The notes under the pieces were generated by a model. That model was not told where the DNA came from. It did not search any database and saw only the letters and a program-made list of their open reading frames with translations. Both the position numbers and the translations under genes were made by a program. From Planococcus wigleyi (GTDB lineage Bacteria; Bacillota; Bacilli; Bacillales_A; Planococcaceae), in NCBI RefSeq assembly GCF_014836985.1, contig NZ_JACSPU010000001.1:62001-126000 (forward strand): DNA of 64,000 bases, written 5' to 3'. Each line of letters starts with the position of its first letter. Position 1 is the stretch's first letter. Positions 1 through 64,000 of this stretch are shown in pieces.

Positions 1-1257
1 CTTGGAGCCTAACAGCAAGCCGCCGACTTCAGACATGTAGATCAATTGTGTAACGGACATGGTGGCGACAACAAAGCGCGTCATTTCAGATTCGATGCCT
101 GCACCTAAAATAGCCGGCAGGAACATATCAGCAAAACCGACAACCATCAATTGCGCAGCTTCAGCCGCTTCTGGTACGCCCAGCAAACGCAAATACGGTT
201 CGAACGGTGTACCCAGAATCGTGAACACCGAAGTGTATTCAGCCAGGATCAATGCGACAGTACCGAATGCCATAACAACCGGTGCAACACCAATCCACAT
301 ATCCAATACGTTTTTAAAGCCATCTTTGAAGAATTTGCTGACTGAGCGGTTATCTTCCGCCTTCGTCAAAGCACTTTCGATGCCGTGCGAAGTGACACTA
401 TAACCAGCCGGCACGTCTTCTGACTGAGATTCCTGTGGTGAACCGTCCATGAAAGTGGTCGGCTTGTTCGTTAATGGGTAAATCCGCGGCATAATAAGTG
501 CAAGAATGACGCCTGCTAAAATGACCGTTGCGTAATAAGGGAGGAAGTAGGTACCAAGACCAATTTCCTGAATGACGACAATCGCAAACGTGATGGAAAC
601 GACGGAGAATGTTGTTCCGATAATCGCGGCTTCACGCTGCGTGTATTTATTCGCTTCGTATTGCTTGCTTGTCAGTAGGACCCCAATGGTGCCATCTCCA
701 ACCCACGATGCCAAAGCATCAATGGATGAACGGCCAGGCAGGCGGAACAGCGGGCGCATGATTTTCACCATCATCGTGCCGAAAAATTCCAATAAGCCAA
801 AGTTCATCAATAGAGGGAGAAGCAGGCCAGCAAAAAGGAAAATGGTGAAAAGGAAAGACAGTAAACCGTCGCCGGCAAGAAGGAGCCCTCCTGTATTTTC
901 ATTCCAAATAGGTTCTGGCCCAACTTGGAACAACACCATGACTGCAAATACTGCTCCAAGAATCCGGACAATGGTCCAAAAAAGATTGACGTTAAAAAGC
1001 TTGTCCATAAACGGAACATAATCTGTTTCGTTGACTTTTTTGGTGATGAAAACCAATGAACCTAAGGCCGCTACAATTAAAATGCCCATCATGATCCACG
1101 GTACGATGGATTCGATGGATCCCGCCATAAGGTTGGCGAGGACTGCTATGGTGACCATCCAGCCTTCGTCTGTTGGAATTGGTACCAAAAACAGTATGAT
1201 TCCGAGTAGAGAAGGAATCAAAAACAGCAGCCAGGTTGAGATAGAAAACTTTTTCAC
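1..1257 (-). CDS. YjiH-family membrane protein (nucleoside-recognition/Gate type), 3' end outside window
   Basis: The reverse strand is open from a GTG at 1257-1255 to the window edge, 419 codons without a stop, so the C-terminus is missing. An AGGGGAT ribosome site lies just upstream. The translation begins VKKFSISTWLLFLIPSLLG and is a polytopic membrane protein with many hydrophobic segments. It has a nucleoside-recognition/Gate-like stretch around residues 130-200, including RPLFRLPGRSSIDALASWVG, and a second Gate-like half near the visible end. The YjiH family resembles transporters, but its substrate is not established. The assignment rests on overall resemblance. It is transcribed away from bshB2, whose terminator separates the two. 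Confidence 0.72.
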   Translation of the reverse strand, partial: MKKFSISTWLLFLIPSLLGIILFLVPIPTDEGWMVTIAVLANLMAGSIESIVPWIMMGILIVAALGSLVFITKKVNETDYVPFMDKLFNVNLFWTIVRILGAVFAVMVLFQVGPEPIWNENTGGLLLAGDGLLSFLFTIFLFAGLLLPLLMNFGLLEFFGTMMVKIMRPLFRLPGRSSIDALASWVGDGTIGVLLTSKQYEANKYTQREAAIIGTTFSVVSITFAIVVIQEIGLGTYFLPYYATVILAGVILALIMPRIYPLTNKPTTFMDGSPQESQSEDVPAGYSVTSHGIESALTKAEDNRSVSKFFKDGFKNVLDMWIGVAPVVMAFGTVALILAEYTSVFTILGTPFEPYLRLLGVPEAAEAAQLMVVGFADMFLPAILGAGIESEMTRFVVATMSVTQLIYMSEVGGLLLGSK

Positions 1258-1372
1258 AAATAAATCCCCTTTTCTGAGTGTATGAATACACATAATTATA
1301 ACTGATTATACAACGTTTTTCCCCTATGAAAGCGCTCCACAACCAATGTTTATATTATCTGAAAACATCCAT

Positions 1373-1411
1373 AAAAAATACCCCCTCAATAAAGAAAATA
1401 TTGAGGGGGTA
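1373..1411 (-). terminator. Rho-independent terminator of bshB2
   Basis: A 12-bp perfect stem (1379-1390 with 1400-1411, CCCCCTCAAT type) is followed on the minus strand by a T-rich run (1380 down to 1373). It lies a few bases after the bshB2 stop codon. Confidence 0.88.
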
Positions 1412-1415
1412 ATAT

Positions 1416-2105
1416 TTAGAAGGATTCTTCAAAATCCTCATGCCAGCGATAATTATAAAAGCGTTCTTTCGTCAACCAGTTTTCGGTCTCTGTATCGCCT
1501 TGCTGCAGCTTGTGCTCCATCTCGGCAAGCATCCAAGCAGTTTGCGAGATGTGCGCTTTCATGGAATTCATTTTCTGCTCACGAACATCCTGAATATCGT
1601 AAACGACATCCGGTTGGCCAAGCATCTCCAGTGTATTGTTCGCAAAAGCGACACAATGCAAGGTCGGGCGGTCCTTCATTCGGCGGACTGCACGGACAAC
1701 CGCGCGGGCAGTTGCTTCATGATCTGGGTGGACAGCATAGTCCGGATAGAAGGTGATGATCTTCGACGGGTTCAATTCTTCGATCAGCTCTGCCATTAGG
1801 CCAACCATCTTCTCGTCGTCTTCAAATTCGATGGTTTTGTCGCGCAATCCCATCATCCGAAGGTCAGTCAATCCCATCGCCTCTGCAGAAGCTAGAAGTT
1901 CCTGCTTGCGGATGACCGGCAATGATTCTCTTGTAGCAAATGGCGGGTTGCCGAGGTTGCGGCCCATTTCGCCGAGTGTCAGACACGCATATGTAACGGG
2001 TGTGCCTTGGTTGATATGTGTGGTGATCGTTCCGGAAACACCGAACGCTTCATCGTCCGGGTGAGGGAAGACGACCAGCACATGGCGTTCTTGTGGAATT
2101 GTCAT
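1416..2105 (-). CDS. bshB2: Bacillithiol biosynthesis deacetylase BshB2
   Basis: This 229-aa LmbE/PIG-L-type zinc deacetylase carries the metal motif HPDDE at residues 15-19 and a second HPDHE motif further on. It closely resembles the B. subtilis YojG protein. The family removes acetate from GlcNAc-malate (or the finished conjugate) in cytosolic bacillithiol synthesis, the main low-molecular-weight thiol of these bacteria. The gene follows yojF on the same strand with a 14-bp gap, as in Bacillus, so the pair is probably one operon ending at the strong terminator. The ATG at 2105 is preceded by GGGAGG at suitable spacing. Confidence 0.9.
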   Translation of the reverse strand: MTIPQERHVLVVFPHPDDEAFGVSGTITTHINQGTPVTYACLTLGEMGRNLGNPPFATRESLPVIRKQELLASAEAMGLTDLRMMGLRDKTIEFEDDEKMVGLMAELIEELNPSKIITFYPDYAVHPDHEATARAVVRAVRRMKDRPTLHCVAFANNTLEMLGQPDVVYDIQDVREQKMNSMKAHISQTAWMLAEMEHKLQQGDTETENWLTKERFYNYRWHEDFEESF

Positions 2106-2119
2106 GGTAAGTTCCTCCC

Positions 2120-2470
2120 TTAATAACTGAACGGTGTTTCGCTGATCTCCAGCGCCACCGCCAATTTCCCAGTGCCGTCATGCCCTGCAAGCAAAAGGCG
2201 GCCCTGTTCATCCAATTCGTAATGTGTTATGCCTTGTGCATAGACCCAGCCATGCGGCAGCTTCAGTCCCACGCGGTGCGGGCTGTCGCCGACCACTTTT
2301 CCAAGCTCGTAATTGATGACCACGTTGCGGATGAACGCGCCGGCATTGAAAAAGCCTTCGTTGAAATGCGTCGCATAAGAGCCGTTTGTCGTTTCCAAAT
2401 GAAGGTAGACATCTTTGCCTGCAAATGCGTCCAGCTGTACTTGCAATTTTTTTACTTCGACTAGTTCCAT
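2120..2470 (-). CDS. yojF: YojF family protein (DUF1806)
   Basis: This 116-aa soluble protein has no signal peptide or membrane segment. It matches the YojF/DUF1806 family, which is almost always encoded directly before bshB2, as here. The biochemical role is unknown. Co-occurrence with bshB2 suggests a link to bacillithiol metabolism, which is inference. The ATG at 2470 follows TTTAGGAGGAACATC, a consensus ribosome site. Confidence 0.85.
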   Translation of the reverse strand: MELVEVKKLQVQLDAFAGKDVYLHLETTNGSYATHFNEGFFNAGAFIRNVVINYELGKVVGDSPHRVGLKLPHGWVYAQGITHYELDEQGRLLLAGHDGTGKLAVALEISETPFSY

Positions 2471-2555
2471 GATGTTCCTCCTAAAGAATCGGTATTCTTT
2501 CAGTATAGGGAAATATGCGGGATATTGCGATTAGGATGCTTTGGCAGATGAAACT

Positions 2556-3317
2556 CTATTGCCCCGTTTGCTTTCTGTTTTTGAGAAAGATGAACAACAT
2601 GACAAGAGCCAAACCGATATAGAGAGTGGAAGAACTGATGATCAGTTGCTGTGTAACGGTTACATCAACAAAATGCATGGCGAAATCGGGACCAACTAAA
2701 AGAATGGGGATGATGATAGTGAACCAGGATTTACTCCATAAAGCGCCTGCAATAAAAGTAGCGATTCCTGCAGCTGCGATGACCCACATGATTTCGCGCG
2801 AAGGAATATAAATATACAGCGGATCTAAAATGAAAGTATCTAAAAACAACACGGCTAAAAAAGAAATGCTTATGACAAATTGAACCGTCATAAGAATCAC
2901 CATTGTTTTTTTAGTAGACCATGTGCTGATGCTCATTTTTCGCATGAAGTTAATATAAGAAACGACGCCGAACAGAGTGATTACTGGATAAGCGATGATC
3001 GACAATAAAGAAAAACTCAAATCTCCGCGTATAGCTGAACCGGTGATGAAATAAGCTGCCAGTAAGAGAATCAGCATCGGCAATACTTTTAAGATGCCAA
3101 AAACATCAAACTTCATTTCGCTGCTGAGGTTTTTCAAATATGTTTCAGGAGAACCGCCGGTGACACTATCCACCGTTTTCCCGCGGCTTTCTGCATCTTC
3201 CAGGTGATCTCTTAATTCTTGCGAGATTTCATGGATCTCTTTTTCATTTTTCCCGGATGTCATCAAGTACATTTTTAAGTTTGCGATGAACTCTTCGCTT
3301 TCTTTTGACAGCATCAT
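2556..3317 (-). CDS. HAAS-domain membrane protein, partner of the PadR regulator
   Basis: This 253-aa protein has a soluble N-terminal helical region (about 1-75) with the acidic pattern SQELRDHLEDAESRGK typical of HAAS/DUF1700-like domains. About six hydrophobic segments follow between residues 76 and 245. Proteins of this kind are commonly encoded with PadR repressors and are thought to sense or act in the membrane, but no reaction is known. Its first ATG (3317) overlaps the PadR stop by 4 bp, indicating translational coupling. A second ATG follows at once and could equally be used. Confidence 0.7.
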   Translation of the reverse strand: MMLSKESEEFIANLKMYLMTSGKNEKEIHEISQELRDHLEDAESRGKTVDSVTGGSPETYLKNLSSEMKFDVFGILKVLPMLILLLAAYFITGSAIRGDLSFSLLSIIAYPVITLFGVVSYINFMRKMSISTWSTKKTMVILMTVQFVISISFLAVLFLDTFILDPLYIYIPSREIMWVIAAAGIATFIAGALWSKSWFTIIIPILLVGPDFAMHFVDVTVTQQLIISSSTLYIGLALVMLFIFLKNRKQTGQ

Positions 3318-3640
3318 TCTATTTCCTCCTCTACGAGTCGATTGACTGAATGGGACAGTTCATTCCAGCGCAGCTTAAACTCTTCGTATTCTTTTTGTCC
3401 TAAAGCGGTGAGTGTATAATATTTTCGTTTTGGCCCACTCGGAGATGCTTTCAGGACGGATTGGACAAACCCTTCTTTTTGCATGCGCATCAGTACAGGG
3501 TAGATACTGCCTTCGCTGATCATCTGAAATCCATACGACTCCAGCTTCTCAATCATTTCATAACCATACGTTTCGCCTTTTTCAATGATGCCGAGAAGGC
3601 AACCTTCGAGTATACCTTTAAGCATCTGGCTTGAAGACAT
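3314..3640 (-). CDS. PadR family transcriptional regulator
   Basis: This 108-aa winged-helix protein has the PadR signature: GILEGCLLGIIEKGETYGYEM, then the SEGSIYPVLMRMQKEGFV recognition/wing region and KRKYYTLTALGQ. PadR proteins are repressors that often control their own two-gene operon and a membrane partner, which fits the downstream HAAS gene. The start MSSSQML at 3640 is chosen because AAAGGAG lies 8 bases upstream. An in-frame ATG at 3661 lacks such a site. Confidence 0.85.
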   Translation of the reverse strand: MSSSQMLKGILEGCLLGIIEKGETYGYEMIEKLESYGFQMISEGSIYPVLMRMQKEGFVQSVLKASPSGPKRKYYTLTALGQKEYEEFKLRWNELSHSVNRLVEEEIE

Positions 3641-3679
3641 TGCGTCATCTCCTTTGATCAATAGCTTGCTGGGTAAGAT

Positions 3680-3692
3680 ACATCAGCTATGT
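3680..3692. promoter_or_regulatory. Candidate PadR operator
   Basis: ACAT-N5-ATGT is an inverted repeat 40 bp upstream of the PadR start codon. PadR family boxes often use ATGT/ACAT half-sites, usually with 8-nt spacing, so the short spacer makes this tentative. Confidence 0.35.
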
Positions 3693-3820
3693 TGCAATAC
3701 AATATAGCATTCAGTTAGGTGGTGTGTCAACTAGGTTGTTTAACAAGTTAGCTGGAATGAAAAATGTACGGTATGAATGCCGAACGGGAAGAAGAGAGGA
3801 GGCCAGTGGCAAAATCAATA

Positions 3821-3869
3821 AAAAAAGGCTGTCCACAGAAAGTCATTTTCATGACTTTTCGGGACAGCT
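3821..3869 (-). terminator. Terminator of pdxK
   Basis: The outer stem (3827-3834 GGCTGTCC with GGGACAGC) encloses an inner stem built from AAGTCAT/ATGACTT. On the minus strand it is followed by a run of six T (3826-3821). It lies just after the pdxK stop. Confidence 0.85.
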
Positions 3870-3883
3870 AAATGGGGTGTATT

Positions 3884-4717
3884 CTACAATTCAGTTACTT
3901 CAACTTTAGGCTTTGTAAACTTCGAGGCGGCGCCGTGCATAACCGGTCCGACGTATTCGTTCAGCTTCCAGCCGTGTTGGATGGCTGTAGCAACAAAGAT
4001 TTTACCATTCAAGACCGCATCTTTAACCGATTGGCCGTTAGCTAAGTTAGCTGTGATTGCTGCTGCGAATGTGCAGCCGGCGCCGTGGTTATAAGATGTA
4101 TCCGTTTTTTCAGAAGTCAGCAAATAATGTTTTTGGCCATCGAACAGCAAATCCGCTGCTTTGTCATGCTTGAGTTGTTTGCCGCCTTTGATGACAACAA
4201 ATTCAGCGCCGTGGGCATGGATTTTTTCAGCTGCCGCTTGCATGTCTTCTACTGTCTGCAACGTGCCTTTGCCTGATAATTGCCCCGCTTCCACCAAGTT
4301 TGGTGTAACGACTTTCGCGTTTGGCAATAAATACTTGATCATGGCGTCTACATTTTCAGGGAACAAAACTTCGTCTTCCCCTTTGCAGGCCATAACTGGA
4401 TCAATGACGACATCTTTGATGCCGGAATCAGCAATTGCCTTGCCCGCCATTTCGATAATATCAACAGTCGGCAACATGCCGGTTTTTAATGCATCAACGC
4501 CGGTAGAAAAGGCGGTTTTCAACTGGGCGTCCACAGTATCCAATGCAATAGGGTGAATGCCGTGGCTCCAGCCATTTTCAGGATCCATGGTTACGATGAC
4601 AGTCAATGCATTCATGCCGTACGTTCCATGTTCCTGGAAAGTCTTAAGGTCTGCTTGTATGCCTGCTCCGCCGGAAGTATCTGATCCGGCGATAGTTAGT
4701 GTTTTTTTGAGTGTCAT
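3884..4717 (-). CDS. pdxK: Pyridoxal/pyridoxine kinase PdxK (ThiD-like)
   Basis: This 277-aa ribokinase-fold enzyme begins KTLTIAGSDTSGGAGIQADL, the N-terminal motif of ThiD/PdxK. It also has the C-terminal anion-hole motif HGAGCTFAAA with catalytic GAGC. Along its length it resembles B. subtilis PdxK (YwdB) more than canonical ThiD. The enzyme phosphorylates pyridoxal/pyridoxine, and often hydroxymethylpyrimidine, using ATP in the cytosol. The ATG at 4717 is preceded by AAAGGAG. Nearby ung, ywdI and ywdK also belong to the ywd neighbourhood of B. subtilis, supporting the call. Confidence 0.88.
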   Translation of the reverse strand: MTLKKTLTIAGSDTSGGAGIQADLKTFQEHGTYGMNALTVIVTMDPENGWSHGIHPIALDTVDAQLKTAFSTGVDALKTGMLPTVDIIEMAGKAIADSGIKDVVIDPVMACKGEDEVLFPENVDAMIKYLLPNAKVVTPNLVEAGQLSGKGTLQTVEDMQAAAEKIHAHGAEFVVIKGGKQLKHDKAADLLFDGQKHYLLTSEKTDTSYNHGAGCTFAAAITANLANGQSVKDAVLNGKIFVATAIQHGWKLNEYVGPVMHGAASKFTKPKVEVTEL

Positions 4718-4777
4718 GCGTAAATCTCCTTTAAGTGGATTATGTCTTTGCTCTCATTTTAACAAAAATTCATACAT

Positions 4778-5032
4778 TTACAACGGATTGCGCTTATTCG
4801 GCACGAGCAGGAGAATTGCCGTAGCGACACAGATAAGCAGGAATACAGTGGTGAAAATTCCCATTAAGACAAAGCCGCTTTTGAAAAGACCAATGGTAAT
4901 GAGTAATGTTAGAATGGAAACAGCTACGATAATAAGTCCAAGGCAGCCTAATCCGGCGCGTTTCGCGCCTTCTGGAGCAGTTGTTCCCTTGGTTTTTGAA
5001 ACACTGGTGATTTTTTCGCGCCAATCGGCCAT
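4778..5032 (-). CDS. Small two-segment membrane protein
   Basis: This 84-aa protein has a charged N-terminus (MADWREKITSVSKTKG) and two hydrophobic segments (about 28-48 and 53-77), then the basic tail NKRNPL. The reading frame stays open for another 190 codons upstream, but that part is the shadow of the opposite-strand gene. The ATG at 5032 with TAAAGGAG nine bases upstream is the convincing start. No family is recognised and the function is unknown. It is divergent from the DUF4230 gene with only 67 bp between them. Confidence 0.65.
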   Translation of the reverse strand: MADWREKITSVSKTKGTTAPEGAKRAGLGCLGLIIVAVSILTLLITIGLFKSGFVLMGIFTTVFLLICVATAILLLVPNKRNPL

Positions 5033-5099
5033 GCTGATCGCTCCTTTAGATAATCGTAACATGAAGATAGAGTGAATAGAATACAAGAAAGTAGGGGTT

Positions 5100-5822
5100 A
5101 TGTTGGCGAAAGATCCAAAATTGACGGAAATCGAACGTTTATTGGAAGAAGTGAAAGGGCAAGGAGAAACAAAAGAGTCCGGCTTCTGGAAAACAACCAA
5201 ATTGATGATGAGTGTCTGGCGGAACTCTTTTCTTGTATTGATTGCCATTTTATTGCTGTTGTTGGTGGCTTTGCCGCTGGGTACGTTTTGGATGATCAAA
5301 GGCAGTACTGCAACTGAGAGCAAAGGTGCGTTTTTGGAACAGATCCAGGAATTGAATGAACTCTCGACTGCCGAAGCTTTTTCGAAAGTCATTATTGAGC
5401 GCCAGGACAATGCGGTATTCGGCCAGGAAATCGGTCTGGACCTGCCCGGTACGAAACGCCAATTGCTGGTGGTCATTCCGGGATCGGTTCGTGCCGGCAT
5501 TGATTTTTCAAAAGTATCAGAGGGCGATATTGTACTTGACGAAGAAGCGAAAACAGCGACATTGACGTTGCCGCCGGCCGAATTTTTAGGAGGACCGGAA
5601 TTGTTCATGGATCAGGTGGAGGTTTATTCATATGAAGGGCTATTCCGCAGCGGTGCTGATATTTCCGAGGCCTATGAGCTGGCCGAAGAAGCTAAAAAGC
5701 TGATGTTGGCAGAAACGGAAGGACAGGGCGTGCTGCAGACGGCAGAAGACAATGCAGCGCGTTCGGTCCAGGAAATGTTCGGCCTGGTGGACTATGACGT
5801 TACAGTAGAATTCGAGGAGTGA
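5100..5822 (+). CDS. DUF4230-type single-pass membrane protein
   Basis: This 240-aa protein has a cytosolic N-terminus of about 40 residues, one transmembrane segment (about 42-68, [20 protein letters not shown]) and an extracytoplasmic domain of about 170 residues. The outer domain has the beta-rich pattern of DUF4230 proteins ([18 protein letters not shown], then [18 protein letters not shown]). Function is unknown. It ends 5 bp before the chosen ung start, so the two are probably co-transcribed, though no functional link is evident. The AGGGG ribosome site is modest. Confidence 0.7.
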
Positions 5823-5827
5823 TGGAT

Positions 5828-6502
5828 ATGGGCAAACAAATTTTTCAAAACGACTGGCAAGAGGTCGTGGGTCAGGAATTCGACAAACCGTATTATTTGG
5901 AGCTGCGCGAGTTTTTAAAAGAAGAATACGCCAATCAAACCGTCTACCCGGCCAAGGAAAACATTTGGTCGGCTTTTAAACATACAGCTTATGGAGATGT
6001 CAAAGTCGTCATCTTGGGACAGGATCCCTATCATGGACCCAACCAGGCGCATGGGTTGAGTTTCTCGGTCCAGCCGGGAGTGCCTCATCCGCCAAGTCTG
6101 CGCAATATGCTGAAAGAGCTGAAGGAAGACATCGGCTGCGACAAACCGAAAGACGGCACTTTGACGAAATGGGCCGACCAAGGCGTGCTGATGATGAACA
6201 CGGTGTTGACAGTGAGGGGCGGAGAAGCGAATTCCCATCGCAATAAAGGATGGGAAACATTTACGGACGAAGTAATCCGCAAATTATCTGAACGTGAAGA
6301 ACCGGTCATTTTCGTCTTATGGGGCAAGCCTGCCCAAACGAAGAAACGGCTCATCGACCTGGACAAGCATGATGTACTCGAAGCGCCGCACCCGAGTCCG
6401 CTCAGTGCCAGCCGCGGATTTTTCGGCAGCCGTCCTTATTCAAAAGTGAACAGTCTGTTACAAAGCCGCGGGCAGGCGCCCATCGATTTCTGTTTGGACT
6501 GA
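5828..6502 (+). CDS. ung: Uracil-DNA glycosylase
   Basis: This is a family-1 UDG of about 224 aa. It has the catalytic water-activating motif [18 protein letters not shown], the uracil-recognition region [12 protein letters not shown], and the DNA-intercalation motif [11 protein letters not shown]. It removes uracil from DNA, starting base excision repair. Three in-frame starts are possible (GTG 5819, ATG 5822, ATG 5828). GAGGAG at 5813-5818 best fits the last. ung-ywdI-ywdK order is as in B. subtilis. Confidence 0.94.
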
Positions 6503-6561
6503 CCTGCGGCAGAATTGCATGGTAAACTGGAATTAATCTAAATCGGAGAGGGGGCTGGAAC

Positions 6562-6822
6562 ATGGCCATCGACAACATGCGTATTTTAAATGAAATCGAC
6601 AGGCACACGACGCGAGCGCGAAACGGCGATCCGGCGAAGGTGCGTGACTCAGTTGCAGCAATCCGGGCTTTATGCGATTTGCTGCTGGAGGACGATCAAC
6701 CGATGATCAATCATCAAACACCGCGTGCCGTGCCGCTCGATTCCCCTCAGCCGCAGACGGTATCTGCCGTCAACAAGCTGAAAGAAGAAGACGCGAACGG
6801 CGATTCGCTGTTTGAATTTTAA
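6562..6822 (+). CDS. ywdI: YwdI family protein
   Basis: This 86-aa soluble protein has an N-terminal helix-rich half (MAIDNMRILNEIDRHTTRAR and onward) and a disordered, proline/serine-containing C-terminal half ending SLFEF. It matches the small YwdI family found after ung in Bacillales. The role is unknown. The ATG at 6562 follows GGAGAGGGGG. The terminal SLFEF resembles a short beta-clamp-type or docking peptide; that is speculative. Confidence 0.72.
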   Translation: MAIDNMRILNEIDRHTTRARNGDPAKVRDSVAAIRALCDLLLEDDQPMINHQTPRAVPLDSPQPQTVSAVNKLKEEDANGDSLFEF

Positions 6823-6842
6823 ATGGAAAGAGGAAGTTACTT

Positions 6843-7220
6843 ATGAAGTTTTTCTTGATTGCCGGAGCGGTTAACGCTCTTCTGTCTGTAGCATTTGGTG
6901 CGTTCGGTGCACATTTGCTGGAAGGGCGCGTTGCGGACAAGTATTTGGATACATGGCAAACGGCCGTGCAGTATCAGATGTTCCATGCAGTCGGGTTGAT
7001 GGTCATCGCCATCTTGATGAGCTCATCTCTGCTTGGGCCGCTTAGTTCATTGAACTGGGCAGGTTATTTGATGCTTGCTGGAATCGTCATTTTTTCAGGG
7101 AGCTTATATGTCCTGAGTTTAACAGGCATCAGCATTCTCGGTGCCATCACGCCAATCGGCGGCGTTGCATTTATCGCCGCTTGGGTGATGATCATCGTTG
7201 CCGCAGTGAAAGCATTGTAA
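6843..7220 (+). CDS. ywdK: YwdK, DUF423 membrane protein
   Basis: This 125-aa protein has four hydrophobic segments and the DUF423 hallmark FGAFGAHLLEG in the first loop, with YQMFHAVGLM in the second segment. It is widely distributed in bacteria; its function is unknown. It lies 20 bp after ywdI behind AGAGGAAG and is followed by a strong terminator, so ung-ywdI-ywdK probably form one transcript. Confidence 0.85.
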   Translation: MKFFLIAGAVNALLSVAFGAFGAHLLEGRVADKYLDTWQTAVQYQMFHAVGLMVIAILMSSSLLGPLSSLNWAGYLMLAGIVIFSGSLYVLSLTGISILGAITPIGGVAFIAAWVMIIVAAVKAL

Positions 7221-7229
7221 TGATAGAAG

Positions 7230-7265
7230 GAGGGCCATCCGTTTTACGCGGATGGCCCTCTTTTA
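7230..7265 (+). terminator. Terminator after ywdK
   Basis: A perfect 12-bp stem GAGGGCCATCCG / CGGATGGCCCTC (7230-7241 with 7249-7260) with a 7-nt loop is followed by TTTT. Confidence 0.9.
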
Positions 7266-7272
7266 TGGATGC

Positions 7273-7364
7273 GGAAAGTAAATAGGACGATATGGAAAGT
7301 AATTCCTCTGATTTGGAAAGTATTCATGCCGAAATAGAAAGTATTTTACTTGAAACGGAAAGTA
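7273..7364. repeat. 21-nt-period array with core GGAAAGTA
   Basis: Five copies of GGAAAGTA (the fourth AGAAAGTA) start at 7273, 7294, 7315, 7336 and 7357, exactly 21 nt apart. They are separated by 13 variable bases that often carry GA near their end. There is no start codon or ribosome site, and a TAG interrupts the frame that would read W/R-K-V heptapeptides. It fills part of the gap between ywdK and hemQ. Confidence 0.85.
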
Positions 7365-7417
7365 TATCCATTTAACTGGGAAAACGGCGTGTGAAACCGT
7401 TGCTTATTCCATGGCGT

Positions 7418-7508
7418 GGTGCGGTCGCAGCCGTTTGAGGTGCGGAAATGGGTCGGCGAGGTGCGGTTACACCCGTTTGAGGTGCGGAAATCACTCCTCG
7501 AGGTGCGG
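7418..7508. repeat. 21-nt-period array with core GGTGCGG
   Basis: Five exact copies of GGTGCGG start at 7418, 7439, 7460, 7481 and 7502, again exactly 21 nt apart. Units alternate: copies 1 and 3 share GGTGCGGT with a CCCGTTTGA- or GCCGTTTGA-like tail, while copies 2 and 4 share GGTGCGGAAAT. Read in one frame they give Val-Arg heptapeptides, but no start or ribosome site is present. The function is unknown. Confidence 0.85.
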
Positions 7509-7524
7509 TCCCATACAAATCAAA

Positions 7525-7552
7525 CAAAAAAAGCCGCCCAAAGAGGCGGCTT
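7525..7552 (-). terminator. Terminator of hemQ
   Basis: The stem AAGCCGCC / GGCGGCTT with a 6-nt loop is followed on the minus strand by a run of seven T, directly after the hemQ stop. Confidence 0.88.
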
Positions 7553-7566
7553 TCAGTATATATTGA

Positions 7567-8316
7567 TTAAACTTCCAGAAACTTAACGGTTCTTTCGGCA
7601 TCTAGTCTTGTACCGACATAGAATGAACCGAATTCTGCGTAACGCGCGCTGACTTCGTCAAAACGCATTTCGTAGATCAATTTCTTGAATTGAAGAACGT
7701 CGTCTGCGAACAAAGTAACGCCCCATTCGTAGTCGTCAAAACCGACAGATCCAGAAATGATCTGTTTTACTTTGCCGGCATAGCTGCGGCCGATTTTGCC
7801 GTGTGACAGCATCAATTCTTTGCGGGTATCCATCGGAAGCATGTACCAGTTATCGTCGCCGTCGCGGCGTTTGTCCATCGGGTAAAAGCAGATGTACTGT
7901 GAACGCTGAAGTTCAGGGTACAAACGCGCGCGGACATGCGGGTTCTGGTATGGATCTTCGTCTGATTTGCCAGCCAGATAGTTGGAAAGCTCAACGACAG
8001 AAACGTAAGAGTACGTAGGAACCGTGTAGGCAATCAACGTCAGCTTGTTGTATTCTGTTTCAAGTTCATTCAATTCGTCCATTGTTTCACGCAGCATCAT
8101 CAGCATCAAGTCAGCTTTTTGGCCAACAATTGAATACAACGCATGTGCGCCGGTTTTATTTTCATCGGCTTGGTTGATTTTGTCCATAAATGCCTGGAAT
8201 TCATCGATCGCGAATTGGCGTTCTTCTTCCGTCAGCATTTTCCACGTTACCCAGTCCATCGAACGGAAATCGTGCAGGACGTACCAGCCGTCTAATGTAA
8301 TCGCTGCTTCATTCAT
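7567..8316 (-). CDS. hemQ: Coproheme decarboxylase HemQ
   Basis: This 249-aa chlorite-dismutase-family protein makes protoheme from coproheme by two peroxide-dependent decarboxylations, the last step of the coproporphyrin-dependent pathway of Gram-positives. Visible family motifs are the Tyr/Lys region [19 protein letters not shown] and the proximal heme-ligand segment [17 protein letters not shown] with its His. The C-terminus [13 protein letters not shown] is typical. The ATG at 8316 follows AAAGGAG. It is divergent from lipL. In B. subtilis hemQ (ywfI) and lipL (ywfL) flank pta, which is not here. Confidence 0.93.
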
Positions 8317-8489
8317 TAATCAAACACTCCTTTAATGTAAATCTCTCACCATTCAGTCTATCACAACACCTCATCAACTTCCTGCAAAACTACCGGCTGT
8401 CACCAATTTGACATGACGCGCACGGGTTTTCAGCGAGTCTGTAAAAGGGTAAACTGAAGTCAAGGAATTGCAGAAAGAGGAGAAGCAGC

Positions 8490-9311
8490 ATGCCGTTATT
8501 TTTTGAAGAAACATCCTGGCGTTTTTGGGACCAGTCCTTGAGCGCCAAAAACCGCTCAGCGCTGGAATCATTTGCAGCAGACGACACACTTTGTGAATTG
8601 GTGGGGAGCGGAAAAAGTGAACAGGCCGTCCGCACATGGGTGCATGATGACACAGTGGTGTTGGGCATCCAGGACCACCGCCTGCCCCATATCGAGGAAG
8701 GCATGGAGGTCTTGAAAGCGCACGGTTTTACGCCGATTGTACGCAACTCGGGTGGACTGGCGGTGGTATTGGACGCCGGTGTCCTGAATATTTCGCTGGT
8801 GCTGTCGGAAAAGGACAACGCGATCGACATTCCGGCAGGGTATGAACTGATGCTTGAGCTGGTGAAGGAATTATTTCCGGAAGCTGACATCGAAGCCTAT
8901 GAAATTGTCGGCTCGTATTGCCCGGGCTCTTATGACCTCAGCATTGGCGGCCGGAAATTCGCCGGCATCTCGCAGCGCCGGATCCGCCGCGGTATCGCAG
9001 TGCAGGTTTATCTATGCATTGAAGGGAGCGGTTCGGAACGTGCAGAAGTTATCCGCGAATTTTACGAAGCGGGACTTCAAGGCGAAGAGACAAAATTCAC
9101 CTACCCGGAAATAAAACCTGAAACGATGGCGTCGCTCAGCGAGCTGCTTGGCAGACCCATCACCGTCCAGGAAGTGGTGCTCGACCTTCACGCTTTGATG
9201 GGCGCACCGGCACCTATGCCGCTGCAGCCGGATGAGACGGAAGTGTACGGATTTTATTTGGAACGGGTGGTTGAACGCAACCGCAAAATGCTGGAACGTC
9301 CTCTTGAATAG
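8490..9311 (+). CDS. lipL: Octanoyl-[GcvH]:protein N-octanoyltransferase LipL
   Basis: This 273-aa member of the lipoate-ligase/transferase fold moves octanoyl groups from GcvH to the E2 subunits of 2-oxoacid dehydrogenases in the lipoylation relay. It has RNSGGLAVVLDAG (about 85-97, the RRxxGG-like substrate loop), the active-site Cys144 in SYCPGSYDLSIGGRKFAG, and Lys156 in the lysine-recognition loop. Length and motifs fit YwfL rather than the ATP-using LplA. The ATG at 8490 is preceded by AAAGAGGAG. Confidence 0.85.
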   Translation: MPLFFEETSWRFWDQSLSAKNRSALESFAADDTLCELVGSGKSEQAVRTWVHDDTVVLGIQDHRLPHIEEGMEVLKAHGFTPIVRNSGGLAVVLDAGVLNISLVLSEKDNAIDIPAGYELMLELVKELFPEADIEAYEIVGSYCPGSYDLSIGGRKFAGISQRRIRRGIAVQVYLCIEGSGSERAEVIREFYEAGLQGEETKFTYPEIKPETMASLSELLGRPITVQEVVLDLHALMGAPAPMPLQPDETEVYGFYLERVVERNRKMLERPLE

Positions 9312-9365
9312 AGAAGAGGCGCTGGTGTAGAATAGCTGTTACATGAAAAAAACGGAGGTGCGCAA

Positions 9366-10670
9366 GTGAGCTACGCAACGCAAAAATTAGCTGAGGAAAA
9401 AGTCTTTAAAGATCCGGTCCACCGATATGTCCACGTGCGCGACCAAGTGATTTGGGATCTGATCAATTCGCGTGAAGTTCAGCGTTTGCGCAGAATCAAG
9501 CAATTGGGCACCTCGTACTTAGTATTCCACGGCGCAGAACACAGCCGTTTCAACCACTCACTGGGCGTATACGAAATCGTCCGGCGGATTTCGGATGATA
9601 TTTTTCATGGACGCCCGGAATGGGACGAAAGCGAACGCCTGGTGGTTTTGTGCGCAGCACTTCTTCATGATCTGGGCCACGGGCCGTTCTCTCACTCATT
9701 CGAAAAGGTTTTTGCGCTTGACCATGAAGCCTTTACACGAAAAATTCTGCTTGGAGACACGGAAGTCAATGAAATCCTGTCCAAGGTATCCACCGGTTTT
9801 CCGGAAAAAGTGGCTGAAGTGATTGCCAAAACCTATTCGAATAAACAAGTGGTGTCGTTGATTTCCAGCCAAATTGACGCGGACCGCATGGATTACCTTC
9901 AGCGCGATGCGTATTATACAGGGGTTTCCTATGGCCATTTCGATATGGAGCGGATTCTTCGTGTCATGCGCCCGCTCGATGACCAGGTTGTCATCAAGTC
10001 GAGCGGCATGCATGCGGTTGAGGATTACATCATGAGCCGCTACCAGATGTATTGGCAAGTGTATTTCCATCCAGTTGCCCGCAGTGCAGAAGTGATTTTG
10101 CGGAAGATACTTCAGCGGGCCAAGGAATTGCATGGTCTCGGCTATAAATTCGCACAGCCGCCGACCCATTTCCTGTCGTTTTTCGACCGCAGCTTTACGC
10201 TGAAAGAGTATTTGGCTTTGGACGAAGGCGTCTTGATGACTTATTTCCAATTGTGGATGACGGAGCGCGACCCGATCTTAGCGGATCTGTGCGACCGTTT
10301 CGTCAACCGCCGCCTGTTCCAGTACGTGGATTTTGATCCGGGCAAAGATTACAAAAAGCTTGGCGAACTTGCTCAGCTGTTTCATTCTGCAGGCATCGAC
10401 CCGGAATATTATTTGATCGACGATTCGACATCCGATTTGCCTTACGATTTTTATCGTCCGGGAGAGGAAGAAGAGCGCCTGCCGATCCATTTGCTAATGC
10501 CGAACGGCGACATCAAGGAATTATCGCGTTTGTCCCAAATTGTAGACGCCATTTCCGGCAAACGCAGAACCGATTATAAATTGTATTTTCCAGCTGAGCT
10601 ATTGATCGATGGCAAGAAAAAAGCCATCAAGCAGCAGATTTTGGAGATGCTTCGAGAAGGAGGGGTATAG
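9366..10670 (+). CDS. ywfO: HD-domain phosphohydrolase YwfO (dNTP triphosphohydrolase-like)
   Basis: This 434-aa HD-superfamily protein has metal ligands visible as His64 in RFNHSLGVYE, His101-Asp102 in LLHDLGHGPFSHSFE and the later DADRMDYLQRD. It matches B. subtilis YwfO. Relatives hydrolyse nucleoside triphosphates or dNTPs in the cytosol. The start is a GTG at 9366 behind CGGAGGTG. It abuts ywgA with no gap, as in B. subtilis, implying one transcript. Confidence 0.85.
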   Translation: MSYATQKLAEEKVFKDPVHRYVHVRDQVIWDLINSREVQRLRRIKQLGTSYLVFHGAEHSRFNHSLGVYEIVRRISDDIFHGRPEWDESERLVVLCAALLHDLGHGPFSHSFEKVFALDHEAFTRKILLGDTEVNEILSKVSTGFPEKVAEVIAKTYSNKQVVSLISSQIDADRMDYLQRDAYYTGVSYGHFDMERILRVMRPLDDQVVIKSSGMHAVEDYIMSRYQMYWQVYFHPVARSAEVILRKILQRAKELHGLGYKFAQPPTHFLSFFDRSFTLKEYLALDEGVLMTYFQLWMTERDPILADLCDRFVNRRLFQYVDFDPGKDYKKLGELAQLFHSAGIDPEYYLIDDSTSDLPYDFYRPGEEEERLPIHLLMPNGDIKELSRLSQIVDAISGKRRTDYKLYFPAELLIDGKKKAIKQQILEMLREGGV

Positions 10671-11165
10671 TTGCTCCAGGAACACGCAAAAATCGTGGAC
10701 TTTATTGCCACCGCGGAAGGTGTAACCGGCCGCAAGAAATTGCAGAAAATGATTTACATAATGAAAAAGATGGACATTCCGTTCCAGGAAAAATACGAGT
10801 TCCATATTTATGGGCCGTATTCTGAAGAATTGACTGCCCGTGTACATGAATTATGCGACATGGGTTTCTTGTCCGAGGCCTTGGAGGACAAAGGCTCTTA
10901 CGTTCAATATAAATATAGCGTCACAGAAGAAGGCCAGGAGTTCCGCAAAGTATTGGGGAAATCCGTTTTGGATAACCCGTTGACGGCAGAGAAGCTGAAT
11001 GCCAAAAGCGGTCGCTTCCTGGAATTGACCGCGACGCTCCTGTATTTTGATAATTTAAACCGCGGGGAACAAATCGATAAATTGCATGTCGTCAAAGGAA
11101 AGCTGAACTTTACGGCTGAGGAGATCGATGAGGCATTTGCATTTATAGAGGAACTGCGTTCGTAA
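10671..11165 (+). CDS. ywgA: YwgA family protein
   Basis: This 164-aa soluble, mostly helical protein starts with TTG directly after the ywfO stop, with GAAGGAGGGG at the right distance inside ywfO. The N-terminal part (GRKKLQKMIYIMKKM, FHIYGPYSEEL) resembles the winged-helix-like YwgA family and the SocA/Panacea-type antitoxin fold. No biochemical role is established. Tight linkage to the nucleotide hydrolase ywfO suggests a partner or regulator, which is inference. Confidence 0.8.
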   Translation: MLQEHAKIVDFIATAEGVTGRKKLQKMIYIMKKMDIPFQEKYEFHIYGPYSEELTARVHELCDMGFLSEALEDKGSYVQYKYSVTEEGQEFRKVLGKSVLDNPLTAEKLNAKSGRFLELTATLLYFDNLNRGEQIDKLHVVKGKLNFTAEEIDEAFAFIEELRS

Positions 11166-11181
11166 GCGGTGGGAATGAAAA

Positions 11182-11206
11182 AAACTCCCATTACGGGAGT
11201 TTTGAA
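11182..11206 (+). terminator. Short terminator after ywgA
   Basis: The stem AAACTCCC / GGGAGTTT (11182-11189 with 11195-11202) has a short TTTT tail 17 bp after the ywgA stop. The T-tract is short, so termination may be partial. Confidence 0.55.
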
Positions 11207-11232
11207 CGGCCATTTTCACTTTTCATGGGATC

Positions 11233-11391
11233 CAGTTGCAGTGCCTAGCTCTTCAGGTCATAAGTCAACCCGGTGTCCAGTTACAGTGCCTAGCTCTTCG
11301 GGTCATAAGTCAACCTGGCTGTGTGGCAAAAAGCGCCACTTCGCCGGTCTGCCTTATGCCTGTCAGAGCTGAACAGGCACTTCCACTTTTT
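11233..11391 (-). repeat. Interspersed ~114-bp element, inverted copy with 45-bp internal duplication
   Basis: The reverse complement starts AAAAAGTGGAAGTGCCTGTT and contains CTGACAGGC and GGCGAAGTGGCGC. It ends with GACCCGAAGAGCTAGGCACT and TAACTGGA, aligning with the element at 39826. The terminal ~40 bp is present twice (11231-11270 and 11276-11315, 38 of 40 bases identical, offset 45 bp). Removing the duplicate gives 114 bp, the size of the copies at 14297 and 39826. It lies between convergent ywgA and the tautomerase gene. Confidence 0.75.
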
Positions 11392-11577
11392 TCATTGATC
11401 TGAAAAAAGTTTGCCTTTTGTGCCGTAATCGGTTTTTTTCATGTCTTCGATAAAAACGGTGACGTTTTCAATCGGTGCCCCTGTTGTTTCAGAAACGGCT
11501 TCAGATACCTTTTCGACAAGTGCGCGTTTTTGATCTTCTGTGCGCCCTTCGAGCATTTTGACAGTTACGTATGGCAT
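11392..11577 (-). CDS. ywhB: 4-oxalocrotonate tautomerase family enzyme (YwhB type)
   Basis: This 61-aa protein starts MPYVTVKMLEGRTEDQKRAL. After Met removal it would expose the catalytic N-terminal proline of the tautomerase family. Length fits the 60-62-residue 4-OT subunits that assemble into hexamers. It resembles B. subtilis YwhB, a 2-hydroxymuconate tautomerase whose physiological substrate is unclear. The start at 11577 (rather than a further upstream in-frame ATG) is fixed by AAGGAG and by the need for Pro at position 2. It is divergent from ywhD. Confidence 0.88.
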   Translation of the reverse strand: MPYVTVKMLEGRTEDQKRALVEKVSEAVSETTGAPIENVTVFIEDMKKTDYGTKGKLFSDQ

Positions 11578-11638
11578 AATGGATACAGCTCCTTTTCTTG
11601 AGAATACTATCATCATAGCAGAACGGAGGATTCAGACA

Positions 11639-12157
11639 ATGGCGAACGAAGAAAAACCAAAACAAAAAGTAGGCTTTACCATCATAAAAAACGATCCGAC
11701 AGACGGCCATAAAGGCTACGGCATCGGTTCCTTGTCTCTGGAGAACGTTTCTCCGCTGTTCATCGACGTGGAAGAGCAGGAAGCTTTCATCGATATCGGC
11801 GCCATGCATGCCCGCAGTGAAGTGGAGCGCGGCATCAAATTCACCACTAACCCGGAAGACTCTGCCGGAGGCAAAGATTATTGGCTGGTATGGATCACCA
11901 TCGACTTCAATCCGGAAGGTCCCTATTACGCAGGAGTCGCAGCATGTGAAATGGTGGTTAACCGTGAGAAACGCAGAGGCTATAAAATTTTGGCCGACCA
12001 CGTCAACCGGATGGATAAATCGATGAAACGCAAAATTCTCGTCGATCAAATGGATGAACCATCGAAAAAAGTGCTGGCCAACTACCTGGAAACCCATAAC
12101 CCGGAAATGTGGCAGCGCAGCTCGGAACAGCTTCATCATGATCTTGGCCGGAAGTAA
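11639..12157 (+). CDS. ywhD: YwhD family protein
   Basis: This 172-aa soluble protein matches YwhD along its length (GFTIIKNDPTDGHKGYGIGS near the start, then DYWLVWITIDFNPEGPYYAG). Function is unknown. It is conserved next to the tautomerase gene and speE in Bacillus, as here. GAACGGAGG lies 8-9 bases before the ATG at 11639. In B. subtilis the penicillin-binding protein gene ywhE lies between ywhD and speE; it is absent here, and a candidate ncRNA occupies the space. Confidence 0.82.
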   Translation: MANEEKPKQKVGFTIIKNDPTDGHKGYGIGSLSLENVSPLFIDVEEQEAFIDIGAMHARSEVERGIKFTTNPEDSAGGKDYWLVWITIDFNPEGPYYAGVAACEMVVNREKRRGYKILADHVNRMDKSMKRKILVDQMDEPSKKVLANYLETHNPEMWQRSSEQLHHDLGRK

Positions 12158-12264
12158 GGAAATCCGCTTGGCCAATAAATAAAGGTTTTGTCAAAGTGAG
12201 ATTTACAGAGAACAACCAGCTTTTTGAACAGAATGTGACATTTCAATTTGCTTCCAACGGATGG

Positions 12265-12293
12265 TTGAAGTTGTCTATAAAAGGCAGTACACT
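12265..12293 (+). promoter_or_regulatory. SigA-type promoter of the candidate ncRNA
   Basis: The -35 TTGAAG (12265-12270) and -10 TACACT (12288-12293) are separated by 17 bp, pointing to a start near 12300. Confidence 0.6.
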
Positions 12294-12299
12294 AGAACT

Positions 12300-12464
12300 A
12301 CAGCTTTTCAATAGAAAGCTAGGACACCTGATAGCGAGCAAGTGCCGTGAGCCATTGCGAACAAACCCAAGCCAATGCCTCATGTCTCTTTCTTCGCACC
12401 ATCAGGCTTTTAAAAAGGTTTTCTGTGAAGGGAAAAATTCCCTGTGCAGAAAACCTTTTTATTT
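12300..12464 (+). ncRNA. Candidate orphan small RNA (~165 nt)
   Basis: An independent transcription unit lies between ywhD and speE with its own promoter and a very strong terminator. Helices visible are a 5' hairpin AGCTTT/AAAGCT (12302-12307 with 12315-12320), a long-range closing helix CCTGAT/ATCAGG (12327-12332 with 12401-12406) continued by GCGA/TCGC (12334-12337 with 12394-12397), an inner CATTG/CAATG (12353-12357 with 12373-12377), and the terminator. The structure precedes speE, but speE has a separate promoter downstream of the terminator. It does not match 6S, tmRNA, SRP RNA or any riboswitch I can recognise. An in-frame open stretch here has no ribosome site. Confidence 0.6.
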
Positions 12465-12465
12465 T
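12412..12465 (+). terminator. Strong terminator of the candidate ncRNA
   Basis: The 14-bp arm AAAAAGGTTTTCTG / CAGAAAACCTTTTT (12412-12425 with 12447-12460), plus inner GGGAA/TTCCC, is followed by a T-rich tract. Confidence 0.9.
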
Positions 12466-12512
12466 ATGTGTAACGAAGTTTAGCCCGGGTAAAGAGGAAT
12501 AGGAAAAAAATA

Positions 12513-12540
12513 TTGCACTTTTACCGAAAACACTTATACT
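12513..12540 (+). promoter_or_regulatory. SigA-type promoter of speE
   Basis: TTGCAC (12513-12518) and TATACT (12535-12540) have a 16-bp spacer and lie 45 bp before the speE start. Confidence 0.65.
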
Positions 12541-12585
12541 TTTTTAGGTGGATTTTATTTAGATTGAAAAGGAGTTTGATTATAG

Positions 12586-13419
12586 ATGGCAGGATTTTGG
12601 TATACAGAAAAACAGACAGAGAATTTCGGGATCACAATGAAAATCAACAAGACGCTTCATACGGAGCAAACGGAATTCCAATACCTTGAAATGGCGGAAA
12701 CCGCGGAATGGGGCAATATGCTGTTTTTGGACGGCATGGTCATGACTTCTGAAAAAGACGAATTCGTCTATCACGAAATGGTTGCACATGTTCCATTGTT
12801 CACGCATCCGAATCCGGAAAACGTGCTGGTTGTCGGTGGCGGCGATGGCGGCGTCATCCGTGAAATCCTGAAACACCCGTCTGTCAAAAAAGCGACGCTT
12901 GTCGACATTGACGGCAAAGTGATCGAGTACTCGAAAAAATTCCTGCCAAGCATTGCTTCTGGCCTGGAAGATTCACGCGTGGAAGTGATCGTCGGCGACG
13001 GCTTCATGCACATCGCAGAATCGGAAAACGAATTTGATGTCATCATGGTGGATTCAACTGAACCGGTCGGACCGGCAGTCAACTTGTTCTCAAAAGGCTT
13101 CTACGCAGGTATTTCAAAAGCGTTGAAAGAAGACGGTATTTTTGTGGCTCAATCTGATAACCCATGGTTCAAAGCAGATTTGATCAAGCAGGTACAGAGC
13201 GATGTTAAAGAAATCTTCCCAATCACCAACTTGTACTTGGCGAATATCCCGACTTACCCAAGCGGTCTGTGGGCATTCACCATCGGTTCGAAGAAATACA
13301 ACCCATTGGAAGTTCCGGCTGAACGTTTCCATGAAATCGACACGAAATACTATACGCCTGAGCTGCACAACGCCGCTTTCGTGTTGCCGAAATTCGTGAA
13401 AGATTTGACAGGAGAGTAA
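12586..13419 (+). CDS. speE: Spermidine synthase (polyamine aminopropyltransferase)
   Basis: This 277-aa enzyme transfers an aminopropyl group from decarboxylated S-adenosylmethionine to putrescine. It has the SAM-binding glycine loop [16 protein letters not shown] (about 80-95), the acidic [13 protein letters not shown] and the catalytic gatekeeping loop [11 protein letters not shown]. Length matches B. subtilis SpeE. AAAAGGAG precedes the ATG at 12586. speB follows directly, as in Bacillus, so the pair converts agmatine to spermidine through putrescine. No agmatine-forming speA lies in the window. Confidence 0.95.
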
Positions 13420-14295
13420 ATGATGAGATTTGACGAGACTTATTCAGGAAAAGTATTCATCAAAAGCCATCCGAATTACGAAGAATCAAAAGCCGTACTC
13501 TACGGCATGCCGATGGACTGGACAGTCAGCTACCGTCCGGGATCCCGTTTTGGCCCGAATAAAATCCGTGAAGTGTCCATTGGTTTGGAAGAATACAGCC
13601 CATACCTTGACCGCGAGCTCGGGGACGTGAAATTTTTTGATGCAGGTGACATTCCTTTGCCGTTCGGCAATCCGGAAAAAAGCTTGATCGAAATCGAGAC
13701 TTACGTCCACACCCTGTTGGCTGATCATAAAATCCCAATGGGCATGGGTGGCGAGCATTTGGTGTCATTGCCGGTTATGAAAGCAGTCGCTAGTAAATAT
13801 GACGACTTGGCGATCATCCATTTTGATGCGCACACCGATCTTCGAGAAAACTACGAAGGCGAAGAATATTCCCATTCAACGCCGATCCGTAAAATTGCGG
13901 ACCATATCGGACCGAAGAATGTCTATTCATTCGGCATCCGTTCCGGCATGAAAGAAGAATTCGAGTGGGCCAAAGAACAAGGCATGCACATCTCGAAATT
14001 TGAAGTGCTTGAGCCGTTGAAAGAAGTATTGCCGACTCTTGAAGGACGCAATGTCTACGTGACGATCGATATGGACGTCTTGGATCCTGCACATGCACCG
14101 GGTACCGGTACAGTTGACGCAGGCGGGATCACATCACGTGAACTGCTGGCTTCAATCCATGCAATCGCAGCATCAGGCGTCAACGTCGTTGGTTTTGATC
14201 TTGTGGAGCTTGCTCCTGTCTACGACCATTCCGACCAAACCGCAAACACAGCCAGCAAGCTGATGCGTGAAATGATTTTGGGTTGGGTTAAGTAG
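13420..14295 (+). CDS. speB: Agmatinase
   Basis: This 291-aa ureohydrolase hydrolyses agmatine to putrescine and urea. All manganese-site segments are visible: GGEHLVSLP, IHFDAHTDLRENYEGEEYSH, VTIDMDVLDPAHAPGTGT and a FDLVELAP ending. Two adjacent ATG codons (13420 and 13423) are possible; GGAGAG at 13411 spaces slightly better to the second. It directly follows speE. Confidence 0.95.
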   Translation: MMRFDETYSGKVFIKSHPNYEESKAVLYGMPMDWTVSYRPGSRFGPNKIREVSIGLEEYSPYLDRELGDVKFFDAGDIPLPFGNPEKSLIEIETYVHTLLADHKIPMGMGGEHLVSLPVMKAVASKYDDLAIIHFDAHTDLRENYEGEEYSHSTPIRKIADHIGPKNVYSFGIRSGMKEEFEWAKEQGMHISKFEVLEPLKEVLPTLEGRNVYVTIDMDVLDPAHAPGTGTVDAGGITSRELLASIHAIAASGVNVVGFDLVELAPVYDHSDQTANTASKLMREMILGWVK

Positions 14296-14296
14296 A

Positions 14297-14410
14297 GAAA
14301 AGCGGAGGCAGCCGTCTAGCCGCGACAAGCGCTGGAAGCCTTACCGGTAATGGCGTTCTGTGCCGTTACTGGAAAGGCCGAAGCGACTCGAGGGGCTGGC
14401 TGTTGGAGCT
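14297..14410 (+). repeat. Interspersed ~114-bp element, forward copy
   Basis: It begins GAAAAGCGGAGGCAGCCG, has CGCGACAAGCGCTGG inside, and ends GACTCGAGGGGCTGGCTGTTGGAGCT. It shares both ends and length with the copies at 39826 and 11233 but has a different central hairpin (TTACCGGTAA and GCCGTTACTGG). It sits two bases after the speB stop. No coding potential is seen. Confidence 0.75.
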
Positions 14411-14466
14411 AAACAATAAGAAAAGCAAAGGCACAAATTTATATCAATCAATATAATTGCAGCAAG

Positions 14467-14499
14467 AGCCAGCTTGGAATTTTCCAAGTCGGCTTTTTC
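14467..14499 (+). terminator. Terminator of the speE-speB operon
   Basis: The stem AGCCAGCTTGGAA / TTCCAAGTCGGCT (14467-14479 with 14482-14494, one internal mismatch region) is followed by TTTTT. Confidence 0.85.
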
Positions 14500-14629
14500 T
14501 ATTGTATTTTACGTATCGATTCACAAACCATTTGGGATCTTCAAAGCAACATAAGCTCTCCAAAATAGAATCTTTAATTTAAAACCGGTAAGATAGATGG
14601 AGACTACTTATCTGGAAGAGGTGCTGACA

Positions 14630-15127
14630 ATGGAATTGTATAAATGGACAGGCCATCGCGATCAGGCGGTGATGCTGATGGCAAATTTGGCAAATGCGCG
14701 GCTGATTTATCTGGTCAATGACGACGAAGCGGTATTGCTCTATGAAGCAGAAGGCGGTCCTGGTTTGCAGGGCGCGGAAGCTTACCAGGTACTGAATGCT
14801 GTGGGAGACATCAATGATGGCTATTACGCCGTATTCAATAACGTTCCGGTGTCGGAGGAAGGCCGTGAGCTGTTCGAGTCGCGCTTCCAGAACCGGGCAG
14901 GGATGGTAGAGAAAGAACCAGGATTCGCGGCAATTCGCGTACTGCGGCCGGTGAATTCCGATACGTACGCCATTCTGACCTTGTGGAAAGACGAACAATC
15001 GTTTAAAAACTGGCAGGAATCGCAGGCATATGGCCATGCCCATGCCAAGCGCGGCACAGCGGAAGGCATCGACAAACGCCCGAATATTTTCCCGCGCCCT
15101 TCTTTTGTCACAACCTATACAAGATGA
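14630..15127 (+). CDS. hmoB: Heme-degrading monooxygenase, HmoB type
   Basis: This protein of about 165 aa has an N-terminal HmoB-specific half and a C-terminal antibiotic-biosynthesis-monooxygenase ferredoxin-like domain. The latter carries the heme-handling segment ESRFQNRAGMVEKEPGFAAI, then RVLRPVNSDTYAILTLW and HAKRGTAEGID. It closely parallels B. subtilis HmoB (YhgC, 166 aa), which opens heme to staphylobilin-like products and releases iron. An in-frame ATG at 14597 would add 11 residues but lacks a ribosome site. The ATG at 14630 has AGAGGTG seven bases upstream. Confidence 0.8.
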   Translation: MELYKWTGHRDQAVMLMANLANARLIYLVNDDEAVLLYEAEGGPGLQGAEAYQVLNAVGDINDGYYAVFNNVPVSEEGRELFESRFQNRAGMVEKEPGFAAIRVLRPVNSDTYAILTLWKDEQSFKNWQESQAYGHAHAKRGTAEGIDKRPNIFPRPSFVTTYTR

Positions 15128-15157
15128 GCAACGACACATTAAAATGAACAATTGATG

Positions 15158-15203
15158 AAAGACCACGTGCATTCAGCTGAGGCTGAAACATGTGGTCTTT
15201 TGC
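15158..15203 (+). terminator. Terminator after hmoB
   Basis: The stem AAAGACCAC / GTGGTCTTT (15158-15166 with 15192-15200), with inner CAGCTGAGGCTG pairing, is followed by a short T tail. Confidence 0.8.
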
Positions 15204-15296
15204 TTAATCTGCAGTTACCGCCAATCCTTCATTGAAAAAGACAGTCGAGTCAAGCTATAATATAAAGGTTATCAAAGGACGGGGAGGCGGAGAGCC

Positions 15297-15704
15297 ATGC
15301 AAAAGACAGTGACGATCAAACTGACGACGACGATCCGTCAGCCGGATATGGAAGAGCAAGTGATGGTATTGGAATCTCATGGAACCTTGACGGAGAAAAA
15401 CGAGCTGCGTTACCTGCAATATGCCGAACAGCAGGACGAACTCGAAATCCGGACAACGGTCAAACTTCAAAAAGACGAAGCGGTGATTATGAGAAGCGGC
15501 GGCCTGCAGATGCGGCTCCCGTTTTTATTACATAAAGAACAGACGGGAAATCTGACGAATGAACAGGGGTCATTTATGCTGACGACAAAGGCGCATGAAT
15601 TGTCGGTCAGCGATACGCGGTTTAAAGTCCGATACGACCTTGCACTGGGCTCGGATCCTGTCGGTGAATACGAAATGGAAATACAGTTTATGGAGGCTAA
15701 ATGA
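15297..15704 (+). CDS. ywiB: YwiB, DUF1934 beta-barrel protein
   Basis: This 135-aa soluble protein is rich in alternating beta-strand pattern and has the DUF1934 features [28 protein letters not shown] and YEMEIQF. It is predicted to form a lipocalin-like barrel; no function is known. It overlaps argS by 4 bp, the same order as in B. subtilis. ATG at 15297 follows GGGGAGGCGGAG. Confidence 0.82.
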
Positions 15705-17365
15705 TGAACGCAGTAGAAAAAGTCCAACAGGCAATTAAAACGGCATTTACGGAAGCAATTGAAAAAGCGGAATTGACAGCCGAACCGGTTGAAGTTCGTT
15801 TAGAATCACCAAAAGACAAAGCGAACGGCGATTACGCCACAAATATTGCGATGCAATTGACGCGTTTGGCGAAAAAGCCGCCCCGCGCGATTGCAGAAGC
15901 GATTGTAGCAAACCTCGATAAAGACACAGCGAACATCCAGACAGTGGAAATCGCCGGTCCCGGATTTATCAACATCACCATCAAAAAGGATTACTTACAG
16001 GACGTCGTCAAAACCGTGCTCGACCAGAAAGCGGATTACGGCCGTTCAACTGCAGGTGCAGGCGAACGCATCCAAGTGGAATTTGTATCAGCCAACCCGA
16101 CAGGCGACCTGCATTTGGGCCATGCCCGCGGATCTTCAGTCGGCGACTCGCTGTGCAATGTATTGGACCTTGCAGGATATGACGTATCACGCGAATACTA
16201 CATCAACGATGCCGGCAATCAAATCAATAATTTGGCATTGTCGATAGAAGCCCGTTATTTTGAAGCACTTGGCCAAGGCGACAGCATGCCGGAAGATGGC
16301 TACCGCGGACAGGATATTAAAGATATTGCGGACGCGTTGGTACAGGAACATGGCGACAAATTTGTCAGCATGACTCATGAAGAGCGTTTTGAAGAATTCC
16401 GCCAGCACGGATTGAAAGTGGAATTGGCGAAATTGCAGCAGGATCTGGCGGATTTCCGTGTGAAATTCGATGTATGGTATTCTGAATCGTCTCTTTACAA
16501 AAACGGCAAGATTGATGAAGCTTTAGCTAAATTGCGTGCCAATGGCCATGTTTTTGAAGAAGACGGAGCAACGTGGTTCCGTTCGACAACGTTCGGTGAC
16601 GACAAGGACCGTGTTTTGATTAAAAATGACGGTACATATACGTATTTGATGCCCGATATCGCTTACCATGAAGATAAATTGCAGCGTGGCTTCGAAAAGC
16701 TCATCAATGTTTGGGGAGCTGATCACCACGGCTATATCCCGCGCATGAAAGCGGCGATTGAAGCACTTGGCTATGACCGCGACACGCTTGAAGTCAGCAT
16801 CATCCAAATGGTGCAATTGTACAAAGACGGCGAAAAAATGAAGATGAGCAAACGTACGGGTAAAGCAGTAACAATGCGCGAGCTTGTCGAATTGGTCGGC
16901 TTGGATGCTGTGCGTTATTTCTTCGCCATGCGTTCCGGCGATACGCATATGGATTTCGATCTGGATTTGGCTGTGTCACAATCCAATGAAAACCCGGTCT
17001 TTTATTCGCAATATGCGCATGCCCGCATCTCTTCGATTTTGCGTCAGGCAGAAGAACAGGGATTGACGGTTTCAGAAGACCAGTTGAACTTATTGACTTC
17101 TGAAAAAGAAATCGATGTTCTGAAGAAAATCGGTGATTTCCCGCAAGTCATTGCGGATGCAGCCAAGCAGCGTGCACCTCACCGAATCACGACATACATT
17201 CATGAATTGGCATCTAATTTCCACAGTTTCTACAATGCCAACAAAGTCTTGGATGCCTCTAACCCGGAATTGACCGGTGCCCGTCTGGCATTGATCATGG
17301 CTGTGAAAACAACCTTGGCCAACGCGTTGAAGACAGTCGGCGTCGCAGCTCCGGAAAAAATGTAA
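15704..17365 (+). CDS. argS: Arginyl-tRNA synthetase
   Basis: This class Ia aminoacyl-tRNA synthetase of about 553 aa ligates arginine to tRNA-Arg. It has the N-terminal Add1 domain (1-90), the HIGH motif as [17 protein letters not shown], and [13 protein letters not shown] as the KMSKS-type loop. The C-terminal anticodon-binding helical domain ends VGVAAPEKM. Two ATGs are tandem at 15701 and 15704; TGGAGG at 15691-15696 spaces better to the second. It is translationally coupled to ywiB. Confidence 0.96.
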
Positions 17366-17469
17366 GAGACAGACAAACGTTTACGTGTATAATAAAGAGA
17401 AACTTCAATCAATGAATCTATCGCTTTTAGAAGCGGGATGAAATGAAGAAACAGAATATGAGAACCATT

Positions 17470-17633
17470 CATAAAGGTGCTTATGTCTAAGAACATGAGT
17501 TAAAAGGGAAGCCGGTTTAATTCCGGCGCGGTCCCGCCACTGTATGTGAGAGGAATCTGCAAAATGCCACTGAAGCAATGCTTTGGGAAGGTGCAGAAAC
17601 CGAAGACCACAAGCCAGGAGACCTGCCTTTATG
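17470..17633 (+). ncRNA. Cobalamin (AdoCbl-type) riboswitch
   Basis: The RNA is framed by a perfect P1 helix CATAAAGG / CCTTTATG (17470-17477 with 17626-17633). It contains the conserved core AAAAGGGAAGCCGG, the GCGGTCCCGCCACTGTA segment, GGGAAGG, and the B12 box AAGCCAGGAGACCTGCC at 17611-17627. These are diagnostic for class-I cobalamin riboswitches. It controls the uptake and salvage region that starts with btuF. With ligand bound, the downstream terminator is expected to form and shut off transcription. Confidence 0.96.
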
Positions 17634-17698
17634 ACGACACACCCAAACGCCTGCGAGGAAAGGCTGGATGCGCATGCTTTTTTATGGCGTCCTTTCCA

Positions 17699-17727
17699 TC
17701 CCCCGCAGTTTGCTGCGGGGGATTTTG
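17699..17727 (+). terminator. Riboswitch-controlled terminator before btuF
   Basis: The stem TCCCCCGCAG / CTGCGGGGGA (17699-17708 with 17713-17722) is followed by TTTTG. A competing hairpin GGAAAGG / CCTTTCC (about 17657-17697) lies just before it and could take part in switching. Confidence 0.82.
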
Positions 17728-17864
17728 TGTTCTCTGGGAAATTTTCTCCAGACAACTTTAAATTATTCTAGAAGTTAATTCTTTCATTAATGAAAATGCC
17801 ATTCCAACCAAATAGCATATCTGATTGCCGCATAAACAGTGAAAACAACAAGGGGGATTTATTC

Positions 17865-18842
17865 ATGAAGAAGATTTGGAAGTTTGGTGCAACCGCAGGA
17901 TTGGCCGCGGTATTGATGGCGGGTTGCGGAGATACGGCGACGCCCGTAGAAGAACAGGATACTGAAACACCGGCGGAACCGCCGACGGAAGTTGCGGATG
18001 TAGAATTTCCAGTGACGTTGACGGATGCAGTAGGCGAAGAAGTGGTGATCGAGGAAGAACCGGGAGCCATTGTTTCGATGGTGCCATCAAATACAGAAAT
18101 CGCTTATGAACTTGGCGTTGGTGACAAATTAGTCGGCGTTTCGGATTTTGATAATTATCCGGAAGAAGCGATGCAAGTCGAAAAGATCGGCGGCCAGGAA
18201 TTCAATGTGGAAAAAATCATTGGCCTGCAACCGGATTTGGTGCTTGCGCATGAATCGGGATTGGGTGTTGGCGACGCTGGGCTTCAGCAGTTGCGTGACG
18301 CTGGACTCGAGGTCTTTGTAGTCAACAATGCCGTCAGCTTTGATGAAGTCTACGATTCCATTACAGTGATCGCACAAGCGACAGGCACCATGGAAGAGGC
18401 GGAAAGCATCGTTTCTGAAATGGAAGTCCAAGTGGCGGAAATCGAAGAATTGGCAAGCACAATCGAAGAGCCGAAGACTGTCTTTCTGGAAGTCGGAAGT
18501 GAACCCGACATCTACACGACCGGAAAAGGCACGTTCATGGATGAAATGTTGACGCTCATCAACGCTGAAAATATAGCGGGCGATTTGGTAGGCTGGGCAA
18601 AAATGGACGCAGAAGCAGTCGTTGCAGCTGATCCAGACGTCATCATCACAACAGAAGGCGGCTATATCGAAGATGCAGTCGACCAAATCAAATCGCGCAA
18701 TGGATTTGCGGAAGTGACAGCTGTCAAAGAAGATGCTGTCTATAACCTGGATTCGGACATGCTCACCCGTTCAGGCCCACGTTTATCAGAAGGGCTGATG
18801 GAAATGGCGAAAGCTGTTTATCCTGAAGTGTTCAATGAGTAA
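17865..18842 (+). CDS. btuF: Cobalamin ABC transporter substrate-binding lipoprotein BtuF
   Basis: This 325-aa lipoprotein begins with a basic signal peptide and the lipobox LMAGC (Cys at about residue 23), followed by an acidic/proline linker. The body is a two-lobed periplasmic-binding fold with GAIVSMVPSNTEIAYELGVG near its start and DLVLAHE in the middle. The ATG at 17865 follows AAGGGGGAT; an in-frame ATG at 17790 lacks the signal-peptide context. It overlaps btuC by 8 bp. The riboswitch supports a corrinoid, not iron-siderophore, substrate. Confidence 0.88.
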   Translation: MKKIWKFGATAGLAAVLMAGCGDTATPVEEQDTETPAEPPTEVADVEFPVTLTDAVGEEVVIEEEPGAIVSMVPSNTEIAYELGVGDKLVGVSDFDNYPEEAMQVEKIGGQEFNVEKIIGLQPDLVLAHESGLGVGDAGLQQLRDAGLEVFVVNNAVSFDEVYDSITVIAQATGTMEEAESIVSEMEVQVAEIEELASTIEEPKTVFLEVGSEPDIYTTGKGTFMDEMLTLINAENIAGDLVGWAKMDAEAVVAADPDVIITTEGGYIEDAVDQIKSRNGFAEVTAVKEDAVYNLDSDMLTRSGPRLSEGLMEMAKAVYPEVFNE

Positions 18843-19827
18843 GAATGTACTGGCATACAGCGTCTCGCTGCTGATTTTAGCAGGCGCCATTTTGCTGGGG
18901 GTGACGGTCGGAACGGTTTCCATTTCGCCCGTCGTGTTATGGAATCCGTCTTCGGATGAGGCAGCAGCCAATATTTTATGGAATATCCGCATGCCCCGTG
19001 TTATTTTAGCCGGGCTTGTCGGAGCGGCACTGGCGATTGCCGGGGCTGCGTTCCAAGGGCTTCTGAAGAACCCATTGGCCGATCCTTACACCCTGGGAGT
19101 GTCTTCCGGTGCCTCAGTCGGCGCTGTGATGACGCTCTTTTTTGGCATATCCATCCCATTTTTAGGACCATTCACTTTGCCGGTCATGAGCATGATCGGG
19201 GCGTTGCTCACAATGCTCGCCGTGATGAGTTTCGCAAAATTGGTGGATCGCTCCATGAAAATGGAAACCGTCATTTTAACAGGCATCATCTTCAGTTCTT
19301 TTCTGGGCTCAATCATCTCCCTGATGATTGCATTGACCGGAGAAGAGCTGCGCCAAATCATCGGCTGGCTGCTGGGCAGTGTGTCGATGCGCGGATGGCC
19401 ATATGTACGGATGGCGCTGCCGTTTGTTTTGATCGGTTCATTCGTCTTGTGGCTGAAACGCAGAGAATTGAACGCCATGCTGTTTGGTGAAGAACGCGCA
19501 CAACATTTGGGCGTCGATGTCAGAAAGAGCAAAATGATCATCTTAATCGGCGGTTCGGTACTGACAGGAGCAGCCGTTTCAGTTTCCGGAACCATCGGAT
19601 TTGTCGGTCTGGTGGTGCCGCATATGACCCGCTTATTATGGGGATCGGATCATCGCCACGTCCTGCCATTATCGTTCATCAATGGAGCCGCGTTATTGAT
19701 CATTTGTGACTTGGTGTCGAGAACAATCATCTCACCGACGGAATTGCCGATCGGTGTCATTACCGCATTTATCGGAGCACCGGTATTTGCATTCATCTTT
19801 TTCCGGCAACGCAAAGGAGGGGTATGA
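18835..19827 (+). CDS. btuC: Cobalamin ABC transporter permease BtuC
   Basis: This 330-aa FecCD-family permease has about ten hydrophobic segments. Family signatures include GAALAIAGAAFQGLLKNPLADPYTLGVSSGAS and the ATPase-coupling segment GTIGFVGLVVPHMTRL. It forms the membrane channel for corrinoid import with the ATPase encoded next. It overlaps btuF by 8 bp and the following gene by 4 bp, so the three are tightly coupled. Confidence 0.9.
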   Translation: MSKNVLAYSVSLLILAGAILLGVTVGTVSISPVVLWNPSSDEAAANILWNIRMPRVILAGLVGAALAIAGAAFQGLLKNPLADPYTLGVSSGASVGAVMTLFFGISIPFLGPFTLPVMSMIGALLTMLAVMSFAKLVDRSMKMETVILTGIIFSSFLGSIISLMIALTGEELRQIIGWLLGSVSMRGWPYVRMALPFVLIGSFVLWLKRRELNAMLFGEERAQHLGVDVRKSKMIILIGGSVLTGAAVSVSGTIGFVGLVVPHMTRLLWGSDHRHVLPLSFINGAALLIICDLVSRTIISPTELPIGVITAFIGAPVFAFIFFRQRKGGV

Positions 19828-19829
19828 CC

Positions 19830-21296
19830 ATGCTTGAAATAAAAGGAATAACAGGCGGCTATGGCGAGAAGAATATCGTCAACGACGTATCTTTTACTGT
19901 CAATAAAGGCTCGATCCTCGGGATTTTGGGACCCAATGGAAGCGGCAAATCTACCTTGATGAAATTGATCAGTGGAGTGCTTCCCGCTGCAGGTGGAGAA
20001 GTCCGGATTGACGGCAAACCCATGGCTGATTTTACGGCGAAAGAACTGGCCAGGAAAATGGCGGTCTTGCCTCAATTGCATGCACACGCTTTTGCCCATA
20101 CGGTTCGTGAAACGGTTTCACTTGGCAGGTATCCGCATCAAAGCGGCTGGTTTTCTTCCTGGTCGGATGAAGACGAAGAAGCTGTTGTGGAAGCGATGGG
20201 GTTGATGGACATCAGCCAATATGAACAGACACAAATCGATCGGATGTCGGGCGGCGAACAACAGCGCGTCTTCGTGGCACAGGCTCTGGCACAAGATGCA
20301 GGGATCCTGCTTTTGGATGAGCCGACCAACCATCTGGATATCAATCACCAGAAGGAATTGCTCGATACCATCAAAAAGCAGGCCATTGAAAAAGACTTGA
20401 CGATTGTCTCTATTTTTCATGATATCAACCTGGCTTCCATGTATTGCGATCAATTGCTGCTGATGGATGGAGGAGGGGTCGTCCGGATCGGCGAACCGCA
20501 TGAAGTGGTTCGGGAACAAGATATTGAAACCGTCTATCATACACGCGTCAGCAACCACCCGCATCCGGAACTGCCTAAACCGCAGATCACTTTATTGCCG
20601 GGCGTCGAGCGCGAATCCAGTGAGGCAAGCATACGGGCAAAGGACTTCCGGATTTCCAAAGACATGGTGCTCTACCAGAGTCCGATTCCGTTAAAGACGG
20701 TATCATCCGCAGTCGTCAATGCAGGCTCCGGTTGGTTCCGCAATTTCATGAACCGCCATGTGGATGCATTTTACAACATCAACAACAGTGTCCAGGAAAT
20801 GTCCGAGTATATCGAAGAAAGCGGACTGAAAACGACGGACACTGTAGGGATGATGACAGCTGTCCAAACGGAAGATGCCATCATTAAAGAGTATGAGGGC
20901 CCATTCGGCTCAGTGGTGATTGCTGTCACTGCTGGTGTTGGAAACGGCGTTGACGTCTCAAAAGCGGTAGAGCGCACCTTGCGTGTCGGGACCATCAATA
21001 CCTGGATCCTGGTCAATGGCATCTTATCCGATGAAGCGTTTATCCAGGCAATGATCACTGCAACAGAAGCGAAGACCAAAGCCCTTCAGCAGGAGCAAGT
21101 CAAAGATCCACTGACCGGCACGATCGCGACCGGCACGTCCACTGACAGCTGCCTGGTAGCAGCCACGCAGCAAGGCGAGGAGTTGCCTTATGCCGGCCCC
21201 ATCACCGAACTTGGAAAATTGATCGGCGTCGGTGTTTTCGAATGCACTATTGAAGCGCTCAAATTGTATCAGTTGGCGAAAGCGAAAAGCCTATGA
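19830..21296 (+). CDS. BtuD-CbiZ fusion: B12 ABC transporter ATPase plus adenosylcobinamide amidohydrolase
   Basis: This 488-aa two-part protein has an ABC ATPase at about residues 1-255 with Walker A GPNGSGKST, signature MSGGEQQRV, Walker B ILLLDEPTNHLD and the switch His in SIFHDINLAS. Residues about 270-488 are a CbiZ amidohydrolase, with TDTVGMMTAVQ, VAVTAGVGNG-like and TGTSTDSCLVAA motifs. CbiZ cleaves the nucleotide loop of pseudo-B12-type corrinoids so they can be rebuilt. Fusion would couple import to remodelling. An ATG at 19824 is possible but sits too close to AAAGGAGG; the ATG at 19830 fits. Confidence 0.85.
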   Translation: MLEIKGITGGYGEKNIVNDVSFTVNKGSILGILGPNGSGKSTLMKLISGVLPAAGGEVRIDGKPMADFTAKELARKMAVLPQLHAHAFAHTVRETVSLGRYPHQSGWFSSWSDEDEEAVVEAMGLMDISQYEQTQIDRMSGGEQQRVFVAQALAQDAGILLLDEPTNHLDINHQKELLDTIKKQAIEKDLTIVSIFHDINLASMYCDQLLLMDGGGVVRIGEPHEVVREQDIETVYHTRVSNHPHPELPKPQITLLPGVERESSEASIRAKDFRISKDMVLYQSPIPLKTVSSAVVNAGSGWFRNFMNRHVDAFYNINNSVQEMSEYIEESGLKTTDTVGMMTAVQTEDAIIKEYEGPFGSVVIAVTAGVGNGVDVSKAVERTLRVGTINTWILVNGILSDEAFIQAMITATEAKTKALQQEQVKDPLTGTIATGTSTDSCLVAATQQGEELPYAGPITELGKLIGVGVFECTIEALKLYQLAKAKSL

Positions 21297-22246
21297 TTTC
21301 GCATCTGATTGCTATTGCGCTGGGCCTGGCCATCGACCGTATGATTGGTGATCCGCCCAATTGGCCACATCCTGTCCGCTGGATCGGGACTGCGATCCGC
21401 AAGTTGACCAAACGCTGGAATCACGGACCGAACGCTTTCCGGAACGGTTTTTGGCTGCTGGGAACGATTGCTGTGACCGTTTTTCTGCTCGTTTACGCGG
21501 TTGTTTTTTGGGCTTATTCTTTAAATGCGTTTTTGGGAATTGCTGTAGAAGCCGTATTGATCGCTTCCGGGCTTGCACAGAAGAGCCTGAAAGACGCAGC
21601 GATGGAGGTCTACGATCCATTGACGAATAAAAACTTTGTCCTGGCACGTGAAAAGTTGTCCTGGATTGTCGGCAGGGATACAGAAGGTTTAAATGAAAGT
21701 GAAATTACAAGAGGCGTCGTGGAGACGGTGTCGGAGAATACCAGCGATGGTGTCACTGCACCGCTGTTCTGGGCATTTCTGCTCGGCGCTCCGGGCTTGT
21801 GGCTGTATAAATCCGTCAATACACTTGATTCGATGGTCGGCTACCGAAATGAAGAGTTTGAGCAGTTCGGTTTTGCCTCTGCAAAAGCGGATGATGTACT
21901 AAACTTCATTCCGAGCCGCCTGACCGGATTTTTGATTTTAATCCTCACATCTAACAAACGATCACTGACCATGCGTCAGCGTTTGGCGGAATGGCTGCGG
22001 GATGCACCAAAGCATCCGAGCCCGAACAGCGGCTGGCTGGAGGCGGCGACAGCCGTGCAATTAGGTGTAGAACTGGGCGGATTGAACCGCTACCGTGGAA
22101 TCGAGTCGGAGCGTGCACGTATGGGTATGCCGGTTTATCCACTGGAAGCAAGCCACATTAAAGAAGCTGTCAGCCAGATGCAAACGGCCACCACTGGTTT
22201 TTTCATCATATTTGCTTTAGGAGGAATTTTGTTTGGAATTGCCTAA
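21293..22246 (+). CDS. cbiB: Adenosylcobinamide-phosphate synthase CbiB
   Basis: This 317-aa polytopic membrane enzyme starts with the CbiB motif LGLAIDRMIGDPPNWPHPVRWIG. It continues with GRDTEGLNESEITRGVVETVSEN and the substrate loop APKHPSPNSGW. It attaches aminopropanol phosphate to adenosylcobyric acid. It overlaps the preceding fusion gene by 4 bp. With CbiZ upstream (making cobyric acid) and cobD downstream (making aminopropanol phosphate), it closes the remodelling path. Confidence 0.92.
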   Translation: MISHLIAIALGLAIDRMIGDPPNWPHPVRWIGTAIRKLTKRWNHGPNAFRNGFWLLGTIAVTVFLLVYAVVFWAYSLNAFLGIAVEAVLIASGLAQKSLKDAAMEVYDPLTNKNFVLAREKLSWIVGRDTEGLNESEITRGVVETVSENTSDGVTAPLFWAFLLGAPGLWLYKSVNTLDSMVGYRNEEFEQFGFASAKADDVLNFIPSRLTGFLILILTSNKRSLTMRQRLAEWLRDAPKHPSPNSGWLEAATAVQLGVELGGLNRYRGIESERARMGMPVYPLEASHIKEAVSQMQTATTGFFIIFALGGILFGIA

Positions 22247-23312
22247 TCATGGAGCCAATCCACTTCGTTTATACAAAAAGGCAGGCATCAGCCCGCCGCC
22301 ACAGATTTTAGATTTCAGCGAAAATGTCCATCCTTTTGGCCCACCGGCTTTTTTGGAAGAGATTTGGCCCGATATGCTGGGTTTGACCGGTTCTTATCCA
22401 GATCCCGATGGAGAACCGTTCCGTACGGCAGCTGCCAAATTCCATGATGTGGCGGCCGGTGAAGTCGCTGCAGGCAACGGGGCAGCTGAAATTTTCACTT
22501 GGCTGGCCAGAAGATATCGGAGCCGGCAGGTTGTCTTGATCGAACCGGCATTTTCCGAATACCGCCAAACGCTGGAAGCGGAAAATGTCCAGATCAAAGC
22601 GCTGCAATTGGTGCCGGAAAACGGCTGGCAATTGACCGTTCAAGATGTCCGGAACATAATCCCGGGATGCGCAGCGCTGTACATCTGCAATCCGCATAAT
22701 CCGACAGGTACGTTACTGGACACCGACACCCTTCAGGAAATTGCGCAGATTTGCCTGGAACACCACTGTGAACTTGTGATTGATGAAGCTTTTATTGATT
22801 TTATTGGAGAAGAGGCTTCCTTTATGCCGTTCTTGCCGGCTTTTCCGAATGTTTTCATTGTCCGTTCGATGACCAAAATGTACGCCATTCCGGGGTTGCG
22901 CCTCGGCTATGTGGTCAGTGCGGCAGAAAAGATCGGCCAATTGAAGCAAGGGGCAGCGCATTGGAACGTCAATGCCTTATCGGCTGTTATCGGAGCCAAG
23001 TGTTTAGGAGAAGCAGATTACCGCCGCAACGTCATCCAAGCCGCTTCCGGGGAACGCCGAAAAATGCAGCAGTTTTTAGCAGCAAACAATTGCCGGAGCA
23101 CTGATTCCGAAGTTAATTTCCTGTCATTCCAATTGCCGGATTCAAATTGTTCTGCAGCATTTTTTACAGATTTCTTAAAAGCTGGAATCGTCCTTCGCCA
23201 TACCGAATCATTTCAAGGAATGGACGGCAACTGGTTTCGAATCGGCATGAAATCAACGGAAAACATGACGAAATTGCGGGAGGCGATTAAGGAATGGCTC
23301 AAGGCCAATTGA
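22233..23312 (+). CDS. cobD: L-threonine-O-3-phosphate decarboxylase CobD
   Basis: This 359-aa fold-type-I PLP enzyme of the histidinol-phosphate-aminotransferase group opens MELPNHGANPLRLYKKAG, the usual CobD N-terminus. It has the PLP-lysine segment SMTKMYAIPGLRLGY and ICNPHNPTGTLL. It decarboxylates threonine phosphate to the aminopropanol phosphate linker. The start is TTG at 22233 with AGGAGG eight bases upstream, giving a 14-bp overlap with cbiB. No threonine kinase (PduX) gene is seen in the cluster, so the source of threonine phosphate is unclear. Confidence 0.86.
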   Translation: MELPNHGANPLRLYKKAGISPPPQILDFSENVHPFGPPAFLEEIWPDMLGLTGSYPDPDGEPFRTAAAKFHDVAAGEVAAGNGAAEIFTWLARRYRSRQVVLIEPAFSEYRQTLEAENVQIKALQLVPENGWQLTVQDVRNIIPGCAALYICNPHNPTGTLLDTDTLQEIAQICLEHHCELVIDEAFIDFIGEEASFMPFLPAFPNVFIVRSMTKMYAIPGLRLGYVVSAAEKIGQLKQGAAHWNVNALSAVIGAKCLGEADYRRNVIQAASGERRKMQQFLAANNCRSTDSEVNFLSFQLPDSNCSAAFFTDFLKAGIVLRHTESFQGMDGNWFRIGMKSTENMTKLREAIKEWLKAN

Positions 23313-23842
23313 TATTTATCAGCGGCGGAGTCCGAAGCGGCAAAAGTGCCTATGCGGAATCTGTCGTCCGCGCTGCGGGAAGCGCGCGGAAAGTATACAT
23401 AGCCAGCGGGCAAGCTTATGATGAAGAAATGAAGAAACGCATTGAACGCCACCGTCTAGATCGTTTTCAAGACGGTTGGCATACCATTGAGCAAGCTTAC
23501 CGCATGGAGAGTGTTTTAGAAAAACTGCAGCCGGAAGACCTGGTGTTATGGGATTGTGTGACGACGTGGCTGGCTAATGAGCTTTACGAGGGTTGGGAAA
23601 CGGGCAATGTGTGCGCCGATCAACCGGGGTGCATGGAAGAGAAATGGAATCGCCTGCAGCAGACGATTCTTGCTTTGCTGGATACCGTTAATTTGCTGAC
23701 AGTCGTCTCGAACGAAGTGCTGGACGATTTCGTGCGCGACGAACTTTACCAAAGCTGGCTCGGGCGCATCCACATCTGGCTCGTGCAGCAAGCCGATCAG
23801 GCCATTGAAATGGAAAACGGCCTTGCATTCAGAAGGAAGTGA
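23294..23842 (+). CDS. cobU: Adenosylcobinamide kinase / adenosylcobinamide-phosphate guanylyltransferase CobU
   Basis: This 182-aa P-loop enzyme has the diagnostic Walker A FISGGVRSGKSAYAE, then YIASGQAYDEEMKKRIERH and LVLWDCVTTWLAN, with VVSNEVL. It phosphorylates adenosylcobinamide and transfers GMP to form adenosylcobinamide-GDP. It overlaps cobD by 19 bp. A second, degenerate relative lies later in the same region at 26580. Confidence 0.9.
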   Translation: MAQGQLIFISGGVRSGKSAYAESVVRAAGSARKVYIASGQAYDEEMKKRIERHRLDRFQDGWHTIEQAYRMESVLEKLQPEDLVLWDCVTTWLANELYEGWETGNVCADQPGCMEEKWNRLQQTILALLDTVNLLTVVSNEVLDDFVRDELYQSWLGRIHIWLVQQADQAIEMENGLAFRRK

Positions 23843-23846
23843 CAAG

Positions 23847-25304
23847 ATGCGCGGAATTATGATTCAAGGAACCGCTTCAGATGTCGGGAAAAGCATGATC
23901 TGTACAGCTTTTTGCCGGATTTTTTCCGATCAGGGAATGAAAGTGGCTCCCTTCAAATCACAGAACATGTCGAATAATTCCTATGTGACAGTAAAAGGAG
24001 AAGAAATCGGCCGTGCCCAGGGTGTCCAAGCCGAAGCGGCACGGACACTGGCGACAGTGGACATGAATCCGATTCTGCTGAAGCCGGAAAGCGGCATGAA
24101 ATCTCAGGTCGTGCTGTTCGGCAAAAAACTGGTGACGATGGATGGCATGGATTACCGGACCCGGTTTTATGAAAAAGGGCTGGAGGTCATCGATCAGGCA
24201 CTTGCCAACCTTGCCAAAGACTTTTCCCATGTGGTCATCGAAGGAGCCGGAAGCCCGGCTGAAGTCAATTTGAACGACCGGGAGCTGGTCAACATGGCGG
24301 TGGCAAAACGGGCGGATGTGCCGGTGATTTTGGTCGCCGACATCGAACGCGGCGGTGTGTTTGCCTCGATTGTCGGAACGCTCGCTTTGATGCCTGAACC
24401 GGAACGGGTCAAAGGCTTGATCATCAATAAATTCCATGGCGATGCGCAGCTCTTTAAAGACGGCGTCCAGTTTCTGGAATCGTATACAGGCATTCCGGTG
24501 CTCGGGGTCATCCCGTACATGGCCAGCCATGAAATCGAACAGGAAGATTCACTTGGTGTGCAGGCCGTACAGCGGATAGCCAGAGTGGAAAATCCTATTG
24601 AACTGGTCATCTGCAGGCATCCTTACATCTCGAATTTCACAGATGTAGAACCGTTTCTGAATGAACCGGATGTGACCATCCGCTGGGCGGAAACGGTCGA
24701 AGACATTGGACAGCCGGATATCTTGTTGCTGCCAGGCACAAAAAGCACGATTGCAGATTTGCGCTATTGGAGAAAGCAGGGGCTTGGCATAAAACTCCAG
24801 GAATTGAAGGGGAATACATGGATTGTCGGCTTATGCGGCGGATTTCAGATGTTGGCTGAAACCCTGGCGGATCCCGAAGGCCATGATGGCATCGCAATAG
24901 AAAGAGAACGGGGATTTGGCTTGGTGCCGAATATGCATGTCCAGTTCGAAAAACAGAAAGTGGTCCAACGAAAGAACGGCCTCGCTGCATTTTCAGATGC
25001 GAAAGTTTCTGTCACCGGCTATGAAATCCACCACGGCAACGTGAAGCAAACAGACTATCCGCTCATAAGCAGTGGAAGTTCTGCAGAAGGCTATTTCCAT
25101 GAACAGGTGCTGGGCACGCATCTGCATGGATTTTTCCGGAATCGCGAGTGCCGGACTGCCTTCTTGGCACCTATCCGCAAGCGGAAAAATTTGCCAGTGC
25201 CATTACCCGAAGCTGTGGCAGACCCATTTGACCGCTGGGCACAACATGTCAAGAGCCACTTGGACTGGCAGAAAGTCGAAGAAATCATGGAGGCGAGTTT
25301 ATGA
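23847..25304 (+). CDS. cobQ: Cobyric acid synthase CobQ/CbiP
   Basis: This 485-aa protein has an N-terminal dethiobiotin-synthetase-like ATPase (MIQGTASDVGKSMICTAFCR) and a C-terminal class-I glutamine amidotransferase with active-site Cys in GLCGGFQMLAE and His near THLHGFFRN. It amidates four side chains of adenosylcobyrinic diamide. The start MRGIMIQG at 23847 has AAGGAAG upstream. Finding it without the rest of corrin-ring synthesis suggests use on imported incomplete corrinoids, which is inference. Confidence 0.9.
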   Translation: MRGIMIQGTASDVGKSMICTAFCRIFSDQGMKVAPFKSQNMSNNSYVTVKGEEIGRAQGVQAEAARTLATVDMNPILLKPESGMKSQVVLFGKKLVTMDGMDYRTRFYEKGLEVIDQALANLAKDFSHVVIEGAGSPAEVNLNDRELVNMAVAKRADVPVILVADIERGGVFASIVGTLALMPEPERVKGLIINKFHGDAQLFKDGVQFLESYTGIPVLGVIPYMASHEIEQEDSLGVQAVQRIARVENPIELVICRHPYISNFTDVEPFLNEPDVTIRWAETVEDIGQPDILLLPGTKSTIADLRYWRKQGLGIKLQELKGNTWIVGLCGGFQMLAETLADPEGHDGIAIERERGFGLVPNMHVQFEKQKVVQRKNGLAAFSDAKVSVTGYEIHHGNVKQTDYPLISSGSSAEGYFHEQVLGTHLHGFFRNRECRTAFLAPIRKRKNLPVPLPEAVADPFDRWAQHVKSHLDWQKVEEIMEASL

Positions 25305-26071
25305 GCCGGCAGTTAGGGACAGGATTACTATTGGCGCTTCAATTTTTCTCGGTGATTCCGGTAAAGAAACAGCTGCCGATGGAAAAAGCCCATATCACTG
25401 CGATGTATGCGATGTTGCCTGTACTGGGTGTGCTTTTTGGCAGTGCCTTGGCCGGAGCAGTATGGCTTTTGAGAGAAACAACGGATGTCAGTTCGCTGTT
25501 GATCGGATTTACCGTCGTAGTCATTGGCATGGTACTGACCGGGGGACTCCATATGGACGGCCTGGCGGATACCGGGGATGCTTATTTTTCCTATCAGGAC
25601 CGGGATAAACGGCTAGACATCATGGGAGATCCGCGGATTGGCGCTTTTGGCACCATGATTTTGCTGTTGGCGATTGTCGGGAAAATCATTGTGGTGGCGG
25701 AATCGGTACAGGCCGTTTCGCTGGTGCTGATTTTATTCATCCCGGTGTTAGCCAGAATCGGCTTGCTGGCATTGTTCAGCACGACCTGTTCAGCAAAACC
25801 AAAAGGGCTGGCAGCATTTTTCCAACAACGGGCAGACCACAGAAAGCTGTTCATAGCTGCGCTGATTTTTATTGCCATCGGTTTCGTGTTATTGGTTTGG
25901 AGCACAACTAGTTGGATTGCACTGACGCTGCTGGTGCTAGTGGCCGGATCGCTTTGGCTGTTCCGCGCCTGGTGCCTTCGGAATTTCGGCGGCGTGACGG
26001 GTGATTTGTTCGGTGCGTATGTGGAAGGAGTGGAGATTTTATTATGGATCAGCCTTTTATTCTTCGTTTAA
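25301..26071 (+). CDS. cobS: Adenosylcobinamide-GDP ribazoletransferase CobS
   Basis: This 256-aa polytopic membrane protein contains the CobS signature GGLHMDGLADTGDAYFS, RLDIMGDPRIGAFG and, late in the chain, GGVTGDLFGAYVEG. It joins adenosylcobinamide-GDP with alpha-ribazole (phosphate) to make the coenzyme. Its ATG overlaps the cobQ stop by 4 bp, and its own end overlaps cobC by 28 bp. Confidence 0.92.
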   Translation: MSRQLGTGLLLALQFFSVIPVKKQLPMEKAHITAMYAMLPVLGVLFGSALAGAVWLLRETTDVSSLLIGFTVVVIGMVLTGGLHMDGLADTGDAYFSYQDRDKRLDIMGDPRIGAFGTMILLLAIVGKIIVVAESVQAVSLVLILFIPVLARIGLLALFSTTCSAKPKGLAAFFQQRADHRKLFIAALIFIAIGFVLLVWSTTSWIALTLLVLVAGSLWLFRAWCLRNFGGVTGDLFGAYVEGVEILLWISLLFFV

Positions 26072-26628
26072 TTCGCCATGCCCCTACAAAAGGCAATCAA
26101 CAAAAGTGTTATATCGGTTGGACCGATGAAGCGATCCTTCCGTTTCAGACACAACCTGACCTGAAACTTCAAACCGTTATGGGCAGTGACCTGAAGCGGT
26201 GCCGCCAGACGGCAGCGATACTGTTTCCGAATGCAGTCTACAGAGCAAACCGGGATTTACGGGAATGCCATTTTGGCCAATGGGAAATGAAAACCTATGA
26301 AGAGCTGAAAGACATTGAACTGTACCGCAACTGGATAGATAATCCTTGGAACAGCAAGCCTCCTGGCGGTGAAAGCCTTACGGACATGGCTCAGCGGATT
26401 GAACAAGGCATCCGAAAACTGCCGGAAGGCAATACAGTTACATTGGTTCTCCACGGCGGTCCGATTCGTTACCTAATGGCTCAGGCATTGAATGAAAAAT
26501 TTCAAGATCAAATTGCGCTGCACGGGGGCTGCCACATTTTAACGTGGCCAAACCGCCAAGCGTTCGAGGAGCGGGCATTATGCACATCGTTTTCGGTGGA
26601 GCCTTTAACGGCAAGCGGCAATATGTGA
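26044..26628 (+). CDS. cobC: Histidine phosphatase, alpha-ribazole phosphatase CobC type
   Basis: This 194-aa histidine phosphatase has the RHG-type motif as LRLIRHAPT (His about 12), the acid/base region LRECHFGQWEMKTYEEL and the second His in LVLHGGPIRYL. In this cluster the likely substrate is alpha-ribazole-5'-phosphate or adenosylcobalamin phosphate. The ATG at 26044 lies within the end of cobS. Specificity is inferred from context. Confidence 0.8.
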   Translation: MDQPFILRLIRHAPTKGNQQKCYIGWTDEAILPFQTQPDLKLQTVMGSDLKRCRQTAAILFPNAVYRANRDLRECHFGQWEMKTYEELKDIELYRNWIDNPWNSKPPGGESLTDMAQRIEQGIRKLPEGNTVTLVLHGGPIRYLMAQALNEKFQDQIALHGGCHILTWPNRQAFEERALCTSFSVEPLTASGNM

Positions 26629-26972
26629 AAGACCGGCTGGAAGGCCAGGCAGCTCAATGGAATGAAAGGCGGTTGCCAGAACCTTCAGCTACAGAAATAA
26701 ATATAGTCATTGCCGGTTTAGAGCTGTGGGTCAAACAGCAGCTGGAACAAGGTTTTTCAGAAGAGTATTTAATGGAGCAAGTAAAAAAAACGATCGGTTG
26801 GGAACAAACGCAGCAAACCTGGATTTTAACAGATCTCAATCGCGGCATTGTGCCGACTGAGCGGATTGAACGGGAAATGCGCGACGTTCTGGGCAGGATC
26901 TATCAGTTCTTATTTGCTGAAGCAGACAGCATTACACGCATTTGGTACGGGATTCCAGAAAAACTGAAGTAA
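26580..26972 (+). CDS. Degenerate CobU-like protein
   Basis: This 130-aa protein begins MHIVFGGAFNGKRQYVKDRL, a broken version of the CobU P-loop (no Ser/Thr after the Lys). It ends with a section that lines up with CobU C-termini: TDLNRGIVPTERIEREMRDVLGR and YGIPEKLK. The central nucleotide-transfer part is shortened compared with the 182-aa CobU at 23294. The start at 26580 has GAGGAG eight bases upstream and overlaps cobC. The role could be regulatory, structural or vestigial. Confidence 0.65.
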   Translation: MHIVFGGAFNGKRQYVKDRLEGQAAQWNERRLPEPSATEINIVIAGLELWVKQQLEQGFSEEYLMEQVKKTIGWEQTQQTWILTDLNRGIVPTERIEREMRDVLGRIYQFLFAEADSITRIWYGIPEKLK

Positions 26973-27011
26973 AAATTCATTCCGTGAAAGCGGAAAAAGG
27001 GGCAGACGAAC

Positions 27012-27602
27012 ATGAAAATTTACACAAAAACCGGAGACAAAGGGCAAACCAGTTTAATCGGAGCACGCACAGACAAAGATGCACCACGCGTTGAGGCTTA
27101 CGGCACCATTGATGAAGTGAATTCATTTATCGGCAAAGCGATGACCGAATTGGCACCTGACTTATACGCCGACTTGTTGGCGGACTTGGAAGCCATCCAA
27201 AACGAATTGTTCGATTGCGGCGGCGACTTGGCCGATGTACGTAAAGAACCCAATTACAAAATGACGGAAGAACCGGTGGAAGTTTTAGAAAAACGCATCG
27301 ATGAATTGATGGAAGAGCCGCCATTACTGGAACGATTTATCCTGCCCGGAGGTTCGCCGGCAGCGGCAACTATGCATATTGCCCGCACGATTACACGCCG
27401 TGCTGAGCGCCAGACAGTAACATTGATGAGAGCAGGAGAAGATTTCCCGCCTGTAGTCCAGCGCTATTTGAACCGCTTATCCGATTACCTGTTCGCTGCA
27501 GCCCGTGTCGTCAATTCACGTGCCGGCGTTCCGGATAATGAATACGTACGCAGCGCCAAAGTTTTCAAGAACGGCGGGCGCAGCAAAAAGTCGGTGGAAT
27601 AG
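27012..27602 (+). CDS. ATP:cob(I)alamin adenosyltransferase, PduO type
   Basis: This 196-aa helical-bundle enzyme has the N-terminal ATP site KIYTKTGDKGQTSLIGA and the C-terminal LPGGSPAAATMHIARTITRRAER signature. It adds the 5'-deoxyadenosyl group to reduced corrinoid, producing the AdoCbl form needed by IcmF. It resembles B. subtilis YvqK. The extra tail NGGRSKKSVE is basic. ATG at 27012 has a modest GGGG site. It is followed with a one-base gap by cblT. Confidence 0.92.
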   Translation: MKIYTKTGDKGQTSLIGARTDKDAPRVEAYGTIDEVNSFIGKAMTELAPDLYADLLADLEAIQNELFDCGGDLADVRKEPNYKMTEEPVEVLEKRIDELMEEPPLLERFILPGGSPAAATMHIARTITRRAERQTVTLMRAGEDFPPVVQRYLNRLSDYLFAAARVVNSRAGVPDNEYVRSAKVFKNGGRSKKSVE

Positions 27603-27603
27603 G

Positions 27604-28086
27604 ATGACGACTCAGAAACTGGCGCTTGCGGCTTTATTCATCAGCTTGTCCGCAATCGGCGGCATGATCAAAATTCCGCTCGGCATTGCATCCATTGCAC
27701 TTGATTCAATGCCAGCTCTTGTAGCCGTGCTGTTTTTTTCAGCGCCGCTTGCAGGGACCATCGCGGCATTCGGCCATTTGATTTCGGCTTTGTTTGGCGG
27801 CATGCCGCTCGGACCGTTTCATCTGATCATTGCGTTTGAAATGTGGGCAGTCGTCTGGCTGTTCGCGATATTGCATCGGGCAGGAAAACGGTGGTTGAAA
27901 TGGCCAGCATTCATCGTTGGCAACGGTATGGTCGCAGCCGTTCCGTTCTACTTTCTTTTGTCGCCGGCATTTTTCTATGCTTCGGTACCGGGTCTGGTAA
28001 TTGCCGCTTCCATTAATGCCGGAGTGGCTGCTTTGCTGATGCCTTACGTGCTGAGAGTACGTGGAGGTTCACTGCATGCGTCATGA
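27604..28086 (+). CDS. cblT: ECF-type substrate-specificity component, probable alpha-ribazole transporter CblT
   Basis: This 160-aa membrane protein has about five hydrophobic segments and begins MTTQKLALAALFISLSAIGG, typical of S-components of energy-coupling-factor importers. It carries no ATPase, so it would borrow the shared ECF module. The adjacent cblS-like gene and the lack of cobT in the cluster suggest import of alpha-ribazole, as in the CblT-CblS systems of Listeria and Geobacillus. Another corrinoid or cobalt-related substrate cannot be excluded. It overlaps cblS by 11 bp. Confidence 0.65.
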   Translation: MTTQKLALAALFISLSAIGGMIKIPLGIASIALDSMPALVAVLFFSAPLAGTIAAFGHLISALFGGMPLGPFHLIIAFEMWAVVWLFAILHRAGKRWLKWPAFIVGNGMVAAVPFYFLLSPAFFYASVPGLVIAASINAGVAALLMPYVLRVRGGSLHAS

Positions 28087-28753
28087 AATTTCAATAGACG
28101 GCTTTGTCATCACTTCAGATAATTCTGCGGCCATCGGTGAAAAACAGCAGGATGTGGTCCAGGCTCCGGATTCCGTCACGGCTAAATTTGCCGCACGGGT
28201 CGCGTTGCTTGAACAATGGGCATCCGGCAGCGAACCGCAGGCCGTGTTGCTTCACAATTTTAGTGGTGCTGCTCATTGGGATGCCTATAGGGCGGGCCTC
28301 GCTGACCTTTTTGCTGAAGCCGAAACCCGGCTGCCGCCGATTTCGGGCAGCACGGAAACCAATATGGCCACTTTACAATCCGGCATCGCCGTGACGATGA
28401 TCGGAAAACAGTCTCGCAAACAAGAAGCGGCTGAATCTTTGAACTGGTTTGTCTACGGAATTCCAATGGTCGGAGAAGACGTCCTCACGAAGGCCGATCA
28501 AATCGCTGATCTTGCCGTCATTAAGAAAGCTTTGGAATCGGAGCTGATCGAACGTGTTTGGCCAGTCGGATCGAAAGGCATTGCGCATGAAGCAGAATTG
28601 CTGATGGGCAAGTCCGTGGAATTTTCTGCGGATCTTAACGTCGGCAGCTCCGCCGGACCGGCAACTTGCGTTCTGGTGGGTGTCCTGCCGGCAAAGAGAG
28701 AACATCTTAAGGACTATTTTGGAGAACATCTTTTTTCGATTGAATTTCAATGA
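28076..28753 (+). CDS. cblS: Probable alpha-ribazole kinase CblS (AIR-synthase/PurM-like)
   Basis: This 225-aa soluble protein has a PurM/AIR-synthase-like C-terminal half: GSTETNMATLQSGIAVTMIG, YGIPMVGEDVL and a SSAGPATCVLVGV strand. This agrees with CblS, which phosphorylates alpha-ribazole in Firmicutes that lack CobT. The start at 28076 has GTGGAGG about nine bases upstream; a GTG at 28061 is less likely. It is the last gene of the cobalamin region and is followed by a terminator. The name rests on resemblance plus context. Confidence 0.62.
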   Translation: MRHEISIDGFVITSDNSAAIGEKQQDVVQAPDSVTAKFAARVALLEQWASGSEPQAVLLHNFSGAAHWDAYRAGLADLFAEAETRLPPISGSTETNMATLQSGIAVTMIGKQSRKQEAAESLNWFVYGIPMVGEDVLTKADQIADLAVIKKALESELIERVWPVGSKGIAHEAELLMGKSVEFSADLNVGSSAGPATCVLVGVLPAKREHLKDYFGEHLFSIEFQ

Positions 28754-28758
28754 GGCAA

Positions 28759-28790
28759 AACCATTATCCGTAATTGGATGATGGTTCTTT
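28759..28790 (+). terminator. Terminator of the cobalamin region
   Basis: An 11-bp stem AACCATTATCC / GGATGATGGTT (one G-T pair) is followed by CTTT, directly after the cblS stop. Confidence 0.75.
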
Positions 28791-28906
28791 GTCGTCCGGC
28801 AATTATTCTCCATACAAAAGAACTGTAGATTTTAAAATCGTTAACTGGTATCTTATGTGTAGCAAACATTCAATGCTTGATATTTGAAAACTCTTTTAAA
28901 TTTAGG

Positions 28907-28936
28907 TTGACTGAATGCTCATTCATATTTTAAACT
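28907..28936 (+). promoter_or_regulatory. fadF promoter with FadR-like operator in the spacer
   Basis: The -35 TTGACT (28907-28912) and -10-like TAAACT (28931-28936) have an 18-bp spacer. Between them lies the palindrome TGAATGCTCATTCA (28912-28925, half-sites TGAATG/CATTCA). It matches the TGAATGA-type operator of B. subtilis FadR, a TetR repressor lifted by long-chain acyl-CoA. Placement between the promoter boxes fits direct repression. Confidence 0.75.
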
Positions 28937-29021
28937 AGAACATAGTATCGACAATCTATTAGTGTTCACGTAAACTTTGGGTAGGGAATTTTTAGAATAT
29001 ACACACAAGGGGGATATCACG

Positions 29022-31163
29022 ATGGAGCCATTGCTCATTGCAAACTGGGTTTTATTCATAGCTGTAACCGCTTACGCCATCTATCTCTTCATTTATTTAT
29101 TGAAGTCGAGATATGATTTCATCAAGCTTGGCCAAAAGGTCGAGTTTGAGGAAAACTTCAACGAGCGCTTACGGAAAGTTATGGTCAATGTTTTTGGACA
29201 AAAGAAATTAATGAAAGATAAGAAGAGCGGAACGATTCACGTGATGTTCTTCTATGGCTTCCTGTTGGTTCAGGCAAGTGCCATTGATTTCATCATCAAA
29301 GGCTTGTCACCGGATTCACATTTGCCGTTAGGGCCGCTTTACCCGGCTTTCACTTTCTTCCAGGAAATCGTCACGTTGACGATTCTGGTAGCGGTGGTCT
29401 GGGCGTTTTACAGACGTTACATTGAAAAGCTTGTCCGTTTGAAGCGCGGATGGAAATCAGGGCTGGTGCTTATTTTCATCGGTGGATTGATGGTAACTGT
29501 ATTAATCGGCAACGGAATGGCCATGCTTTGGCACGGACACGAAGGTGCTTGGACTGAACCAGTCGCTTCACTTGTCGCTGCTGCATTCTCTTGGTTGCCT
29601 GAAGCTGCAACTGTAACGATTTTCTATGTTATGTGGTGGGCACACTTATTGTTCCTGCTGACATTCCTGGTTTATGTTCCACAATCGAAACACGCTCATT
29701 TGATCTTCGGACCGGTCAACACATGGTTCCACCGAGTGGACCATGTCGGCCGTTTGAAGCCGATCAACTTTGAAGAGATGGAAGATGAAGAAGATCCGGA
29801 TGCTGTGCCTTCGTTCGGTGTCGGAAAAATCACCGACTTTACACAAGGGCAGATGATCGATTTCTACGCCTGCGTAGAATGTGGACGCTGTACAAATATG
29901 TGTCCGGCAACCGGAACAGGGAAAATGCTGTCTCCGATGGATCTTATTACAAAACTTCGTGACAACCTGACGAATACAGGTGCCGTCATGACACAGAAAA
30001 AACCATGGGTGCCGGCAATGGCATTCAACAATACGCAAGGAAACCAATTGGCGATGGCTGCAGGCGCTGAAGGAATCAGCATCGACGAGTTATACAGCCC
30101 GAGCTTAATCGGAGACGTCATCACAGAAGAAGAAATCTGGGCATGTACAACTTGCCGTAACTGTGAAGACCAATGTCCGGTTATGAACGAGCACGTCGAC
30201 AAAATCATCGACCTTCGCCGTTACCTGGTAATGACGGAAGGGAAAATGGACAAAGATGCTCAGCGTGCGATGACAAACATCGAAAAGCAGGGGAATCCTT
30301 GGGGACTTAACCGTAAAGAAAAAGAAAACTGGAGAGATGCACGTCCAGATATTTCAATTCCAACTGTTAAAGAAATGAACAAAGCCGGCGAAGAATTCGA
30401 ATTCCTGTTCTGGGTTGGATCAATGGGTTCATTCGACAGCCGTTCACAAAAAATCGCCTTGTCATTTGCCCGTTTGATGAACGAAGCAGGAGTGAAATTC
30501 GCGATTCTGGGCAACAAAGAAAAGAACTCGGGTGATACGCCACGCCGTCTCGGAAATGAATTCCTGTTCCAGGAACTGGCGACAGGCAACATCAAAGAAT
30601 TCGAAAAAGCGGAAATCAAGAAAATCGTCACGATTGACCCGCATGCTTATAACATCTTTAAAAACGAATACCCGGATTTCGGCTTTAAAGCAGAAGTCTA
30701 CCACCATACCGAAATGCTGTTCGAACTGGTCCAAGATGGCCGTTTGAAACCGCAATTCCCGGTAAACGAACGAATCACGTTCCACGATTCCTGTTACCTC
30801 GGCCGCTACAACGATGTCTACGACGCACCGCGCGAGATATTGAAAGCGATCGAAGGCGTGGAATTGGTCGAAATGGTCCGCAACCGCCAAGACGGCATGT
30901 GCTGTGGAGCTGGCGGGGGAATGATGTGGATGGAAGAAGATGCAGGCCACCGCGTCAACGTTGCCCGTACGGAACAAGCACTTGAAGTCAATCCGACCAT
31001 GATTTCTTCAGGCTGTCCATACTGCCTGACAATGCTGTCAGATGGTACGAAAGCGAAAGAAGTCGAAGATGAAGTTGGAACATACGATGTAGCTGAGCTA
31101 TTGGAAATGGCCGTTCTTGGCAATGAAACACCAATGCCTGAGCCTGAATCAGTGGTCCAATAA
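29022..31163 (+). CDS. fadF: FadF-type (Fe-S)-binding membrane oxidoreductase
   Basis: This 713-aa protein has a multi-pass N-terminal membrane part (about 1-230), a ferredoxin part with two 4Fe-4S motifs (CVECGRCTNMCP and CTTCRNCEDQCP), and a C-terminal heterodisulfide-reductase-like pair (SCYLGRYNDVYDAPRE/CCGAGGG and SGCPYCLT). It matches B. subtilis FadF (YwjF, 705 aa), thought to pass electrons from acyl-CoA dehydrogenases via ETF to menaquinone. The ATG at 29022 follows AAGGGGGA; an in-frame GTG at 28977 has no such site. Operator and neighbours place it in beta-oxidation. Confidence 0.88.
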   Translation: MEPLLIANWVLFIAVTAYAIYLFIYLLKSRYDFIKLGQKVEFEENFNERLRKVMVNVFGQKKLMKDKKSGTIHVMFFYGFLLVQASAIDFIIKGLSPDSHLPLGPLYPAFTFFQEIVTLTILVAVVWAFYRRYIEKLVRLKRGWKSGLVLIFIGGLMVTVLIGNGMAMLWHGHEGAWTEPVASLVAAAFSWLPEAATVTIFYVMWWAHLLFLLTFLVYVPQSKHAHLIFGPVNTWFHRVDHVGRLKPINFEEMEDEEDPDAVPSFGVGKITDFTQGQMIDFYACVECGRCTNMCPATGTGKMLSPMDLITKLRDNLTNTGAVMTQKKPWVPAMAFNNTQGNQLAMAAGAEGISIDELYSPSLIGDVITEEEIWACTTCRNCEDQCPVMNEHVDKIIDLRRYLVMTEGKMDKDAQRAMTNIEKQGNPWGLNRKEKENWRDARPDISIPTVKEMNKAGEEFEFLFWVGSMGSFDSRSQKIALSFARLMNEAGVKFAILGNKEKNSGDTPRRLGNEFLFQELATGNIKEFEKAEIKKIVTIDPHAYNIFKNEYPDFGFKAEVYHHTEMLFELVQDGRLKPQFPVNERITFHDSCYLGRYNDVYDAPREILKAIEGVELVEMVRNRQDGMCCGAGGGMMWMEEDAGHRVNVARTEQALEVNPTMISSGCPYCLTMLSDGTKAKEVEDEVGTYDVAELLEMAVLGNETPMPEPESVVQ

Positions 31164-31254
31164 GCTGAAGCTCCACTAAGAAACACCAATGAGTAAATAA
31201 TAATTGCCTAATGACAGAAAATTAAGTAGAATAACAGCATAAGCAAGAAAAAAG

Positions 31255-31283
31255 AAAGGGAGTGAAGTACTCCCTTTTCTTTT
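31255..31283 (+). terminator. Terminator of fadF
   Basis: The perfect stem AAAGGGAGT / ACTCCCTTT with a 5-nt loop is followed by TCTTTT. Confidence 0.85.
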
Positions 31284-31291
31284 GCACTCAT

Positions 31292-31312
31292 ACCGAGCGA
31301 GCGTTCAGTCAA
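31292..31312. promoter_or_regulatory. Second FadR-like operator, upstream of the beta-oxidation operon
   Basis: The reverse complement reads TTGACTGAACGCTCGCTCGGT. It aligns with the fadF operator TTGACTGAATGCTCATTCAT, differing at only a few positions, with half-sites TGAACG and CGCTCG. It lies about 235 bp before the thiolase start. No clear -35/-10 pair was found around it. Confidence 0.6.
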
Positions 31313-31503
31313 CTTTATGGGCTGAATAAAATTCAGCTTGTGGAACTTGCGACTAAGCTAGCGCGGCGATGCAGGAACAATGTTTTTAACCGCTGCTGAT
31401 TCAAAAGTAATTAAATGATGGATAAAAGAAAAAGCAGAAAACGTTGCCTGGAGCGACTTCTTAAACCCTGCTCTACTTTCATCATTTATATTTTTCACTA
31501 TAC

Positions 31504-31519
31504 TTGAAACCGTTTACAA
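31504..31519. promoter_or_regulatory. cre site (CcpA) before the thiolase gene
   Basis: TTGAAACCGTTTACAA fits the cre consensus TGNAANCGNWNNCA with the central CG. It overlaps the end of a TATACT box (31499-31504) and lies 27 bp before the start codon. It would make fatty-acid breakdown subject to carbon catabolite repression. Confidence 0.65.
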
Positions 31520-31545
31520 GCAAACGCAAAGGGGAGGAAATCATC

Positions 31546-32739
31546 ATGGCAAAAACAGTTATTATCGATGGGGCACGCACAGCATTCGGGAAATTTGGAG
31601 GAAACTTGAGCACGTTATCGGCAAGTGAATTAGGGGCAGAAGCGATCAAAGCGGCAATGAGCCGGGCGGATATCCAGCCGGAAGATGTCCAGGAAGTCAT
31701 CATGGGCAACGTATTGCAGGCAGGGCAAGGGCAGATTCCTTCACGCCAAGCCGCGAAAAAAGCCGGCATTCCTTACAGCGTCAAATCTGAAACAATCAAC
31801 AAAGTCTGCGCATCCGGCATGCGCAGCGTCACGTTGGCAGACCAGATCATTCGCTTGGGCGATGAGGAAGTAATTGTTGCAGGCGGCATGGAATCCATGT
31901 CCAACGCACCTTATTATCTTCCGAAAGCACGTTGGGGACTTCGCATGGGAGATGCCCAAGTAATTGACGGCATGGTCCATGACGGATTGTCGTGTTCGTT
32001 CCACCCGGACAAAGTCCACATGGGGACTTACGGAAACTCAACCGCTGAAGATTTCAATCTGACGCGTGAAGCTCAGGATGAGTGGTCGGCACGTTCGCAT
32101 GAACGTGCCATCAAAGCGAAAGGTCTGTTCTCTGAAGAAATCGTCGCGATCGACATTCCACAACGCAAAGGGGATCCGATTACAGTTGACGTGGACGAAG
32201 CGCCACGCGCCAATTCCACTATTGAAGCATTGGCGAAACTGAAACCGGCATTCGGCAAAGACGGAACAATTACTGCTGGAAACGCACCTGGCATCAATGA
32301 CGGTGCAGTTGCACTTGTATTGATGAGCGAAGAACGCGCACAGAACGAAGGGAAAAACGTATTGGCGCACATATTGTCCCATACGGAAGTGGCGATCGAG
32401 CCGCATCGATTCCCGGAAACTCCGGGCATCGTCATCAACGAGTTATTGAAGAAAACCGGCAAATCACTGGATGACATCGATTTGTTTGAAATCAACGAAG
32501 CGTTTGCAGCAGTGGCGCTGGCAAGTTCGAAAATCGCTGATTTGGATGCTGAAAAAGTGAACGTCAACGGCGGATCAGTAGCGCTTGGACACCCGATTGG
32601 TGCAAGCGGCGCACGCATTATCCTGACATTGGCTTATGAATTAAAACGCCGCGGAGGCGGCATCGGCATCGCAGCCATCTGTTCAGGCGGCGGACAAGGC
32701 GACGCAATCATGATTGAAGTTCCTAAGGAGGCAAAATAA
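31546..32739 (+). CDS. Acetyl-CoA C-acyltransferase (thiolase), MmgA/FadA type
   Basis: This 397-aa thiolase has catalytic Cys in [11 protein letters not shown], His in [20 protein letters not shown] and the second Cys in [10 protein letters not shown]. It cleaves 3-ketoacyl-CoA, or forms/cleaves acetoacetyl-CoA, in the cytosol. The start is the ATG at 31546 with GGGGAGG upstream; the frame's earlier TTG is not supported. It is first in an operon with the dehydrogenase genes. Confidence 0.93.
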
Positions 32740-32741
32740 GC

Positions 32742-33593
32742 ATGTCGATTCAAAACGTAATGGTCATTGGCGCCGGACAAATGGGTTCCGGCATCGCGCA
32801 GGTTTGCGCACAGGCAGGATTGAACGTGAAACTGAATGATATGAAGCAGGAAGCATACGATCGCGGAATCGGGACCATCACCAAGAACCTGTCCCGCAAT
32901 GTTGAAAAAGGCCGCATGACGGAAGAAGAAAAGAATGAGGTCCTTGGACGCATTACACCGTCGCTTGATCTTAAGGATGCTCATGATGTGGATATCGTCA
33001 TCGAAGCAGCTGTTGAAAACATGGCCATCAAACACAGCATCTTTAAAACGCTGGATGAAGTGGCGCCACAGCATGCTATTTTGGCAACAAACACGTCATC
33101 TCTTCCAATTACAGAGATTGCGGCAGTCACCAACCGCCCGGAGCAAGTAATCGGCATGCATTTCATGAATCCGGTACCGGTGATGAAACTTGTGGAAATT
33201 ATCCGCGGCTTGGCAACTTCTGATGAGGTTTATAAAAAAGTGGAAGAAATGACGGTTCAGCTGTCAAAAACACCAGTGGAAGTGAATGATTTCCCAGGAT
33301 TCGTTGCGAACCGCATCTTGATGCCGATGATCAACGAAGCGATTTTCACACTTCAAGAAGGGGTCGCCACCAAAGAAGCAATCGACGACATCATGAAACT
33401 CGGCATGAACCATCCGATGGGACCGTTGCAATTGGCTGATTTTATTGGCTTGGATACTTGCCTGTACATTATGGAAGTGCTGCATGAAGGGTTCGGCGAC
33501 AGCAAGTACCGCCCAAGCCCGTTATTGCGCCAATACGTCAAAGCAGGATGGCTAGGCAAGAAAACCGGACGCGGTTTCTATGACTACACTTAA
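32742..33593 (+). CDS. 3-hydroxyacyl-CoA (3-hydroxybutyryl-CoA) dehydrogenase
   Basis: This 283-aa protein has an N-terminal Rossmann NAD site [15 protein letters not shown] (about 7-21) and catalytic His/Glu in [16 protein letters not shown]. The C-terminal substrate domain contains [17 protein letters not shown]. It resembles MmgB/Hbd. It starts two bases after the thiolase stop behind AAGGAGG. It oxidises L-3-hydroxyacyl-CoA to the ketone for the thiolase. No enoyl-CoA hydratase gene is adjacent. Confidence 0.93.
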
Positions 33594-33612
33594 TATTAGG
33601 GGGAAAACCGCA

Positions 33613-34749
33613 ATGGATTTGCACTTTACAGATGAACAGCTTATGATGCGCAACATGGTGCGAGATTTCGCGAAAGAAGAGATTACACCGTTTATCGAAA
33701 ACATGGAAAACGATGAATTTCCAACGGCGATTTTAAAGAAAATGGGCGAGCTCGGATTGATGGGAATCACAGCTCCTGAAAAATACGGCGGTGCGGAAAT
33801 GGACTTCACTTCCTATATCACGGCTATCCACGAATTATCGAAAGCGAGCGGCGTGGTAGGAGTTATCCTGTCAGTCCATACGTCGGTCGGCACCAACCCG
33901 ATCCTCAATTTCGGATCACAGCAGCAAATCGAGAAATACGTACCAAAACTGGCGAGCGGCGAATACCTTGGCGCTTTCTGTCTGACAGAACCGGCGGCAG
34001 GTTCGGATGCAGGAAGCCTGAAGACAAAAGCGGTCCTAGACGGAGACCATTACGTTTTGAATGGCTCGAAAGTCTTTATTACCAATGGCGGCGCAGCGGA
34101 TACGTATATCGTCTTCGCTTCGACAAAGCCTTCTGCAGGCTCCCGTGGAATTTCGGCTTTCATTGTTGAAAAGGATACACCGGGCTTGGTCATCGGCAAA
34201 AACGAAAAGAAAATGGGTCTCCATGGTTCGAAAACGGTCCAATTGACCTTTGAAAATATGCGGGTACCGGCTGGAAACTTGCTGGGCGAAGAAAATAAAG
34301 GATTCAGCATCGCCATGGCGAATTTGAACGTCGGACGCATCGGCATCGCGGCACAAGCGCTCGGCATTGCTGAAGCGGCCTATGAATATGCTGTGGCTTA
34401 CGCCAAAGAACGCGAACAGTTCGGCAAACCAATTGCCCAGCAGCAAGGCATCGGCTTTAAGCTGGCGGATATGGCGACACAGGTGGAAGCCGCGAAACTG
34501 CTGGTCTACAACGCGGCGGACTTGTATTCACAAGGCAAGGATTGCAATAAAGAAGCTTCCATGGCTAAACTTTTCGCTTCGAAAGCGGCGATGGATGTCA
34601 CGATTGAAGCCATTCAAGTGTTCGGCGGCTATGGTTATACAAAAGATTATCCGGTCGAGCGCCTGTTCCGCGACGCTAAAGTAACGGAAATTTATGAAGG
34701 CACCAGCGAAATTCAACGCATCGTCATCAGCAAACAACTACTTAAATAA
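33613..34749 (+). CDS. Acyl-CoA dehydrogenase (first copy)
   Basis: This 378-aa FAD-dependent dehydrogenase has [20 protein letters not shown] as the first flavin/substrate signature and [34 protein letters not shown] with the catalytic Glu region at the C-terminus. It introduces the 2,3-double bond of acyl-CoA and passes electrons to ETF. The start MDLHFTDEQ at 33613 has AGGGGG upstream. It resembles MmgC/butyryl-CoA dehydrogenases; chain-length preference cannot be read from sequence. Confidence 0.93.
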
Positions 34750-34768
34750 TTTATTGGAGGAATGGAAA

Positions 34769-35908
34769 ATGAATTTTCAACTGTCTGAAGAACACGAAAT
34801 GATCCGCAAAATGGTAAGAGATTTCGCTAATAAAGAAGTGGCGCCAACAGCGGAAGAGCGTGACGAAGAAGAACGCTTTGACCGTGAGATTTTCGATAAA
34901 ATGGCTGAACTTGGCCTTACGGGTATTCCATGGCCGGAAGAATACGGCGGAATCGGCTCGGATTATTTGGCGTACTGCATCGCAGTTGAAGAATTATCAC
35001 GTGTCTGCGCATCGACAGGCGTTACATTATCTGCCCACACGTCTCTGGCAGGATGGCCGGTTTATACATTCGGAACGGAAGAACAAAAACAAAAATACCT
35101 TCGCCCAATGGCGGAAGGCACGAAAATCGGCGCTTACGGCTTAACGGAACCCGCTTCAGGATCGGATGCAGGCGCTATGCGCACTTCAGCGAAAGAAGAC
35201 GGCGACCATTATGTATTGAACGGTTCGAAAATCTTCATCACCAACGGCGGAATTGCGGACATCTACATCGTATTTGCGGTAACAGATCCTGAATCGAAGC
35301 ATAAAGGCACAACAGCATTCATCGTTGAAAAAGACTTTGAAGGTTTCTCGGTCGGCAAAAAAGAGCGCAAGCTGGGCATTCGCTCAAGCCCGACAACTGA
35401 AATCATCTTCGACAACTGCCGTGTACCGAAAGAAAACGTTTTGGGCGAACTTGGCCAAGGCTTCAAAATCGCTATGCAGACGCTTGACGGTGGACGCAAC
35501 GGCATCGCGGCACAGGCTGTCGGAATCGCACAAGGAGCACTTGATGCATCAATCGACTACGCGAAAGAACGCGAGCAATTCGGCAAGCCGATTGTTGCCA
35601 ACCAAGGCGTTTCATTCAAACTGGCGGATATGGCGACTTCAATCGAAGCTTCCCGTCTATTGACTTACCAGGCAGCTTGGTTGGAATCGAATAAATTATC
35701 TTACAGCAAAGAGTCGGCGATGGCGAAATTGATGGCCGGCGATACAGCGATGAAAGTAACGGTTGAAGCGGTTCAAGTCTTCGGGGGCTACGGCTATACG
35801 AAAGATTATCCGGTTGAACGCTTTATGCGCGACGCGAAAATCACTCAAATTTACGAAGGCACACAGGAAGTTCAGCGTCTGGTTATTTCCCGGATGGTTA
35901 CGAAATAA
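34769..35908 (+). CDS. acdA: Acyl-CoA dehydrogenase (second copy, AcdA type)
   Basis: This 379-aa paralogue of the preceding gene has [19 protein letters not shown] and [35 protein letters not shown]. It resembles B. subtilis AcdA, which is also encoded near fadF and rpoE. Two adjacent but diverged copies suggest different acyl chains, for example straight versus branched, which is inference. The start MNFQLSEEH at 34769 is behind TTGGAGGAATGG. Confidence 0.9.
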
Positions 35909-35923
35909 GCGGAGGGTTGCCTT

Positions 35924-36565
35924 ATGAACAAAAAGCGTGAAATAGCGTCCTCCGTGAAAGACGAAAGCTTGATTGAAAAGCGCCGCGAACAGATGATTCG
36001 CGGTGCTGTCACGCTTTTTAAAGAAAAAGGCTTTCACCGGACGACGACACGGGAAATCGCCAAAGCCGCGGGTTTCAGTATCGGTACGTTGTATGAATAC
36101 ATCCGGACCAAGGAAGATGTGCTGTACCTCGTCTGTGACTCCATTTATGACGAAGTGAACACACGTCTGGACCGGCTTGATATCGAACAGGGTTCCATTA
36201 ATGTCCTTGTGACGGCGATCGAGCATTACTACACCTTGATCGATGATATGCAGGATGAATTCGTGGTCATGTACCAGGAATCCAAATCGTTGCCGAAGGA
36301 CGCATTAAGTTATGTACTGAATAAAGAAATTGAAATGGTGGCGCTTTTTGAACGTTTGCTGACGCAATGCGTCGACAACGGGGAAATCAAAATGACGCCG
36401 AAAGAAGTGGTCATGGCTTCCCATCATTTATTCGTACAAGGCCAAATGTGGGCTTTCAGACGCTGGGCGTTGCGCGACTTCACCATTCAGGAATTTATCG
36501 ACATGCAAACCAAATTTCTTTTGCAGGGGATGGCAGGAGAAAACATTTCAATACAGGGGGCTTGA
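35924..36565 (+). CDS. TetR/AcrR family regulator, FadR-like
   Basis: This 213-aa repressor has the N-terminal [42 protein letters not shown] (about 27-66) and a helical ligand domain. It lies inside the beta-oxidation operon, and FadR-like operators precede fadF and this operon. It is therefore the natural candidate to bind them and sense acyl-CoA, which is inference. It starts behind GCGGAGGG. Confidence 0.85.
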
Positions 36566-36570
36566 TCATA

Positions 36571-39500
36571 ATGGCTACAATCGAAGAAACGAAAACCTAT
36601 CAGCCGAAAAACCATATTCGCTTTGTCACGGCTTCCAGTCTTTTTGACGGCCATGACGCGTCCATCAACATCATGCGCCGGATTCTGCAATCAAGCGGTG
36701 CCGAAGTGATTCACTTGGGCCATAACCGCTCGGTTGAAGAAGTGGTCAATGCGGCTATCCAAGAAGATGTTCAGGGGATCTGCATTTCGTCTTACCAAGG
36801 CGGCCATATGGAATACTTCAAGTATATGTATGATTTGCTGCAGGAAAAAGGCGCATCGCATATCCGGATTTATGGCGGAGGCGGAGGCGTTATTTTGCCG
36901 CGTGAAATCAAAGAACTTGAAGAATACGGCATTGCCGGCATTTTCTCACCGGAAGATGGCCGCAAAAAAGGCCTGCAGGGCATGATTACGGAAATCGTTG
37001 AGGAATGTGATTTCTCGACGGTGAAACCGGATCAGAAAATCGAAAACCTTTCTGCCGACGAACCGGTAGTACTGGCAAACCTGATTACGGCTGCGGAAGA
37101 AGCGCATACGCGCGACACCGATACTGACGAATTGTTGAGAGCGGTACGGGAACAGACGAAAAACACGCCGGTCCTCGGCATCACCGGAACAGGCGGAGCT
37201 GGGAAAAGCTCGCTGACCGATGAATTGATTCGCCGATTCCTGTCTGAACTTCCGGACAAGAAAATCGCAATTCTGTCGATCGACCCGACCAAACAGAAAA
37301 CAGGCGGCGCGCTTTTGGGTGACCGCATCCGCATGAACGCCATCTTCAATAAACGTGTCTTTATGAGAAGCCTGGCAACACGCGGTTCACGCTCAGAGCT
37401 GTCCGGTGCAATCGGAGATGTTTTGGACGTCGTGAAAGCGGCGGATTTCGATTTGATTGTTGTGGAAACAAGTGGGATCGGCCAGGGAGATGCGGAAATC
37501 GCCAACTTCTCGGACATTTCCATGTACGTCATGACCAGTGAATTCGGTGCACCGTCACAGCTTGAAAAAATCGATATGATCGATTACGCGGATTTGATTG
37601 TCATCAATAAATTCGAACGCAGCGGTTCGCAGGATGCGCTTCGCCAAGTGCAGAAGCAGTATCAGCGCAGCCATCTGCTATGGGATAAAGACCTGGATGA
37701 AATGCCGGTCTACGGCACAATCGCCAGCCAGTTCAACGATAAAGGGACCAACTCCCTGTTCGCGGCATTGGTAGCGACAGTCAATGAAAAAATGGGCACT
37801 GACTGGGAAACGGATTACGATAAATTCGTCAAAACCCAGAAAGAGAACCTCATCATTCCGAACGATCGCCGCTATTACTTGCGTGAGCTGACCGATACGG
37901 TCCGTGGCTACCACGCAAAATCCAAAGAACAAGCCGCCTTTGCGCGCCGTCTGTTCCAATTGGAAGGCGCCATCGAAGCGGTAAAAGAAAAAGCACCGGA
38001 TGATGCATTGGTCGCTTCACTCGAGTCGCTGGCTGACGGCGTCCGTGAGGAATTGACTGCTGAATCCAAACGCATTCTCGCTAATTGGGTTGCGTTGAAA
38101 GAAATGTATGCCGGAGACGAATTCGTCACATCAGTACGAGACAAGGAAATCCGCACGATCCTGCGTACGGAAAGCCTATCCGGCATCAAAGTGCCGCGTG
38201 TGGTATTGCCGAAATTTGTTGATTACGGCGAGATCCTGTCTTGGGTTTACGCAGAGAACGTACCGGGTTCATTCCCGTATACGGCAGGGGTTTTCCCGTT
38301 CAAACGCGAAGGGGAAGATCCGAAGCGCCAATTTGCGGGAGAAGGAACGCCTGAACGCACGAACCGCCGTTTCCATTATCTATCGAAAGATGACGATGCG
38401 AAACGCTTGTCTACAGCTTTTGACTCGGTGACACTTTACGGCGAAGACCCGGATCACCGTCCAGACATTTACGGGAAAGTCGGCGAATCAGGTGTATCAA
38501 TCTGTACGCTTGATGATATGAAGAAACTTTACGCAGGATTTGATCTGTGTGCGCCGTCGACTTCAGTTTCCATGACCATCAACGGACCGGCACCGATCAT
38601 TTTGGCGATGTTCATGAACACGGCAATTGATCAGCAGGTCAAGTTGAATGAAGAAAAACTAGGCCGCACGTTGACTGTCGAAGAATTTACAGAAGTCCGT
38701 GAAAGCACGCTGCAAGTCGTTCGTGGCACCGTACAAGCCGATATTTTGAAAGAAGACCAAGGGCAGAACACCTGCATCTTCTCGACTGAATTCGCGTTGC
38801 GCATGATGGGCGATATCCAGCAATACTTCATCGATCACAAAGTGCGCAATTACTACTCTGTATCGATTTCGGGCTACCATATCGCCGAAGCGGGAGCGAA
38901 TCCGATTTCCCAATTGGCCTTCACACTGTCCAACGGCTTCACGTATGTGGAATATTACTTGAGCCGCGGCATGAACATCGATGACTTTGCGCCGAACCTG
39001 TCGTTCTTCTTCTCGAACGGGCTGGATCCGGAATATACCGTCATCGGCCGTGTGGCACGCCGCATCTGGGCAGTTGTCATGCGCGATAAATACGGCGCCA
39101 ACGAACGCAGCCAGAAACTGAAATACCATGTACAGACATCCGGGCGCAGTCTGCATGCACAGGAAATTGATTTCAACGACATCCGCACAACGTTACAGGC
39201 ATTGATGGCGCTGCAGGATAACTGCAACTCGCTTCATACCAATGCTTACGATGAAGCGATCACGACGCCGACCGAAGAATCGGTTCGCCGCGCGATGGCG
39301 ATCCAGATGATCATCACCAAAGAGCATGGATTGTCGAAAAACGAGAATCCGCTGCAAGGCGCGTTCATCATCGAAGAAATGACGCAATTGGTGGAAGAAG
39401 CGGTATTGACCGAGTTTGACCGCATCAACGACCGCGGAGGCGTTCTGGGCGCAATGGAAACACAGTACCAGCGCGGCAAAATCCAGGAAGAATCCATGCA

Positions 39501-39822
39501 TTACGAAATGAAGAAACACACAGGCGAATTGCCGATCATCGGAGTCAATACCTACTTGAACCCGAATCCGCAATCAGACGACGACATCAACGCGATGGAA
39601 ATCGCCCGCGCCACAACCGAAGAAAAGGAAACACAAATCAACAACTTGCGCGCCTTCCAGGAGCGCAACGATTCGACCGAAGCATTGGAGCGCCTGAAGC
39701 AAGTTGCGAAGACGGGCGGCAACATCTTCGAAGAATTGATGGACACCGTAAAAGTCGCAAGCTTAGGCCAAATCACTACAGCTTTATATGAAGTCGGCGG
39801 GCAGTATCGACGGAATATGTAG
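36571..39822 (+). CDS. icmF: Fused isobutyryl-CoA mutase IcmF (AdoCbl-dependent)
   Basis: This 1083-aa protein combines three parts. The N-terminal B12-binding domain has FDGHDASIN with lower-ligand His28 and GGGGGV. The MeaI-type G-protein chaperone has Walker [14 protein letters not shown] near residue 205. A large TIM-barrel mutase domain follows, with [16 protein letters not shown] and FVEYYL-like segments. It interconverts isobutyryl-CoA and n-butyryl-CoA; homologues also act on isovaleryl/pivalyl-CoA. The start at 36571 has CAGGGGG. It joins branched-chain catabolism to beta-oxidation and needs the coenzyme made by the upstream cob region. Confidence 0.93.
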
Positions 39823-39825
39823 GTA

Positions 39826-39940
39826 GAAAAGCGGAAGCAGCCGTTTTGCTCCGACAGGCGTAAGAGGGTTTGGCGAAGGGGCGTGTTTCCAGTCGCACAG
39901 CCAAAGCAGCTTACGACCCGAGGGGCAGGCTGCTGGAGCT
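39826..39940 (+). repeat. Interspersed ~115-bp element, forward copy
   Basis: It begins GAAAAGCGGAAGCAGCCG three bases after the icmF stop. It contains CGACAGGCGTAAGAGG and TTTGGCGAAGGGGCG and ends GACCCGAGGGGCAGGCTGCTGGAGCT. It aligns end to end with the inverted copy at 11233 and shares its ends with the copy at 14297. A reading frame inside it has no ribosome site. Confidence 0.78.
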
Positions 39941-39971
39941 GGACAAAGAGGGAAGCCGAATGAAATACAAT

Positions 39972-40017
39972 AAAGTAAGCGGAATCCGATTTCAAGTGGA
40001 TTTTGCTTACTTTTTTT
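39972..40017 (+). terminator. Terminator of the icmF operon
   Basis: The stem AAAGTAAGC / GCTTACTTT (39972-39980 with 40005-40013) with inner GGAATCC/GGATTTT pairing is followed by a run of seven T. Confidence 0.87.
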
Positions 40018-40095
40018 GTGGGGATGCGAGCTGGATCAGATTTGCAGGCGTTCTGCCGAGTTAAGGCCTAAAAGCTGAATGGATCAAAACACGAA

Positions 40096-40136
40096 AAAAG
40101 ACGAAAACCCGCCAAAGCCGGGATTTTCGCTTTTTT
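40096..40136 (+). terminator. Second terminator-like hairpin
   Basis: The stem CGAAAACCCG / CGGGATTTTCG with one bulged A is followed by six T. An A-rich left flank (AAAAAA) means it could also work on the other strand. No gene ends immediately before it. Confidence 0.75.
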
Positions 40137-40196
40137 GAGAAGAACTAAAGAGCGGATTTTGAAATCGACGAAGGTTTTTATTAATTTAAAAAGCGA

Positions 40197-40263
40197 TACG
40201 CACGCTTGGAGAAAAAATATGCACGCTTATAAGAAAATACGCACGTTCAGCAGATAAAACGCT
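40197..40263. repeat. ~21-nt-period array with core CGCACGCTT
   Basis: TACGCACGCTT at 40197, TATGCACGCTT at 40218, TACGCACGTTC at 40238 and a decayed AAACGCTAATT near 40258 are spaced 21, 20 and about 20-21 nt, with A-rich variable bases between. It has the same period as the two arrays at 7273 and 7418 but a different core. No start codon, ribosome site or hairpin is seen. Confidence 0.75.
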
Positions 40264-40432
40264 AATTTATTTAAATTACATCCAATAATATATTTTATTA
40301 AGAAAAAATTTCCAACCGGATGCAATAACAATCTTCATAAAGCCCATTCCACACGCTTATCCAGTCGATATCTCCACCCTTTTTCTGTATAATGAATGAA
40401 AACACATCCCAGAAAACAAGAAGGATGATCCT

Positions 40433-40594
40433 ATGCGTAAAGCTGTGCACTACATAATTATCCTAATCTGTGTCATACTGATTTTCTTCCTGTACAATAA
40501 AGCTTTGGGATCCATTCCTTTTATGATCTTGGCGCTCTATTTGTTTTACTTCGGGTGGATGCAATTAGATCCGAGAAAAAAGAAAACACGGTAG
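40433..40594 (+). CDS. Small membrane protein, 53 aa
   Basis: This short gene encodes MRKAVHYIII and onward, with two hydrophobic segments (about 5-20 and 27-42) and a basic tail DPRKKKTR. AGAAGGATGAT supplies a ribosome site, and a TATAAT box lies 40 bp upstream (40388-40393). The hairpin-like two-helix layout with a positive end is typical of real small membrane proteins. No family is recognised. It sits 62 bp before rpoE on the same strand. Confidence 0.6.
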   Translation: MRKAVHYIIILICVILIFFLYNKALGSIPFMILALYLFYFGWMQLDPRKKKTR

Positions 40595-40656
40595 CGGAGA
40601 CTAGGTTGTTTGTATATAATGGATTAAGTTAAGAAAGAAGAAGGGACGTGCACGGA

Positions 40657-41229
40657 ATGAAAATTCGTGAATTATCTAAAGAAGAACTAATAGAAGAGTC
40701 ATTTGTTGACTTGACATATGCAATGCTTGAAGAAACACATGAAACGAAAACGTATGCAGAATTGGTTGAAGAAATCGAGAAATTGCTCAACTTATCAAAA
40801 GAGGAAATGAAAGATCGTCTGGTTCAATTCTACACAGATTTGAATATCGACGGCCGCTTTTTGATTTTGGGCGAAAACCGTTGGGGCCTTCGCGAATGGT
40901 ACCCGGTAGAGCAGATCGAAGAAGAATCCGCTCCGACTGTTAAAGCACGTAAGAAGAAAGCGAAAGTCGCTGACGATGAAGGCTTTGACGATTTGGATGA
41001 ATTGGCATTGGAAGACGAGTTGGAATTCGAAGACTTCGGTGAAGACGACGATGACGACGAGGATGATGATGACGAAGTGATCAAATCACCTGTCGAAGTG
41101 GAAGTCCTGGATTTCGACGCAGACGATGACGACGAAGAAGACGTCGATGTTTTGGTAGAAGATCTGGATGGCAACATCATCGACGACGAAGATGAAGACG
41201 ATGAAGATGAAGAAGACGATTTGAAGTAA
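40657..41229 (+). CDS. rpoE: RNA polymerase delta subunit
   Basis: This 190-aa protein has an N-terminal globular HARE-HTH domain (1-90, with ETKTYAELVEEIE and WGLREWYP) and a highly acidic Asp/Glu-rich disordered tail. It matches the B. subtilis delta factor that increases RNA polymerase recycling and selectivity. The start MKIRELSKEEL at 40657 is chosen over an in-frame GTG at 40648, which is too close to AAGGGA. rpoE-pyrG order is conserved. Confidence 0.95.
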   Translation: MKIRELSKEELIEESFVDLTYAMLEETHETKTYAELVEEIEKLLNLSKEEMKDRLVQFYTDLNIDGRFLILGENRWGLREWYPVEQIEEESAPTVKARKKKAKVADDEGFDDLDELALEDELEFEDFGEDDDDDEDDDDEVIKSPVEVEVLDFDADDDDEEDVDVLVEDLDGNIIDDEDEDDEDEEDDLK

Positions 41230-41247
41230 TTTGAACATTTTATTACC

Positions 41248-42986
<1,739 letters not shown>

Positions 42987-42990
42987 ACGG

Positions 42991-43025
42991 AAAAGCCTTC
43001 CCACATAAAAAAGGGGAAGGCTTTT
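42991..43025. terminator. Bidirectional terminator between pyrG and ywjG
   Basis: AAAAGCCTTCCC / GGGGAAGGCTTTT is flanked by A and T runs on both sides and serves the convergent genes pyrG (+) and ywjG (-). Confidence 0.85.
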
Positions 43026-43038
43026 ATACATGGAAAAT

Positions 43039-43524
43039 TTAATCGGCCAGCAGTTGGTCGATGCTTGATTTGACAGCGTGGTAGACATAGAGTGCAGCCA
43101 TGGCATGTGGAACTATCATGGACAGAGCATCGTCCTGTAACCGTGCGCCTTTCTGCTTGTCCAATGGAAGAAAGGCGTCGGCTAACTCGCTGTTGCCGGA
43201 ATCCGGTGCCATAAAAGCGAACGGAATGCCCGCATCCGAAAGCCGTCCAGCAAGTTCATCGCCTTCTTTATCCGCTGCCAGTATCCAAACGCGGTCACTG
43301 CTGGTGACAATGCTTGCAGGCGACCATTCGGCCGCAGAAGCCAACGGATCTTTGCTATGAAAGGCAACGGAGTCGACGGCTTTCATTTCACCGAACGCCG
43401 CGATGAAAATAGTGCCGCCTGCAACAGCAGCTTGTGCCAAAACACCAGCTACAGAGTCAATGGCTTCCTGCTGTTTTGCCAGGTGCTCAAACAGCGGAGT
43501 TAATTGTGCAGTTAACAGTTCCAT
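43039..43524 (-). CDS. ywjG: YwjG, DUF2529 family protein
   Basis: This 161-aa protein has a SIS-like sugar-isomerase-type alpha/beta pattern (GGTIFIAAFGEM, VWILAADKEGDELAGRL, ALSMIVPHAMAALYVYHAV) and matches DUF2529/YwjG of Bacillales. Function is unknown. It is the minus-strand gene between pyrG and spo0F, the same place and orientation as in B. subtilis. The start MELLTA at 43524 is behind CGAGGTGAG; a start 11 codons earlier overlaps the spo0F control region. Confidence 0.82.
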   Translation of the reverse strand: MELLTAQLTPLFEHLAKQQEAIDSVAGVLAQAAVAGGTIFIAAFGEMKAVDSVAFHSKDPLASAAEWSPASIVTSSDRVWILAADKEGDELAGRLSDAGIPFAFMAPDSGNSELADAFLPLDKQKGARLQDDALSMIVPHAMAALYVYHAVKSSIDQLLAD

Positions 43525-43571
43525 AAAACTCACCTCGTAAAAAAGTATAGCAGACAAAGGAGTGGTTCTTC

Positions 43572-43931
43572 TTGAAAACCATTTTAATTGTAGATGACCA
43601 ACCGGGAATCCGGCTGTTGTTAAAAGAAGTGTTCAGCAAAGAAGGATACCAGACGTCCACTGCCGGAAGCGGCAAAGAAGCACTCGAATTGGTGCAGGAA
43701 GTTTGCCCGGACCTGGTGTTGTTGGATATGAAGATTCCAGGTATGGACGGCATTGAAATATTGAAGCGATTGAAGAAGAACAAGCCCTCAGTCCACGTCA
43801 TCATGATGACCGCATACGGCGAATTGGATTTAATTAAGGAATCGATGAACTGGGGAGCTGAGCGCTATTTTACCAAGCCTTTCGACGTCTTTGAGGTGCG
43901 CGATGCCGTGAATGGTCTATTGCAGCAGTAA
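43572..43931 (+). CDS. spo0F: Response regulator Spo0F
   Basis: This 119-aa stand-alone receiver domain has acidic pocket Asp8-Asp9 (LIVDDQPG), phospho-acceptor Asp52 in [11 protein letters not shown], the switch Thr in IMMTAYGE, and Lys in [10 protein letters not shown]. It lacks an output domain and in Bacillus relays phosphate from kinases to Spo0B. The start is TTG with AAAGGAG upstream. The organism may be a non-sporulating genus, so its present role is open. The downstream neighbour fbaA is as in Bacillus. Confidence 0.9.
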
Positions 43932-44015
43932 ACAGCGAAGAAGTAGCGTAAGTACAGGGTTTTTGATATAGTATAAAGGATATTTGCTTTAAACATTGCT
44001 GAGGAGGAATTCTAA

Positions 44016-44873
44016 ATGCCATTGGTTTCAATGAAAGAAATGATGATAAAAGGAAAACAAGAAGGATATGCAATCGGTCAATTCAATTTAAACAACCTGG
44101 AGTTCACACAAGCCATTCTTCAAGCTGCACAGGAAGAGAATTCTCCGGTAATCTGCGGAGTTTCAGAAGGAGCAGCACGTTACATGGGTGGATTCACGAC
44201 AGTTGTTAATATTGTCAAAGGATTGATGCATGATTACAAAATCACCGTTCCCGTGGCAATCCACTTGGATCACGGTTCGAGCTTTGAAAAATGTAAGGAA
44301 GCGATTGATGCAGGATTCACTTCCGTAATGATTGATGCGTCTCATCACCCGTTTGAAGAAAACATTGAAATCACTAAACAAGTTGTAGAATATGCGCGAC
44401 AACATAATGTATCCGTGGAAGCGGAATTGGGAACTGTCGGCGGACAGGAAGACGACATTATTGCTGATGGCGTTATTTATGCCGATCCAAAAGAATGCAA
44501 GCAGCTGGTTGAACAGACTGGAATTGATTGCTTGGCGCCGGCTCTTGGTTCAGTCCATGGCCCTTATAAAGGCGAACCGAATCTTGGGTTTACTGAAATG
44601 GAAGAAATTTCACAGCAATGCGACGTTCCGCTTGTATTGCACGGTGGTACAGGAATTCCAACTAAAGATATTCAACGTGCCGTTTCTCTTGGTACATCGA
44701 AAATCAACGTCAACACAGAAAGCCAGATCACTTCAGCACAAGCCGTACGCGAGGTTTTGAACAACGACGCGGATGTCTATGATCCCCGCAAATACATGGG
44801 ACCAGCCCGCGAAGCAATCAAAAAGACTGTAATCGGCAAAATGCGTGAGTTTGGAAGTTCAGGAAAAGCATAA
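44016..44873 (+). CDS. fbaA: Class II fructose-bisphosphate aldolase
   Basis: This 285-aa zinc aldolase has catalytic Asp and zinc His in [25 protein letters not shown] and a second zinc site [12 protein letters not shown], with INVNTESQ binding phosphate. It splits fructose-1,6-bisphosphate in glycolysis and makes it in gluconeogenesis. The ATG at 44016 follows GAGGAGG. It sits in the fbaA-tal-murA2-glpX-rho string found in B. subtilis. Confidence 0.96.
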
Positions 44874-44894
44874 TAACGACACAAAAAAAGATGG

Positions 44895-44928
44895 GAGAGA
44901 AGCGTCCGAAAGGCGCCTTCTCTTTTTC
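44895..44928 (+). terminator. Terminator between fbaA and tal
   Basis: The stem GAGAAGCG / CGCCTTCTC (one bulge), with an inner TCC-GAAA-GG loop, is followed by TTTTT. Some read-through into tal is likely because tal has its own strong ribosome site only 25 bp later. Confidence 0.75.
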
Positions 44929-44952
44929 CCGTCATACTGGAGGAGAAAAATA

Positions 44953-45615
44953 ATGAAATTTTTCATCGATACAGCAAACTTTGACGAAATTAAAGAAGCA
45001 CACGCCTGGGGAATCCTTTCCGGCGTTACAACAAACCCATCTTTGGTAGCAAAAGAGAAAAACGTTTCATTCCATGACCGCCTGAAAGAAATTGCGGCGC
45101 TTGTTGATGGTTCAATCAGCGGAGAAGTGATTGCCCTTGATGCAGAAGGCATGATCAAAGAAGGCCGTGAATTGGCTGATCTTGCGCCGAACATCACAGT
45201 GAAATTGCCAATGACACCAGACGGATTGAAAGCTTGTTCAGTACTTGCTTCAGAAGGCAAAAAAGTTAACGTTACATTGATTTTCAGTGCAAACCAGGCA
45301 TTGCTTGCAGCGCGTGCCGGAGCGGCATACGTTTCGCCATTCCTTGGACGCCTGGACGACATCGGACATAACGGCATGGACTTGATTTCAACAATTGCTG
45401 AAATCTTTGCTATCCATGATATTTCTTCAGAGATCATTGCTGCTTCAATCCGCCATCCACAGCACGTAACGGAAGCTGCATTGAATGGTGCACATATCGC
45501 TACGATGCCGATTAAAGTAATGCACCAAATGTTCAAGCACCCGTTGACAGATCAAGGAATCGATGCATTTTTGGCTGACTGGGAAAAACGTTCAGTAGAA
45601 GACGGTGTAAAATAA
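44953..45615 (+). CDS. tal: Transaldolase (small, TalC/fructose-6-phosphate aldolase-like)
   Basis: This 220-aa subunit of the short transaldolase group begins [16 protein letters not shown]. It has the Schiff-base Lys in [12 protein letters not shown] and [14 protein letters not shown]. It moves a dihydroxyacetone unit between sugar phosphates in the pentose-phosphate pathway. The start at 44953 is behind TGGAGGAG. It corresponds to B. subtilis YwjH. A long in-frame extension upstream overlaps fbaA and is not real. Confidence 0.93.
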
Positions 45616-45896
45616 GAACATCAAGAGATTTCCCGCTTTTAGGGCGGGAAATTGACTTGCCTTTAATGGCAGGAAAAACCCAAGTTGTGATCGGCAGCCG
45701 ACTGGCATGCTGAAGCAATGGAACTTTTGCGGCCAACTATACTGCCGGGAAAAGTGGATAAAGAGAAAATTCAATCAAAAGGGGCTTGCCCCGTTGATTG
45801 TTAGTTGATCCAATCGGACTTTTACGGTCAGTGGATCTTCCGCTTGGATAAGCGGAAATCGTACTGCCCGTTAAAGCGGGATAAAGGAGAAAATTT
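45616..45896 (+). other. Chain of short hairpins in the tal-murA2 gap (candidate structured leader)
   Basis: This 281-nt gap holds at least six compact hairpins: TTTCCCGC/GCGGGAAA (45629-45651), CTTGCC/GGCAGG (45656-45673), CAATCA..GGGG/CCCC..TGATTG (45772-45800), GATCCA/TGGATC with inner GAC/GTC (about 45807-45836), TTCCGCTT/AAGCGGAA (45838-45857) and CCCG/CGGG just before the murA2 ribosome site. None has a T-tract, so they are not terminators. No reading frame is supported. Confidence 0.5.
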
Positions 45897-47195
45897 ATGG
45901 ATGTATATAAAGTAAGGGGCGGTAAGCGCCTTTCCGGAACAATCAAAGTCAACGGTGCTAAAAATAGTGCGGTGGCATTGATTCCTGCATCGATTTTGGC
46001 GAATTCGCCAGTAACGATCGAAGGATTACCGGGTATTTCCGACGCATGGACACTGAAAAGTATTCTGGAAGAAATCGGCGGGGAAGTAACATTTGAAGAC
46101 GGAACAATGAGCATCGATCCGACGAAAATGATTGATATGCCTTTGCCGAACGGCAATGTGAAAAAACTGCGTGCTTCCTATTATATGATGGGCGCGATGT
46201 TGGGCCGTTTCAAACATGCAGCAATTGGCCTTCCGGGCGGTTGTTTCTTAGGGCCTCGCCCAATCGATCAGCACATCAAAGGTTTTGAAGCATTAGGTGC
46301 GAAAGTCACGAATGAACACGGCGCCATCTACTTGCGTGCCGATGAGCTTCGTGGAGCCAAGATTTATTTGGATGTCGTCAGTGTTGGTGCAACAATCAAC
46401 ATCATGTTGGCAGCTGTTATGGCGAAAGGCCAAACAACGATTGAAAATGCGGCAAAAGAGCCGGAAATCATTGATGTAGCGACGTTATTGACCAATATGG
46501 GCGCGAAAATCAAAGGAGCCGGAACAAATGTCATCCGTATTGACGGCGTGGAAGAATTGCATGGCACCAACCATACAATCATCCCTGACCGCATTGAAGC
46601 CGGAACATTCATGATTATGGCTGCGGCTGCAGGAGATGGGGTAACCATCGACAACGTAATTCCTTTCCATATGGAAGCTTTGACTGCCAAATTACGCGAA
46701 ATGGGTGTAGATGTGCAGGAAGGCGAAGAATCGATCTATATTCCAAAATCCAACAACTTGACGGCCATCGACGTAAAAACATTGGTGTACCCTGGATTCC
46801 CGACAGATCTTCAGCAGCCGTTTTCTGTGCTGATGACTCAGGCTCAAGGAGCTTCAATGATTACCGATACCATCTATTCCGCACGTTTCAAGCATATTGA
46901 TGAACTTCGCCGCATGAATGCAAGCGGCCGTGTGGAAGGAAGAGCGGCGATCGTTACAGGGCCGACTCCTTTGACTGCGGCAACCGTTGTAGCTTCTGAC
47001 TTGCGTGCAGGCGCCGCATTGGTCATTGCCGGATTACTGGCGGAAGGCGAAACAGAAATCCGTGAAATCTACCACATCGAACGCGGCTACGCGTCCATCA
47101 TTGAAAAACTGCAGGGCCTTGGTGCAGATATCCGGAGAGAGACGATTGACCCGGTGGCAAGCATGAAGTCCGACCTTAGCCAGGATGCAAATTAA
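45897..47195 (+). CDS. murAB: UDP-N-acetylglucosamine 1-carboxyvinyltransferase (second MurA, MurAB/MurZ)
   Basis: This 432-aa protein is built of two EPSP-synthase-like domains. It has [19 protein letters not shown] near the N-terminus and the catalytic loop Cys in [16 protein letters not shown]. The Cys is present, so the enzyme should be fosfomycin-sensitive. It makes enolpyruvyl-UDP-GlcNAc, the first committed step of peptidoglycan synthesis. Position after tal matches B. subtilis murAB. AAAGGAGAA precedes the ATG. Confidence 0.94.
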
Positions 47196-47268
47196 CGGTC
47201 TTTTAGCATAAAAATATATGCTACAATATTGAAGGCATAGTTAAAGCTGAACGGGAGGAACTGATAGT

Positions 47269-48234
47269 ATGGAACGAAGTCTTTCGATGGAATTAGTGCG
47301 TATCACTGAAGCGGCAGCAATTGCTTCTTCAAAATGGATGGGCCGCGGCATGAAGAACGAAGCGGATGATGCAGCCACCACTGCAATGAGAGTCGTATTT
47401 GATACTATTCCGATGCGCGGCGTCGTTGTCATCGGTGAAGGCGAGATGGACGAAGCGCCCATGCTTTATATCGGTGAAGAATTAGGGACAGGCAATGGTC
47501 CGGAAGTGGACGTTGCAGTGGATCCTTTAGAAGGAACAAATATCGTAGCAGCCGGCGGTTGGAATGCATTAGCGGTTCTGGCCATAGCTGATCGCGGCAA
47601 CCTTCTCAACGCACCGGATATGTACATGGACAAAATTGCGGTTGGGCCTGAATCTGTAGGCAAAATTGACATTAACGCACCAGTCATCGATAATCTTCGT
47701 GCAGTGGCGAAAGCCAAAAACAAAGACATCGAAGAAGTGGTTGCCACCATTATGGACCGTCCGCGCCATAAAGACATCATTGATCAAATCCGAGCAGCTG
47801 GAGCACGCATTAAACTGATCGGTGACGGCGATGTAGCCGGCGCGATCAATACAGCGTTCGACCAGACAGGCGTTGATATTCTATTCGGAATTGGAGGAGC
47901 ACCTGAAGGCGTTATCGCTGCAGTCGGCTTAAAATGCCTGGGTGGCGAAATCCAAGGGAAGCTTGTTCCGCAAAACGAAGAAGAAGCACAGCGCTGCATC
48001 GATATGGGTATTGACGTCAGCAAAGTCCTGATGATGGATGACCTTGTTAAAGGCGATGATGCCATCTTTGCAGCAACAGGCGTAACAGACGGGGAACTTT
48101 TAAAAGGAGTTCAGCTGAAAGGCGGTTTCGCAGAAAGCCATACATTGGTGATGCGCGCGAAATCCGGAACGATCCGCTTTATCGAAGGGCGTCACAGCCT
48201 TCAGAAAAAACCAAATCTCGTAATGAACGATTAA
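47269..48234 (+). CDS. glpX: Fructose-1,6-bisphosphatase class II
   Basis: This 321-aa GlpX-type phosphatase has the metal-binding patterns [15 protein letters not shown] and [14 protein letters not shown]. The Li+-sensitive phosphatase fold and [21 protein letters not shown] are also seen. It removes the 1-phosphate of fructose-1,6-bisphosphate in gluconeogenesis. Corresponds to B. subtilis YwjI. The start at 47269 follows CGGGAGGAA. Confidence 0.93.
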
Positions 48235-48254
48235 CGATCCTACTTCATAAAATG

Positions 48255-48283
48255 AGTCCGGCAAATTGCCGGACTTCTTCTTT
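48255..48283 (+). terminator. Terminator of glpX
   Basis: The stem AGTCCGGCAA / TTGCCGGACT with a one-base centre is followed by TCTTCTTT. The T-tract is interrupted by C. Confidence 0.7.
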
Positions 48284-48563
48284 AAGATCTTCTCAATCAT
48301 TCACTACCGATCCTCAAACCCTATAAGTTGAATCAATTGTTTAATCAAGGGAAATTAACAAGATGATATGGCGTGAACCGGCTCAGGTTTACCCCTTATT
48401 TTATTTCTTATGAAGAGTGCAGCCAATACAACGATGAAAGGCCATAATTGGTTTTAGAAGAAGCTCTGCCTTACGTGAGTTCTTCTGGTCGATGGAAAAA
48501 GTCTCATCCATTCATTCAACTTATCTACAAAAAAATAATACGAATAAGAGTGGTGTCCGATAC
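48284..48563 (+). other. Long rho leader region
   Basis: About 280 nt lie between the glpX terminator and rho. The stretch is pyrimidine-rich in places and contains no strong hairpin or convincing promoter by eye. In B. subtilis the rho gene is autoregulated by termination in its leader, so this may be a Rho-sensitive region; that is inference. A frame open from 48492 is in frame with rho but lacks a ribosome site. Confidence 0.35.
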
Positions 48564-49847
48564 ATGGCAACGATAACAATCTCCGCATTGGAGAATATGA
48601 CATTAAAAGAACTATATAATTTAGCAAAAGAATATAAATTGACCAATTACAGCAAGCTGACAAAAAAAGAACTGATTTTTGCGATTTTGAAGACACGCGC
48701 GGAACAGGAAGGCTTCTTCTTTATGGAAGGTGTTTTGGAAATTATCCAATCAGAGGGCTTTGGCTTCCTGCGCCCGATCAACTATTCACCAAGTTCACAG
48801 GACATCTACATCTCGGCATCTCAAATCCGCCGTTTCGATTTGCGGAATGGGGACAAAGTTTCCGGGAAAGTGCGTCCTCCAAAGGAAAACGAACGTTATT
48901 TCGGTTTGCTTCAAGTCGAAGCCGTTAATGGCGAAGATCCGGAAGTAGCCAAAGAACGTGTGCATTTCCCTGGGTTGACGCCACTTTATCCAGATCGCCA
49001 TATCCGTCTAGAAACGACACCGGCTCATTTGTCTACACGCATCATGGATTTGGTTGCGCCAGTCGGTTTTGGTCAGCGCGGATTGATCGTAGCACCGCCA
49101 AAAGCCGGGAAAACCATGCTTCTAAAAGAAATTGCGAACTCCATTACAACCAATCATCCCGAAGCTGAATTGATTGTCCTGCTGATTGACGAGCGTCCGG
49201 AAGAAGTAACGGATATCGAACGTTCCGTAAATGCGGATGTTGTCTCTTCGACATTTGATGAAGTGCCTGAAAATCATGTGAAAGTCGCAGAGCTTGTCCT
49301 TGAACGGGCGATGCGCCTTGTTGAGCACAAACGTGATGTTGTCATTTTGATGGATTCCATCACGCGCCTTGCCCGAGCATATAATTTGGTGATTCCGCCA
49401 AGCGGGCGTACACTATCAGGAGGAATAGACCCAGCAGCTTTCCACCGTCCAAAACGCTTTTTCGGTGCCGCCCGAAATATCGAAGAAGGCGGCAGTTTGA
49501 CGATTTTAGCGACCGCTTTAGTGGAAACCGGGTCACGAATGGATGAAGTCATTTACGAGGAATTTAAAGGGACCGGCAACATGGAATTGCATCTTGACCG
49601 ATCTTTGGCTGAACGCCGCATTTTCCCTGCACTTGATATACGCCGTTCCGGAACGCGTAAGGAAGAGTTGCTGATCGAGCCGAAACAGCTTGAAAAGCTT
49701 TGGTCCATCCGAAAAACTTTCTCGGATTCTCATGATTTCGGTGAACGTTTCCTGAAGAAGCTGGGCCAAACAGATACAAATGAAGAATTCTTCGAGCAAT
49801 TGGCTACGGAAATGAAGACCCACCGAAGCAACAAGAAGATGATTTAA
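48564..49847 (+). CDS. rho: Transcription termination factor Rho
   Basis: This 427-aa RecA-type hexameric helicase has an N-terminal Rho helix domain ([24 protein letters not shown]), a cold-shock-like RNA domain with SEGFGFLRP, and Walker [14 protein letters not shown]. The R-loop/Q-loop region [21 protein letters not shown] is also present. It releases untranslated RNA. The start [12 protein letters not shown] at 48564 gives the same length as B. subtilis Rho, although the ribosome site (AAGAGTGGTG) is weak. Confidence 0.95.
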
Positions 49848-49851
49848 ATGC

Positions 49852-49880
49852 TTGCAAACGACACAAGAATTTGATATGAT
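49852..49880 (+). promoter_or_regulatory. rpmE promoter
   Basis: TTGCAA (49852-49857) and TATGAT (49875-49880) with a 17-bp spacer start immediately after the rho stop. Confidence 0.75.
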
Positions 49881-49899
49881 TATGAGAGTGAATCAAACC

Positions 49900-49946
49900 A
49901 AAGCTATTGCATATACGGTCTAAAGAACCGTGTAAGGCAATAGTAA
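49900..49946 (+). ncRNA. L31 ribosomal-protein leader element
   Basis: A two-part hairpin CTATTGC...ACGGT-loop-ACCGT...GCAATAG (49904-49910 with 49937-49943; 49915-49919 with 49927-49931) lies in the rpmE 5' UTR. It resembles the L31 leaders of Firmicutes that let L31 repress its own synthesis. Confidence 0.65.
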
Positions 49947-49997
49947 AAATAGATTAAACTCTGTTCCAGATGGTTCAGGGCGAGAGGAGAAAACAAA

Positions 49998-50213
49998 ATG
50001 AAATCAGGTATTCATCCAGATTACAAACAAGCTACAGTAACTTGCTCATGTGGGAACTCTTTCACAACTGGTTCTGTAAAAGAAAACATCAGCGTTGAGC
50101 TTTGCTCTGAATGTCATCCATTCTACACTGGACGTCAGAAATTCGCTTCAGCAGATGGCCGCGTAGACCGTTTCAACAAAAAATACGGCCTTAAAGAAGA
50201 AATCAACGAGTAA
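49998..50213 (+). CDS. rpmE: 50S ribosomal protein L31 (zinc-binding type)
   Basis: This 71-aa protein starts [20 protein letters not shown] and has four cysteines (C16, C18, C36, C39 in [12 protein letters not shown]), the zinc-binding C+ form. It is part of the large ribosomal subunit at the central protuberance. GCGAGAGGAG precedes the start. It has its own promoter and leader after rho, and an independent terminator. Confidence 0.96.
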
Positions 50214-50300
50214 TATTGGAAGAGCATGGACAGGAAGCAGAAATTCCGCAACGAATTTTTGTCCTCCTGTTTACCGCTTTCCTGCATCAATTAAAAATAT

Positions 50301-50340
50301 ACCTGCCTAGCGCGAAAACGCCTGGCGGGTATTTTTTTTT
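50301..50340 (+). terminator. Terminator after rpmE
   Basis: ACCTGCC-TAG-CG / CG-CCT-GGCGGGT is followed by A and nine T. Confidence 0.85.
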
Positions 50341-50523
50341 CGTTTATTCCTGCTTTTTCAGCAAGTGGATGCCTTATCCACCTTAGATAAAGGAGAAGCT
50401 GCCTGATTATGGCTTTCTCCATATTAGAAAAAAACACCTTACATATTCCAAAAAACAGCAAGATGCTGAATGATTTTTGGTATGATTAAACTAACAACAA
50501 AGTGTCCGAAAGGGGTCTCACCT

Positions 50524-51114
50524 ATGTACGTCATGAAACAAACAGGATGGGTCGAATTAATCTGTGGCAGCATGTTTTCCGGAAAATCCGAAGAACTGAT
50601 CCGCCGAGTGCGCCGTTCGCAATTCGCCAAACAAAAAATTATCGTTTTTAAACCAAAAATCGACGACCGTTACAGCAAAGAAGCGGTTGTTTCCCATAAT
50701 GGAGCAACAGTAATCGCTCTGCCGATCTCCCGCTCAACTGATATGTGGGATCACATTACAGATGAATTTGACGTCATTGCCATCGATGAAGCCCAATTTT
50801 TTGATGAAGACATCATCGAAAACATCCAAAAGCTTGCTGATCATGGTTTCCGTGTAATTGTTGCCGGACTGGATCAGGATTTCAGAGGACGTCCATTCGG
50901 CCCCATGCCAGCTTTGCTCGCCATTGCCGAACAAGTGACGAAACTTCAAGCTGTCTGTACCGTTTGCGGTTCTCCGGCGAGCCGGACGCAGCGCCTGATC
51001 GACGGCAAGCCAGCTGGGTCAGATGATCCGACAATTCTGGTCGGTGCATCTGAGGCCTACGAACCACGCTGCCGCCATCATCACGAAGTGCCTGCGGGTG
51101 TTACTGTTAAGTGA
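50524..51114 (+). CDS. tdk: Thymidine kinase
   Basis: This 196-aa type-II thymidine kinase has a P-loop in [17 protein letters not shown] and Walker B region [11 protein letters not shown]. The thymidine lasso and zinc site are [19 protein letters not shown] and YEPRCRHH. It phosphorylates thymidine in the salvage pathway. The start [11 protein letters not shown] at 50524 has AAAGGGG upstream; an in-frame start 18 codons earlier does not. rho-rpmE-tdk-prfA is the B. subtilis order. Confidence 0.95.
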
Positions 51115-51315
51115 ATAGTTAAGTTGGAATACAGATATTCCACAAACCAGCTACGCTATCCTGTGGAGTCTCCGCTGGGTTGCTCCATAGCTGAAATATA
51201 CGGATGAGAAAGTATAGCTGCTTATTAAAATCTTTAACCAATCAAGCGAACAGCCATGATGAAGGTTTCAATCCAACACAAAAACGACACAAAATTAGAA
51301 CTCGAGGTGACACCT

Positions 51316-52395
51316 ATGTTTGATCGATTACAATCAGTAGAAGATAGATATGACCGTTTGAACGAATTGCTGAGCGATCCCGATATCGTCAGCGATACCA
51401 ATAAACTGCGTGAGTATTCCAAGGAACAATCGGATCTGCAGGAAACGGTTGAAGCCTATCGTGAATACAAAGATCTGACAACTCAATTGGCTGAAGCAAA
51501 AGCCATGTTCGACGATAAGATGGACGCCGACATGCGCGAAATGGTCAAGGAAGAAGTCAGCGAATTGGAAGAACAGATTTCAGTGATTGAAGAGCGCCTT
51601 CATAAGTTGTTGATTCCGAAAGATCCCAATGATGATAAAAACGTTATTATGGAAATCCGTGGAGCAGCTGGCGGAGATGAAGCCGCGTTATTTGCAGGTG
51701 ACCTTTACCGCATGTACACCCGTTTTGCCGAAACGAACGGCTGGAAAGTCCAAGTGCTGGATTCGAACCCGACCGGACTTGGCGGATTCAAGGAAATCGT
51801 CTTTATGATTACAGGGAAAGGCGCTTATTCGAAATTGAAATATGAAAACGGAGCACACCGTGTACAACGGGTGCCGGAAACAGAATCGGGCGGGCGGATC
51901 CACACCTCGACCGCAACGGTGGCTTGTTTGCCGGAAGTTGAAGAAGTGGAAATCGATATCCATGAGAATGATATCCGGACTGACACATATGCATCTTCAG
52001 GCGCCGGCGGACAATCGGTTAACACCACGATGTCAGCTGTCCGTTTGACGCACATTCCGACCAACACTGTGGTTACCTGCCAGGATGAAAAATCACAGAT
52101 CAAAAACAAAGCCAGTGCCATGAAAGTATTGCGTGCACGCGTTTATGAAAAATTCCAGCAGGAAGCACAGGCTGAATATGACGCAGTCCGTAAATCTGCG
52201 GTTGGAACGGGCGACCGTTCTGAACGAATCCGGACATACAACTTCCCTCAAAACCGTGTCACCGATCACCGCATCGGATTGACGATCCAGAAGCTGGATC
52301 AGATTTTGCAAGGGAAAATGGATGAAATCATAGAGGCGTTGATTGTGGAAGAACAGTCAGCCCGCATGGAAAGCCTGAACAATGACCAAGCTTAA
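51316..52395 (+). CDS. prfA: Peptide chain release factor 1
   Basis: This 359-aa class-I release factor has the peptidyl-tRNA hydrolysis motif [10 protein letters not shown] (about 231-239) and the neighbouring [14 protein letters not shown]. It recognises UAA/UAG codons at the ribosome. The start [15 protein letters not shown] at 51316 has GAGGTGA upstream and matches family N-termini. It overlaps prmC, whose product methylates the GGQ glutamine, by 14 bp. Confidence 0.97.
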
Positions 52396-53239
52396 GTATG
52401 TTTATGAGGCCCTGAAGAGGGCTTCTTCTTTTTTACTGGAGAACGGCCGTGAAGAAGGAGCTGCACGCATCCTTCTTCAGCATGAACTGGGCCTTTCGTA
52501 TTCGGGCTTGATCGCTGCCATGCGCGATGAAATCAGTGAAGCTCAATTTAACCGGTTCTGGGCAAATGTGGAGCAGCATGCCAAAGGGGTTCCAGTGCAG
52601 CATTTGACGGGCAGTGAAGAATTTTATGGCAGAAACTTCCTGGTAAATCCGGATGTCTTGATTCCAAGGCCTGAAACAGAAGAACTAATAGAAGAAACGC
52701 TGCAGCTGATTGAACGCCATCTTTTCAAGGAAGAATTGGCGATCGCTGATATTGGTACAGGAAGCGGCATTATCGCCATCACGATGAAATGTGAGTTGCC
52801 AAATGCGCAGGTAACCGCCACCGATATTTCGCAGCCTGCACTGGAGACGGCAGCATTAAATGCCGAACGCCTTCATGCGGAAATCGATTTCCGGTTGGGT
52901 GATTTGACGGAACCGATCAAAGACCAGAAATGGGATGTCGTCTTATCGAATCCGCCTTATATCGGACATGAAGAAGCGCCGAGTTTGTCCGACAGTGTCC
53001 GCTATTTTGAGCCCCATAATGCTTTGTTCGCCGATCAGGAGGGCTTGGCTTTGTATGAAAAAATGGCTGAACAGTTTCCGAAGTTGATCAATAAACCAGG
53101 TATCATTGGATTCGAAATAGGTTATCAACAGGGGCCGGCGGTCGAAAAAATGCTAAAAAGCGCTTTTCCGGACGCAGTGGTCTATATTAAAGAAGATATC
53201 AACAAAAAGGATCGCATGGTTTTTGCGATTATCGAGTAA
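52382..53239 (+). CDS. prmC: Release factor glutamine methyltransferase PrmC
   Basis: This 285-aa SAM-dependent methyltransferase has a helical N-terminal RF-binding domain, the SAM loop [15 protein letters not shown], and the catalytic NPPY motif in [15 protein letters not shown]. It N5-methylates the glutamine of the RF1/RF2 GGQ motif. The 14-bp overlap with prfA couples enzyme and substrate production. Confidence 0.95.
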
Positions 53240-53328
53240 GTTATGCACAATTTGCGCACAACTAATAGGGAGTTATCCACTTTGTGTGGATAGGACGGTA
53301 AAAACCCTTAAAAATAGGAGTTGTTCTT

Positions 53329-54321
53329 GTGGAGACGGAAATTATTTCTGTGGATAAGAATGTGGATGAAAAAGAAAGTTATAAACAGGCTGTGGAAATC
53401 ATTCGGAATGGTGAGGTTGTTGCGTTTCCGACTGAAACAGTTTACGGATTGGGAGCGGATGCGACCAATTGGGAAGCCGTCAATAAAATTTTTGAAGCAA
53501 AAGGACGACCTGCTGATAATCCATTGATTGTCCATGTTGATTCGAAGGAAACAGCATTGACATATGTGCAGGAAGTATCAGCAAAAGCGTTGCAATGCAT
53601 GGATGCTTTTTGGCCAGGAGCCTTGACGCTGATCATGCAAGCAAAACCTGAAACCTTTGCCGGAAATGTTACCGCAAATCTTGAAACAGTCGGAGTCCGT
53701 GTGCCGAATCATCCGGTAGCGCTGAAGCTTTTGCAGGAACTGAAGCTGCCTTTGGCGGCACCGAGCGCCAATACAAGCGGAAAGCCAAGTCCAACCTTGG
53801 CTGAACATGTATACCATGACATGGATGGCAAAATTCCGCTGATTTTGGACGGCGGTCCCACGGAAATCGGCATCGAGTCCACAGTGCTGGATACAACTTG
53901 TGAGCCGCCGGTTATTCTGCGTCCAGGGAAAGTGTCGAAACAGCAGTTGGAGAATGTCATCGGAACGGTCCGTTTGTCTTCTGACAACAAAAACAACACG
54001 CCTAAATCCCCGGGGATGAAGTACATGCATTACGCACCTGCAGCTCCATTGTATTTGATTGAAAATGAAGAAGGTTTAATTGAAAAAGCAATTGAATATG
54101 TCCGGGGAAAAGGGAAACGCGTAGCTGTCATCAGCAAAGAAGAATACCCTGAAGCTGATTTTAATTTTCCATTGTCCATGGCAACTCTTTATGCCAGCTT
54201 GCGCAAATGTGATTCAACAGATGCAGACCTGATTTTGGCATCGGTTGAAACCGGTGGGAAAATGGACGAAGCGTTAATGAACAGACTTGAAAAAGCAGCG
54301 GACCATAAATGGTTCAGCTGA
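53329..54321 (+). CDS. ywlC: Threonylcarbamoyl-AMP synthase (Sua5/YwlC type)
   Basis: This 330-aa protein has an N-terminal YrdC domain (about 10-205: VVAFPTETVYGLGADA, KGRPADNPLIVHV, APSANTSGKPSPT) and a C-terminal Sua5 domain joined by a linker with SPGMKYMHYAP. It makes the threonylcarbamoyl-adenylate used for t6A tRNA modification. The start is a GTG at 53329 with ATAGGAG upstream. In B. subtilis ywlD (mntP) separates ywlC and ywlE; it is missing here. Confidence 0.93.
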   Translation: METEIISVDKNVDEKESYKQAVEIIRNGEVVAFPTETVYGLGADATNWEAVNKIFEAKGRPADNPLIVHVDSKETALTYVQEVSAKALQCMDAFWPGALTLIMQAKPETFAGNVTANLETVGVRVPNHPVALKLLQELKLPLAAPSANTSGKPSPTLAEHVYHDMDGKIPLILDGGPTEIGIESTVLDTTCEPPVILRPGKVSKQQLENVIGTVRLSSDNKNNTPKSPGMKYMHYAPAAPLYLIENEEGLIEKAIEYVRGKGKRVAVISKEEYPEADFNFPLSMATLYASLRKCDSTDADLILASVETGGKMDEALMNRLEKAADHKWFS

Positions 54322-54342
54322 TTGTTTGAAAGGAGGTGCAGG

Positions 54343-54771
54343 ATGAAGATTCTATTTGTCTGTACGGGCAATACATGCCGGAGCCCGATGGCTGAAGCCA
54401 TCCTGTCAGCGAAAAAATTGCCTGGCATCGAAGTCCGTTCGGCGGGGATATTTGCTGGCGCCGCACCGCTGTCCAGGAATGCCCAATCTGTTTTATCCCA
54501 ACAGCAAATTTCGTTTACGCATACGTCCAAGCCTCTGGAGGCGGGGGATATGCAATGGGCGGAATTGATTTTGACGATGACCAATTCGCATAAAATGACG
54601 CTTCTGCAGGCGCAGCCTGAAGCAGCGACAAAGCTTTATACATTGAAGGAATTCACCGAAGGTTCGGCAGAAGATATCAGTGACCCATACGGAGGGCCGC
54701 TGGAACTTTATGAAGAGACCTTTCATGAACTCAGAGAGCTGATTGATAAATTAATTGAAAAAATCACTTAA
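54343..54771 (+). CDS. ywlE: Protein arginine phosphatase YwlE
   Basis: This 142-aa low-molecular-weight phosphatase has the P-loop CTGNTCRSPMAEA (Cys7, Arg13) and the acid loop DPYGGPLE. Thr11 in the P-loop, instead of the Ile/Val of tyrosine phosphatases, marks arginine-phosphatase specificity. It reverses McsB-type arginine phosphorylation that tags proteins for ClpCP. The start at 54343 follows AAGGAGGTG. Confidence 0.92.
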   Translation: MKILFVCTGNTCRSPMAEAILSAKKLPGIEVRSAGIFAGAAPLSRNAQSVLSQQQISFTHTSKPLEAGDMQWAELILTMTNSHKMTLLQAQPEAATKLYTLKEFTEGSAEDISDPYGGPLELYEETFHELRELIDKLIEKIT

Positions 54772-54775
54772 CTGA

Positions 54776-54816
54776 AAAAGACAGGCGAGCCAGTGAGGGT
54801 TTGCCTGTCTTTTTTG
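54776..54816 (+). terminator. Terminator after ywlE
   Basis: The stem AAAAGACAGGC / GCCTGTCTTTT with a 16-nt loop is followed by further T. Confidence 0.88.
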
Positions 54817-54921
54817 CGTAAAAATGTTAGAATTAATTAAAAGCGTAATGCAATTCGGCACAATTCGACAAGAGCGCTTTTGCTGAACCATAAATTTGAT
54901 TTTAAGAAAAGAGGGTTTACC

Positions 54922-55359
54922 ATGAGAGTGGCAATTTCATCAGATCACGGCGGGAATAACCTGCGCAAAGAAATCGTTAACCTAATGAACGAAATTGGCA
55001 TAGAATATCAGGATTTCGGTCCGCATACAGACGATTCAGTCGATTACCCGGATTATGCAAAACCGGTTGCTGACCGCGTGGCAAGCGGAGAATTTGACCG
55101 TGGTATTTTGATTTGCGGCACAGGCATCGGCATGTCCATCTCGGCAAATAAAGTCAAAGGCATTCGTTGCGCGCTTGTCCATGATGTATTCAGTGCAAAA
55201 GCGACAAGAGGGCATAACGATTCAAATATCCTGGCAATGGGGGAACGCGTAATTGGTCCGGGCCTTGCACGTGAAATCGCTCAAACTTGGCTGACAGAAG
55301 AATTTGAAGGCGGCAGACACGGAAAACGCATCCAAAAAATCACAGACCTCGAAAAATAA
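54922..55359 (+). CDS. rpiB: Ribose-5-phosphate isomerase B family (YwlF/RpiB)
   Basis: This 145-aa member of the RpiB/LacAB family has MRVAISSDHGGNNLRKE and the active-site loop LICGTGIGMSISANKVKGIRCALVHD. It interconverts ribose-5-phosphate and ribulose-5-phosphate. The start at 54922 is supported by AGAGGG and family alignment; an upstream in-frame start adds a non-homologous 14 residues. ywlG follows after 12 bp. Confidence 0.92.
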   Translation: MRVAISSDHGGNNLRKEIVNLMNEIGIEYQDFGPHTDDSVDYPDYAKPVADRVASGEFDRGILICGTGIGMSISANKVKGIRCALVHDVFSAKATRGHNDSNILAMGERVIGPGLAREIAQTWLTEEFEGGRHGKRIQKITDLEK

Positions 55360-55371
55360 GGAGGAGTCGGC

Positions 55372-55956
55372 ATGCAAACTTTATGGCAATTGCAACTGGA
55401 AGAGATTTTAAGCGAATTGGAGCAGCAGATCGAGTTCAGGAAAGGCCAAGTGTTTGTAGTCGGCTGTTCGACATCAGAGGTAGCAGGAAAACGCATCGGA
55501 ACAGGCGGCGGGTTGGATATTGCAGAAAGTCTGTTTGAACCTTTGGAGAAATTCGCGGCACGCCATCAGCTCTTTTTGGCGTTTCAAGGCTGTGAGCACA
55601 TCAACCGCGCATTGACGGTCGAGCGGCAGGCTGCTGAAAAATATGGATGGGAACCGGTCTCGGTTATTCCAGTCGCCAAAGCTGGCGGTTCGATGAGTGC
55701 ATATGCATTCAGCAATATGGCCGATCCGGTCGTAGTGGAAGAGGTCCAGGCCCATGCGGGAATCGATATCGGACAAACAATGATTGGCATGCATTTGAAA
55801 AGAGTTGCCGTTCCTCTGCGAACTTCTGTTAAACTAGTAGGTGAAGCGATTGTGGCAGCCGCTACTACCCGGCCGAAATTGATCGGTGGGGCACGTGCGA
55901 GCTATGATCGTGAGCTTGTTCAATTACAGGAGGGATACACAGATGGAATTGATTAA
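55372..55956 (+). CDS. ywlG: YwlG, TIGR01440/DUF436 family protein
   Basis: This 194-aa soluble protein of unknown function has conserved [17 protein letters not shown] near residue 30 and [13 protein letters not shown] in the middle. It always lies between rpiB and glyA in Bacillus, as here, and overlaps glyA by 14 bp. GGAGGAG precedes the ATG. No catalytic role is established. Confidence 0.87.
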
Positions 55957-57178
55957 GGCGCTAGACCCAGCAGTATATGAAGCGATGAATGCAGAAAAAG
56001 GAAGACAGGAAGCGAATATCGAATTGATCGCTTCTGAAAACTTTGTCTCACAAGCAGTTATGGATGCACAGGGATCAGTATTGACCAACAAATACGCGGA
56101 AGGCTATCCGGGCAAACGTTATTACGGTGGCTGCGAATTTGTGGATGTCGTTGAGAACATTGCACGCGACCGCCTGAAAGAAATTTTTGGTGCGGAACAT
56201 GCGAACGTTCAACCCCATTCTGGATCACAAGCCAATATGGCTGTCTATACAGCAGTTTTGGAAAAAGGTGATACGATTCTTGGAATGAACTTGAACCACG
56301 GCGGGCATTTGACGCACGGCAGTAAAGTGAATTTCAGCGGTATGCAGTATAATTTTGTCGAGTACGGCGTTACAGAAGAAGAGCAATTGATTGATTATGA
56401 AGCAGTCCGCCAGGCAGCATTGGAACACAAACCGAAAATGGTCGTTGCTGGAGCAAGTGCGTATTCGCGTAAATTGGATTTTGCTAAATTCCGTGAAATC
56501 GCTGATGAAGTAGGAGCTTACTTGATGGTCGACATGGCGCATATCGCCGGCCTTGTTGCTACTGGAGCTCATCCTAATCCTGTCCCTCATGCCCATTTTG
56601 TTACATCGACTACGCATAAAACACTTCGCGGTCCACGCGGCGGGTTGATTCTTTGCAATGAAGAATTTGCGAAAAAAATCGATAAAACCATTTTCCCTGG
56701 AATTCAAGGCGGTCCGCTTATGCACGTCATCGCAGCGAAAGCCGTTGCATTCGGCGAAGCACAGCAGCCTGAATTCAAAACGTATATTGAACAAGTCGTG
56801 AAAAACGCCAATGCACTTGCTGAAGGCTTGATCGCTGAAGGCGTTGACATCGTTTCCGGCGGCACAGACAATCACTTGCTGCTGCTCGACCTCCGCTCGT
56901 TGAACCTGACGGGTAAAGTCGCAGAGCATGTACTTGATGAAGTCGGTATTACAACAAACAAAAATACCATTCCTTTCGATCCGGAAAGCCCATTTGTCAC
57001 TTCCGGTATCCGTCTTGGAACTGCAGCCGTAACATCCCGTGGATTTAAAGAAGCGGAAATGAAAGAAATTGCTGCAATCATGGCAATGCTCCTGAAAAAT
57101 CCGGAAGATGAATCCGTGAAAAAAGATGCTGCAGAACGTACAGCCAAATTGACTGCTGCGCATCCATTATATAAATAA
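55943..57178 (+). CDS. glyA: Serine hydroxymethyltransferase
   Basis: This 411-aa PLP enzyme interconverts serine and glycine with tetrahydrofolate. It has [34 protein letters not shown] at the N-terminus and the PLP lysine in [15 protein letters not shown]. The start [13 protein letters not shown] at 55943 has ACAGGAGGGA upstream. It ends with a strong terminator, separating it from the signalling gene that follows. Confidence 0.97.
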
Positions 57179-57187
57179 CTGAATACT

Positions 57188-57222
57188 GCTGCCGGGTAAA
57201 CTGCTTGGCAGCTTTATTTTTT
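57188..57222 (+). terminator. Terminator of glyA
   Basis: The stem GCTGCC / GGCAGC (57188-57193 with 57207-57212) is followed by TTTATTTTTT. Confidence 0.8.
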
Positions 57223-57289
57223 CTGCATAATTTGGAGCAGATTTCTTTGCTTTATTAAAATACATAGCAACACAGGAGGGACGCGTCGT

Positions 57290-59464
57290 ATGCACACGCA
57301 TGAACTGAAGAGAGATAAAAAGGTAATCATGGAGTGGCTGCGCCGTCTCGGTGTTGAATTCCATACATCATTTCTGATCGTTAATTCGGAGATGGAAGAC
57401 CAGCCCGTCGTTTATGCGAACGATGCCTTTTACAAAATGATCGGCTATAGCGAAGAGGAAACCCTGGGGCGGAATGGTCGTTTTCTGCATGGTGAAAAAA
57501 CTGCAATGGAAGCGAAAGAGCAAATTCGGAAATGTGTGGATGCCAGTAAGAGCGGCATTGTGGAGATTGTGAATTACCGAAAAAACAGCACTCCTTTTTG
57601 GAATGAAATCACTGTGCAGCCTTTATCTTTTCCAGAAAAGGATTTCAAATTCACATTGATGCTCCAGCACGATATCACCGACCGCAAACGTGCAGAAGCC
57701 TTGATCAAGCTTCAAAAAGAGACATACACGGGAATCGAAAAAGGCTATATGCTCAGCGCGTTGCTGCAGAATATCTGCACTACCGCCGAATCGTTCTTTA
57801 TTGATGGAGCGAAATGTACGGTATTGTTGATCGACGATACCGAACTTTATAAAATCGGTGCGGCCAGTTCCATGCCGAAAGGGTTCCAGGATGCCATCGA
57901 CGGAACGGTGGTTGAGGAAGACATCGGTACTTGTGGTGCAGCATTCCACCGGCAAGAAGCAGTAATCGTGGATGATATGAGCACGGACTACTTGTGGCGA
58001 AATCATCAGCAATTAGTGAAAACCTATAACTTGGTGTCCAGCTGGTCAATTCCAATATTTAATGTTGAAGGAAGCGCCATCGGTACTTTCGGAATTTATT
58101 TCCCTTCGCCGTTGACGCCGCATGAAAAAGATTTGGCATTCATGGAAGAAGTTGCATCGATCGCTTCGCTGGCCATCAAATATTCCCGTCAGCACGAAGA
58201 GGTTTTGCGCTTGGCTTATACCGATGAAAATACGGATTTGCCCAACCGAAATTATTTCAGAACTGAAATCACGGATTTGCTGAAAGAAGGCAAAGAAGGT
58301 TTTGTCGCATTTTTGTCGACAGATGAATACGTCAAAGTGGTCGATCAATATGGCCACCGGGCGGGGGACACGATCCTGCGCGAAATCGGCAAACGGTTGA
58401 TGCTTTCACAGAATTTGTCGGATAACCTGATTGCACGTTTTTCGGATTCAACCCTAGCCATGTACAGTGCGACGCCTTTCACAAAAATTCCGGATTACTT
58501 GGATCATCTGCTGAGCGGACTGGTGGAACCTGTCAAAGTAGGGGATATGGAATTGTTCCTGACCTTGAAAATGGGGGTAGCGATCGTAACGCCAAACCAG
58601 CAGGATTCCGAGGAGTTAATTCGTTGTACAGATAGTGCGTTGTCACAGGCGAAACTTCAGACTGGTGAGGCGATCTGTTATTTTGAAAGTGAACATGATG
58701 AATTCATGATGAAGGACCTGCGTGTGGCGAATGAATTGACAGCAGCACTGAGACGCAATGAAGTCGGCGTCCATTTGCAGCCCAAAGTCGATTTGGCAAC
58801 CGGTGAAATCTTGAGTTTTGAAGCTCTGGCCCGTTGGACATCTCCTGAGCTTGGGACCATACCGCCGGACGTCTTTATTCCGGCAGCTGAAAAAAATGGC
58901 AAAATCCGCATGCTGGAGCAAAACGTCTTGAAGCAAGTGCTGCAATGGATGAAGAAAAGAACAGAGCAGGAGTTGAAGATTCGGCAAGTTGCCATCAACA
59001 TCTCTGCAGATCATTTCTTCCATCATTCTTTCGTTCCGTATTTGATGGACATGACGGCCGAATACGGCATTGACCCGAAATGGATTCAATTGGAGATAAC
59101 CGAGCGAATCGGTTTTGTGGATATCGAAACGGCCAATAAAGTCTTTAGGCATCTGAGGCATTGCGGGTTTACGACATCGATTGATGATTTTGGCACCGGC
59201 TATTCGTCGCTCAGCTATCTGCAGAAGCTGCCTGTCGAAGAATTGAAGATCGACCGTTCGTTCATTTCAACTATGCACGAACCGGGAACTTTGGCGATTA
59301 TCCGGACCATCATTCAGCTTGCGGAGAACCTGAATATGCGCGCAGTGGCTGAAGGTGTGGAAACTGAGCAGGATCGCCAAACATTATTGGCGCTTGGCTG
59401 CAAGGTCGGTCAGGGTTATTTCTTCTACAAGGCGATGCCGCTCAATGAAGCGTATTTATTATAA
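57290..59464 (+). CDS. LOV-like PAS / GAF / degenerate GGDEF / EAL protein (c-di-GMP phosphodiesterase)
   Basis: This 724-aa cytosolic protein has a PAS domain (1-140) strongly like YtvA-type LOV: LGRNGRFLHG (60-68), VNYRKNSTPFWNE (94-106), LQHDITDRK (125-133). The photoactive Cys of the NCRFL motif is Gly63, while flavin-contact Asn95, Asn105 and Gln126 are kept. A GAF domain spans about 155-300. In the GGDEF domain (about 305-465) the active site reads SDSTL (385-389), so it should not make c-di-GMP. The EAL domain (about 475-724) has E511-A-L, N570, ITE, DDFGTGYSS, LKIDRSF, AEGVE and VGQGYFF, so it looks catalytically intact. ATG behind CAGGAGGGA. It is inserted between glyA and upp. Confidence 0.88.
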   Translation: MHTHELKRDKKVIMEWLRRLGVEFHTSFLIVNSEMEDQPVVYANDAFYKMIGYSEEETLGRNGRFLHGEKTAMEAKEQIRKCVDASKSGIVEIVNYRKNSTPFWNEITVQPLSFPEKDFKFTLMLQHDITDRKRAEALIKLQKETYTGIEKGYMLSALLQNICTTAESFFIDGAKCTVLLIDDTELYKIGAASSMPKGFQDAIDGTVVEEDIGTCGAAFHRQEAVIVDDMSTDYLWRNHQQLVKTYNLVSSWSIPIFNVEGSAIGTFGIYFPSPLTPHEKDLAFMEEVASIASLAIKYSRQHEEVLRLAYTDENTDLPNRNYFRTEITDLLKEGKEGFVAFLSTDEYVKVVDQYGHRAGDTILREIGKRLMLSQNLSDNLIARFSDSTLAMYSATPFTKIPDYLDHLLSGLVEPVKVGDMELFLTLKMGVAIVTPNQQDSEELIRCTDSALSQAKLQTGEAICYFESEHDEFMMKDLRVANELTAALRRNEVGVHLQPKVDLATGEILSFEALARWTSPELGTIPPDVFIPAAEKNGKIRMLEQNVLKQVLQWMKKRTEQELKIRQVAINISADHFFHHSFVPYLMDMTAEYGIDPKWIQLEITERIGFVDIETANKVFRHLRHCGFTTSIDDFGTGYSSLSYLQKLPVEELKIDRSFISTMHEPGTLAIIRTIIQLAENLNMRAVAEGVETEQDRQTLLALGCKVGQGYFFYKAMPLNEAYLL

Positions 59465-59557
59465 CAGAAGAAAAAACGTTTCAGCATAGCGGGAATGGGA
59501 CACTTTTGAACCCGATGTTGAAATGCATTTAAATGAACAAATGAAACATCTGCTAAG

Positions 59558-59583
59558 CCGGGGAAATATTTCCCGGTTTTTTT
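59558..59583 (+). terminator. Terminator after the EAL-domain gene
   Basis: The stem CCGGGGAAA / TTTCCCGG (one bulged G) is followed by seven T. Confidence 0.85.
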
Positions 59584-59704
59584 CTTTGGAAAAATAAAGC
59601 ATAGGCGAAATTAACTGAATAATACCAAAGCAGGATCTGGCCACTAGGGCAAAGAATTTTCTGTTATACTATTTAAGATAATGTTTGAAAAGGAGAGATA
59701 GGCC

Positions 59705-60334
59705 ATGGGAAAAGTATACGTTTTTGATCATCCGCTGATTCAGCACAAAGTAACGTACATTCGTGACAAGTCTACAGGCACGAAAGAATTCCGCGAATTG
59801 GTTGACGAAATTGCCACATTGATGGCGTTTGAAATCACACGCGACTTGCCGCTAGAGGAAATCGACGTGGAAACGCCGGTCCAAATGGCGAAATCGAAAG
59901 TCCTTGCAGGGAAAAAATTGGGCGTTGTTCCTATTTTGCGCGCAGGAATCGGCATGGTCGATGGAATCCTGAAATTGATTCCGGCAGCTAAAGTCGGACA
60001 TATCGGTTTGTACCGTGACCCGGTCACATTGCAGCCTGTCGAGTACTATTTGAAATTGCCATCCGATGTGCAGGAACGGGACTTCATCGTTGTAGATCCA
60101 ATGCTTGCTACCGGAGGTTCTGCAATTGAAGCAGTCAACTCCATGAAAAAGCGTGGCGCTACGAAAATCCGTTTCATGTGCATCATCGCAGCTCCTGAAG
60201 GTGTGGAAGCACTGCAAGAAGCTCACCCGGATGTGGATATCTACATCGCAGCACTTGATGAGAAATTGAACGAAAAAGGATACATCGTTCCAGGTCTTGG
60301 AGACGCTGGAGACCGGTTATTCGGTACTAAATAA
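59705..60334 (+). CDS. upp: Uracil phosphoribosyltransferase
   Basis: This 209-aa enzyme makes UMP from uracil and PRPP. The PRPP loop is [16 protein letters not shown], and the C-terminal uracil-binding loop is [17 protein letters not shown]. The ATG at 59705 follows AAAGGAGAG. A TATACT box lies about 45 bp upstream. glyA-upp adjacency of Bacillus is broken here only by the EAL-domain gene. Confidence 0.96.
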
Positions 60335-60353
60335 GAGGGCGGGGTAAACCAGC

Positions 60354-61472
60354 TTGACGAAAAAATGGAAAGTAATGACGATATTTGGTACGCGGCCTGA
60401 AGCCATTAAAATGGCGCCGCTTGTCTTGGAACTTCAAAAACATCCCGACACCATTGAACCGCTTGTGACAGTGACAGCGCAGCATCGGGAAATGTTGGAT
60501 CAGGTGCTGGAGACTTTCCAGATCACGCCTGACTTCGATTTGAATATCATGAAAGACCGCCAGACATTGACCGATGTTACGATGCGTGCCATGCAGGGGC
60601 TTGATTCGGTTATGAAAGAAGCGAAGCCGGATATCGTGCTGGTGCATGGCGATACGACAACGACTTTTGCTGCCAGCCTTGCTGCTTTTTATAACCAGGT
60701 CGCCATAGGGCATGTGGAAGCCGGTTTGCGTACACACAATAAATATTCGCCATATCCTGAAGAAATGAACCGTCAGTTGACGGGTGTCATGGCGGATATT
60801 CATTTTTCGCCAACTGAAAAATCCGCTCAGAACCTGCTGGATGAAAACAAGAAGGCAGAAACCATCTACATTACAGGCAATACGGCAATCGATGCGCTTC
60901 AAACGACTGTTCGCGAAACTTACACACATCCGATCCTGGAGAAAATCGGCACAGACCGTATGATCTTGCTGACGGCGCACCGCCGTGAAAACTTAGGGCA
61001 GCCGATGCGAAATATGTTCCGCGCAATTAAACGGTTGATTGAAGAGCACGATGATATCCAAGTGGTTTACCCGGTTCACATGAATCCGGCTGTACGTGAA
61101 GTGGCGGATGAAGTACTGGGCCGTGACCCGCGCATCCATTTGATCGAACCGCTGGAAGTATTGGATTTTCATAACTTTGCGGCCCGTTCATTCTTTATTC
61201 TGACCGATTCAGGCGGAATTCAGGAAGAGGCGCCTTCACTTGGCAAGCCGGTCTTGGTTTTGCGTGATACCACTGAACGCCCTGAAGGCATCACCGCGGG
61301 AACATTGAAGCTCGCAGGCACTGACGAAGAGACGATTTACGGATTGGCTAAAGAATTGCTGACGGACGAATCTGCCTACAAGGCGATGTCCCAAGCATCC
61401 AATCCATACGGAGACGGCCAAGCATCTGCCCGAATCGTCGAAGCGCTGCATACGTATTTTTCAAAGCTGTAA
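60354..61472 (+). CDS. mnaA: UDP-N-acetylglucosamine 2-epimerase (non-hydrolysing)
   Basis: This 372-aa GT-B-fold epimerase has IFGTRPEAIKMAPLVLEL at the N-terminus, HVEAGLRTHNKYSPYPEEMNRQ, and TDSGGIQEEAPSLGKPVLVLRDTTERPEG. It forms UDP-ManNAc for teichoic acid linkage units or other wall glycopolymers. The start is a TTG at 60354 with a GAGGGCGGGG site rather than a clean AGGAGG. It lies between upp and the ATP synthase operon, as in related Planococcaceae and some Bacillus. Confidence 0.93.
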   Translation: MTKKWKVMTIFGTRPEAIKMAPLVLELQKHPDTIEPLVTVTAQHREMLDQVLETFQITPDFDLNIMKDRQTLTDVTMRAMQGLDSVMKEAKPDIVLVHGDTTTTFAASLAAFYNQVAIGHVEAGLRTHNKYSPYPEEMNRQLTGVMADIHFSPTEKSAQNLLDENKKAETIYITGNTAIDALQTTVRETYTHPILEKIGTDRMILLTAHRRENLGQPMRNMFRAIKRLIEEHDDIQVVYPVHMNPAVREVADEVLGRDPRIHLIEPLEVLDFHNFAARSFFILTDSGGIQEEAPSLGKPVLVLRDTTERPEGITAGTLKLAGTDEETIYGLAKELLTDESAYKAMSQASNPYGDGQASARIVEALHTYFSKL

Positions 61473-61564
61473 ATGGGATAGACCGTCAATTTCAATTTTT
61501 TCGGTAAAATTTGTCGACAATATGTCGGAAGGAAATCGCTTGTGAAGTTTTTCACTTCTACTAA

Positions 61565-61593
61565 TTGACATGATTTTACCCCTATTGTATGCT
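61565..61593 (+). promoter_or_regulatory. ATP synthase operon promoter
   Basis: TTGACA (61565-61570) and TATGCT (61588-61593) with a 17-bp spacer leave a leader of about 110 nt before atpZ. Confidence 0.72.
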
Positions 61594-61709
61594 TACAAAG
61601 GGTATGCATGAGAAGGTTTTCTTACATAGATTATGTGGTCTTGAAAGCCTGATGCGACGGCTCTTTTTAAGGGTTTAATGTCAAATCAACGAAGTTCGAG
61701 GGGGTTATC

Positions 61710-61931
61710 ATGCGCCCAACAAAAAGTCCCTTACAAGCGATGGCAATTTATAGTGCCATCCTCTCACAACTTGTCGGGTCCGTGCTTATCGGCGTGTTCA
61801 CAGGTATGTGGCTCGATGACAGGCTCGGAACCGCCCCGTTTTTCATGATCATCTGCCTATTCATAGGCATCACTGCCGGTGTTTGGGCAATGCTTCAGAC
61901 TGTCCGCAAATTCGAATCAGGAGACAAGTAA
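61710..61931 (+). CDS. atpZ: AtpZ/AtpI-family small membrane protein
   Basis: This 73-aa protein has two hydrophobic segments (about 12-32 and 43-65) joined by GMWLDDRLGTAPFF, the signature of the AtpZ (ATPase_gene1) family. AtpZ often precedes atpI and may form a Mg/Ca channel or assist c-ring assembly. ATG behind CGAGGGGG. It ends three bases before atpI. Confidence 0.85.
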   Translation: MRPTKSPLQAMAIYSAILSQLVGSVLIGVFTGMWLDDRLGTAPFFMIICLFIGITAGVWAMLQTVRKFESGDK

Positions 61932-61934
61932 AAA

Positions 61935-62306
61935 ATGGAAGGACTTAGGGAGATATATACACGACTAAAAAAGATGATTTTTTTCATCTTGGCGTTCTGC
62001 GTTATTGGTTGGGGGTTTACCCCTTATCAAGAAGTGTTCGCGGGTCTCATAATCGGAACTTTGTTCGGCATTTACAACATGTGGATCCTGGTTCGGCGGA
62101 TGGAGAAATTCGACCGTGCGGTGGCTGAAGGCTCGAAAGTTCGTTCGCTTGGAACGGCATTACGGTTTGCATCAGGTGTTGCAGCTGTGGCGATCGCCAT
62201 TTTGTTCGCAGAGCACATTCACTTGGTCAGTACGGTAATTGGGTTGATGGTCCCTTACGCTCTGTTATTGGCAGAGCGGATTGTTTATCATGTGAAACAC
62301 CATTAA
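61935..62306 (+). CDS. atpI: ATP synthase protein I
   Basis: This 123-aa protein has four hydrophobic segments and a basic loop after the second (RRMEKFDRAVAEGSKVRS), typical of AtpI. It helps c-ring assembly of the F1Fo ATP synthase. It has only a weak ribosome site and probably depends on coupling to atpZ. atpB follows after 27 bp. Confidence 0.85.
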   Translation: MEGLREIYTRLKKMIFFILAFCVIGWGFTPYQEVFAGLIIGTLFGIYNMWILVRRMEKFDRAVAEGSKVRSLGTALRFASGVAAVAIAILFAEHIHLVSTVIGLMVPYALLLAERIVYHVKHH

Positions 62307-63044
<738 letters not shown>

Positions 63045-63086
63045 GTATAAACTGCTCGTAGAGCAAAAAAAAAACAACTATCCTGA

Positions 63087-63326
<240 letters not shown>

Positions 63327-63487
63327 TATTTAATAGTCACAAAGTTTAATGGTGGGGATGCTACTACATGATTTTCGCCATTTAAACTTGTATGCACCAC
63401 CTTGCTTTTGAAAATTCATCTTACAGAGTAAAAGATCTTACTATAGAAGAAATTGTATTTTAGGCTCTTGAAGGGAGTGAAACAATC
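63327..63487 (+). other. atpE-atpF intergenic region with hairpin
   Basis: This 161-nt gap inside the operon contains GGTGG...CCACC pairing (about 63350-63400) around an ATGC/GCAT arm, with no T-tract. Such hairpins can set the higher expression of subunit c by stabilising or processing the mRNA. No gene is seen. Confidence 0.4.
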
Positions 63488-64000
63488 GTGTTTTTTGACC
63501 ATCTTGTACTCGGTGCAACCGGGGAGTTTTTGAATATCGGAGACATTCTCGCTACACTTGTTATCTTCACCTTGCTGATGGTGCTTTTGAAGAAATTCGC
63601 ATGGGGTCCTTTGATGGGCGTAATGCAGCAGCGTGAAGATTTGATCAAGAGTGAAATCGAAACTGCTGAAAACAGCCGTCTAGAATCACAAAAGTTGCTT
63701 GAAGAGCAGCGCAGCCTTCTTAAAGATGCGCGTACACAAGCACAGGAAATCGTTGAGAACGCTAAAAAGCAAGGCGAAGTTTCGCGTGAGGAAATCATTA
63801 CGACTGCACGTGCTGAGTCTGGCCGCATGAAAGAAGCAGCGGTTCAGGAAATTGCCAACGAAAGAGATAAAGCTATTTCAGCGGTTCGTGAAGAAGTTGT
63901 GGCATTGTCATTGCTTGCTGCTACGAAAGTGCTTGGAAAAGAAATCTCTGAGGAAGACAACCGTCAGTTGATTAACGAAACGATTGCGAAGGCAGGCGAA
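63488..64000 (+). CDS. atpF: ATP synthase Fo subunit b, 3' end outside window
   Basis: The first 171 codons are present and open to the window edge. A GTG start lies behind AAGGGAGTGAAAC. The protein has a short N-terminus, one membrane helix (about 18-37, ILATLVIFTLLMVLLKKF), and a long charged helix with QQREDLIKSEIETAENSRLE that forms the peripheral stalk. Confidence 0.94.
   Translation, partial: MFFDHLVLGATGEFLNIGDILATLVIFTLLMVLLKKFAWGPLMGVMQQREDLIKSEIETAENSRLESQKLLEEQRSLLKDARTQAQEIVENAKKQGEVSREEIITTARAESGRMKEAAVQEIANERDKAISAVREEVVALSLLAATKVLGKEISEEDNRQLINETIAKAGE

Follow-up and report, generated by a model that had tools for sequence, protein, structure and literature searches.

Between the convergent genes ywdK and hemQ of Planococcus wigleyi lie two short tandem arrays that share a 21-nt step and differ in core. 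Does some process fix the period and leave the sequence free, or is the sequence constrained as well? Positions are those of the window – the whole 64,000-nt stretch that was analysed – unless a genome or locus is named. The left partner, ywdK (DUF423; an ORF at 6843..7220, plus strand; Pfam PF04241, E 5e-31), and the right partner, hemQ (chlorite dismutase family; an ORF at 7567..8316, minus strand; Pfam PF06778, E 2e-69), leave a gap at 7221-7566. After ywdK this gap contains, in order, a hairpin with a T tract, array A, array B and the hemQ terminator. The hairpin (GGGCCATCCG-TTTTACG-CGGATGGCCC-TCTTTT; 7230..7265, plus strand), which is read from the sequence and absent from the list of the simple terminator scan, is the probable ywdK terminator; the hemQ terminator (7529..7554, minus strand) comes from the terminator scan, and both arrays sit between the two. 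Array A (7268..7383, plus strand) has the core GGAAAGTA at 7273, 7294, 7315, 7336 (as aGAAAGTA) and 7357, and a terminal unit GTATATCCATTTAACTGGGAAA; as 7-mers, GGAAAGT stands in step 21 at 7273, 7294, 7315 and 7357, with aGAAAGT at 7336. A arrays often close with a conserved unit, GTATATCCAnnTAACTGGAAA (for example window 7357-7383), which contains a small inverted repeat (TCCA...TGGA) and is common to several A variants and species. Elsewhere in the window, TRF reports short GAT/GAC/GAA repeats of periods 9, 12 and 15 (41029-41220), probably an acidic low-complexity protein stretch.

Array B (7416..7512, plus strand) consists of five GGTGCGG cores with alternating spacer types. The sequence-only reading of this DNA had placed exact cores at 7418, 7439, 7460, 7481 and 7502, and all five are there at a step of 21: they form four consecutive 21-step pairs at G000:C10:69418-69508 (reversed-pattern control: 0), and TRF returns 7413-7510 with period 42 and score 133. 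Chance is excluded, because the expectation for five exact 7-mers in register is about 5e-11 per genome and because 21 is effectively the sole repeat lag in the 400 kb that were sampled. That the neighbouring array shares the step also holds, array A (GGAAAGT) adjoining array B. To call the two cores unrelated was too strong: the first unit of array A (ATGCGGAAAGTAAA) and the AAAT-type units of array B (GGTGCGGAAAT) overlap in TGCGGAAA. The alternation of unit types is real within array B, where the order is T / AAAT / T / AAAT / T and mean spacer identity is 0.21 between adjacent units vs 0.62 between next-but-one units; as a general rule it fails, and a 42-bp higher-order period across arrays was rejected, being confined to a minority of them. 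In that minority, alternation reflects duplication of 42-bp unit pairs. The alternation of array B in the hemQ gap is common to this genome, G037 and G044, and is therefore older than the split of those species.

The 21-nt arrays of the ywdK-hemQ gap are no local oddity: they belong to a genome-wide phenomenon of dozens of dispersed arrays. A lag spectrum, based on exact 7-mers found three times at equal lag (lags 12-63), was calculated from a 400-kb sample of the P. wigleyi genome, while whole-genome counts were obtained from pattern searches. The sample held 17 clusters at 21, six at 42 and one at 61, and zero exact 7-mer triples at any other lag within 12-63. Cores in this genome include GGAAAGT (family A), GGTGCGG (B) and TTCATGTA (D). 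The 21-nt step is common to at least five core families, and a sixth has a step of 20. Genome G031 (400 kb; 13 clusters at 21, one at 12, one at 20) carries ACACCCGGG (E), the 20-nt family ATTTGTGG (G) and variants of A; family C (TTAGTTGCGGTTAAACC) occurs in P. halotolerans and in part of the hemQ gaps. The 240 kb sampled from G008 gave 13 clusters at 21 plus one long 20-nt array. A nearly homogeneous CGCGCGT array of 20-nt units, found at about 2761321 of G008:C1 and about 2665418 of G006:C1, far exceeds the customary 3-7 units. G018, a Planococcus species whose subgroup lacks A and B pairs, had no 21-nt clusters in 400 kb.

Pairs of GGANNGTA at 21 nt are present in 39 of the 46 genomes of the genus; array-bearing genomes have ~4 to 50 of them, where the reversed control gives 0-2. 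In several of the 39 there is just one such pair, which may be due to chance. Most genomes of the genus that bear arrays also contain GGTGCGG-21 pairs, with a maximum of 28 in one genome; beyond the genus these pairs are sparse, bar one genome with 46. Other Planococcaceae genera have GGTAGAATAAAT and CGCGGGTATT at step 21, the CGCGGGTATT arrays with a 42-nt alternation of their own; a further genus of the family has the core CGGGTGCGGAGAGGAAACGRG, and Oceanobacillus halophilus has TTGGTGCGGTTGATAGAAGGA. Two other genera, sampled at 60 kb each, yielded no 21-nt arrays. A GC-rich pattern scan across genomes matched mostly in high-GC bacteria; its loci of use came from Planococcus (L054, L076, L107), Planomicrobium (L129) and Oceanobacillus (L146), and the lag control run on these loci is biased to 21 by the way they were chosen.

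The arrays are inherited vertically, with gain and loss of units. Read by eye, the hemQ-adjacent gap contains an array or a remnant in 29 of 30 genomes, the families differing, and the 21-nt periodicity is kept in these relatives. One orthologous tandem gap has family D in P. wigleyi and E in G031; the core family at an orthologous position can thus differ between species. Within family A the inner dinucleotide of the core is biased by genome and mostly uniform inside one array: pairs in G006 are 43 CA and 0 AA, those in P. wigleyi 19 AA and 4 CA. Intact units at the hemQ locus read AA throughout in P. wigleyi, G031, G034 and G002, and CA in G006, G008 and G011, as they do in G044 save for the last unit (CT); across this AA/CA change the spacers are, by eye, recognisably alike unit by unit. 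This is as expected if the A cores of one array change in concert. A separate case is a NERD-domain gene (L209:3929-4954; G000:C10 about 43929-44954) with A arrays on both flanks: in G037 the locus and both flanking arrays are swapped for a non-alignable version with another A variant, as if the gene and its two arrays had been exchanged as a single cassette.

Substitutions were counted in ungapped orthologous arrays, divided into 10-nt core, spacer and 60-nt flanks. Between G008 and G006, differences fall at 1/130 core, 32/143 spacer and 77/433 flank positions, and the reciprocal comparison gives 4/150 for core and 36/165 for spacer; one array aligned between P. wigleyi and G031 gives 1/40 and 8/44. 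The rate of change of the GGA-NN-GTATT core is thus 7- to 29-fold below that of the spacers, whose rate resembles that of the flanks, and all alignable arrays point in the same direction (Fisher p 2e-14 to 5e-5 for A, 0.001 for B). Registers were anchored on intact query cores, which possibly hides changes on the query branch and at most about halves the core rate: a bias far smaller than the gap between core and spacer. The A core is therefore under purifying selection, and so, on weaker data, is the B core; to assume it for every core family would be an extrapolation, the strong data being those for A, and D, E and G not being alignable. The proposal that a mechanism fixes period and not sequence therefore survives in part. 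The step is indeed common to several families, to several genera and to orthologous gaps with different cores; the cores, however, are selected while the spacers drift, and a sequence-blind mutational mechanism is therefore discounted in favour of a constraint on core plus spacing.

The arrays are intergenic and enriched between convergent genes. Of the 57 intergenic regions with arrays in the stretches that were sampled, 19 are convergent, vs 14% of intergenic regions overall (p 1e-4 with orthologues counted apart; p 0.05 for P. wigleyi and G008 only); the gene calls come from a simple hexamer model, which makes these contexts approximate. Arrays lie beyond terminators, occur in divergent gaps too, and take either orientation between convergent genes; in tandem gaps 22 run with the genes and 6 against them, and a polar function, or one at the RNA level, would account for this bias as well. 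Most A arrays of G006 and G008 fall within the origin-proximal two thirds of the chromosome; origin-proximal placement as a rule was suggestive in G006, was not seen in G013 or G023, and was dropped.

Each unit comprises a core of about 7-14 bp and a spacer of 7-14 bp. Successive A cores are separated by 21 (132 cases), 20 (18), 22 (1), 41-42 (14), 62-63 (4), 31 (2) or 11 nt (2), and successive B cores by 21 (102), 42 (15) or 63 (13); D is looser, with 29, 39-40, 81-82 and 103 as well. Register is intact across a missing or mutated unit, and half-turn spacings are nearly absent (for A, the two at 31 and the two at 11). Since 20-21 bp is two turns of the double helix, the cores come to lie on the same side of the DNA, a pattern that would be expected for cooperative binding along one helical face. 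Solo cores outside arrays show no excess over background.

With roughly even odds (about 0.5), then, we read the arrays as helically phased, iteron-like sites at transcription-unit boundaries to which a putative protein binds cooperatively. An oligomerising DNA-binding protein – or a set of paralogues, one per core family – would bind along one face and polymerise on the phased sites, and the resulting nucleoprotein strip would mark or block the boundary, most likely as a roadblock or insulator or as a chromosome-organising site. New units would arise when one or two existing units are duplicated, which would account for the alternation, and selection would retain the units whose core is intact and in phase. 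The step is fixed, the cores several, the A core selected, the spacers neutral-like, the placement at boundaries and the descent vertical; from this we infer protein binding, strip formation and a boundary role. A wider version is tentative: a family-wide set of rapidly diversifying DNA-binding factors, each with its own core, might form strips phased at two turns at the boundaries of transcription units, as an insulator or chromosome-organising code. In it the word would be free and the geometry conserved, cores being replaced over time and differing from species to species at a given gap, with step and position retained.

Alternatively, the arrays might be minisatellites, selfish or neutral: 21-bp repeats inside a MITE-like element that spread into gaps between terminators where constraint is lacking, with the step kept by slippage and with no host function. 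Such elements should lie where constraint is least, and between terminators they do. The near-homogeneity of some arrays (G011, G027 and Oceanobacillus), the near-identical copies with common flanks (L013/L014, L019/L022) and the conserved terminal unit of array A fit this reading as well. We nevertheless consider it rather unlikely: purifying selection in orthologous arrays is confined to the core, slippage would homogenise spacers along with cores, one step serves several unrelated cores, and solo cores are not in excess. No terminal inverted repeats or target-site duplications were seen by eye around the arrays, and empty sites were not alignable.

An RNA-level role is less probable again. 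Here read-through or 3'-end transcripts would present repeated single-stranded motifs to an RNA-binding protein, in the manner of a CsrA sponge for the GGA cores, and the co-orientation in tandem gaps, the GGA within core A and the plus strand of array B, which folds worse than its shuffles (z +2.7) and so stays open, are all consistent with this. Against it, arrays stand past terminators, divergent gaps have them as well, and between convergent genes they point either way; cores D and E and the T-type units of B have no GGA; and phasing at 20-21 and 42/63 has no obvious RNA reason. A structured RNA or known RNA family was rejected: fold z-scores of +0.3, -0.5, +2.7 and -0.7 indicate no stable fold, and every Rfam match was below gathering score.

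That the arrays are genuine plasmid iterons with a Rep_3 initiator as their reader is very improbable. The 21-bp unit, the 3-7 copies and the phase dependence do match iterons (PMC4980987), but Rep_3 genes are absent from the array-rich G006, G008, G010, G031, G037 and G044, and several are present in G001 and G042, neither of which has more than one A pair; Rep_3, which does not track the arrays across genomes, was rejected as the binder. Plasmid and phage records gave no convincing matching array, and an origin from either was set aside: one viral contig matches core A, and a match on a Planococcus lenghuensis plasmid is inside an NlpC/P60 gene. Equally remote is descent from heptad (coiled-coil) repeat genes, for although 21 nt is a multiple of three and makes seven codons, and one frame of array A reads xESIxxE with a stop in the terminal unit, the A and B units have stops in all six frames, none kept open, at rates near those of column-shuffled controls, the arrays are intergenic with no surrounding gene, 20-nt steps occur too, and the most conserved A columns run through all codon positions, so that coding repeats were rejected.

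The open-access literature yielded no description of these arrays, and none of any system with several cores at one step, nor is such a system known to us. The nearest in life history are the STAR elements of Staphylococcus, intergenic direct repeats of a 14-bp GC-rich motif, T(G/A/T)TGTTG(G/T)GGCCC(C/A), with spacers of at least 40 bp and a unit of about 50, whose loci expand and contract, whose spacers follow lineage, whose locations are species-specific and whose function is unknown (PMC3532100). The present arrays likewise combine a short conserved motif with locus-specific spacers and variable unit number in intergenic direct repeats, but differ in their cores (GGTGCGG and GGA-NN-GTATT), their strict 20-21 bp step, their spacers of 7-14 bp, which measure 11-14 bp at the step of 21, their several cores per genome and their measured contrast in selection between core and spacer. 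Iterons of theta-replicating plasmids are head-to-tail asymmetric sites of 17-22 bp in 2-7 copies, bound in a phase-dependent manner, with cooperativity lost when two sites stand half a turn apart (PMC4980987). Our arrays are direct repeats of that size, phase-locked at 20-21/42/63; unlike iterons they occupy many chromosomal gaps instead of one origin, use several cores and show no Rep_3 correlation. The BrickBuilt MITE of Porphyromonas gingivalis is dispersed, with tandem repeats of about 23 nt and distinct end units (PMC4596501), and so resembles dispersed arrays with a terminal unit, but it has terminal inverted repeats and no spacers, whereas here spacers are diverged and cores selected. 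The TAACTGA repeats of Beggiatoaceae, with a binder that is unknown, are 7-nt repeats directly upstream of start codons (PMC4679880); they too are many sets of short intergenic direct repeats, whereas ours have a 21-nt step and lie mostly downstream of genes. Unlike a CRISPR-like array, in which repeats of 20+ bp separate unique spacers of similar length, these have cores and spacers of 7-14 bp each and are inherited vertically. They are thus STAR-like in life history and iteron-like in architecture, with a defining feature of each missing.

Short intergenic repeats are commonly dismissed as junk or as single-family curiosities. Here the several families of one genome, and the different ones of its related genera, arrive at a common geometry, with measurable purifying selection on the core. 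The lag spectrum of exact k-mer triples, combined with the core-against-spacer substitution test, provides a general finder for such systems, and it becomes possible to test for phase-locked protein strips between bacterial transcription units, and for the protein that would read them.
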